A stretch of DNA of 36,614 nucleotides from Flavobacteriales bacterium (GTDB lineage: Bacteria; Bacteroidota; Bacteroidia; CAIKAF01): positions 1 through 36,614 of the forward strand of contig JAOABX010000006.1 of assembly GCA_026418175.1 (NCBI GenBank), in the 5' to 3' direction. This document shows positions 1 through 36,614 of the stretch, piece by piece (the first letter of the stretch is position 1; every line of letters begins with the position of its first letter). The notes below the pieces were generated by a model that did no database searches, had not been told where the DNA came from, and saw only the letters and a program-made list of their open reading frames with translations. The position numbers and the translations under genes are program-made.

Positions 1-248
1 GGGATATTCCACGTGTAACTTCCGGTATTGGGAGCTCCGGTAACTATGGGATTCCAACTCATGCCACCATTCACAGAAAGATTAATATCCACCGTTGGCC
101 CACAACCGGAGCAAGTCCACGTAATATTATACGAAGAACCCGATTGCCAAACTTCACCTCCATTGGGTGAAGTCAAATCTAGTGATGGTTGTGAATATCC
201 CAAGGTTATACTCACAACTAAAACAAGAAGGAATAAAATCTTTTTCAT
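1..248 (-). CDS. Secreted protein with Kre9/KNH-like N-terminal domain (3' end outside window)
   Basis: A minus-strand frame is open from an ATG at 246-248 to the window edge, giving 82 codons of an incomplete protein. Residues 1-19 form a clear signal peptide (MKKILFLLVLVV..., cleavage after GYSQ). The mature part carries SPNGGEVW, then NITWTCSG, VDINLSVNGG and GSYTWNI. This is the pattern of the Ser-Thr-rich GPI-anchored/Kre9-KNH Ig-like domain (PF10342), which Bacteroidota use in large secreted or surface proteins, often cargo of the type IX system. The rest of the protein, including any sorting domain, lies outside the window. A perfect -7 box lies about 25 bases upstream. Family call is by pattern; function unknown. 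Confidence 0.8.
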   Translation of the reverse strand, partial: MKKILFLLVLVVSITLGYSQPSLDLTSPNGGEVWQSGSSYNITWTCSGCGPTVDINLSVNGGMSWNPIVTGAPNTGSYTWNI

Positions 249-273
249 AACTAATAATGTTTTGGTTCAATAT

Positions 274-281
274 CAAAAGTA
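274..281 (-). promoter_or_regulatory. Bacteroidota -7 box for the Kre9-like gene
   Basis: On the minus strand this reads TACTTTTG, a perfect TAnnTTTG. It ends 25 bases before the ATG at 248. No clear TTG is visible 19-21 bases upstream, so only the -7 half is supported. Confidence 0.45.
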
Positions 282-407
282 TTTTATCCTAATATGCGTT
301 TTAAATTTTTTACATAATTCTTACATGTTAAGAAATTAGTTTTGTCAATATATAACCAGCCATAATGAGGAAATCAATAATAAATTAATACATCTTAAAG
401 CCAAGAA

Positions 408-1385
408 TTAATCAAGTGTTTGGCCGGGCTGATTTGCTTTTTGCAGAATTTGCAAGTATTCTTCAGAAGAAAGATCGCTGAAATAATAATTTACCGGATT
501 AACCGGTTCCCCATTTTTTCTCACCTCATAATGCAAATGAGGGCCTACTGATTTTCCTGTATTTCCTACCAATCCAATCAATTCACCTCGTCTTACTTTT
601 TGGCCTTGTTTACATTTTAATTCAGAAAAATGTGCATAGAGTGTTTTATATCCAAATCCATGATTGATAATTACATGAATACCATATCCCGAGTCATCGG
701 CACCAGCAAACTCTACCACGCCATCACCGGTAGCATACACCGGTTTACCCACATCTGCTACAAAATCCATCCCGGCATGAAACTTCACGGTTTTATATAT
801 TGGATCAATACGATAACCAAAACCCGATGTATTAATTTGCAATTTCAGGTCTTTTTTCAAAATTGGAAGAATGGCTGGAATGGAAGCCAACATTTTGTTT
901 TTATTTTTTACCATTTGCCATACCTCATCATATGATTTACTTTGCACTACCGTTCGTTTAGCCAAACGATCTACCCGCCGCGTTACTTGTTTTATTAGTT
1001 CACTATAGGCATACCCATCAAGCATTTTGTAGCGATTCACGCCTCCATATCCTGCCTGGCGAATTTCTTTGGGAACCGGCTCAGCCTCAAAAATCACTCG
1101 ATAAATATTATCATCTCTTTGTTCCAAATCCTGTATGACTGCTTCAATCCTATCTAATTTTTCGTTCAACAGCGAATAATTAAATTCAAGATTAGCAATC
1201 TCTCTCTTCAACTGTTTTTCTTTTGGAGAATCTATGTATTGATAAGCCAATATTATTACTACCGTAGCAAATACTACACCTGTAGCAATGACGTACAAAA
1301 CCCTTAGAAGCTTTTTTTGCCAGCTTTCTACATAGCGTTCGTAACGCAGGGTTTTGGTATTGTAATAATATTTAATCTTCGACAT
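408..1385 (-). CDS. M23 (LytM-type) zinc metallopeptidase, membrane-anchored
   Basis: A 325-residue cell-wall endopeptidase of the M23/LytM family, predicted to cut peptidoglycan cross-links in the periplasm. A basic cytoplasmic N-terminus is followed by one membrane segment at about 29-50 and a coiled coil at 55-92. The M23 domain spans about 185-300. Zinc ligands are H203 and D207 (HAGMD) and H285 of the HLH motif; H252 (LYAHFS) and H283 fit the catalytic histidines, so the site is complete. The single N-terminal anchor plus coiled coil resembles divisome-associated M23 proteins, but no partner is nearby. A near-consensus -7 box (TATCTTCG, minus strand 1412-1419) lies 26 bases before the ATG. 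Confidence 0.93.
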   Translation of the reverse strand: MSKIKYYYNTKTLRYERYVESWQKKLLRVLYVIATGVVFATVVIILAYQYIDSPKEKQLKREIANLEFNYSLLNEKLDRIEAVIQDLEQRDDNIYRVIFEAEPVPKEIRQAGYGGVNRYKMLDGYAYSELIKQVTRRVDRLAKRTVVQSKSYDEVWQMVKNKNKMLASIPAILPILKKDLKLQINTSGFGYRIDPIYKTVKFHAGMDFVADVGKPVYATGDGVVEFAGADDSGYGIHVIINHGFGYKTLYAHFSELKCKQGQKVRRGELIGLVGNTGKSVGPHLHYEVRKNGEPVNPVNYYFSDLSSEEYLQILQKANQPGQTLD

Positions 1386-1518
1386 GACCGATTGGGCTAA
1401 TCATGCTATTACGAAGATATCAAACTACTTTGATTTTTAATTCATGAAGTAGAAAACCTATGGCTAATGTTTAATTACAAAGTAGTATTCAAAATGATGA
1501 ATGCTTATCAATAAGCTT

Positions 1519-2283
1519 TTAAAATCCAACATAATAGCCAATATTTAATCCAACGTTGTACAAATATCCAGTTATGGGGGCATCAATAATTTTAAGTATT
1601 CCATACCGAAAAACCGGTTCTATCCGCAAATTCATTCTTTGAGTAATTCTATAATCAATTCCCAAACCTAGCATAGGAGATAGATTAATCCGTTTATAAT
1701 CAAATTCCGTGTCTGTTGTTTCTGTTTCAATATAATTCATATAAAACTTTGAAATAGTTTGTGTTTCTTTAATAAAAACATTGGTAATAATTCCACCGGA
1801 AATTAAAAAACGTACTTTCCTTTTGCCAACAGTGAAAAAAAATTTCAGAGGAATATCAATATAATGAAAATGATAATTATATCTAACCTTTTCATAAGCC
1901 GTTGGGTCTATCCCTCCTCCGGGAGGAGGAGTCATATTTAATATTTTTGTTTGATAGCCTTTGTCTGAATAATGAATACCGGTTTCTATACCAAAAAATC
2001 GAGTAAAATGAAGCCCTACATTAACACCTCCAGTAAAACTGATTTTAGGAATTTCAATGCTATTATGGGAGCTTATGTTAAGGTCGGTTTCTTCATCGCC
2101 ATCCATATTCTTTAGAGTACGGTAGCAAACATCTGGAGATAGATTAATTCCAAGTTGAACTCTTCGGAAATCCCGTACCGGTTTTGTTTTTTCATTAGGC
2201 TGTGCATACAATGATTTCTCGGTAAATACAACCGATAAATTCCACATTAAAAATGTAAAAATTAAGATTACAATTTTTTTCAT
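1519..2283 (-). CDS. Outer-membrane beta-barrel protein (PorT-like)
   Basis: A 254-residue secreted protein with an N-terminal signal peptide (MKKIVILIFTFLMWNL..., cleavage near YAQ). It is followed by alternating amphipathic strands of about ten residues with aromatic girdles, such as GGVNVGLHFTRFFGIETGIHY, FHYIDIPLKFFF and MNLRIEPVFRYG, ending in IGYYVGF. This is the pattern of the PorT/outer-membrane beta-barrel family (PF13568), probably eight strands. The frame extends 19 codons further upstream to 2340, but that would bury the signal peptide, so the ATG at 2281-2283 is chosen. It lies divergent from alaS. The cargo or partner cannot be inferred. Confidence 0.8.
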   Translation of the reverse strand: MKKIVILIFTFLMWNLSVVFTEKSLYAQPNEKTKPVRDFRRVQLGINLSPDVCYRTLKNMDGDEETDLNISSHNSIEIPKISFTGGVNVGLHFTRFFGIETGIHYSDKGYQTKILNMTPPPGGGIDPTAYEKVRYNYHFHYIDIPLKFFFTVGKRKVRFLISGGIITNVFIKETQTISKFYMNYIETETTDTEFDYKRINLSPMLGLGIDYRITQRMNLRIEPVFRYGILKIIDAPITGYLYNVGLNIGYYVGF

Positions 2284-2410
2284 ATGTAAGTTTAAATTTA
2301 ATAATAAAATATTACCGTATATTTTTCTTAAAAAACTCACAACATTAAAGATTGGGATTTTGATTCAACAGCCCGAACTTCAAAATTCACTGTGCTTTGA
2401 AAATATCCTG

Positions 2411-2418
2411 TATTTTTG
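2411..2418 (+). promoter_or_regulatory. -7 box upstream of alaS
   Basis: TATTTTTG is a perfect TAnnTTTG and ends 41 bases before the alaS ATG, predicting a leader of about 35 nt. No TTG is seen at the expected upstream spacing. Confidence 0.4.
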
Positions 2419-2459
2419 CCACCGCTCCTGCACCAAATAAAGCATAATAAAGCAAGCTT

Positions 2460-5072
2460 ATGAACGCCAAAGACATTCGCCGCACATTTTTGGAATTTTT
2501 CAAAAGCAAAGGTCATCATATAGTACCTTCAGCCCCCATGGTTCTGAAAAACGACCCTACCCTATTATTCACCAATGCCGGGATGAACCAATTCAAAGAC
2601 CTTTTTTTAGGAAATAAGCCCATTGAATACCCCCGCATTGCCGATACCCAAAAATGCCTTCGGGTATCTGGTAAACACAACGACCTGGAAGAGGTGGGGC
2701 TAGACACCTATCACCACACCATGTTTGAAATGCTGGGCAACTGGAGCTTTGGTGATTATTTTAAAAAAGAAGCAATTGAATGGGCTTGGGAGCTTCTTAC
2801 CCAACATTATCGCATTGATAAAAACCGGATGTATGTTACCTATTTTGATGGTGATGCTGTAGAAAAATTAGAGACCGATACAGAAGCCCAAAATCTTTGG
2901 CGTAAATTTCTTCCGGAAGACCATATTTTACCCGGAAACAAAAAAGACAATTTCTGGGAAATGGGAGATACAGGCCCCTGTGGACCTTGCTCTGAAATTC
3001 ATGTGGACCTACGCGATGAACATGAAATAGTCAAACTACCGGGTCGCGAACTAGTGAACAAAAGCCACCCGCAGGTAATTGAAATCTGGAACCTGGTATT
3101 TATCCAATTTAATCGCAAAGCCGATGGAACATTGGAACAACTACCAAACAAACATGTAGATACCGGCATGGGCTTTGAACGCTTGTGCATGGTATTACAG
3201 GGCAAAAAATCGAATTACGATACCGATGTTTTTACTCCTTTTATATACCGTCTGGAAGAATTAAGTGGCCAATTATATGGCCGGAATGAAAAAACAGATA
3301 TAGCCATGCGGGTCATTGCAGACCACATACGTGCTGTGGGCATTGCCATAGCCGATGGTCAATTACCTTCAAATACCGGAGCAGGGTATGTTATTCGACG
3401 CATTTTGCGCCGTGCTATTCGTTATGGCTATTCATTTTTAGGATTTAAGCAACCCTTTATTTATCATTTGGTAGATGAATTGAATGAAACTTTAGGGGAT
3501 ACATTTCCAGAAATATCGCGTCAGACGGAATTTATAGCCACGGTAATTCGTGAAGAAGAACACTCATTTTTACGCACCCTTGAAACCGGACTGAACCGCC
3601 TGCGTGAAATTTCAGCTCAAGCAAAAGACAATATTATTCAGGGAGATAAGGTATTTGAGCTGTACGACACCTATGGGTTTCCGGCTGACCTAACCCGCCT
3701 CATTGCCCATGAGCAAGGATTGCAGGTAGACGAAAAAGGATTTGAAGAAAGACTGCAAGAACAAAAAGAACGCTCCAAAGCAGCAGGCAAAATAAGTGCC
3801 GGTGATTGGGTAGTATTGCATGATGATAACCAAGTAACTTTTGTGGGATACGACAAATTAAATACTCATTCTAAAATATTAAAATACAGAAAAGTAAATT
3901 ACAAAAACAAAGAAATCGTTCAAATTGTTCTTGACCAAACCCCGTTTTATGCAGAAAGCGGAGGTCAGGTAGGCGATAAAGGATGGCTAATTTCTCCCAA
4001 AGAAAAAATTCGAGTTGTAGATACCATCAAAGAAAATGACCTGATTATTCATATCACCGACCAGATTCCTCAACATCCAGAAGAAATATTTGAAGCCAGA
4101 GTTGATCAACATTTACGGAATATAACAGCGAATAACCATTCAGCCACCCATTTGCTGCATGCCGCACTGCGCAAAGTTTTAGGCACGCATGTAGAACAGC
4201 GGGGTTCATTGGTAAGTCCGGATTATTTACGTTTTGATTTTTCACACCATAGTAAACTCACCGAAGAAGAATTAGGACAAATTGAGCATTTGGTAAATGA
4301 AAAAATCAGAGAAAATATTCCTTTGGATGAAAAACGGAACGTTCCGTTTGATGAAGCTACAAAACTTGGTGCCATGGCTTTGTTTGGTGAAAAATACGGT
4401 AGCCATGTGCGTGTAATTACATTTGACCCGAAATTTTCTGTTGAGCTTTGCGGAGGAACCCATGTAAAAGCCAGCGGCCAAATTGGGTACTTTAAAATCA
4501 TTTCAGAAAGTTCAATAGCAGCAGGAGTACGTCGTATTGAAGCCATAACAGGAGAGAAAGCAGAAGAATACATCAACGGAGAACTAGGATTACTAAATGA
4601 ATTGAAACAATTGCTCAAAAACCCCAAAGACCCGCTTAAAGGAGCAGAAACGTTAATTCGTGAAAACGAAACCTTGAAAAAACAATTGGAACAATTCAAA
4701 GCAACCCGTGCCCGTGAAGTAAAAAATCAATTGAAAAAATCGATAAAACAAGAAAACGGGATATCCATTCTAACAACCCGGCTAGATTTAGATGCCGACT
4801 CCATCAAAAACATTGCTTTTGAGCTAAAACGAGAAATACCTTCACTCTATGCGGTACTGGCCACTGAACAAGATGGAAAAGCATTAGTTACGGTAATGCT
4901 TGGTGATGAACTAGTTCAGAAAGGATGGAATGCAAAAACTATGATTAATCAAATTGCAAAAGAAATTCAGGGAGGAGGTGGCGGACAAGATTTTTATGCA
5001 ACCGCCGGCGGGAAAAATCCGGCTGGTATTAACAATGCCTTGCAAAAAGCCCGCGAAATTATACCTATCTAA
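2460..5072 (+). CDS. alaS: Alanyl-tRNA synthetase
   Basis: AlaRS charges tRNA-Ala with alanine in the cytoplasm. The 870 residues match the usual full bacterial length. The N-terminal class II catalytic domain starts with the family signature (FFKSKGHHIVPSAPMVL, then FTNAGMNQFKD). The tRNA-recognition domain follows. The editing domain carries the zinc-binding HSATH motif (H560, H564) and CGGTH (C664, H668). The C-Ala domain ends with the glycine-rich GGGGGQDFYATAGGK segment. All key motifs are intact. The ATG at 2460 gives the canonical N-terminus. The stop codon directly touches the stop codon of the convergent DUF4296 gene, with no base between. Confidence 0.98.
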   Translation: MNAKDIRRTFLEFFKSKGHHIVPSAPMVLKNDPTLLFTNAGMNQFKDLFLGNKPIEYPRIADTQKCLRVSGKHNDLEEVGLDTYHHTMFEMLGNWSFGDYFKKEAIEWAWELLTQHYRIDKNRMYVTYFDGDAVEKLETDTEAQNLWRKFLPEDHILPGNKKDNFWEMGDTGPCGPCSEIHVDLRDEHEIVKLPGRELVNKSHPQVIEIWNLVFIQFNRKADGTLEQLPNKHVDTGMGFERLCMVLQGKKSNYDTDVFTPFIYRLEELSGQLYGRNEKTDIAMRVIADHIRAVGIAIADGQLPSNTGAGYVIRRILRRAIRYGYSFLGFKQPFIYHLVDELNETLGDTFPEISRQTEFIATVIREEEHSFLRTLETGLNRLREISAQAKDNIIQGDKVFELYDTYGFPADLTRLIAHEQGLQVDEKGFEERLQEQKERSKAAGKISAGDWVVLHDDNQVTFVGYDKLNTHSKILKYRKVNYKNKEIVQIVLDQTPFYAESGGQVGDKGWLISPKEKIRVVDTIKENDLIIHITDQIPQHPEEIFEARVDQHLRNITANNHSATHLLHAALRKVLGTHVEQRGSLVSPDYLRFDFSHHSKLTEEELGQIEHLVNEKIRENIPLDEKRNVPFDEATKLGAMALFGEKYGSHVRVITFDPKFSVELCGGTHVKASGQIGYFKIISESSIAAGVRRIEAITGEKAEEYINGELGLLNELKQLLKNPKDPLKGAETLIRENETLKKQLEQFKATRAREVKNQLKKSIKQENGISILTTRLDLDADSIKNIAFELKREIPSLYAVLATEQDGKALVTVMLGDELVQKGWNAKTMINQIAKEIQGGGGGQDFYATAGGKNPAGINNALQKAREIIPI

Positions 5073-5396
5073 TTAAGGTATGGTTTCAATGGCTGTAATT
5101 ACTTGCTTATAAATTTTTTGAAACTGTTCCGGCCGGGCTACATAATATTGATAGCTTGCCTGAAATGTAATAGTATCAGTGTGATGTGCCTGGGTAATTT
5201 CGAATAACACTTTATCAGGGTTTTTCATGAATTCATCTGGCAACAACTGTTGTGTTCGTGCCCCTTTTGCCAAATGAATATCAACCAAAATAGCTTTCAT
5301 TTGATCAGCAGAAAGTATTCCTTGTGGCAACTTATCCGTATTTTTTTTACAGGCAGTAATAAGCCATAAAACGAACACCAGGCTGAAAATACGCAT
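5073..5396 (-). CDS. DUF4296-family lipoprotein
   Basis: A 107-residue lipoprotein with a short signal peptide ending in the lipobox LITAC (Cys16). The pattern ILSADQMKAILVDIHLAKGA, then later TFQASYQYYVARPEQFQKIY, matches the Bacteroidota family DUF4296 (PF14129), whose function is unknown. The ATG overlaps the stop of the upstream coiled-coil gene by one base (TGATG), so the two are very likely co-transcribed and translationally coupled. The gene ends flush against the alaS stop. Confidence 0.85.
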   Translation of the reverse strand: MRIFSLVFVLWLITACKKNTDKLPQGILSADQMKAILVDIHLAKGARTQQLLPDEFMKNPDKVLFEITQAHHTDTITFQASYQYYVARPEQFQKIYKQVITAIETIP

Positions 5397-6289
5397 CAGT
5401 ACAATGTAATTTTATCAGTTCCGGCAAGCACGCCGTCTATATAAATCTCAATCTGATATACCCCTTTGTTAAACACATCCTGATCCCACGTAATATTCTT
5501 GGTTAGCTTCTGGCCATCGTAATTAATGTTTACACTGCGTGAATAGGGTATTTCATTGCCAGACTCGGTAGTGAATTTTTTTACACCCTGACTTACATCT
5601 CCCATCACATTTCCATCTGGACTAATAATTCTTAGATAAACGGTTTTATTTCCGGTGCTAGCCAGTGGGTTTTCATCCACCACAATGGTAATGGAAAGTC
5701 GCTCGGTTTTTGCAGCTTTGTCTGTTTCTTTTTCCTTGCCAGAGTTTTTTACGTTGAGCGACTTGGTTGTAATTGAGTTAAGTTTAAGCCGAGATGCAAC
5801 ATCTACTTTGCCCTTTAGTTCTTTGTTGGTTTCTTTGGTTTGCTTGAGTGCAACACTCAGCTCCGTATTTTCATGTTTCAATTGTTTGTTTTCTGCTTCC
5901 AATTGTTCAATGCGTTCCAAATAGCTGTTGGCCGTTTTCCGTAGCTCTGCATAGCGTTGTTGCAAAACCTGGTAATCCTGTTTGGTTTCAATAAGCCGGG
6001 CAATTTGTTTTTTCTGTTCTTCTAATTTAACATAGGCTTCAGCAAGCAGCGAATCAAGTTCTGCAGAACGGCCTTTATATTGTTCCAAATCAGCAATGGC
6101 ATTGTTGTATTCAATTTCCAACTCTTGTTTTCGGGCCGAAAGCGAATCGGCCTGAACTGTAATATATTCTTTTTCTACAATAATCTGCCGATTTTGAAAA
6201 TACTGAAATATATTTCCCCCCACAGAAGCCAACAATAATAAAGCCAGTACGGTAATGATGTTATTTTTTGTTTTCCCTTCGTTACTCAT
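5396..6289 (-). CDS. Membrane-anchored coiled-coil protein
   Basis: A 297-residue protein of unknown function. It has a short cytoplasmic N-terminus, one membrane segment at about 10-30 (IITVLALLLLASVGGNIF) and a long coiled coil at about 38-165 rich in Glu, Gln, Lys and Leu. A charged linker rich in Lys, Thr and Ser covers about 166-198, and a C-terminal beta-rich domain about 199-297 (LSITIVVDEN..., YLRIISPDGNVMG...). The last part looks like an Ig-type or C2-like periplasmic domain. The topology suggests a periplasmic spacer anchored in the inner membrane. It is the first gene of a two-gene unit with the DUF4296 lipoprotein. Apparent SMC-like similarity would come only from the coiled coil. 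Confidence 0.75.
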   Translation of the reverse strand: MSNEGKTKNNIITVLALLLLASVGGNIFQYFQNRQIIVEKEYITVQADSLSARKQELEIEYNNAIADLEQYKGRSAELDSLLAEAYVKLEEQKKQIARLIETKQDYQVLQQRYAELRKTANSYLERIEQLEAENKQLKHENTELSVALKQTKETNKELKGKVDVASRLKLNSITTKSLNVKNSGKEKETDKAAKTERLSITIVVDENPLASTGNKTVYLRIISPDGNVMGDVSQGVKKFTTESGNEIPYSRSVNINYDGQKLTKNITWDQDVFNKGVYQIEIYIDGVLAGTDKITLY

Positions 6290-6309
6290 ATCCTATTTTT
6301 TTCGTGATC

Positions 6310-6317
6310 CAAAAGTA
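6310..6317 (-). promoter_or_regulatory. -7 box for the coiled-coil/DUF4296 pair
   Basis: TACTTTTG on the minus strand is a perfect TAnnTTTG ending 20 bases before the ATG at 6289. No good TTG is seen at 19-21 bases upstream. Confidence 0.45.
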
Positions 6318-6350
6318 CAATTTAATGAGAGATTTATGATCTTTGAAAGC

Positions 6351-6372
6351 CCTGCTTATAAAACAAAGCAGG
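6351..6372. repeat. Short inverted repeat upstream of the GH1 gene
   Basis: CCTGCTT (6351-6357) and AAGCAGG (6366-6372) form a perfect 7-bp inverted repeat with an 8-base AT-rich spacer, 22 bases before the beta-glucosidase ATG. It could be a regulator site or a leader hairpin; no regulator gene is adjacent. Confidence 0.4.
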
Positions 6373-6394
6373 TTAATAATTATTTTGTAAAGCA

Positions 6395-7828
6395 ATGAAT
6401 CGTAGAGAAGTTTTGAAACGGCTAGGAGCTACAGTCACAGGGTTATCCCTAGCCCCACATCTAATGGCCTCGCTGGATGAATGGTTTGTAAAAGAATTTA
6501 GCAAGGCTGATTTTGGTAAAGATTTTAAATGGGGAGTGGCTACAGCAGCTTATCAGATAGAAGGTGCGTGGAATATCGATGGCAAAGGAGAATCCATTTG
6601 GGATCGGTTTACCCATAAAAAAGGAAAAATTCATAACAATGAAAACGGTGATATTGCCTGTGATTTTTATCATCGTTATCCTGAAGATATTGATATCATC
6701 CGGCAATTGAACATGCAGGTATTTCGTTTTTCTACTGCCTGGACCCGAATTTTACCAGAAGGAACCGGAACTGTAAACCAAAAAGGTATAGATTTTTATC
6801 ATCGAGTAATTGACACATGCCTTGAAAAAGGAATTGAACCATGGATCACCTTATACCATTGGGATTTGCCTCAATCTTTAGAAGACAAAGGTGGCTGGGC
6901 AAACCGGGATATCGAAGGATGGTTTAGCGAATATGTTAATATTGTTTCAAAAGCCTATGGCGATAAAGTAAAAAACTGGATGGTATTTAACGAGCCGATG
7001 GCTTTTACAGGTTTAGGGTACATGGCTGGAATTCATGCCCCTGGAAAAAAAGGAATTGGCTTATTTCAAAAAGCAGTTCATCATGTAGTAATTTGCCAGG
7101 GCGAAGGAGGGCGCATTCTGCGAGCCAACGTGAAAGATGCAAACATTGGTACCACTTATTCGGTAAGTGCTATTCATCCAAAAACTCAGGCCAAAAAGCA
7201 TGTGGAAGCAGCTAAGAGAATGGATGCCCTGTTTAACCGTCTGTTTATAGAACCTGCACTGGGACTTGGCTATCCGATTGATGGGTTTTCATACCTTAAG
7301 AATATGGAGAAACTAATGAAACCTGGCGACGAAGAAAAAATGAAATTTGATTTTGATTTTCATGGAGTACAAAATTATTTCCGCATTGTGTCTCGTCATA
7401 GCCTGTTTCCTCCGGTGATGTGGGCCAACCAGGTAAAGCCTCAAAAACTGGTGCAAAATAAATCAGACCTTACCGACATGGGTTGGGAAGTATATCCTGA
7501 AGGCATTTATGAAGTGATTAAAAAATTTGCTGCATATAAGGGTGTTAAAAAAATCATTGTAACAGAAAATGGCGCTGCATTTCCTGATGTGGTAGAAAAT
7601 GGCCGGATACATGACACACGGCGTATTCAGTATTTTAAAGATTACCTTGCTCAAGTATTACGGGCTAAAAAAGAAGGCATGCCGGTATTTGGCTATTTTG
7701 TATGGAGCCTGATGGACAACTTTGAGTGGGCAGAAGGTTACAAGCCCCGATTTGGACTGGTATATGTAGATTATAACACTCAACAGCGTATCATTAAAGA
7801 CTCTGGATATTGGTTTAAAGATTTGTAA
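6395..7828 (+). CDS. GH1 beta-glucosidase with twin-arginine signal
   Basis: A family 1 glycoside hydrolase of 477 residues, predicted to hydrolyse beta-glucosides by the retaining mechanism. The catalytic acid/base is E200 (FNEPMAF) and the nucleophile E391 (VTENGAAF); the N-terminal FKWGVATAAYQIEGAW and C-terminal SLMDNFEWAEGY blocks are typical. The N-terminus is MNRREVLKRLGATVTG, an RRxVLK twin-arginine motif followed by a hydrophobic stretch to about residue 25, so the enzyme is probably exported folded. Most bacterial GH1 enzymes are cytoplasmic, which makes the signal notable. The gene stands alone between divergent and convergent neighbours. Substrate specificity cannot be read. Confidence 0.93.
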   Translation: MNRREVLKRLGATVTGLSLAPHLMASLDEWFVKEFSKADFGKDFKWGVATAAYQIEGAWNIDGKGESIWDRFTHKKGKIHNNENGDIACDFYHRYPEDIDIIRQLNMQVFRFSTAWTRILPEGTGTVNQKGIDFYHRVIDTCLEKGIEPWITLYHWDLPQSLEDKGGWANRDIEGWFSEYVNIVSKAYGDKVKNWMVFNEPMAFTGLGYMAGIHAPGKKGIGLFQKAVHHVVICQGEGGRILRANVKDANIGTTYSVSAIHPKTQAKKHVEAAKRMDALFNRLFIEPALGLGYPIDGFSYLKNMEKLMKPGDEEKMKFDFDFHGVQNYFRIVSRHSLFPPVMWANQVKPQKLVQNKSDLTDMGWEVYPEGIYEVIKKFAAYKGVKKIIVTENGAAFPDVVENGRIHDTRRIQYFKDYLAQVLRAKKEGMPVFGYFVWSLMDNFEWAEGYKPRFGLVYVDYNTQQRIIKDSGYWFKDL

Positions 7829-7836
7829 AAAGAAAA

Positions 7837-7856
7837 AAGGCTGCATTTGCAGCCTT
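7837..7856 (-). terminator. Rho-independent terminator of efp (shared intergenic hairpin with GH1)
   Basis: AAGGCTGC (7837-7844) pairs perfectly with GCAGCCTT (7849-7856) across a 4-base loop. Read on the minus strand the hairpin is followed by a T-rich tract (TTTTTTCTTTTT), the classic form, so it ends the efp transcript. On the plus strand it follows the GH1 stop by 8 bases but lacks a U-tract, so it would work only weakly there. Confidence 0.85.
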
Positions 7857-7882
7857 AATAATATCCTTTTAATTAAGTTCTA

Positions 7883-8446
7883 TTATACTTTCACCCGTTC
7901 TATGTATTCGCCGGTTTCAGGGTTTACTTTAATCAATTCACCCTGCTCTACAAACAATGGTACAGAGATGGTTACTCCAGTTTCTAACGTAGCCGGCTTA
8001 AGCGTTCGGGTTGCAGTATCGCCTTTTAATCCTGGTTCAGTGTATGTTACCTGTAACACAACAGATTTAGGAGGCGTGGCATATACCGGATTTTCACCTT
8101 CAAACGATACCCGTACCATGGTACCTTCTTTTAGAAAATTTACTGCATCGCCAAACAAAAACTCGGCTACATTGTACTGCTCATAGGTATTGGTGTCCAT
8201 GCAAACCAATGAATCTCCTTCTTTGTAGAGATATTGTAAGTCACGCTCTTCAACCCTTACAACTTCCACTTCTTCATCCGGGCGGAATCTATTTTCTGTT
8301 TGCTTGCCGGTTTTTAAGTTGCGCATTTTAGCTTGATAAAAAGCACGTAAATTACCCGGTGTACGATGCTGGTACTCCATTATTACACACAATTCACCAT
8401 TGTAACGGAGAAATGTGCCTACTGACATATCAGATGCTTTTGCCAT
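7883..8446 (-). CDS. efp: Translation elongation factor P
   Basis: EF-P enters the ribosomal E-site and relieves stalling at polyproline stretches. The 187 residues match the family in length and organisation: a KOW-like N-terminal domain followed by two OB folds. The loop that reaches the peptidyl-transferase centre reads HRTPGNLRAF, with Asn32 where Escherichia coli has its modified Lys34. The loop therefore carries neither the Lys nor the Arg that known EF-P modification pathways act on. I believe this is the Bacteroidota form rather than a mutation. A full promoter and a terminator frame the gene, so it is probably monocistronic. Confidence 0.97.
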   Translation of the reverse strand: MAKASDMSVGTFLRYNGELCVIMEYQHRTPGNLRAFYQAKMRNLKTGKQTENRFRPDEEVEVVRVEERDLQYLYKEGDSLVCMDTNTYEQYNVAEFLFGDAVNFLKEGTMVRVSFEGENPVYATPPKSVVLQVTYTEPGLKGDTATRTLKPATLETGVTISVPLFVEQGELIKVNPETGEYIERVKV

Positions 8447-8465
8447 AAAAAAATGTTCTTAGGTG

Positions 8466-8495
8466 CAAAAGTATTTAATCTGTTTTATGTATCAA
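8466..8495 (-). promoter_or_regulatory. Promoter of efp
   Basis: On the minus strand TTG (8495-8493) is followed after exactly 19 bases by TACTTTTG (8473-8466), then C. This is a complete Bacteroidota -33/-7 promoter. The start site would fall 10-20 bases before the efp ATG. Confidence 0.75.
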
Positions 8496-8500
8496 AAAGC

Positions 8501-10651
8501 CTATGGGGTTAAATACAAATTCAAATAATCAGTAATCTTTTGCATCAGGTGTATGCGGTCTTTGCCAGATACATTGTGTTTTTGATCCGGATAAACAAAA
8601 AAATCAACCTGCCTGCGAGCTTTAATGCAGGCATTGATAAATTCTAAGCTATGTTGCATTACTACTACATCATCTTGTGCACCATGTATAATTAATAATT
8701 TATCCTGCAAATTGGTGGCTTTATTTATCACCGAAGTTTTTTCATAGCCATCTTCGTTGGTTTGAGGAATATCCATATACCGTTCACCATACATAACTTC
8801 ATAATATTTCCAGTCAGTAACCGGTCCACCAGCCACTCCTACTTTAAATACTCCAGGGTAGTTTACCAATAAGGATATTGTCATAAATCCGCCAAAGCTC
8901 CATCCGTGAACTCCAATACGAGAAGGATCAACAAACGAAAGTGATTTGAGATATTCAATTCCTTTCATTTGATCAGCCATCTCAGCTTGTCCTAACTGGC
9001 GATGAATCACACTTTCAAATTGAAAACCTCGATGGGCCGACCCCCGGTTATCTAAAGTAAATACCACATATCCTTGCTGAGCCATATAATACTCCCAAAG
9101 CCGGGCACCCGCCAGCCAACTATTGGTAACCAGCTGGGCATGTGGCCCGCCATACACATATACTAATACCGGATATTTTTTCTTAGGATCAAAATTAGAA
9201 GGTTTGATAAGCCGTGCATTTAAATCGGTAATTCCATCAGCCGCTTTGATGGTAAATATTTCTGCTTTGGGCAAGTCATATTCTACCAGCGGGTTGACAG
9301 ACTTGGAAGAATTCAGTTCATTCATTTTCCCCACTTCAATAATCTTTCTGAAAGAAGGTACATCCACATTATTATACTGATCAAACACATAGCGCCCCGT
9401 AGCATTTACTTTACATGCATGCGTGCCAGGTTCATTCGTAAGTTGGGTAATTTTCCCAGATTTCAAGTTTACCATGCAAGCATGTCGCTCCAAGCCGCGG
9501 GTTTGTGTACGCATAAAAAACAAGTTTTCTTCCTTTTCATCGGTCCCCAAAATTTCAGTTACCTCCCAGTTGCCATGGGTCAACTGGCTAATAAGTTTAC
9601 CAGAAACATCATACAAATAAAGATGATTGAACCCGTCGCGTTCACTTTGCCAAACAAAACGTGTAGGAGTTTTCTTTAAAAACCAAAGCGGTTGTTCAGG
9701 CTCAACCCAGCGCTCGTTCTTTTCTTCAAACAATGTCTTTACCAATGCACCGGTTTGTACATCGAATTGATTTAATTTCAAGTGATTCTGATCGCGATTC
9801 AATACTCCGATATACACGTATTTTTCGGAAGGGTCCCAACTGATAGCTGTTAAATACTGGTCTTTCGGTTCACCAGTTTGCATAAATACAGTTTTATTCT
9901 TCGCAACATCATACACCCCCAATGTTACCTGTTCACTGGTCATACCAGCCATAGGATATCGAATGGGTACTTCCTGTGCTATTCGGGAGGCTGTGTTCAC
10001 CAATGGATATTCTGTTACCATCGTTTCATCCTTGCGGTAAAATGCCAGGTAATTACCATTGGGCGACCAAAACATGCCTTTATTGATTCCAAATTCCTGA
10101 CGGTGTACATAATCACTTCCGTTTATAATGCCTTTATTTACATCCCGAGTTATTTCAATTGGATTTGGACTTTTGCCAGCCAGAAAGATATTATTATCAA
10201 TAGTAAAAGCAGCTAGCCGTTTGCCGGGATGTACTTCAACCTGACCAGCCGATTCTTCCAATAAAAGGGTATGTACAATTTGTTTTTGATGAATATCCAC
10301 AAAGACCAGTCTCCCATCATGCTGAAAATAAATAGTTCTGCCATCGGCCCACTGAAACGTATAAGGAAAATAGGTGTACTTATTCATTCCTGCATTAACC
10401 AACAGTTGATCCATTTCTGAAGCGTCCATCAAATGAAATGCATCCGCCTTACCAGGCACCATGCCTTTGAGCGTGAAGTATTTGTCAAGGAAAACAAGAG
10501 TATCACTGTTCCCTTTCCAGTTAACAAAATCCAACTGTTCGGGGCGAAATTTTGTCCACTGACCGGTTGCTGCATCCTCCAGTGAAAGTTGTTTTTGTGA
10601 AAATGCTTGATAGCTCGCAAAAAAAATCAGAAAATAAAATAGTTGTTTCAT
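8501..10651 (-). CDS. S9 family (DPP4-like) prolyl peptidase
   Basis: A secreted serine exopeptidase of 716 residues, predicted to release N-terminal Xaa-Pro dipeptides (or related peptides) in the periplasm. A signal peptide (MKQLFYFLIFFASYQAFSQ) precedes the DPP4-type eight-bladed propeller at about 25-480 and the alpha/beta-hydrolase domain at about 485-716. Counting from this ATG, the triad is Ser585 (GWSFGG), Asp660 (HGAQDD) and His692 (DQKH). The segment VHRQEFG lies where DPP4 carries its Glu-Glu motif, with Gln-Glu here, so specificity may differ from true DPP4. An ATG three codons upstream (10660) is less likely because it would put WPM before the signal. Upstream is an inverted repeat, then the divergent TetR gene. 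Confidence 0.9.
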   Translation of the reverse strand: MKQLFYFLIFFASYQAFSQKQLSLEDAATGQWTKFRPEQLDFVNWKGNSDTLVFLDKYFTLKGMVPGKADAFHLMDASEMDQLLVNAGMNKYTYFPYTFQWADGRTIYFQHDGRLVFVDIHQKQIVHTLLLEESAGQVEVHPGKRLAAFTIDNNIFLAGKSPNPIEITRDVNKGIINGSDYVHRQEFGINKGMFWSPNGNYLAFYRKDETMVTEYPLVNTASRIAQEVPIRYPMAGMTSEQVTLGVYDVAKNKTVFMQTGEPKDQYLTAISWDPSEKYVYIGVLNRDQNHLKLNQFDVQTGALVKTLFEEKNERWVEPEQPLWFLKKTPTRFVWQSERDGFNHLYLYDVSGKLISQLTHGNWEVTEILGTDEKEENLFFMRTQTRGLERHACMVNLKSGKITQLTNEPGTHACKVNATGRYVFDQYNNVDVPSFRKIIEVGKMNELNSSKSVNPLVEYDLPKAEIFTIKAADGITDLNARLIKPSNFDPKKKYPVLVYVYGGPHAQLVTNSWLAGARLWEYYMAQQGYVVFTLDNRGSAHRGFQFESVIHRQLGQAEMADQMKGIEYLKSLSFVDPSRIGVHGWSFGGFMTISLLVNYPGVFKVGVAGGPVTDWKYYEVMYGERYMDIPQTNEDGYEKTSVINKATNLQDKLLIIHGAQDDVVVMQHSLEFINACIKARRQVDFFVYPDQKHNVSGKDRIHLMQKITDYLNLYLTP

Positions 10652-10687
10652 CGGCCACATTTGTATGAAAGAATTTTAGCAAAGAAC

Positions 10688-10721
10688 GCAAGTTACAAAG
10701 ATTCATCAAGCAGTAACTTGC
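10688..10721. repeat. 9-bp perfect inverted repeat upstream of the S9 peptidase
   Basis: GCAAGTTAC (10688-10696) and GTAACTTGC (10713-10721) are perfect inverted copies separated by 16 bases, in the divergent region between the S9 peptidase and TetR genes. A near-consensus -7 box for the peptidase (AATCTTTG, minus strand) lies in the spacer. It could be an operator, perhaps for the adjacent TetR regulator, or a leader hairpin. The spacer is long for a single TetR dimer site. Confidence 0.5.
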
Positions 10722-10890
10722 TAAAAAATAGATTTGAATTGCATTAAGACAGCTGTAAGTAAAACAAATTTTTTAGTCATTATCAACTTTAAGTTCGTGT
10801 TAAAAAAGTATTTCCTGCAAGCTGAAAATAGGATTGAATATTTCAAAATCCTTAAATTCTTTTAAAAACGCTGGAAACTTTAAAACTTTT

Positions 10891-10921
10891 TTTGGTTTCC
10901 ACAGTTGCCTGATTACTTTTG
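10891..10921 (+). promoter_or_regulatory. Promoter of the TetR-efflux operon
   Basis: TTTG (10891-10894), a 19-base spacer, then TACTTTTG (10914-10921): both elements and the spacing match the Bacteroidota consensus. The start site would fall only a few bases before the ATG at 10930, which rules out the upstream in-frame ATG at 10834. Confidence 0.75.
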
Positions 10922-10929
10922 CGCTCGCT

Positions 10930-11553
10930 ATGACAGAGGACAAACACATACATATAATTTCTGCCTGCCATCACTTGTTTTTACGCTATGGTGTAAAGAG
11001 TGTAACCATGGATGATATAGCCAAAGAGTTAGGCATGTCAAAAAAAACCCTGTATGTGTACTTTAAAGACAAAAAAGACCTAATAATGAAAGTGGTTTCC
11101 AGTTATTTGGAATACCATAAAGCACAAATGGATGCAATTTTTGCAAAAAAACTCAATGCCATTGATGAATTGTTTGAAATATATGCTAAAAACAAATCGG
11201 AATTAGGCGAAATGAAAGCCATGGTGCTTTTTGAGCTACGCAAATACTATCCGGAAGCCTGGAAGAAATACAACAATTTTAAACGTTCTTACATACCGTC
11301 ATGTGTGGAAGAGAATCTGAACAGAGGTAAAAAAGAAGGATTGTACCGTAACAATCTAAATAGCCGAATCATTGCTATTGCTTACACAAATCTTTTGAAC
11401 CTGATATTTGAATCTGATCAGTTTGGAGAAAAAGAATTTGACTTTAAAACCCTGTATCTGGAGCTTTTTTATTACCACATTCGCGGCATTGCCAGTGAAA
11501 AAGGCTACGAATACATTGATATGAAAATGAAAAAAATGGGATTAAGTAAATAA
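10930..11553 (+). CDS. TetR/AcrR family transcriptional regulator
   Basis: A 207-residue DNA-binding regulator, the probable repressor of the efflux operon it heads. The N-terminal helix-turn-helix is classic: IISACHHLFLRYGVKSVTM, then DDIAKELGMSKKTLYVYF (residues about 9-53), followed by an alpha-helical ligand and dimer domain. The frame is open back to 10834, but the promoter lies between that codon and 10930, so the ATG at 10930 is the start. The TolC gene follows after 5 bases. The inducing ligand is unknown. The same order (TetR, TolC, MFP, RND) is common in Bacteroidota. Confidence 0.92.
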   Translation: MTEDKHIHIISACHHLFLRYGVKSVTMDDIAKELGMSKKTLYVYFKDKKDLIMKVVSSYLEYHKAQMDAIFAKKLNAIDELFEIYAKNKSELGEMKAMVLFELRKYYPEAWKKYNNFKRSYIPSCVEENLNRGKKEGLYRNNLNSRIIAIAYTNLLNLIFESDQFGEKEFDFKTLYLELFYYHIRGIASEKGYEYIDMKMKKMGLSK

Positions 11554-11558
11554 CAGCT

Positions 11559-12923
11559 ATGCGTACCACACAAAAAATTTTATGCGTGCTTTCTACATGT
11601 TTTATGTTGATTAAAGCACCCGCTCAAAATAATAAAACTGCTTTTAGCTTGCAGGAAGCCATTGATTTTGCTTTGCAAAATAATGTTAACGCTATCAATG
11701 CTTCAAAAGACATTGAAAAAGGGCGTCATCTTATCAATGAAAATATTGGATCCGGGTTAGTTCAAATCAACGCTAGTGCACAATACAATTACAACATTAA
11801 ACCTCCGGTATTTATTTTTCCAAATGTATTAGGCCCCAATCCTGACCCCAATCAATTTGTAGCCATTAATGCCGCACCATTAAACAGTATGAACGCTTCT
11901 GCAACAGCATCAATGGTGGTTGTGAGTGGACAATATTTTATTGGTATTCAAACTGCCAAAACATTTTTAGAATTAACAAAACAACAAAAAATTAAAACAG
12001 ATCGTGAAGTAAAAGAACAAGTATATAAAACATACTACCTGGTTTTAATTGCTGGAGAATCAGAACGCATCTTGGATTCATCACTAAAAATCATAAATCG
12101 TAGTGTATTTGAAACAGAGCAGTTGCATAAAGAAGGGTTGATTGAAGCATTGGATGTAGAACAATTAAGACTAATTCAATACAACACACAAGATGCATAT
12201 AACCAGATCAAACAATCAAAAGAATTAGCTTTAATATCACTAAAATATCAAATGGGGTATCCCATGGAAAAAGAAATTCAATTAACTGATAACCTTGAAA
12301 ATCTTATCCATGCAGCACAATTTGAAGGACTGATTTCAAGCCTCACTGATTCCATTGATGTTCGTTCAAACATTGACTATAAATTAATATCTCAAAAGCT
12401 ATTAATAGATAAAAAACAAATTCAACTACAACGAGCCGCAGCCTACCCAAGCCTTTCTACATTTTTTACAGTAGGTGGAAATTTCTTTAATAATGAGCGT
12501 TGGTTGTTTCTGGGTGAAGGAACATCATCCAATCTTAACGGTGTGATATGGGGCTTTCAATTAAACGTTCCAATTTTTTCAAGCTGGAGTCGGGTATCCA
12601 AATTACAACAACTAAAAATTGAAATGCAAAAAACCCAAAATCTGCAACGCAATGTAGAGCGCGGACTTCAGCTAGGTTATCATAATGCCAAAACCCAGGT
12701 TACAAATAATTATAAACGATACTTAACCGCCAAAAAAGGGTTTGAGTTGGCTGAAAAAATACGGCGAGTAAACAACATCAAATATCGCGAAGGATTAATA
12801 TCATCGCTTAACCTTAGTCAAAGCGAACAGCAATACTTTGAAAGTCAGCAAAAATATTTTCAGGCCGTTTTTGAGCTATTAAATGCAAAAATAGAGTTGG
12901 ATAAGTCCATGAATAAATTTTAA
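11559..12923 (+). CDS. TolC family outer-membrane efflux protein
   Basis: A 454-residue outer-membrane channel, exit duct of the tripartite pump encoded with the next two genes. The signal peptide ends at about residue 23 (KAPAQ). The mature part begins with FSLQEAIDFALQNN, the TolC-family opening motif, and contains two long helical hairpin repeats, the second ending with REGLISSLNLSQSEQQYF, which aligns with the conserved GxxsxlDvl-type segment. Length is normal. It lies 5 bases after the TetR stop and 32 bases before the adaptor gene. Confidence 0.92.
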   Translation: MRTTQKILCVLSTCFMLIKAPAQNNKTAFSLQEAIDFALQNNVNAINASKDIEKGRHLINENIGSGLVQINASAQYNYNIKPPVFIFPNVLGPNPDPNQFVAINAAPLNSMNASATASMVVVSGQYFIGIQTAKTFLELTKQQKIKTDREVKEQVYKTYYLVLIAGESERILDSSLKIINRSVFETEQLHKEGLIEALDVEQLRLIQYNTQDAYNQIKQSKELALISLKYQMGYPMEKEIQLTDNLENLIHAAQFEGLISSLTDSIDVRSNIDYKLISQKLLIDKKQIQLQRAAAYPSLSTFFTVGGNFFNNERWLFLGEGTSSNLNGVIWGFQLNVPIFSSWSRVSKLQQLKIEMQKTQNLQRNVERGLQLGYHNAKTQVTNNYKRYLTAKKGFELAEKIRRVNNIKYREGLISSLNLSQSEQQYFESQQKYFQAVFELLNAKIELDKSMNKF

Positions 12924-12955
12924 GAAACAGAACAAACAACGAATAAATAAGACGT

Positions 12956-14089
12956 ATGAAAAACATCTTTGTAATAAGTGGAGTGGCAGCCTTACTATGG
13001 GCTTGCGGAGGTAAAGCACCCGACAATTTGGAAGCAAGAAAAAAGCAATTAGATAAGTACAAAAATCAACTTCAGGAATTAGAATTAAAAATAGCTGAGC
13101 TAGAAAAAGAAATTGCATTGATGGATACCTCCGGTAGTACCGGACTAAAAAGTCGATTAGTAAAAGTAGATACCTTGAAAGGTTCTGAATTTGTACATTA
13201 TATAGATATTCAAGGAACCATTGATTCAGATGAAAACATTTTAGTAAGTCCGGAGATGCCGGGAGTAATAACTGCCATACATGTTAAAGAAGGCGACCGT
13301 GTAACCCGTGGAACCCTACTTGCCAATATGGATGCATCTACACTTAGCAATACATTGGAAGAAGTAAAAACTTCACTGGCATTGGCTACTACGGCGTATG
13401 AAAAACAAAAAAGACTATGGGATCAGAACATAGGCAGTGAAATGCAATATTTACAAGCAAAAACACAAAAGGAAAATTTAGAAAATCGGGTGAAAACCAT
13501 AGAGGCCCAAATAGCCATGACACGTATGAAATCTCCCATTAACGGTACTGTTGATGCCGTTAATGTAAAAATTGGCGAGATGGCTAATCCAGGATTGTCA
13601 GGCATTCGGGTAGTAAATCTTGATAAGGTGAAAGTAAAAGCCATGGTGAGCGATAATTTCATTGCCAACATCCGAAAAGGCGACGAAGTAATTATTGAAC
13701 TTCCGGATATTGGAAAGGTAATTAACGCAAAAATCAGTTTTGTAGGGCAAGTCATTAACCAACAAAACCGTTCATTTGCAGTAGAAGTGAATTTAGACAA
13801 TAAAGAAAAAATGCTTCGCCCCAACATGATTGCCAAATTAAAAATCAAAGATTTAAAACTGGAAGATGTATTGGTGGTTTCATCAAATCTAATACAACGA
13901 GCTGGCAATCAGCGTTTCATCATGGTAGCCGTAAATGAAAACGGTAACTATGTAGCACGCAAACGTGAAGTTACTACCGGCAGCGAATACGACGGAAAAA
14001 CCGTAATTACTTCTGGCCTGACCAATGGTGATTTAGTCATTGTATCAGGTCAAAATGAAGTAGTAGATGGCCAACCCTTGATGTTTTAA
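12956..14089 (+). CDS. RND efflux periplasmic adaptor lipoprotein (MFP)
   Basis: A 377-residue membrane-fusion protein linking the RND pump to TolC. The signal peptide ends in a lipobox (LLWAC, Cys17), so it is probably lipid-anchored in the inner membrane. A charged N-terminal coiled coil (about 26-58) precedes the usual order of lipoyl half-motif (SPEMPGVITAIHVKEGDRVTRG), alpha-hairpin, second lipoyl half (MKSPINGTVDAVNVKIGE), beta-barrel and membrane-proximal domain. The extra N-terminal coiled coil is the one feature beyond the standard plan. It lies 34 bases upstream of the pump gene. Confidence 0.93.
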   Translation: MKNIFVISGVAALLWACGGKAPDNLEARKKQLDKYKNQLQELELKIAELEKEIALMDTSGSTGLKSRLVKVDTLKGSEFVHYIDIQGTIDSDENILVSPEMPGVITAIHVKEGDRVTRGTLLANMDASTLSNTLEEVKTSLALATTAYEKQKRLWDQNIGSEMQYLQAKTQKENLENRVKTIEAQIAMTRMKSPINGTVDAVNVKIGEMANPGLSGIRVVNLDKVKVKAMVSDNFIANIRKGDEVIIELPDIGKVINAKISFVGQVINQQNRSFAVEVNLDNKEKMLRPNMIAKLKIKDLKLEDVLVVSSNLIQRAGNQRFIMVAVNENGNYVARKREVTTGSEYDGKTVITSGLTNGDLVIVSGQNEVVDGQPLMF

Positions 14090-14123
14090 GATATAGAAGT
14101 ACAACCGGCGAAAATCTCTAATA

Positions 14124-17100
14124 ATGGAAGTTGAAAAATTAAAGGAGTTAAAATTTACCAATTGGTGTATTCGTAATCGCACAGCGATATACGTATTCTC
14201 CATATTAATCATGTTTGGCGGATATTATTCATTCGTAAAAATCCCGAAAGAACAGTTTCCTGACATTGTGGTGCCAACCATTTCGGTTATTACCATTTAT
14301 CCTGGCTCTACTCCGGAAGATATTGAAAATCTTATTACCAAACCCATTGAAAAACAACTCAAATCAGTTAACGGAATAAAGAAAATTCAAAGTAATTCCA
14401 TTTCAGATGTTTCCATCATCACGGCAGAATTTAATACCAATGTTAAAGTTGATGTTGCCAAGCAAAAAGTTAGTGATGCAGTTGATAAAGCCAAAAATGA
14501 ATTACCTAACGACTTGAAAGATGATCCGCAGGTAAAAGAATTCGACTTCTCTGAATTTCCTATCATGAACATCAATCTGGCTGGCGACTTGCCGTTGGAT
14601 AAGCTGAAAAAATTTGCTGAAGACCTGGAAGAAAAAATAGAAACACTTCCCGAAATCACACGGGTAGATATTGTAGGTGGATTAGAGCGCGAAATACAGA
14701 TCAATGTGGATATGTATAAAATGCAACAGGCCTCTATTTCGTTTGGAGATATTGAAAGTGCCGTTGCCCGAGAAAACTTGAATATATCAGGCGGAGATTT
14801 ACGCATAGATAAATTAAGACGAAATGTTCGTATAACAGGCCAATTTCGTGATCCAAAAGAAATTGAAAACATCGTGGTTCGTTCATTCCGTGGAAATACA
14901 GTGTATTTAAAAGATATTGCTGAAGTAGTTGACGGATATAAAGAGAAACAAGATTTTGCCCGATTGGATGAAAAACCGGTAATCACATTAAATGTGATTA
15001 AACGTTCTGGCGAAAACTTGCTGAATGCCTCTGATAAAATAAGAAAAATCATTGATGAGTTCAGATATTCAAAATTTCCAGATGGTCTGAAAGTAACGAT
15101 TACAGGAGATCAATCGGATAATACACGCACCAACCTTAACGAGCTATTTAACACATTAATCATTGGCTTTATATTAGTAATGGCTCTTCTCATGTTTTTC
15201 ATGGGTTTAAAAAGCGCCTTCTTTGTAGCATTAGCCGGTCCTTTATCTTCTGCTGTAGCATTTTTAATTATGCCCGGGCTAGATTTTACACTTAATGTAA
15301 TTGTTTTGTTTTCATTCTTACTAGCTCTTGGAATAATTGTGGACGATGCCATTGTGGTGATTGAAAATACGCATCGTATACTACATCAATACAACTTTTC
15401 GGTAGAACAATCAGCCAAATATGGGGCCGGCGAAGTATTTGTGCCGGTTTTAGCAGGAACGCTGACCACACTTGGCCCATTTTTTCCATTGCTTTTTTGG
15501 CCGGGAATTGTGGGCAATTTCATGTCGTATCTTCCCATAACACTTATTCTCACCCTGGGAGCATCACTCTTTGTAGCTTTTGTTATCAATCCGGTATTTG
15601 CGGTTTCGTTCATGCGCAAAAACGAACATCTGGAAAAACCAACTGTAAAAACATTAATTCGTGCTGAAATTGTACTTGGGGTATTAGCTTTGGCCGGCTA
15701 TCTAGCATTGGGCCGGGGGCTTGGCAATCTCATGGTATTATTTATGATACTAACTTTAATTTATCATTATTTCCTACATGGATTTATTCAACGCTTTCAG
15801 GATAACATGTGGCCTAAAGTGGTAAAAGCATACCGCAAATTGCTCTCATCTATAACCTATAAAAATAGACCTGTATTTGTAGTATTAGGCACCGTAGGAT
15901 TATTAATTCTAAGTTTTGTGATAATGGGAATTCGCCAACCGGAAGTGGAATTTTTCCCCGATCCAGAACCCAATTTTGCATATATATATTGTGAAATGCC
16001 CATGGGTACCGATGCTAATGTTACAGACTCTGTTACAAAGATTATTGAACAACGGGTTTATGAAGTTATTGGACACAATAATCCTAATGTTAAATCAGTA
16101 ATATCAAACATTGGCTTAAACGCTGGAGACCCCAGAAATCCAGATCGAGTAGCTACGCCGCATAAAAGTAAAGTTTCAGTAGCCTTTGTGGGATTCTCTG
16201 ATCGTACCCCAGGATTTAGCACCCGAAAAATACTGGAAGAAATTCGTAACAAATTTAAAGACGGGATTGCCGGTGCTACCATAACAGTTAATAAAGAACA
16301 AGCAGGTCCACCCACCGGAAAGCCCATTAACATTGAAATAAGCGGTGATGATTTTACAATTTTGCAAAATCTTGCCCAAGAATTAAAACTTCGAATTGAT
16401 GATGCAAACATACGTGGCATTGAAGAAATAACTTCTGACCTGCGATTGAATAAACCTGAAATCGTTCTAAAGTTTGATGCTGAAAAAGCCCAGCGCGAAG
16501 GAGTTTCTTTAGCTCAAATCGGAATGGAAATGCGTACCGCCCTATTTGGAAAAGAAATTTCCAAATTTAAAGACGCCAATGACGATGCCCCTATCATGCT
16601 GCGTTTGAAAGAAGAATACAGAGATCAGGTGGAAAAATTGCTGAGCTTGCAAATCCAGTTTATGGACATGGGTACCGGATTATTCAAAAAAGTGCCTGTA
16701 GGTTCATTTGTTTCATTGGAATATAATGAATCATTCAGCAGCATTAATCGTAAAAACCAAAAACGCGTCGTAACCCTTTCATCCAATTTAACAAAAGGCG
16801 GTAATGCCAATGCGATTAATGCAAAAATCAAAGGAATTATTGCCGATATGGATATCCCGGAAGGATATGAAATTCGTCAAACCGGTCAACAGGAAGACCA
16901 AAAAGAAACTTCTGATTTTTTAGGTGTAGCTTTTCTCGGTGCTTTAGCACTTATGTTTTTCATCATGGTATTACAGTTTAATTCAGTAGTGAAGCCCCTG
17001 ATGATGTTTACTACGGTTGTATTCAGTTTAATTGGAGTATTTTTGGGTATCTCCATTTTCGGAATGAAATTCTCCATCGTAATGACCGGCGTAGGAATAT

Positions 17101-17483
17101 TTGCTATGGCCGGAATTGTAATACGTAATGGCATTTTGATGATTGAATTTATAGATGAAATGCGTGCCAGAGGCATGAATGTTGTTGAGGCTGCGGTTGA
17201 AGCAGGCTCTATTCGTATGACCCCAGTACTATTAACAGCCGTTTCTACCATTGCCGGATTAATTCCTTTGGCCATAGGTATGAACATCAACTTTGTTACA
17301 TTATTTACCGATTTAAATCCTCATATTCACTTTGGTGGAGATAACGTGGCGTTTTGGGGGCCATTAGCTTGGACTATGATTTTTGGCCTTACCGTGGCCA
17401 CTATGCTTACACTTTTAGTGGTGCCGTCTATGTATATCATGGCTTATAATTTCAAATATCGTTTCTTAGTACGTAAAAAGTAA
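14124..17483 (+). CDS. RND family efflux transporter permease (AcrB-like)
   Basis: The proton-driven inner-membrane pump of the operon, 1119 residues. TM1 opens with NRTAIYVFSILIMFGGYYSF, then KIPKEQFPDIVVPTI and the porter-domain start YPGSTPEDIE, all standard for the HAE family. TM4 carries the proton-relay pair D407-D408 (VDDAIVVIENTHR). In TM10, where AcrB has Lys940, the sequence reads GIVIRNGILMIEF with Arg1001 instead. Periplasmic porter loops lie before and after TM2-TM6 as expected. The substrate range cannot be deduced. A strong terminator follows at once. Confidence 0.95.
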   Translation: MEVEKLKELKFTNWCIRNRTAIYVFSILIMFGGYYSFVKIPKEQFPDIVVPTISVITIYPGSTPEDIENLITKPIEKQLKSVNGIKKIQSNSISDVSIITAEFNTNVKVDVAKQKVSDAVDKAKNELPNDLKDDPQVKEFDFSEFPIMNINLAGDLPLDKLKKFAEDLEEKIETLPEITRVDIVGGLEREIQINVDMYKMQQASISFGDIESAVARENLNISGGDLRIDKLRRNVRITGQFRDPKEIENIVVRSFRGNTVYLKDIAEVVDGYKEKQDFARLDEKPVITLNVIKRSGENLLNASDKIRKIIDEFRYSKFPDGLKVTITGDQSDNTRTNLNELFNTLIIGFILVMALLMFFMGLKSAFFVALAGPLSSAVAFLIMPGLDFTLNVIVLFSFLLALGIIVDDAIVVIENTHRILHQYNFSVEQSAKYGAGEVFVPVLAGTLTTLGPFFPLLFWPGIVGNFMSYLPITLILTLGASLFVAFVINPVFAVSFMRKNEHLEKPTVKTLIRAEIVLGVLALAGYLALGRGLGNLMVLFMILTLIYHYFLHGFIQRFQDNMWPKVVKAYRKLLSSITYKNRPVFVVLGTVGLLILSFVIMGIRQPEVEFFPDPEPNFAYIYCEMPMGTDANVTDSVTKIIEQRVYEVIGHNNPNVKSVISNIGLNAGDPRNPDRVATPHKSKVSVAFVGFSDRTPGFSTRKILEEIRNKFKDGIAGATITVNKEQAGPPTGKPINIEISGDDFTILQNLAQELKLRIDDANIRGIEEITSDLRLNKPEIVLKFDAEKAQREGVSLAQIGMEMRTALFGKEISKFKDANDDAPIMLRLKEEYRDQVEKLLSLQIQFMDMGTGLFKKVPVGSFVSLEYNESFSSINRKNQKRVVTLSSNLTKGGNANAINAKIKGIIADMDIPEGYEIRQTGQQEDQKETSDFLGVAFLGALALMFFIMVLQFNSVVKPLMMFTTVVFSLIGVFLGISIFGMKFSIVMTGVGIFAMAGIVIRNGILMIEFIDEMRARGMNVVEAAVEAGSIRMTPVLLTAVSTIAGLIPLAIGMNINFVTLFTDLNPHIHFGGDNVAFWGPLAWTMIFGLTVATMLTLLVVPSMYIMAYNFKYRFLVRKK

Positions 17484-17501
17484 ACTTTAATAAATTTAAG
17501 A

Positions 17502-17527
17502 AAAAGCCGGAGTCTGTTCCGGCTTTT
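17502..17527 (+). terminator. Rho-independent terminator of the efflux operon
   Basis: AAAAGCCGGA (17502-17511) pairs perfectly with TCCGGCTTTT (17518-17527) across a 6-base loop, followed by a T run to 17530. It lies 18 bases after the RND stop and isolates the operon from the alpha-galactosidase gene. Confidence 0.92.
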
Positions 17528-17557
17528 TTTATGGTATTTTTATCAGCAAGTTTTGCT

Positions 17558-18178
17558 ATGAAAAAATTTTTCTCATTCATCAGCCTGTATGTGTGGTGGC
17601 TGCTGTTTGTCTCAGCTCAATCTATATTTCGGCCAGATTCTGTTATTATCATATACGCTCCTAAATCAGTTCCAACCCATATTATCCGTCAAGGATTTGT
17701 ATTTGGCAAAAACGATGCAGACGAATTTTTGCAATTATATTTTACCAAAGAAAACGACCGCTTTGGATATCAAATTTCTGCATTTGAACCCATCTTGTTG
17801 AAAGAAGCTCAAATTACAGGAAAATTCACTCCACCTACGCAACCATTCCTTTTTAGTAACGGATTTCAAAGCTGGTCACACAGCCGATTCCTTTCACCCG
17901 GCGAAAAACAAAAACCCATTAAAAACATCATGCTTCCATATGCTCAACACTACGGAGATTATCATTATTTCAATTACAATAAATTTCCTGAAGACCAACA
18001 CTCGTGGACTTACACCTTTGCTTTTGTGGATGAAAATATTATAGAGTTACTCGCATCTGTAAACGAAGACCCAGGCTATACGCTAATTCAGTGGAATTAT
18101 TCATCCGGAAAATTTGCTATTAGCCGAGATTGCTATGGAAAAATAATTCATCTAGAAAATGGCCGTTGTTTGATTTAA
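17558..18178 (+). CDS. Alpha-galactosidase (GH36-type), 5' part of a frameshifted gene
   Basis: A 206-residue fragment with a signal peptide (MKKFFSFISLYVWWLLFVSAQ) followed by the N-terminal beta-sandwich typical of GH36 enzymes (FSNGFQSWSHSRF, then a strand-rich region to FAISRDCYGK). The reading then runs into a stop at 18176-18178. The catalytic barrel continues one frame away and overlaps the end of this frame, so the two pieces were one gene of about 610 codons. The break lies between about 18135 and 18175, where runs of four and five A occur (one base appears lost). An upstream in-frame ATG at 17531 lies in the terminator T-tract and is rejected. Either a true pseudogene or an assembly error. 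Confidence 0.8.
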   Translation: MKKFFSFISLYVWWLLFVSAQSIFRPDSVIIIYAPKSVPTHIIRQGFVFGKNDADEFLQLYFTKENDRFGYQISAFEPILLKEAQITGKFTPPTQPFLFSNGFQSWSHSRFLSPGEKQKPIKNIMLPYAQHYGDYHYFNYNKFPEDQHSWTYTFAFVDENIIELLASVNEDPGYTLIQWNYSSGKFAISRDCYGKIIHLENGRCLI

Positions 18179-19404
18179 TTCATAAAACTGACGTTGAATA
18201 CAGAGCCTGGAACACATGGAGTGTAATGTATCGGAATAATCAACCCGCTACGTTGCCTCAAAAAGCACGTGGTTGGACAAGCTGGTATTACTACTATACA
18301 AACATTGATGAAAAGACTATTTTACGTAACCTTCAAAACTTTTCAAATCAGCCGGATGCCATATTTCAAATTGATGATGGATTTCAAAAATCGGTAGGCG
18401 AATGGACCCAACCGAATAAAAAATTTCCTCATGGCATGAAATACATAGCAGACAGTATTCATGCTACCGGTAAAAAAGCCGGGCTTTGGTTGGCTCCGTT
18501 TATTTGTGAAAAAAACTCACTAATATTTCGAAAACATCCTGAATGGATTGTTAAAGATTTAAACGGAAAACCTTTAAAAGCCGGATACAATCCAGGTTGG
18601 AGCGGATGGTATTATCCGTTGGATATTTATCATCCGGAAGTACGCAAATATTTAGCAGCAACTTTTGATACCATATTAAATCATTGGGGATTCGATTTAA
18701 TCAAAGCTGATTTTTTATTTGCTGCCGGCATCATGCCTCGGCCTACCATGAATAAAACCCGAGGTGAAGTTATGGCAGATGCCATGGAATGGTTGAGGGA
18801 ATTAACTCAAGGAAAATTATTATTGGGATGCGGGGTTCCTTTAGCTGCAGCTTTTAAACGGGTGGACTATTGTCGTATCGGAAATGATATTCATACTGGT
18901 TGGGAATTCAAGATTCTAAAATCCCTACGAGCAAGCGAACGTCCTTCTACCTGGAGTTCATTAACTAACACGATTACCCGAAATTCGCTAGGAAATCGCA
19001 TGTTTATGAATGATCCGGATGTATATATTCTGCGAGCAAAAAAACAATCATTACGCGATGATGAAAAAGTACTCAATATTTTAATCAATCATTTGTTTGG
19101 CCAACTACTGTTTACTTCAGATGATTTATCTGAATATGATACAGAAACACGCCGTATTTATGAGCATTTTTTAGGGCTTAATTTTTATCGTACCACTCTG
19201 AAACCATTGGCAAAAGATGTATACAGTGTACAAACAAATTTAAATAAAAAGCCAATGCGCTTTATTATGAATTTAAGCAATAGAAAATTTATTTTTAAAA
19301 CCGAAACACAACAAGCTTCAATTCCTCGCAGGAGTGTATTTTTAATTACCCCGGAGGGTAGCTTACAGCACATTACCCTACAACAATTAACATCGTTAAA
19401 TTAG
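18130..19404 (+). CDS. Alpha-galactosidase (GH36-type), catalytic part of a frameshifted gene
   Basis: This frame holds the whole catalytic (beta/alpha)8 barrel and C-terminal sheet. It begins with LFDLIHKTDVEYRAWNTWS and ARGWTSWYYYY, then FQIDDGFQ, KKFPHGMKYIADSIH and AGLWLAPFICEKNSL. The predicted nucleophile is the Asp of LIKADF (codon 18709-18711) and the acid/base the Asp of CRIGNDI (codon 18886-18888), so the site is intact. The frame has no natural start: it opens with TTG at 18130 inside the 5' fragment. If the frameshift is real the enzyme is probably lost; if it is a sequencing slip, this is a functional secreted alpha-galactosidase. The stop lies 4 bases from the convergent pyk stop. 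Confidence 0.85.
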   Translation: MLWKNNSSRKWPLFDLIHKTDVEYRAWNTWSVMYRNNQPATLPQKARGWTSWYYYYTNIDEKTILRNLQNFSNQPDAIFQIDDGFQKSVGEWTQPNKKFPHGMKYIADSIHATGKKAGLWLAPFICEKNSLIFRKHPEWIVKDLNGKPLKAGYNPGWSGWYYPLDIYHPEVRKYLAATFDTILNHWGFDLIKADFLFAAGIMPRPTMNKTRGEVMADAMEWLRELTQGKLLLGCGVPLAAAFKRVDYCRIGNDIHTGWEFKILKSLRASERPSTWSSLTNTITRNSLGNRMFMNDPDVYILRAKKQSLRDDEKVLNILINHLFGQLLFTSDDLSEYDTETRRIYEHFLGLNFYRTTLKPLAKDVYSVQTNLNKKPMRFIMNLSNRKFIFKTETQQASIPRRSVFLITPEGSLQHITLQQLTSLN

Positions 19405-19408
19405 ATGA

Positions 19409-20833
19409 TTAGATATAATGAAGTTTAATCATGTTGGTTTGCCCTTTTTCGTGCATGGGCACACTGGCTGTATGTACCAGCAAATCGCCTTCTTTCACAT
19501 ATCCCGATTTTTTTAATATATATGAACTTTCTGCAATGGAATGATCGGTACTTACAAACTTATCGAAATAAAATCCCCGAACTCCCCAAATTAAACTAAG
19601 CTGATTGAGAATTGAACGATTGCCGGTAAAAACAAAAATATCTGCCCTTGGCCGATAACTCGAAATTTCAAAGGCTGTATACCCTGTAAATGTCATGGTA
19701 ACGATTGCTTTTGCTCTTGTTTTCTGAGCCAATTCAACGGCTGCCCGGCAAATGGCATCCGTTACAAATCGCTCCCGGGTAATGTGCATATAATCGTTGT
19801 TATAAATACCTTCAAAATTCTCTACGTTTTGAATTATTTTCTGCACACTTTCAACTACTCGTATCGGATATTTTCCCACTGATGTTTCTCCGCTCAACAT
19901 CACAGCATCAGCCCCATCCATTATAGAATTGGCCACATCATTAACTTCAGCTCGGGTAGGATTGTAATTCACAATCATACTATCCATCATTTGTGTTGCA
20001 ATGATAATGGGTTTTGAGGCTTTCAGGCATTTTTTTACGAGTGCTTTTTGAATCAGAGGCACTTCTTGCATCGGGATTTCTACACCTAAATCACCGCGAG
20101 CCACCATAATGGCGTCAGCTTCTTTGATAATATTATCAATATCTTCAATTGCTTCCGGTTTTTCAATCTTGGCAATTACCTTGGATGATTTGTTTCGAGC
20201 AGCAATTAAATGTTTTAGTTCAATTATATCTGATGCCGAACGGACAAAAGATAGCCCGATCCATTCTACATCATGATCCAAAGCAAAATCTAAATCTTCT
20301 AAATCTTTAGGAGTTAAACAAGGCAAAGAAATTTTAGTATTGGGTAGATTAAATCCTTTTTTTGATGCCAACATTCCACCATTGATAATTTTTGCCCGGG
20401 CTTCATCTTTGCCATTGGTAGAAATAATTTCAAGTACAATTTTTCCATCATCTACCAGTACTTTTTCTCCCGGTTTTACATCTTGTGCAAACTTATCATA
20501 ACGAATATATACCCGCTCTTTAGTTCCTATTCCATCTTTGGTTGATATGGTAATTTCATCCCCATCTTCAAGCAACACTTCTCCATTTTCCATATCGCCT
20601 ATGCGCATTTTAGGGCCTTGCAAATCAGCCAGGATTGCAAGGTTGAAATTATGTTCTTCATTAATACGACGAACATTGGCTATCATTTTCTTCTGGAATT
20701 CGCGATCACCATGCGAAAAATTCAACCGAAGTACATCCACTCCGGCCAAAACCATTTTCAGCATCACATCATATTCAATGGAAGCCGGCCCCACGGTAGC
20801 AATCACTTTTGTCTTACTCTGTATCTTAGTCAT
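19409..20833 (-). CDS. pyk: Pyruvate kinase
   Basis: Catalyses the last step of glycolysis, phosphoenolpyruvate plus ADP to pyruvate plus ATP. The 474 residues are normal for a bacterial enzyme. Key blocks are intact: DVLRLNFSHGD, LADLQGPKMRIG, the KIEKPEA strand, VARGDLGVEIP, the ATQMMDSM helix and DGADAVMLSGETSVGKYP. A complete C-terminal allosteric domain ends with KLHYI. It follows the IPExxxVDY gene by 11 bases and is probably co-transcribed with it. Confidence 0.97.
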   Translation of the reverse strand: MTKIQSKTKVIATVGPASIEYDVMLKMVLAGVDVLRLNFSHGDREFQKKMIANVRRINEEHNFNLAILADLQGPKMRIGDMENGEVLLEDGDEITISTKDGIGTKERVYIRYDKFAQDVKPGEKVLVDDGKIVLEIISTNGKDEARAKIINGGMLASKKGFNLPNTKISLPCLTPKDLEDLDFALDHDVEWIGLSFVRSASDIIELKHLIAARNKSSKVIAKIEKPEAIEDIDNIIKEADAIMVARGDLGVEIPMQEVPLIQKALVKKCLKASKPIIIATQMMDSMIVNYNPTRAEVNDVANSIMDGADAVMLSGETSVGKYPIRVVESVQKIIQNVENFEGIYNNDYMHITRERFVTDAICRAAVELAQKTRAKAIVTMTFTGYTAFEISSYRPRADIFVFTGNRSILNQLSLIWGVRGFYFDKFVSTDHSIAESSYILKKSGYVKEGDLLVHTASVPMHEKGQTNMIKLHYI

Positions 20834-20844
20834 ACCATCTATCT

Positions 20845-21264
20845 TTATGTTAAAAGTAACAAAGTTTCTCTGTTTTTGATTTTCATTACATCCAGTTCTG
20901 ATGCCAGAATAACAAATTCAATGCGATGAATCCTTTCTAAAATCTGCTCTATGTCGCGGCTATCAATTTCGCCCTTAATGATGAGCAAAAAATCAATACC
21001 ACTCAAATCAGGGAACATAATTTTTGTTCCAAATTGGTTAGCCACCAAAACATACGATCGAAATAGTTCTTCATCGTTAAATTCATATCGTGGAAATCCT
21101 TCCTCCGGCTTTTGCTCATCAGGTATAAAATTATCTGTCCGTTCAAAACGAAATTCTGCAATATGATTAAGTGCCCAACCTAAACGATAATCTTTTTCAT
21201 GACAAGAAATACCAATAAGGGCAAAATCATACGTTGGTTCAACATCCAGTCGGTATTTGGTCAT
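20845..21264 (-). CDS. IPExxxVDY family protein
   Basis: A 139-residue cytoplasmic protein of the Bacteroidota family named for an IPExxxVDY motif, here in the altered form FPDLSGIDF. The N-terminal LIGISCHEKDYRLGWALN block is also typical. Function is unknown; family members are often found next to pyk, as here, and the two genes are 11 bases apart. The frame opens 8 codons earlier (21288), but a near-consensus -7 box (GATCTTTG, minus strand 21286-21293) overlaps that codon, so the ATG at 21262-21264 is preferred. Confidence 0.82.
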   Translation of the reverse strand: MTKYRLDVEPTYDFALIGISCHEKDYRLGWALNHIAEFRFERTDNFIPDEQKPEEGFPRYEFNDEELFRSYVLVANQFGTKIMFPDLSGIDFLLIIKGEIDSRDIEQILERIHRIEFVILASELDVMKIKNRETLLLLT

Positions 21265-21350
21265 AAAACCAGTTACTGATCTGCTCAAAGATCAAAAAAA
21301 AAGGTAAATGAATATTAACGTGAAGGATTATTAACAATACAGTAACGCCT

Positions 21351-21896
21351 TTATTCTTTTTGGGCGTTATAATTTTTAATTAATGTTGGCAAATCGTCAA
21401 GTTTAATTTTCCCCTTTTCAACCTGCTGTGCTAAGACTGTATTATCTGAAATTAATTCAGCTACTTGCTTTTTCCAAGAGCTTTGTTTTATTAATGTCAA
21501 ATTGGTTTCGCCCTGTTTGCGATAGTACATTTCATATTTGTAAGTATCTGCCCCACCTTGTGTATAAGGTATTTGATGTTCATACAGCTCAATCGCCCCA
21601 TAAGCCAGTTCTTTTAAAAAAACTACACCTTCATCCAATTTATAAGCAATGTATGTTTCGCTGCCTGCAGTAAAACTTTTTAATTCCGAAGCTTTAATGG
21701 TTCGTTTTTCTTCTTCAGAAATTTTAATGGTTATTCGATCTTTAATCTCATCACCGGATTTGAATTTAATTCCTCCTTTTAATGTATCCCCGTTTAGCAT
21801 TACAGCAAAACCTTCTTCAAATCCTTTATTGCTTCCTTGAGCATAAGTAATTGCCCCTAAACAAAAAGTAAACAGATAAAAAAAGACATTTCTCAT
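21351..21896 (-). CDS. Secreted protein of unknown function
   Basis: A 181-residue exported protein with a signal peptide (MRNVFFYLFTFCLGAITYAQ). The mature part begins with a strand-rich region of the pattern FAVMLNGDTLKGGIKF, then TIKASELKSFTAG and KLDEGVVFLKELA, followed by a helical C-terminal tail. Proteins with an opening like this occur widely in Bacteroidota without a known role; I do not recognise a named domain. The ATG at 21896 is chosen because the longer frame would need a TTG and would bury the signal. It follows the M28 gene by 14 bases, so it is probably the last gene of the cysS transcript. Confidence 0.7.
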   Translation of the reverse strand: MRNVFFYLFTFCLGAITYAQGSNKGFEEGFAVMLNGDTLKGGIKFKSGDEIKDRITIKISEEEKRTIKASELKSFTAGSETYIAYKLDEGVVFLKELAYGAIELYEHQIPYTQGGADTYKYEMYYRKQGETNLTLIKQSSWKKQVAELISDNTVLAQQVEKGKIKLDDLPTLIKNYNAQKE

Positions 21897-21910
21897 ACGT
21901 ATAAACAATT

Positions 21911-22924
21911 TTAAAAATTAGAACTCTCTGTATAGATAACATTCATTAAGGTGGTTCCTACAGCATGAAGGGTTTGTTTATCAATGATAGAAATATTATC
22001 CTTTAGAGTATGCCAGTGATCTCCAAAACCAACCGAATTAACAGCTGGGTCAAAGTTTATAATATCAATGGTTGGAATTCTGGCTATTGTATTAACAAAA
22101 TAATGGTCATCTGTAATCGGATCAATCTGTTTCATGATAAAATAATTTCCAAAACCTAATGCATGAGCCATGTTCCAAACCTTTTCCACAACAGACGAAG
22201 CATATTTTAAACTCCATCCTTCTTGGCAGAATCGGGCATTGGCTGCTCCAACCATATCCAAGAGTATGCCATATTTGGCATAATATCCGGGCACCGGTAA
22301 ATTTCGGCTCCAGTATTGGGCCCCTAAACAATATGTTTCGGGCTTACCCCCTGCATCTCCATAATCTTCGCCATCAAATAACACAATATCCACTCCCAGC
22401 GGTGGCGAATTGAGGTGAAGCAACCTTGCAATTTCCAATAATACAGCCACACCACTTGCTCCGTCATCAGCACCCAATAGCGGCTGTTTGGGATTTTCTT
22501 TATCGCGATCAGCAAAAGGACGAGTATCCCAATGAGCAAACAATACTATTCGATGAGTATTGTTTTTATTAAACTGTGCCATGATGTTTCGAATACGTAA
22601 CGCTTCGCCTGTATATGCAATAACAGTTGTACTCTGAACAATCACATCAGGAGTAAACTTTTTTAATCGGTTAATTAAAAAATCGCCACAGGCCACATGG
22701 CCTTTTGTATTAGGAACACGCGGCCCAAATGACACTTGTTTTTCAATCATTGCAAAGGCAGAATCTGCAGAAAAAAACGGAGCATTACCAATTTCATGAG
22801 CTATAATGCCAGATTGATTGTTTTGTAATGTATCATTCGCTAACTTTATAGGCTCTGGCGTAGGTTTGGAGCCGCAGGCTAGTAGTAAGCCTGCCAAACA
22901 GATTATTGCAAAAAATTTCTTCAT
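21911..22924 (-). CDS. M28-fold lipoprotein, probable glutaminyl-peptide cyclotransferase
   Basis: A 337-residue lipoprotein (lipobox LLLAC, Cys17) with the M28 zinc fold. Motifs in order are FAHWDTRPFADRD, GADDGASGVA (D154), LFDGEDYGD (E186-D187), LLDMVG and DHWHTLKDN (H305). The WHTxxDN ending and the single-zinc set Asp, Asp/Glu, His fit glutaminyl cyclases, which convert N-terminal Gln to pyroglutamate on exported proteins. A classical M28 aminopeptidase is the alternative. In Bacteroidota such enzymes act on signal-peptidase products beginning with Gln. Here the TolC, S9 and GH36 precursors have AQ or SQ at their predicted cleavage ends, consistent but not proof. One base separates it from cysS. 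Confidence 0.85.
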   Translation of the reverse strand: MKKFFAIICLAGLLLACGSKPTPEPIKLANDTLQNNQSGIIAHEIGNAPFFSADSAFAMIEKQVSFGPRVPNTKGHVACGDFLINRLKKFTPDVIVQSTTVIAYTGEALRIRNIMAQFNKNNTHRIVLFAHWDTRPFADRDKENPKQPLLGADDGASGVAVLLEIARLLHLNSPPLGVDIVLFDGEDYGDAGGKPETYCLGAQYWSRNLPVPGYYAKYGILLDMVGAANARFCQEGWSLKYASSVVEKVWNMAHALGFGNYFIMKQIDPITDDHYFVNTIARIPTIDIINFDPAVNSVGFGDHWHTLKDNISIIDKQTLHAVGTTLMNVIYTESSNF

Positions 22925-22925
22925 C

Positions 22926-24395
22926 TTAATTTATTTCCCAAGTTGTGCCTTCTTTTCCATCTTTAATTATGATACCTGCTTTTAACAACTCGTCCCGAAT
23001 TAAATCAGAGGTTGCCCAATCTTTTCGGTCTCGAGCTGACTTTCTAATATCGAGCAATAATTTAATAACCGCTTCCAATTGATTTAATTTACCAGATGTT
23101 TCCTCTTCTGGTTTCAAGCCCAGCACATCTATCATATACAAATGCATTTGCTTTTTCAAGAAATTCAACGAAAGTTCATCCAATTGTTGTGAACCATCTT
23201 TGCATCCATTGATAACACGAACCGCTTCAAAGAGTTGGGCAATAAGAACAGGGCTATTAAAATCATCATTCATTGCTGCCTCACATTCAAAATTCCAGGC
23301 ATTCACGTCCCAAGTAGATATATTTCCGGACTTTAAATTGTTCAATTCTTTCATGGCCTGCACAAGCCGACGGTAAGCTTTTTCAGATGCAGCCAACGCA
23401 TCCATACTGATATCGAGCGTGCTGCCATAATGTGCCTGAAGTATAAAAAATCGAATAGCCATGGCACTGTATGGTTTATCTACTAAGGGCGGCGTGCCAT
23501 AAAGCAAATCGCGAGGTAAAATAAAATTGCCTTCGCTCTTACTCATTTTTTTTCCATTCAGAGTAAGCATATTGCCGTGAATCCAATAGCGAACAGGATC
23601 TTCATCGTTAGCTGCACAATTTTGTGCTATTTCACATTCATGATGTGGAAACTTCAAATCCATTCCACCACCATGAATATCGAACTTCGTTCCTAAATAT
23701 TTTGAACTCATTACCGAGCATTCCAGATGCCATCCCGGGAATCCTTCGCCCCATGGTGAAGGCCAACGCATGATGTGTTCCGGGCTAGCTTTTTTCCATA
23801 AAGCAAAATCTAACGGATTTCTTTTTTCTTCTTGTCCTTCCAAATCGCGGGTACCACTGATTAGCTCATCAATATTCCTTCCGGATAAAATTCCATAAGG
23901 ATGTTTTTCTGCATACTTTTTTACATCAAAATATACAGACCCATTTACTTCATAAGCTAACCCCTTAGCCAAAATGGCCTTTGTCATTTCAATTTGTTCT
24001 ACAATATGTCCGGTAGCCGTTGGCTCAATAGACGGCGGTAAGCAATTAAAAATATCTAACACTTGATGAAAGCTGTTCGTATATTTTTGTACGATTTCCA
24101 TGGGTTCTAACTGCTCCAACCGAGCCCGCTTGGATATTTTATCTTCTCCTTGATCTGCATCATTTTCTAAGTGGCCTACATCAGTAATATTACGAACATA
24201 GCGCACTTTGTAGCCACTGGCAATTAGCCAACGATATATCAAATCAAAGGAAATGAATGTGCGTAAATTCCCTAAATGTACTTCATTATACACAGTAGGG
24301 CCGCAAACATACATCCCCACAAAGGGGGGATTTAAAGGCTCAAACAGTTGTTTGGTTCGTGTTAGCGAATTATGGATATATAACTTACCAGTCAT
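22926..24395 (-). CDS. cysS: Cysteinyl-tRNA synthetase
   Basis: Charges tRNA-Cys with cysteine. Class I enzyme of 489 residues, normal length. Motifs: the first zinc cysteine C31 in YVCGPTVYN, the HIGH-type signature HLGN (40-43), WHLECS (second zinc Cys, C226), FPHHECE (H251 region) and KMSKS (283-287). The DALR-type anticodon domain follows. A longer frame exists back to 24422, but it would need a TTG upstream of the mapped promoter, so the ATG at 24395 is chosen. It heads a probable operon with the M28 lipoprotein and the secreted unknown. Confidence 0.97.
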   Translation of the reverse strand: MTGKLYIHNSLTRTKQLFEPLNPPFVGMYVCGPTVYNEVHLGNLRTFISFDLIYRWLIASGYKVRYVRNITDVGHLENDADQGEDKISKRARLEQLEPMEIVQKYTNSFHQVLDIFNCLPPSIEPTATGHIVEQIEMTKAILAKGLAYEVNGSVYFDVKKYAEKHPYGILSGRNIDELISGTRDLEGQEEKRNPLDFALWKKASPEHIMRWPSPWGEGFPGWHLECSVMSSKYLGTKFDIHGGGMDLKFPHHECEIAQNCAANDEDPVRYWIHGNMLTLNGKKMSKSEGNFILPRDLLYGTPPLVDKPYSAMAIRFFILQAHYGSTLDISMDALAASEKAYRRLVQAMKELNNLKSGNISTWDVNAWNFECEAAMNDDFNSPVLIAQLFEAVRVINGCKDGSQQLDELSLNFLKKQMHLYMIDVLGLKPEEETSGKLNQLEAVIKLLLDIRKSARDRKDWATSDLIRDELLKAGIIIKDGKEGTTWEIN

Positions 24396-24399
24396 GCAA

Positions 24400-24430
24400 C
24401 GAAGATACAGGGCAACCGCCAATTTGCCAA
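24400..24430 (-). promoter_or_regulatory. Promoter of cysS
   Basis: On the minus strand TTG (24430-24428), a 20-base spacer, then TATCTTCG (24407-24400), one base off TAnnTTTG. The box ends 4 bases before the ATG, so transcription would start at or beside the start codon. Confidence 0.55.
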
Positions 24431-24482
24431 GTATCGTATGTTCACAAGAATTAAATTTAATTAAATTGAAAGAAATGGCTAA

Positions 24483-25994
24483 TTACTTTTCAGGCCGCAT
24501 TTGCGGAAAAAACAACACCTCTTGAATGGTGCTTTGGTTTGTCATCAGCATCGCCAGGCGGTCTATTCCAATACCTATTCCGCTCATCGGAGGCATACCA
24601 AATTCCATGGCACGGATAAAGTCATGATCTATAAACATGGCTTCATCATCTCCGCGTTCCATCAGTTTAACTTGTTCTAAAAAACGCTCATATTGATCAA
24701 TCGGATCATTTAACTCAGAATATGCATTGGCAATCTCCTTGCCATTCACCATAAGTTCAAAACGCTCTACCAGTCCTTCTTTACTTCGGTGCTTTTTGGT
24801 TAGCGGGCTCATCTCAATTGGATAATCAATAATGAATGTGGGTTGTATAAAATGTTTTTCACAGGCTTCACTAAATATTTCATCAATCAACTTGCCACGG
24901 CCCATGCTGGCATCCGTTTCTATATGAAGCTTTTTACACACTTCGCGTAAATCGGCTTCACCCATATTACTAATGTCTATTCCTGTATGTTCTAATATTG
25001 CGTCATACAAGGTTACCCTACGGAAAGGCGCTTTAAAACTGATGATTTTATCACCAACAGGTATTTCAGTGGTTCCGTTCACATCCAAACAAACTTTTTC
25101 AAGCAACCGCTCGGTTTGCTCCATCATCCAAAAATAATCTTTGTAAGCAACGTAAAATTCCAGAATAGTAAATTCAGGATTATGGGTTCGGTCCATTCCT
25201 TCGTTTCTGAAGTTCCGGCTAAACTCATAGACCCAATCAAATCCGCCTACAACCAATCGCTTTAAATACAACTCATTAGCAATACGCAGATAAAGCGGAA
25301 TATCTAATGCATTATGATGCGTAATAAAAGGACGGGCAGCAGCCCCTCCAGGAATACTTTGCAGTACCGGAGTATCTACCTCCAAAGCCCCTTGAGCATT
25401 TAAAAATTCACGAATGGAGTTGATCATCCGGGTACGTTTTAAAAACGTTTCTTTTACATGCTCATTTACCACTAAATCAACGTATCGCATCCTATAACGA
25501 AGCTCAGGGTCTGAAAAAGCATCATATACATTCCCTTCGGAATCGGTTTTTACCACAGGTAAAGGCCTAAGCGATTTTGAAAGCAATACTAGCTCTTTAA
25601 CATGCACTGAAATTTCTCCGACCTGGGTTTTAAATACATACCCTTTCACTCCAATAAAATCTCCCAAATCCAATAGCCGTTTGAAAACTGTATTATATAA
25701 CTCTTTATCCTCTCCTGGACAAATCTCATCCCTGTTCAGATAAATCTGAATTCGACCACTACTGTCCTTCAATTCGGCAAAAGAAGCTTTCCCCATGATG
25801 CGTCTACTCATCAGTCGGCCGGCCAGGCATACTTCGGTGTAATTTTCTGGGTGTTTTTCAAAGTTTGCCTTAATATCAGCGGCATATGCATTAACGGGAT
25901 ATAACGGGGCCGGATAGGGATCAATGCCCAGTTTTCTTAATTCATCCAGGCTTTGCCTGCGAATGATTTCCTGTTCCGATAATTCGTGCATCAT
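24483..25994 (-). CDS. lysS: Lysyl-tRNA synthetase (class II)
   Basis: Charges tRNA-Lys with lysine. 503 residues, usual class II LysRS length. An OB-fold anticodon-binding domain (about 55-140) precedes the catalytic core. Motif 2 is FRNEGMDRTHNPEF (about 262-275) and motif 3 is GIGIGIDRLAMLMT near the C-terminus. Two adjacent ATG codons (25994 and 25991) are equally possible; the first is listed. A near-consensus -7 box (TAATTTCG, minus strand 26024-26031) lies about 30 bases upstream. It is separated from cysS by 87 bases that hold the cysS promoter. Confidence 0.97.
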   Translation of the reverse strand: MMHELSEQEIIRRQSLDELRKLGIDPYPAPLYPVNAYAADIKANFEKHPENYTEVCLAGRLMSRRIMGKASFAELKDSSGRIQIYLNRDEICPGEDKELYNTVFKRLLDLGDFIGVKGYVFKTQVGEISVHVKELVLLSKSLRPLPVVKTDSEGNVYDAFSDPELRYRMRYVDLVVNEHVKETFLKRTRMINSIREFLNAQGALEVDTPVLQSIPGGAAARPFITHHNALDIPLYLRIANELYLKRLVVGGFDWVYEFSRNFRNEGMDRTHNPEFTILEFYVAYKDYFWMMEQTERLLEKVCLDVNGTTEIPVGDKIISFKAPFRRVTLYDAILEHTGIDISNMGEADLREVCKKLHIETDASMGRGKLIDEIFSEACEKHFIQPTFIIDYPIEMSPLTKKHRSKEGLVERFELMVNGKEIANAYSELNDPIDQYERFLEQVKLMERGDDEAMFIDHDFIRAMEFGMPPMSGIGIGIDRLAMLMTNQSTIQEVLFFPQMRPEK

Positions 25995-26073
25995 AATAAA
26001 TTAAACATCACTCAATGAAGCTGCGAAATTAGGGAAAATCACTTTGGAATTAGTATGTTCAAAATATTTGGTG

Positions 26074-26081
26074 TATCTTTG
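26074..26081 (+). promoter_or_regulatory. -7 box upstream of the DEAD-box helicase
   Basis: TATCTTTG is a perfect TAnnTTTG. No TTG is found at 19-21 bases upstream. If used, it gives a leader of about 125-130 nt before the helicase ATG. Confidence 0.45.
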
Positions 26082-26211
26082 TGCTGCGTTTTTTAAATCA
26101 TACCGCCAAGACTCGATGCTGCCTGCGGAAGGCAGTAACCCAAAGATTCCCAACAAAATTTTAATGAATTCTTTGTGTTAACGGGGCTTTGTGGTTTTTA
26201 AACACATTTCT
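26082..26211 (+). promoter_or_regulatory. Long 5' leader of the DEAD-box helicase gene
   Basis: About 130 nt between the -7 box and the ATG at 26212, unusually long for this window. It contains a 7-bp hairpin, TGCTGCC (26117-26123) with GGCAGTA (26131-26137) around the 7-base loop TGCGGAA, counting one G-U pair. DEAD-box helicase genes in many bacteria have cold-responsive leaders, so this may be a regulatory RNA element. No known Rfam family was recognised. Confidence 0.4.
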
Positions 26212-27861
26212 ATGACAAAACAAACTAATGGGTTCCTCGAACTGGGACTCAGTGAAGGCATTGTGAATGCTATCACCCTAAAAGGGTTTATTCAACCAAC
26301 TCCAATTCAGGCTGCAACCATACCGTTACTGCTTAGCAACAACGTAGATGTGGTTGGACAAGCACAAACCGGAACTGGCAAAACGGCAGCCTTTGGACTT
26401 CCATTAATTGACTTGCTTAAGGAAAACCAAAAACAGGTTCAAGCATTAGTACTAGTCCCAACCCGGGAACTTGCATTACAGGTGGCTACTGAACTTATCT
26501 CCTATAAAGGAGAAAAGAAATTGTTTATCTCGACCGTGTATGGTGGTCAAAGTATTCAAACCCAGATACGCGACCTGAAAAAGGGAGTAGATATTGTGGT
26601 AGGTACCCCGGGAAGAATTATGGACCATATGGAGCGTGGAACCCTGAATATTAATCATATTTCCCACCTCATTCTGGATGAGGCAGACGAAATGCTGAAC
26701 ATGGGTTTTGTAGAAGATATTGAGAAAATTTTAGCTCAAACACCCCAAAATAAGCGTGTGCTCCTTTTTTCAGCGACGATGCCTTCCAAAATTTTAGATA
26801 TTGCTAAAAATTACATGGGTAAATACGAATTGATCAAGATTACACCCGCGGTTTTAACAACAAACTTAACAGAGCAAATATATTACGAAGTCGCCGCAAA
26901 AGACAAAAAAGATACTCTTTGCCGGATTATTGATTTTGCCGAAGATTTTTATGGATTAGTATTCTGCCAAACAAAAATTGAAACTGATGAAATAGCCCAA
27001 TACCTGCAAGAACAAGGATATGAGGCTGAAGCCATTCATGGAGATGTATCACAAGCACAACGAGAAAAAACACTGGCTAAATTCAAAAAGAAACAAATCA
27101 ATATTTTAGTAGCAACCGATGTCGCTGCCCGCGGTATTGATGTAAAAGACCTGAGCCATGTAGTAAACTACTCCCTGCCACAGGATGCCGAAACATATGT
27201 ACATCGAATTGGCCGCACGGGCCGGGCCGGTAAAACGGGTACTGCCATTTCAATTATCTGCCCTTCAGATTACAGGAAATTTGCCTTGATAAAACGGATT
27301 GCAAAAACAGAAATTAAACGCATGGCTTTACCAGATGCACAAAAAGTTGTCCGAAAAAAAATCGAAAAACTCAAAGCAAAACTATTTCAACTTATTGGAG
27401 ATGGAGAAATTGAACCTTACTTTGAGCTTGCACATGAACTGCTGGGGGGAATTGACCCTGAAGAAATGGTAGCCGCCTTGCTTCGCTTACACCACAAAGA
27501 CGAATTTAATCCAGAAACCTATAAACCTATCAAAGAAGTACGTTCAGAAATCAAAGCAGAGGCCCGTTTTGATAAAGAGCGGGGAGAAACTAAACGGTAC
27601 AGAAAATCATTTGATGGAGAAAGCAACGGTGTGCGCCTATTTGTGGCCAAAGGCAAATTGGATGATATGACTCCCCGTAAACTAGTAGAAATGTTGCAAG
27701 AAGAAACCAATGTTCCGCAACGATTGATGGACCAAGTAAAAGTAATGGAAAAATTCTCTTTTGTAACTGTACCACAAAAAGAAGCAGAAACCATTGTGAA
27801 GCATTTCAGAAGAACTGCCGGAAAAGGGAAACGATCGTTGGTTGAAATAGCTAAAGATTAA
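26212..27861 (+). CDS. DEAD-box RNA helicase with DbpA-type RNA-binding domain
   Basis: An ATP-dependent RNA helicase of 549 residues, probably acting in ribosome assembly or RNA turnover. Motifs in order: Q motif (GFIQPTPIQ), Walker A (AQTGTGKT), PTRELALQ, TPGR, DEAD (LDEADEML), SAT, then the second RecA domain with ARGIDV and HRIGRTGRAGKTG. The C-terminal region ends in a DbpA-like RNA-binding fold (RLFVAKGKLDDMTPRKLV..., FSFVTVPQKEAE), which targets such enzymes to structured RNA. The longer frame starts with GTG at 26191; the ATG at 26212 gives the usual N-terminus. CsdA/DeaD-like or DbpA-like roles cannot be separated here. Confidence 0.95.
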   Translation: MTKQTNGFLELGLSEGIVNAITLKGFIQPTPIQAATIPLLLSNNVDVVGQAQTGTGKTAAFGLPLIDLLKENQKQVQALVLVPTRELALQVATELISYKGEKKLFISTVYGGQSIQTQIRDLKKGVDIVVGTPGRIMDHMERGTLNINHISHLILDEADEMLNMGFVEDIEKILAQTPQNKRVLLFSATMPSKILDIAKNYMGKYELIKITPAVLTTNLTEQIYYEVAAKDKKDTLCRIIDFAEDFYGLVFCQTKIETDEIAQYLQEQGYEAEAIHGDVSQAQREKTLAKFKKKQINILVATDVAARGIDVKDLSHVVNYSLPQDAETYVHRIGRTGRAGKTGTAISIICPSDYRKFALIKRIAKTEIKRMALPDAQKVVRKKIEKLKAKLFQLIGDGEIEPYFELAHELLGGIDPEEMVAALLRLHHKDEFNPETYKPIKEVRSEIKAEARFDKERGETKRYRKSFDGESNGVRLFVAKGKLDDMTPRKLVEMLQEETNVPQRLMDQVKVMEKFSFVTVPQKEAETIVKHFRRTAGKGKRSLVEIAKD

Positions 27862-27915
27862 ACAAAAAAGCCTTCACAAAAGACCTTTTTTATGGAATGT
27901 ATATTTAATTACTAA

Positions 27916-28047
27916 TTACCCGTTATGTTCTATAGCCTTTAATGCCTTATAACTATGGCCAAAGGTTGGGCAATTGCAGTTGCTTTTGCTCTTACAAGAA
28001 ACAGCAAATAGCAACATACAGCAATAAAAAATAAATGCAATTCTCAT
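27916..28047 (-). CDS. Small Cys-rich lipoprotein (43 aa)
   Basis: A short open frame with ATG at 28045-28047 and stop TAA at 27916-27918. The N-terminus MRIAFIFYCCMLLFAVSC is a compact signal peptide ending in a lipobox (FAVSC, Cys18). The mature peptide is only 26 residues and holds the CNCPTFGHSYKA motif. Small lipoproteins with a similar Cys-x-Cys-Pro motif near the N-terminus occur in Bacteroidota. It begins 7 bases after the stop of the upstream secreted protein, in the same direction, so the two are probably co-transcribed. Function unknown; too short for a firm family call. Confidence 0.65.
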   Translation of the reverse strand: MRIAFIFYCCMLLFAVSCKSKSNCNCPTFGHSYKALKAIEHNG

Positions 28048-28054
28048 GCTTTAT

Positions 28055-28498
28055 TTAAAAATCATCCAACGAAGGGAGAGGCGCTTTTTCATACGCCTGT
28101 TTTTTAGGAAGCAGATGATTTATAAAAATTATATTTACTAATTCATCATCCACAGTTTGTATGGTTCTCGAAATTCCGTTGGTAATAGAAATTTTTTGAT
28201 CATACTTGAATTTGGGCAAATACGGCTCATATCTTCCATCTACAAACTTGATAAATATGTCTTTAACATCACCTTTTTCTACTTGCACTTTGGCTGTATA
28301 ACAATCGTTTCGGCTACCAGAACGAATGGAAAGAACTACCCCATCGTGCCATCCATCTTTAATTTCATGCGAACCACGTATTTCAAAAGCTTTGGCCCAC
28401 ATAGCATAACAACTCTTATCTTCCTTATCAGATGAAGACTGAGCAAACAGTACCAAAGAACTGCTTAAAAAAGCAAATACATATAAAACTTGTTTCAT
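28055..28498 (-). CDS. Secreted protein of unknown function
   Basis: A 147-residue exported protein with a signal peptide (MKQVLYVFAFLSSSLVLFAQ). The mature part has two Cys (in KSCYAMW and NDCYTAK), which could form a disulfide, and a strand-rich core (DGVVLSIRSG, AKVQVEKGDVKDIFIKF). No known domain was recognised. A complete promoter precedes it and the 43-residue lipoprotein gene follows after 7 bases, suggesting a two-gene envelope unit. Confidence 0.7.
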   Translation of the reverse strand: MKQVLYVFAFLSSSLVLFAQSSSDKEDKSCYAMWAKAFEIRGSHEIKDGWHDGVVLSIRSGSRNDCYTAKVQVEKGDVKDIFIKFVDGRYEPYLPKFKYDQKISITNGISRTIQTVDDELVNIIFINHLLPKKQAYEKAPLPSLDDF

Positions 28499-28522
28499 GA
28501 GAAGAATGCTTCAGTTAGTTTT

Positions 28523-28553
28523 CAAAAATAATACTATTCACCTGATTTGCAAA
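28523..28553 (-). promoter_or_regulatory. Promoter of the secreted protein/small lipoprotein pair
   Basis: On the minus strand TTTG (28553-28550), a 19-base spacer, then TATTTTTG (28530-28523): perfect match in both boxes and spacing. The box ends 24 bases before the ATG. Confidence 0.78.
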
Positions 28554-28584
28554 CGCTGTACCACAGAACAACAGAAGTTTAACA

Positions 28585-29550
28585 TTATTTCTTCAGTCCA
28601 ATTTCCGCCAACCGTTCATCCAAATATTCTCCGGCGGTAATGTCTTCATATGCTTTAGGATGGTCTGCATCTATGCAGGAATCTAAACAAGCCAACGACA
28701 TACTGCTTTTCGGATGTAGGAAAAACGGAATAGAATAACGGCTAGTGTGCCATAATTCGCGTGGAGGGTTCACCACCCGGTGAGTTGTTGAACGAAGCCT
28801 ATTGTTAGTTAGGCGCTGCAACATATCTCCCACGTTTACTACAATTTGTCCAGGAAGTGCTTTTACATCCACCCATTGGCCTTTTTTGTTCATAACCTGC
28901 AATCCATCCGCAGAGGCCCCCACCAACAGAGTAATAAGATTAATATCTTCATGTTGTTCTGCCCGAATGGAAGATTTAGGCTCGCTGGTAATTGGTGGAT
29001 AGTGAATAGCCCGTAAAATTGAATTGCCATTGTGTGTAAACGGAACAAAATAATTTTTATCCAATCCCAAATACAAGGCAATGGCTTCTAACAAATAACT
29101 ACCAGATTTTTCAAATTCACGATAAGCAGCACGCAACGTAGGTACGAAATTAGGTGCTTCGGGTACCTCAACATTTTCAGGATATTCATTCTTTACGGGG
29201 TCATTATCTAATACTTCCTGCCCAAATTGATAAAACTCTTTTAGATCTGGAGCATCACTCCCTTTGGCATGTTCTTTCCCAAACGAAGTATAACCCCGTT
29301 GACCTGCTAATCCCGGTATTTCATACTTTACCTTTATTTCTTCCGGAAGTTTAAAAAATTGTTCAACTTCCTTATACAACCGGGATATTAACTCATCAGG
29401 CACCCCATGGTTTTTTACCGCAACAAAACCCACTTCTTCATATGCCTTACCAAGTTGCTGTACAAATTCTTGCTGTTGTTCAGCATTTCCCTTTGTGTAT
29501 AGGGCTAAATCTATACACGGTATTCCAACTTCGTTGCTCATGTTTGACAT
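28585..29550 (-). CDS. 2-oxoglutarate/Fe(II)-dependent oxygenase (isopenicillin N synthase-like)
   Basis: A 321-residue cytoplasmic oxygenase of the isopenicillin N synthase-like superfamily. An N-terminal DIOX_N-type segment (IPCIDLAL..., VGFVAVKNHGVPDELI) precedes the jelly roll. Iron ligands are H200 and D202 (QHEDINLITLL) and H257 (STTHRVVNP); R271-Y-S273 (SRYSIPFF) is the 2-oxoglutarate-binding RxS. All are intact. Related enzymes oxidise a wide range of small molecules, and the substrate cannot be deduced from the neighbours. An alternative ATG three codons in (29541) is equally plausible. It follows the FKBP terminator, so it is probably a separate transcript. Confidence 0.88.
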   Translation of the reverse strand: MSNMSNEVGIPCIDLALYTKGNAEQQQEFVQQLGKAYEEVGFVAVKNHGVPDELISRLYKEVEQFFKLPEEIKVKYEIPGLAGQRGYTSFGKEHAKGSDAPDLKEFYQFGQEVLDNDPVKNEYPENVEVPEAPNFVPTLRAAYREFEKSGSYLLEAIALYLGLDKNYFVPFTHNGNSILRAIHYPPITSEPKSSIRAEQHEDINLITLLVGASADGLQVMNKKGQWVDVKALPGQIVVNVGDMLQRLTNNRLRSTTHRVVNPPRELWHTSRYSIPFFLHPKSSMSLACLDSCIDADHPKAYEDITAGEYLDERLAEIGLKK

Positions 29551-29575
29551 TTTTTAGACGGGTAAAATAACAAAA

Positions 29576-29612
29576 AATCCGGCGTATGAAAAAAGAATAA
29601 TTACGCCGGATT
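29576..29612 (-). terminator. Rho-independent terminator of the FKBP gene
   Basis: AATCCGGCGTA (29576-29586) and TACGCCGGATT (29602-29612) form a perfect 11-bp stem with a 15-base loop. On the minus strand it is followed by a T-rich tract, and it lies 23 bases after the FKBP stop. Confidence 0.85.
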
Positions 29613-29635
29613 AAAAAATTTAATGGATACCTTGT

Positions 29636-30139
29636 TTAGTGATGATGGCCGCCAGGTCCATGAACATGGCCATGATCCAACTCCTCTTCAGTGGCAGGGC
29701 GTATAGCAAGTATTTCTCCGCGGAAATGCAACGCTTTACCAGCCATGGGATGATTGAAGTCAATGGTTACATTCTCTAATCCACGCTCTTTCACTATACC
29801 AATTAACGGATTCCCATGTTGATCTTGCATACGGATAGGCTTGCCTACTACTACCAAATCATCGGCAAATCTACCATTGATGAAAAAGGCTTCTACCGGA
29901 ACCTTTACAATGGCATTTTCATCTACTGGCCCATAGGCATCTTCACTTTCTAATATAAAATCGAATGTATCTCCCACCGACAAGCCAGTTAACTGCTGTT
30001 CAAAAGCATCCAACAAATTGCCGGCACCCATTAAAAAAACAAATGGATCTTCAGCAGTAACTTTTTCTACAAGTACGTCTGATCCTTTTTCTGTTAGCTG
30101 ATAGCTAATGCTTACTACGTGATTTGAAGCTGTTTTCAT
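29636..30139 (-). CDS. SlyD-like FKBP peptidyl-prolyl isomerase
   Basis: A 167-residue cytoplasmic prolyl isomerase and chaperone. The FKBP start VVSISYQLTEKGSDVL, the DPFVFLMGAGNLLDAFEQQL segment and GDTFDFILESEDAYGP are typical of SlyD, with the insert-in-flap chaperone domain at about 75-130 (including FNHPMAGKALHFRGEI). The C-terminus is His-rich (HGHVHGPGGHHH), as in SlyD proteins that bind nickel. It has its own promoter and terminator, so it is monocistronic. Confidence 0.92.
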   Translation of the reverse strand: MKTASNHVVSISYQLTEKGSDVLVEKVTAEDPFVFLMGAGNLLDAFEQQLTGLSVGDTFDFILESEDAYGPVDENAIVKVPVEAFFINGRFADDLVVVGKPIRMQDQHGNPLIGIVKERGLENVTIDFNHPMAGKALHFRGEILAIRPATEEELDHGHVHGPGGHHH

Positions 30140-30221
30140 TCAATAAATGTGATTTGTGATTAATTAATTCTATCGGAGGTAGATTCTTACGCGAAAATCG
30201 CCTACGGCAGAAATATCATAA

Positions 30222-30251
30222 CAAAGATATAAAAAAAGACTTGGGGTCAAA
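30222..30251 (-). promoter_or_regulatory. Promoter of the FKBP gene
   Basis: On the minus strand TTTG (30251-30248), an 18-base spacer, then TATCTTTG (30229-30222). It predicts a leader of about 75 nt before the FKBP ATG. Confidence 0.7.
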
Positions 30252-30276
30252 GAATTGAAGAGTTAATAAATAAAAA

Positions 30277-30305
30277 AAGGACAATGTACATGGTACATTA
30301 TCCTT
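30277..30305 (-). terminator. Rho-independent terminator downstream of the cyclase/YjbR unit
   Basis: AAGGACAATGTAC (30277-30289) pairs with GTACATTATCCTT (30293-30305) with one mismatch and a 3-base loop. Read on the minus strand it is followed by seven T. It would end the transcript that carries the cyclase and the decayed YjbR gene. Confidence 0.8.
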
Positions 30306-30359
30306 CTCTCTTTTCAAATGATTTAGGATTGATTGAAAGCAAAGTAAAACATAGTAAAC

Positions 30360-30764
30360 TTATAATTCAATAATGCATTTAGCGTATTTTTTTCTTAATA
30401 ATTCCCTTTATAACCTCATAGGCAAACTTTTTACAACCAAGAAGTTTTTGAATAAATTAAGAAGTTCATAAATTTATTTATCGGACAATGAGCCGTAAAT
30501 TAGAAGCGTGTTCAATGGTTTTTGTTCATGTGAAAACCTAGGTAATTTCTGAATAACGGCCTCGTAATTCAACTTTATATTCTCCGGGTTTCATTTCAGA
30601 TTTACATACTTCGACAATTATTTCCAGCGAAACCAATGCAAGCATTTTCCCTTTCACTTAATAACCAAGGTATTCTTATCCAAGGTATTCTTATCCAATG
30701 GAAAACAGTATTCTGCATCAGGCTTATTTAAACTATAATAATATCGTAATAACTCAACATTCAT
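30360..30764 (-). pseudogene. Decayed MmcQ/YjbR family gene
   Basis: A YjbR-type protein (PF04237) can be read on the minus strand, but only by joining three frames. The ATG at 30764 overlaps the cyclase stop (ATGA). It gives MNVELLRYYYSLNKPDAEYC, FPLDKNTL, then a stop at 30654-30656. The next frame gives VKGKMLALVSLE and later ELRGRYSEIT, with VNLK, a stop and NPEN in the third frame between them. GFHMNKNH follows 30540, then NTLLIYGSLSDK, a stop, IYELLNLFKNFLVVKSLP, another stop, and RELL. These match the family order FP..TLvfKv.GKMfALiSL, vnLKCDPE, ELRe.Y, PGyHMNKkHWNT, LVvksLP, R..L. Lesions include a 15-base duplication, at least three frameshifts (one removes a G from the Trp of HWNT) and internal stops. 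Confidence 0.85.
30665..30694. repeat. 15-base tandem duplication inside the YjbR pseudogene
   Basis: Two perfect copies of CCAAGGTATTCTTAT lie head to tail (30665-30679 and 30680-30694). On the minus strand the duplication is in frame and repeats the five residues DKNTL, consistent with a replication-slippage lesion. Confidence 0.85.
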
Positions 30765-31531
30765 AAAACAACCTTTAATGGATACAATACAGGTTTTGAG
30801 GGCGAGGCATCGTTATGGAAAGAGGCAATTTGAAGGTTAAGTAAATACAAACCGTCAGATACATAATCCGGTACAAAAATCAGCTCTGTAATGGTTGCAT
30901 CTGTAACCGGTTGATGCGGATAATTCCAAAAAGCATGATGTGCTGCCAATACCCCTTCATCTTCTTCCCGATCTACCGAAGGTAAGTCAGTGAGCCAATG
31001 TTTAATACCAACAGTTCTTAGCCAAGCTCCCACGGCATCTTCAAAATACGGTGGGTTTGTATTTGAATAATTTCGAGTTTTTTTTCCTATATCATTGGGC
31101 AGTGTACGGATTATAATAGCCTCTACTCCAGTTAAATCTCCTGCAAGACTTTTAACTTGGTTTAATGATATACGACGATCACCTCCAGGAATGTGTTGGG
31201 GTTCTATGCTTATAAGCTTGGCCAAAAAGAAAAAGGACTTCAGGCATTCGTTCACTGAAAAAAATTCACTGGATATGTGGCCTACACACTCGGTATGCGT
31301 TCCGTGTCCATGAGGGTTAAAAAACACGTCCCTAAAATTTACGCTCCCCCCCCTGACCACATCGCCAATAAAAAATTCATTTTCAACTGCCCGAATTACT
31401 ACCGGACCGCAATACCAAGCTGTGGGATTAGAAGTACCATTTTGGAGTGGCAACGAAAGATCATACGGTTTTGAAAGATCTGCCTCAAACGAATATATAT
31501 TATTGATTATTTGAAACTTAAGTTGATTCAT
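30761..31531 (-). CDS. Cyclase family protein (metal-dependent hydrolase)
   Basis: A 256-residue protein of the cyclase/kynurenine-formamidase-like family (PF04199). The metal-site block reads NPHGHGTHTECVGH, where KynB-type enzymes have HxGTHxDxPxH; Glu replaces the usual Asp. A second block, AAHHAFW with TITELIFV, supplies the later His and Glu. The start at 31531 (MNQLKFQ) is chosen; the frame reaches 31585 but that extension is Cys-rich and unlike the family. The substrate is unknown and no kynurenine pathway genes are nearby. The stop overlaps the start of the decayed YjbR gene by four bases (ATGA), so the two were once co-translated. Confidence 0.85.
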   Translation of the reverse strand: MNQLKFQIINNIYSFEADLSKPYDLSLPLQNGTSNPTAWYCGPVVIRAVENEFFIGDVVRGGSVNFRDVFFNPHGHGTHTECVGHISSEFFSVNECLKSFFFLAKLISIEPQHIPGGDRRISLNQVKSLAGDLTGVEAIIIRTLPNDIGKKTRNYSNTNPPYFEDAVGAWLRTVGIKHWLTDLPSVDREEDEGVLAAHHAFWNYPHQPVTDATITELIFVPDYVSDGLYLLNLQIASFHNDASPSKPVLYPLKVVL

Positions 31532-31627
31532 AAATAAATTTCCATGATTTTGAGCTACTAAATTAACATTGTTTGAACAGCACATGCAACCCTAATTATT
31601 ATATTTACATCTATATATTTAGTTTGT

Positions 31628-31837
31628 ATGAAAATTAGCTTGGCATTGATATTTGGATTGTTTTTGTTAAAGTGTGATTCTCAAAAGGTTAAAGATTGCA
31701 AAGGAGAACCCAAACCGGATCAAATGTGTACCATGGATTACAATCCGGTATGCGGTTGTGATGGGAAAACATATTCAAATGCTTGCCGGGCTGATGCAGA
31801 AGGAATAAAACATTGGACCCAAGGAGAATGTAAATAA
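31628..31837 (+). CDS. Kazal-type serine protease inhibitor lipoprotein
   Basis: A 69-residue exported protein. The N-terminus [16 protein letters not shown] ends at Cys16 in a lipobox-like LLKC, with Lys at -1 where Ala, Gly or Ser is usual, so lipidation is uncertain. The mature part is one Kazal domain: six Cys including [20 protein letters not shown] and a final GEC, the standard PVCGxDGxTYxNxC signature. Kazal domains inhibit serine proteases by tight binding. It lies directly before the sigma factor gene (0 bases between stop and TTG) and is probably co-transcribed with it. Placement with an envelope sigma/anti-sigma pair suggests a role at the cell surface. Confidence 0.85.
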
Positions 31838-32404
31838 TTGCTGACTAATTTGGAGAATCTAGAAGAAATAATCAACGGATGCATAGCCGGTAAACGATTG
31901 GCACAAAACACTTTTTACAAAATGTTTGCGCCAAAAATGTATGGGGTTTGTCTTCGCTATGCCAAAGATTCAACTGAAGCAGAAGATATTTTACAAGATG
32001 GATTTATCAAAGTATTTCAACATATGGGGTCTTTTAAACATGAAGGATCATTCGAAGGTTGGGTTCGTCGAATTATGATAAATACTGCGTTAGAAAGATT
32101 CCGTAAAAAAAATCCCTTGCTTCCGGTTGGCGATATTTATCCGGTAGCTAAAAACATGAAATACGATGATATAGAAAGTAATATTTCTGCCGATGAATTG
32201 CTTGCACTGGTGCAAAAACTACCTCCCGGATATCGCACAGTATTTAACCTGTACGCCATAGAAGGGTATTCGCATCAAGAAATTGGTGAAATGTTGAATA
32301 TCAGCGAAGGAACGTCGAAATCCCAATTAGCAAGAGCAAGAGCTGTTTTACAAGAAGAAATTGCCAAACTATACAAACCTGTTCAAAAAAAAATAGTTAG
32401 CTAA
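31838..32404 (+). CDS. ECF RNA polymerase sigma factor
   Basis: A sigma-70 family factor of 188 residues with region 2 (AEDILQDGFIKVFQHM, FEGWVRRIMINTALERFRK) and region 4 (LPPGYRTVFNLYAIEGYSHQEIGEMLNISEGTSKSQLARAR). No ATG precedes region 2; the frame opens with TTG at 31838, preceded by AAGGAG at 31821-31826, one of the few Shine-Dalgarno-like sites in the window. A second TTG at 31850 is an alternative. The anti-sigma protein gene follows after 5 bases, so the pair is a co-transcribed sigma/anti-sigma module. Confidence 0.93.
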   Translation: MLTNLENLEEIINGCIAGKRLAQNTFYKMFAPKMYGVCLRYAKDSTEAEDILQDGFIKVFQHMGSFKHEGSFEGWVRRIMINTALERFRKKNPLLPVGDIYPVAKNMKYDDIESNISADELLALVQKLPPGYRTVFNLYAIEGYSHQEIGEMLNISEGTSKSQLARARAVLQEEIAKLYKPVQKKIVS

Positions 32405-32409
32405 ACTGA

Positions 32410-34056
32410 ATGGAAAAGAAGTTTACAAATATTGATGAGCTATTTAAAAACAAGCTGATGAACTATGAGGTAGAGCCTCCGGCTCATCTATGGAATAACA
32501 TCAGCCAAGAGCTCGACAATGCAGGAAATATTGACGACCTATTTAAAAAATCACTCCATGAAAATGAAGTTACGCCTCCGGCTTACGTTTGGGATAACAT
32601 CAACGCTTCGTTAGATAAACTAGATAACAAGCGCAAAAACCGAATTTGGTGGATGCTTGGCTCCGGAGCTGCAGTAATTATAGCGTTTATTACTGGATAT
32701 TTCATTGCAGATTATGTACAACAAAAATCAGATGTTGAACCAGTTTCAATAGCCCTGCATGAACAAAATAAATCTGATAAAGACTTATTGTTGGGTAAAG
32801 AAAATAACGTAACGCACCCACAAAACGTAACGAATAATCAAACGAAATCAGCGGTTGCAAATACAGGCAAATCAAATTCATCAAATCAAAAATCCGCTTT
32901 GTCTGCCAATACAACAACCGCTGTGAATTCACATCTAAACCCCCAAGGATTCAATACCAGCAATAAAAAGGGAAAGCCTACAAAAGCTAATTCTATCCAA
33001 GGTATTGCTGATAATAATAAGAATAATGGAACTGTTCAACGAAATTCATTCAATGAAAAACAACTCAATAAAGATGATAATGGTGTTGTTTTTGTGGATG
33101 AATCTCAAGAAAATATGTTAGTGAAGGAATCCATTAAAACAGACAACGAACTGGCTGTTACTAATAATAACAATCAAGAAACTGAAGAAACAGAAAAAGA
33201 GAATATTACTGTAGAAAATACTGAAACAACTAAGCAAGAGGCTAGTACAAAAAATCAAACTATTGATTTGTATGCCGATTTAGACCCTGTAAATAGTTAC
33301 TATCCTCTTTTCAGTGTTAGCCCATTCTTTTCACCCATGTATGCCATTCGAAATTCATTCAATAATGAAGAAAAATACGACCCAATTGCTCCGGGAGGTG
33401 ATGATCGGTTTAAGCATACTACTCGCTTTAGTTATCAAGCTGGGGTATTGCTCGGATATAACTTTACACGTAAAATAAGTATCCATATTGGATGCAGTTA
33501 TAACCAAATAACCCATTCAACTGGAAGAGGGCAGCTACAAACTATGCCCTTTAGCCAAGCTGGAATTTATGATTCAGCACTTACCGTTCAAACCAGTGCC
33601 GGAGAGCTTACAGGCATTAGTGTTGACCCAAATCTAGACAACCAAGAAATAGGCCCAACGATTAATATTGAACAAACATTACTTCAAAGTCCCATTCAAC
33701 AAGTAGTGCAAACCATTGGATTTATAGAAGTTCCAGTACTGTTTAAATACAGATTTGCCTCATCTCGGGTAGGATTCCTGCTTACCGGAGGTTTTGGAAC
33801 CGGATTTATCGTTCGTAACGATGCATTTGCAGAAAATCAAACAGAGTATGTTCGATTTGGCGAAACAGCGAATATCCGTAACGTCAATTTCAACCTGATA
33901 TTGGGAGCCGGAATGGATGTTCAAATTACTCCATGGATGTATTTTACATTTGAACCAACATTCCGTTATTCTCTGATGAACTGGAGCATGAAGGAGGATG
34001 TAAAAGTAAATCCAATTATGATCGGTGCGAATACCGGTGTATCGTTCAGGTTCTAA
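32410..34056 (+). CDS. Trans-envelope anti-sigma protein (cytoplasmic anti-sigma domain, TM, OM beta-barrel)
   Basis: A 548-residue protein. The cytoplasmic N-terminus holds two copies of one motif, IDELFKNKL...EVEPPAHLWNNI...LD (about 8-36) and IDDLFKKSL...EVTPPAYVWDNI...LD (about 41-69). A single membrane segment follows (about 79-101), then a long Asn-, Thr- and Lys-rich linker (about 105-290). The C-terminal beta-barrel (about 305-548, SYQAGVLLGYNFTRKISIHIGC to NTGVSFRF) resembles PorT-type outer-membrane barrels. This matches the dual membrane-spanning anti-sigma proteins (Dma) described in Bacteroides thetaiotaomicron. The order implies it binds the adjacent sigma factor in the cytoplasm and reports on the outer membrane. 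Confidence 0.85.
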   Translation: MEKKFTNIDELFKNKLMNYEVEPPAHLWNNISQELDNAGNIDDLFKKSLHENEVTPPAYVWDNINASLDKLDNKRKNRIWWMLGSGAAVIIAFITGYFIADYVQQKSDVEPVSIALHEQNKSDKDLLLGKENNVTHPQNVTNNQTKSAVANTGKSNSSNQKSALSANTTTAVNSHLNPQGFNTSNKKGKPTKANSIQGIADNNKNNGTVQRNSFNEKQLNKDDNGVVFVDESQENMLVKESIKTDNELAVTNNNNQETEETEKENITVENTETTKQEASTKNQTIDLYADLDPVNSYYPLFSVSPFFSPMYAIRNSFNNEEKYDPIAPGGDDRFKHTTRFSYQAGVLLGYNFTRKISIHIGCSYNQITHSTGRGQLQTMPFSQAGIYDSALTVQTSAGELTGISVDPNLDNQEIGPTINIEQTLLQSPIQQVVQTIGFIEVPVLFKYRFASSRVGFLLTGGFGTGFIVRNDAFAENQTEYVRFGETANIRNVNFNLILGAGMDVQITPWMYFTFEPTFRYSLMNWSMKEDVKVNPIMIGANTGVSFRF

Positions 34057-34088
34057 TTAAAACACAATAATCTTGTTACCTTCGCAGT

Positions 34089-34096
34089 TAGATTTG
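34089..34096 (+). promoter_or_regulatory. -7 box of the VWA protein gene
   Basis: TAGATTTG is a perfect TAnnTTTG ending 4 bases before the ATG at 34101. A TTG is present at 34073-34075 but only 13 bases away, too close for a standard spacer. Confidence 0.45.
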
Positions 34097-34100
34097 AATC

Positions 34101-35426
34101 ATGGCTGCGAAGGTTTTTTGTTTTATATCAGGGATATTATTGTGTTTCATTGCATTTGCCCAACAACGAGGCATTGTTTTTGAAAATACCATCGTTGATT
34201 TCGGTAATATAAAATCGTGGGACAACCCACCGGCAGTCTTCAAATTTGAAAACACCTCGTTTGATGCTCAGTATATTTTAGCCCCTAAAACCAGCCGAAA
34301 GATATCTGTTGACTATCCCCGAAACAAAATAGAATCTGCCGAAAAGGGAGAAGTTCGTGTTTTTTACTATACACATGAAACCGGGCCATTTTCTGAAGAT
34401 GTTATGTTGTATTACAGTGGAAGCAACACCCCCATAAAACTTACGATAAAAGGGAATATAAAATCGTTGGCAGATAATGCATTAACACAATGCCCCGATT
34501 TTAATCAATCTTCGAAAATCGAATTAAAAGAAAAATGGATCGAAGCCAAAGTTATTAACAAAATTACCAAAGAGCCTATTCCGCTTGTATTAGTAAACAT
34601 TGGTCGAGAAAAATTTTATTCTCAAAAAAATGGTGATGTAAAAGTGAAATTATATCCCGGTGTGTATGGTATATATGCACAAGCAGACGGATATCATCCT
34701 TTCTCTGAATTTGTAGGCATCAAAAACGATATGGGAACATTGATTATTGAAATGACTCCGCTAAACGTTCCATTAGTAAAAGATACCATTTACGAAGAAG
34801 AACCGATAGTAATAAAAGACAGCATTCCCATACTTCCAGATGAAAAACCAGAGTTTTCTTACCGTGAATATAAAGCCAATCACATTGTGCTATTGCTGGA
34901 TGTCTCTGGCTCGATGAAACAACGGGGTAAAATTGATTCCTTAAAGTTAGCAATACGCACGTTGGCAGAAAATCTGCGAAGTGTTGACAGGGTTACACTT
35001 ATCACATTTGCCTCTAAAACGAATGAATTATTGATAAATATACCAGGAGACAATAAAGATTTAATATTACCCGTCGTAGAATCGTTAACGGCCAAAGGTA
35101 CTACTGATGGTGTTTTAGGTATTGAAAAAGCCTATCAGCATGCTTTTAATTATTTTATTCTGGGTGGAAACAACCAGGTAATTGTTGCTACTGACGGAAT
35201 TTTTAATAGCCCCAAATATTCTGAATCGCAACTTTTACTAATGATAAAATCTTTTAGAAACAAAGGAATTAAATTATCGGTTATCGGATTTGGTAAAGAA
35301 AAAAATGCCATAAGTGCCATGCAAAAAATGAGTACAGAAGGGGGGGGAAATTATATTTCATTTAGCGAAAATAATAACGTAAAAAAATTACTTTTGGAAG
35401 AAATTAAAAACCAATCAAAACGTTAA
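34101..35426 (+). CDS. VWA domain protein with DUF1573-like and carboxypeptidase-regulatory-like domains
   Basis: A 441-residue exported protein. The signal peptide ends near FAFAQ/FIAFAQ (about residue 21). The first domain (about 22-125, VFENTIVDFGNIKSWDNPPAVFKFENTS) resembles the DUF1573/ASPM-SPD-2-hydin Ig fold. A CNA-B or carboxypeptidase-regulatory-like domain follows (about 150-215, AKVINKITKEPIPLVLVNI). The C-terminal VWA domain (about 260-435) has a complete MIDAS: D267-x-S269-x-S271, T334/T335 in KGTTDG, and D365 in ATDG. Such proteins bind divalent metal and partners at the cell surface. Partners are unknown; a lipoprotein gene follows after 4 bases. Confidence 0.85.
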   Translation: MAAKVFCFISGILLCFIAFAQQRGIVFENTIVDFGNIKSWDNPPAVFKFENTSFDAQYILAPKTSRKISVDYPRNKIESAEKGEVRVFYYTHETGPFSEDVMLYYSGSNTPIKLTIKGNIKSLADNALTQCPDFNQSSKIELKEKWIEAKVINKITKEPIPLVLVNIGREKFYSQKNGDVKVKLYPGVYGIYAQADGYHPFSEFVGIKNDMGTLIIEMTPLNVPLVKDTIYEEEPIVIKDSIPILPDEKPEFSYREYKANHIVLLLDVSGSMKQRGKIDSLKLAIRTLAENLRSVDRVTLITFASKTNELLINIPGDNKDLILPVVESLTAKGTTDGVLGIEKAYQHAFNYFILGGNNQVIVATDGIFNSPKYSESQLLLMIKSFRNKGIKLSVIGFGKEKNAISAMQKMSTEGGGNYISFSENNNVKKLLLEEIKNQSKR

Positions 35427-35430
35427 AGCT

Positions 35431-35817
35431 ATGAAAAATCAATTATCTCTTTTCATTATTGCTGCTCTATTACTATTTGCCTGCAAAGAAAAAACAAAGC
35501 TATCCATTGATGATAATGACATGATAATTTTAACCTATACCCGAGACACGGTTGAATATTTTGATAGCTATACTTTATGCAAGGTAATGATTCCTAAACT
35601 TGACAATAAAAAGATTATAGAATTATTTGAAAGTATTTACGATAAAAAAATTCAACCCGGCAAAGGTGAACGCTTTGGGCATATTTCTTTTTATGATAAA
35701 GCTACAGATACCTTGAAATATGAAAAATTAATAGACTATGATACTCCTGATCAAACAGCAAAAAAGTTATTAAATCTACTTGAAAAGGAATGCGAAGACG
35801 GAGTTATTCAAGAATGA
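35431..35817 (+). CDS. Lipoprotein of unknown function
   Basis: A 128-residue lipoprotein (lipobox LLFAC, Cys18). The mature part is acidic and Lys-rich with a strand-helix pattern (MIILTYTRDTVEYFDSY, KIIELFESIYDKK, KKLLNLLEKECEDG). No known domain was recognised. It lies 4 bases after the VWA protein gene and is probably co-transcribed with it; the convergent Ppx/GppA stop is 9 bases away. Confidence 0.65.
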   Translation: MKNQLSLFIIAALLLFACKEKTKLSIDDNDMIILTYTRDTVEYFDSYTLCKVMIPKLDNKKIIELFESIYDKKIQPGKGERFGHISFYDKATDTLKYEKLIDYDTPDQTAKKLLNLLEKECEDGVIQE

Positions 35818-35826
35818 ATGATTGAT

Positions 35827-36614
35827 TTATTTCTTTAAAAAATCCTTATCCTTTTTTAAATATTCTTCATACATCTGATGGATTATACCATCTGAAAGTC
35901 CTATTTTAGGTACTACTAGCGACTTTATTTCAGCATTTTTGCAAATGTGTAGATATATTTCAGCTGCCGGAACAATTACGTCTGCCCTGTCCGGATTTAA
36001 TCCATATTTACGCATCCGCTGCTCAAACGTCATGGAAACTAGATCTTGATACACCTCTTTTAACTGTGCCCTGCTAAAAGGTGACCCTTCCGGTTCTCCA
36101 CTTAGTTTTTGCAATTTGATGATATTTCCTCCGCTTCCAATACCCATAATGTTAGGGTATAATTCTGCCAATTCTTTGCATTTTCGCTTTAAGCGCAACC
36201 ATTCTTCATCGGTTACTTTGCCATGCAACATTCTAACCGTTCCAATGTTAAATGATTCTGAGTATCGTTGTTTCCCTTTGTAAAACAAGGTAATTTCAGT
36301 ACTTCCTCCCCCTACATCAATATACAAGTATGCTCTTGCATCACTCATGTTTTCAGCCACATGATTGCTGTAAATAAGATCAGCTTCGGTATTGCCATCT
36401 ATAATTTGAATTTCAATACCTGATGCTTGTTTTACTTCCAATATTACCTGCTTAGCATTTAACGCTTCTCTCATGGCTGAAGTGGCACAAGCTCTGTAAT
36501 CAATCACTTCATGAACTTCAATAAGGTTTTTAAAAGCAATCATTGCCTTTTTAAGTTTCTCAATTTTGGGTTGAGAAATTTGATTATATACAAACGAGTC
36601 TTCGCCCAAACGAA
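35827..36614 (-). CDS. Ppx/GppA family phosphatase (5' end outside window)
   Basis: An exopolyphosphatase/pppGpp phosphatase-type protein cut by the window edge. The frame is open through the last base, reading RLGEDSF at the edge, and about 40 N-terminal residues including the first phosphate-binding block are missing. Visible motifs are YIDVGGGSTEI (second phosphate block), ACATSAMREA, DGNTEADLIYSN, GIGSGGNIIKL and IGLSDGII. An internal TTG at 36607-36609 is not the true start. Ppx and GppA cannot be separated without the full protein. Confidence 0.9.
   Translation of the reverse strand, partial: RLGEDSFVYNQISQPKIEKLKKAMIAFKNLIEVHEVIDYRACATSAMREALNAKQVILEVKQASGIEIQIIDGNTEADLIYSNHVAENMSDARAYLYIDVGGGSTEITLFYKGKQRYSESFNIGTVRMLHGKVTDEEWLRLKRKCKELAELYPNIMGIGSGGNIIKLQKLSGEPEGSPFSRAQLKEVYQDLVSMTFEQRMRKYGLNPDRADVIVPAAEIYLHICKNAEIKSLVVPKIGLSDGIIHQMYEEYLKKDKDFLKK

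Follow-up and report, generated by a model that had tools for sequence, protein, structure and literature searches.

Results and discussion

The open reading frame at 32410–34056 on the + strand of the window, the whole 36,614-nucleotide stretch of Flavobacteriales DNA analysed here, most probably (about 0.83, a figure that excludes stoichiometry) encodes an envelope-spanning anti-sigma factor of the Dma/Reo type in which a short cytoplasmic unit is functionally repeated. The unit adjoins 159 of 177 related sigma factor genes and always stands before the transmembrane (TM) helix, and proteins of the same plan restrain the neighboring sigma factor; these points together give the anti-sigma role strong indirect support. 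Anti-sigma factors are usually seen as one inhibitor per sigma factor. In the class described here, the number of presumed sigma-holding sites apparently differs from protein to protein. The features are as follows.

31585–31611, + strand: candidate ECF-type operon promoter, TGCAACC-N17-ATC (elements and spacing kept upstream of orthologous operons)
31628–31837, + strand: first operon gene, for a small Kazal-type serine protease inhibitor (Pfam Kazal_1, 6.6e-9; N-terminal signal, possible lipobox)
31838–32404, + strand: ECF sigma factor, the presumed partner (Pfam Sigma70_r2, 2.9e-16; r4_2, 3.5e-18)
32410–34056, + strand: probable Dma-type envelope-spanning anti-sigma factor, 548 aa, ATG start (architecture, Pfam, AlphaFold2 model, fold match)
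32428–32520, + strand: presumed sigma-binding unit, copy 1, about aa 7–37, helix-PP-helix (repeat alignment; family profile score 65; helices 8–17 and 25–37)
32527–32619, + strand: presumed sigma-binding unit, copy 2, about aa 40–70 (family profile score 58; dN 0.058 against the congener G001)
32635–32715, + strand: inner-membrane helix, about aa 76–102 (hydropathy peak 82–100; modelled helix 58–106)
32731–33294, + strand: disordered periplasmic linker, aa 108–295 (pLDDT < 50 throughout)
33301–34053, + strand: 8-stranded outer-membrane barrel ending in ...GVSFRF (PF13568; OmpA-fold match, Z 15.7)
34101–35426, + strand: secreted DUF1573 + VWA protein, probably in the same operon (Pfam)
35431–35817, + strand: small protein with an N-terminal signal ending in Cys, 4 nt after the DUF1573 + VWA gene

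Architecture of the protein

The two N-terminal motifs, NIDELFKNKLMNYEVEPPAHLWNNISQELD and NIDDLFKKSLHENEVTPPAYVWDNINASLD, align without gaps over 30 aa with a BLOSUM score of 94, while 20,000 shuffles reach at most 55. Neither Pfam nor NCBIfam holds a family for this N-terminal unit, and no class I anti-sigma family of the RseA/RsiW type was matched. The protein starts without a signal peptide. Its single strong hydrophobic segment (aa 82–100, mean hydropathy 1.93) is preceded by K/R-rich residues. In a full-length AlphaFold2 model built with 37 homologues, helices at 8–17, 25–37, 41–50, and 58–106 form two helical hairpins and a long helix that runs into the membrane. The linker that follows is disordered over about 188 residues, close to the 185 or so expected from the sequence-only reading and long enough to cross the periplasm; among 79 long relatives its estimated length is 111–222 aa (5th–95th percentile).

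Eight long strands, most with pLDDT above 90, lie between residues 301 and 547 of the model. This region matches the Pfam family OMP_b-brl_2 (PF13568, 9.4e-10), a result that makes the earlier label "PorT-like" acceptable in the Pfam sense. The nearest solved structures are OmpA barrels (9a2m, Z 15.7 over 177 aa at 3.7 Å; crystal OmpA 1bxw, Z 14.0), and the protein has the eight meandering strands and the closing C-terminal strand with an aromatic end (...VSFRF) that are typical of OmpA. One TM helix, a long intrinsically disordered tether, and a C-terminal beta-barrel are likewise the marks of Dma proteins. The sequence-only reading had placed a pair of cytoplasmic motifs, one TM helix, a disordered linker, and a barrel in a single chain. 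All testable parts of that proposal were correct: the predicted structure contains both the barrel and the TM helix, and a Dma-type plan in one polypeptide, paired with the adjoining ECF sigma factor, is supported. A recent fusion or assembly artefact was considered and rejected, since G001 encodes a protein 71% identical to this one, again with both units in a single open frame.

The unit beside related sigma factor genes

Relatives of the sigma factor were gathered from named genomes as well as 247 sampled genomes of the class Bacteroidia, giving 177 distinct sigma genes. Since these were sampled by similarity to the window-type sigma, the percentages given here describe the sample and not all Bacteroidota. 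At a unit profile threshold of 20 (the maximum among shuffled sequences was 0.9), an adjoining downstream gene with the unit of about 29 aa was found at 159 of the 177 sigma genes. The unit precedes the TM helix in all 159 proteins, and no matches occur after the helix. One copy is present in 124 proteins, two in 31, three in 2, four in 1 (locus L024), and seven in 1 (locus L067), with a usual unit-to-unit spacing of 30–36 residues. The tandem motif pointed out in the sequence-only reading is therefore real but not peculiar to the window protein, as 35 of the 159 relatives (22%) contain two to seven copies. In the 124 single-copy proteins one unit makes up the entire cytoplasmic motif content, implying that one unit can serve. 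The seven-unit protein and the four-unit protein, in which three units are nearly identical, come from Saprospiraceae and Bacteroidetes metagenome-assembled genomes.

When mapped onto the sigma tree, possession of several copies requires at least 10 changes (about 32 with shuffled labels) and forms 13 pure clades; two clades, of 9 and 11 proteins, are multi-copy throughout. Multiple copies have thus been gained or lost many times, yet were long kept in some clades. In two-copy proteins the key positions are preserved in both units, with frequencies in copy 1 and copy 2 of 0.94 and 0.87 for W, 1.0 and 1.0 for I, and 1.0 and 1.0 for L. The mean family score of copy 2 is lower than that of copy 1 (35.6 vs 40.4, p 0.0005). 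This lower score, together with a degenerate copy 2 in two members of the same family as the window genome (G012 and G013, where the Trp is lost), suggests that copy 2 may be auxiliary.

The C-termini of the unit-bearing proteins are more varied. Among 90 long proteins, 64 end in a match to the OMP_b-brl_2 barrel and 17 in a match to CHU_C, a type IX secretion domain. The CHU_C-ending proteins, for example L015:703-2199 and L107:2039-3448, share the N-terminal unit and the TM helix and have no barrel. A unit protein anchored in the inner membrane and bearing a type IX signal could report on the type IX secretion system. PKD domains were matched in 12 of the 90. Another 54 complete unit-bearing proteins are shorter than 330 aa, too short to hold unit, tether, and barrel together. 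The unit provides a sequence handle on an anti-sigma class that Pfam and NCBIfam do not name, barrel-less forms included.

Copy number within the genus and family

Within the genus of the window genome (G000), two copies are present in G000 and G001 and one copy in G002 and G003. The same-family genomes G010, G012, and G013 also have two. Copy 2 of G000 is identical to copy 2 of G010 at 16 of 30 positions and to its own copy 1 at 12 of 30; with the single copy of G002 it shares 19 of 30, while copy 1 shares 14 of 30. These likenesses of copy 2 fit an older two-copy state from which one copy was lost in G002 and G003, although the comparison rests on 30 residues, too few to settle the ancestry.

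Copy 2 of the window protein retains all hallmark residues. Only three residues differ between the second copies of G000 and G001 (dN 0.058) at saturated synonymous sites, implying strong purifying selection on copy 2. Between the same two proteins, identity is 30% in the linker and 94% in the barrel. Conservation against G001 is unusually high in the DNA at 32395–32522, over the start of the gene and copy 1, and extends to silent sites (pS 0.15, 38 codons); equally low windows appeared in 37 of 2000 codon permutations. The segment folds better than shuffled sequences (z -2.9), although in G001 one of the stem pairs is disrupted. No RNA family was matched in a search over 31400–34200.

Full-length and N-terminal searches of the window genome returned no other unit protein. 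A second related sigma gene (G000:C44:80321, L190) is followed by a gene for a 485-aa TM protein with a single, divergent, weak unit (score 12).

A proxy model of the sigma–anti-sigma complex

A read-through proxy was modelled, as the first 80 sigma loci contained no natural fusion of sigma and anti-sigma factor similar to Dma3. The operon translation of G010 (locus L007), from the same family, with two copies and 37% identity over the Dma protein, was selected; its sigma and dma genes are in frame, and a single chain results when the intervening stop is read as glycine. The AlphaFold2 model of this proxy has a pLDDT of 86.5 and a pTM of 0.75. The pLDDT is 93–95 in the copy 1 blocks, 70–76 in the first helix of copy 2, and 88–93 in its second helix.

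The sigma domain pair of the proxy superposes on those of SigW-RsiW (151 aa, 5.0 Å), CnrH-CnrY (152 aa, 6.2 Å), and RpoE-NepR (143 aa, 5.2 Å), and is unlike the arrangement of promoter-bound sigmaE (26 Å). The modelled sigma factor would thus fit an inhibited-like arrangement, as seen in a model with an artificial join, a thin alignment, and one sigma per fused chain. AlphaFold may place the sigma domains in such an arrangement even without a partner. The fold matches, listed for the sigma residues, included no class I anti-sigma name for the two units.

Proposed mechanism and role of the two units

In the proposed mechanism, the barrel in the outer membrane would sense an outer-membrane or surface condition, and the disordered linker would pass the state of the barrel across the periplasm to the inner membrane. 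The cytoplasmic array of units would hold the sigma factor encoded upstream until its release, and the released sigma would then transcribe its targets, which probably include its own operon with the candidate promoter at 31585. The sigma-holding element is presumed to be the helix-PP-helix unit, of which one copy would suffice in most relatives and which is present here in tandem.

An ordinary outer-membrane porin-family protein without a regulatory role is very improbable. Pfam does name the barrel alone; however, the start lacks a signal peptide, the N-terminal unit, TM helix, and adjoining sigma gene are conserved together across a class, and experimental systems of the same plan are described (PMC13088901, PMC9308784). 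It is also rather unlikely, if much less so, that the sigma factor is bound by one unit only, the other being a duplicate of recent origin or in decay that has no role of its own. The drift of copy number within the genus, the greater distance of copy 2 from the consensus, and the lost Trp in G012 and G013 agree with such decay. Against it are the strong constraint on copy 2 of the window protein with respect to G001, its intact hallmark residues, and the persistence of multi-copy states in the clades of 9 and 11 proteins.

A serious competitor, with a probability somewhat short of even, is that both units grip a single sigma factor, for instance with one unit facing region 2 and the other facing region 4, so that the 1:1 hold would be tighter or more graded. 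The proxy, which contains one sigma, is compact (pTM 0.75) and has high confidence in copy 1 and the second helix of copy 2, and known short anti-sigma factors such as CnrY are described as engaging sigma4 through one helix and sigma2 through another (PMC7406223). A single unit, however, already consists of two helices and suffices in 124 of the 159 relatives, and arrays of four or seven units (L024, L067) are larger than a single two-domain sigma could need. For these same reasons, the most likely reading is that every unit forms a complete sigma-binding module and that the window protein offers two sites, either for two sigma factors or for a hold of higher avidity on one. In the particular case of the window protein, a grip of both units on one sigma is about as likely as this complete-site arrangement. 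A further extension, in which the unit acts as a self-contained bead, the copy number (1–7) sets how many sigma factors are held, one outer-membrane event frees several of them together, and expansion or contraction of the array tunes gain and threshold, is more speculative and would rank below the one-sigma grip.

A unit of about 29 aa that can apparently work alone, occurs in up to seven tandem copies, and differs in number between sister species makes the stoichiometry and gain of the sigma/anti-sigma pair testable. Natural one-copy and two-copy orthologues within one genus are available for this comparison.

Relation to known systems

The plan itself is already known from the Dma and Reo proteins. 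Dma1 and Dma2 of B. thetaiotaomicron, with the partners Das1 and Das2, are described as having an N-terminal anti-sigma domain, a TM helix, a long disordered tether, and a C-terminal barrel beside an ECF sigma gene, and were shown genetically to restrain the neighboring sigma factor (PMC13088901). The N-terminal unit is doubled in the window protein, whereas that source gives one N-terminal binding domain, a comparison made by description only. The Dma1 and Dma2 phenotypes reported there belong to B. thetaiotaomicron and are not transferable to the window organism, in which involvement in vesicle formation is not to be presumed. The Dma family adjoins ECF21 sigma factors; the sigma beside the window protein is certainly an ECF sigma by Pfam, and its presumed place in this group rests on the neighbor gene.

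Reo, the partner of EcfO in B. fragilis and P. vulgatus, is similarly described as an envelope-spanning protein with an outer-membrane barrel, encoded downstream of its sigma gene, and in Phocaeicola it was genetically shown to restrain the sigma factor; it is thought to answer outer-membrane stress, with a regulon that includes NigD lipoproteins (PMC9308784, PMC13114119). Unlike the protein here, Reo is not described with a tandem unit in the available text of these two sources. The short class II domains of the CnrY type are also comparable, since a two-helix segment is described as enough to clamp an ECF sigma (PMC7406223) and the proxy sigma resembles CnrH in CnrH-CnrY. CnrY-type proteins differ in having no barrel and a single unit, and the likeness is one without a demonstrated sequence relation. 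The searchable text of the Dma/Reo literature contains no mention of a repeated unit; the founding PNAS 2024 Dma1 paper lay outside its scope, so this missing mention is no proof. What appears new, as no description was found within that text, is the variation in unit copy number.

Operon, candidate promoter, and neighboring genes

The anti-sigma gene belongs to a tight run on the + strand, in which the genes for the Kazal protein, the ECF sigma, the anti-sigma factor, the DUF1573 + VWA protein, and the small protein follow one another. The sigma gene, which has a non-ATG start (TTG at 31838 or at 31850), lies directly upstream of the anti-sigma gene, 5 nt before it. The start of the DUF1573 + VWA gene is also found after the anti-sigma gene in G001, G002, and G003. 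No Pfam family was matched by the small protein at 35431–35817.

The pattern TGCAACC-N17-RTC precedes the orthologous operon in G000, G001, G002, and G003 of the genus and in G010 of the same family. A search of the genome with this pattern returned 12 matches, against 5 for the reversed control, and the resulting regulon list was rejected because the pattern is too loose. One such site, upstream of the gene for a protein of about 100 aa, is common to all four congeners (L233, L234, L239, and L240), and this gene is a candidate second target of the sigma factor, judged from the sequence pattern.

A Kazal gene stands upstream of the sigma gene in the five family members with two copies (G000, G001, G010, G012, and G013), and is missing at all other surveyed sigma loci, including those of the one-copy congeners G002 and G003. 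The Kazal protein might keep in check a protease by which the anti-sigma factor is cleaved.
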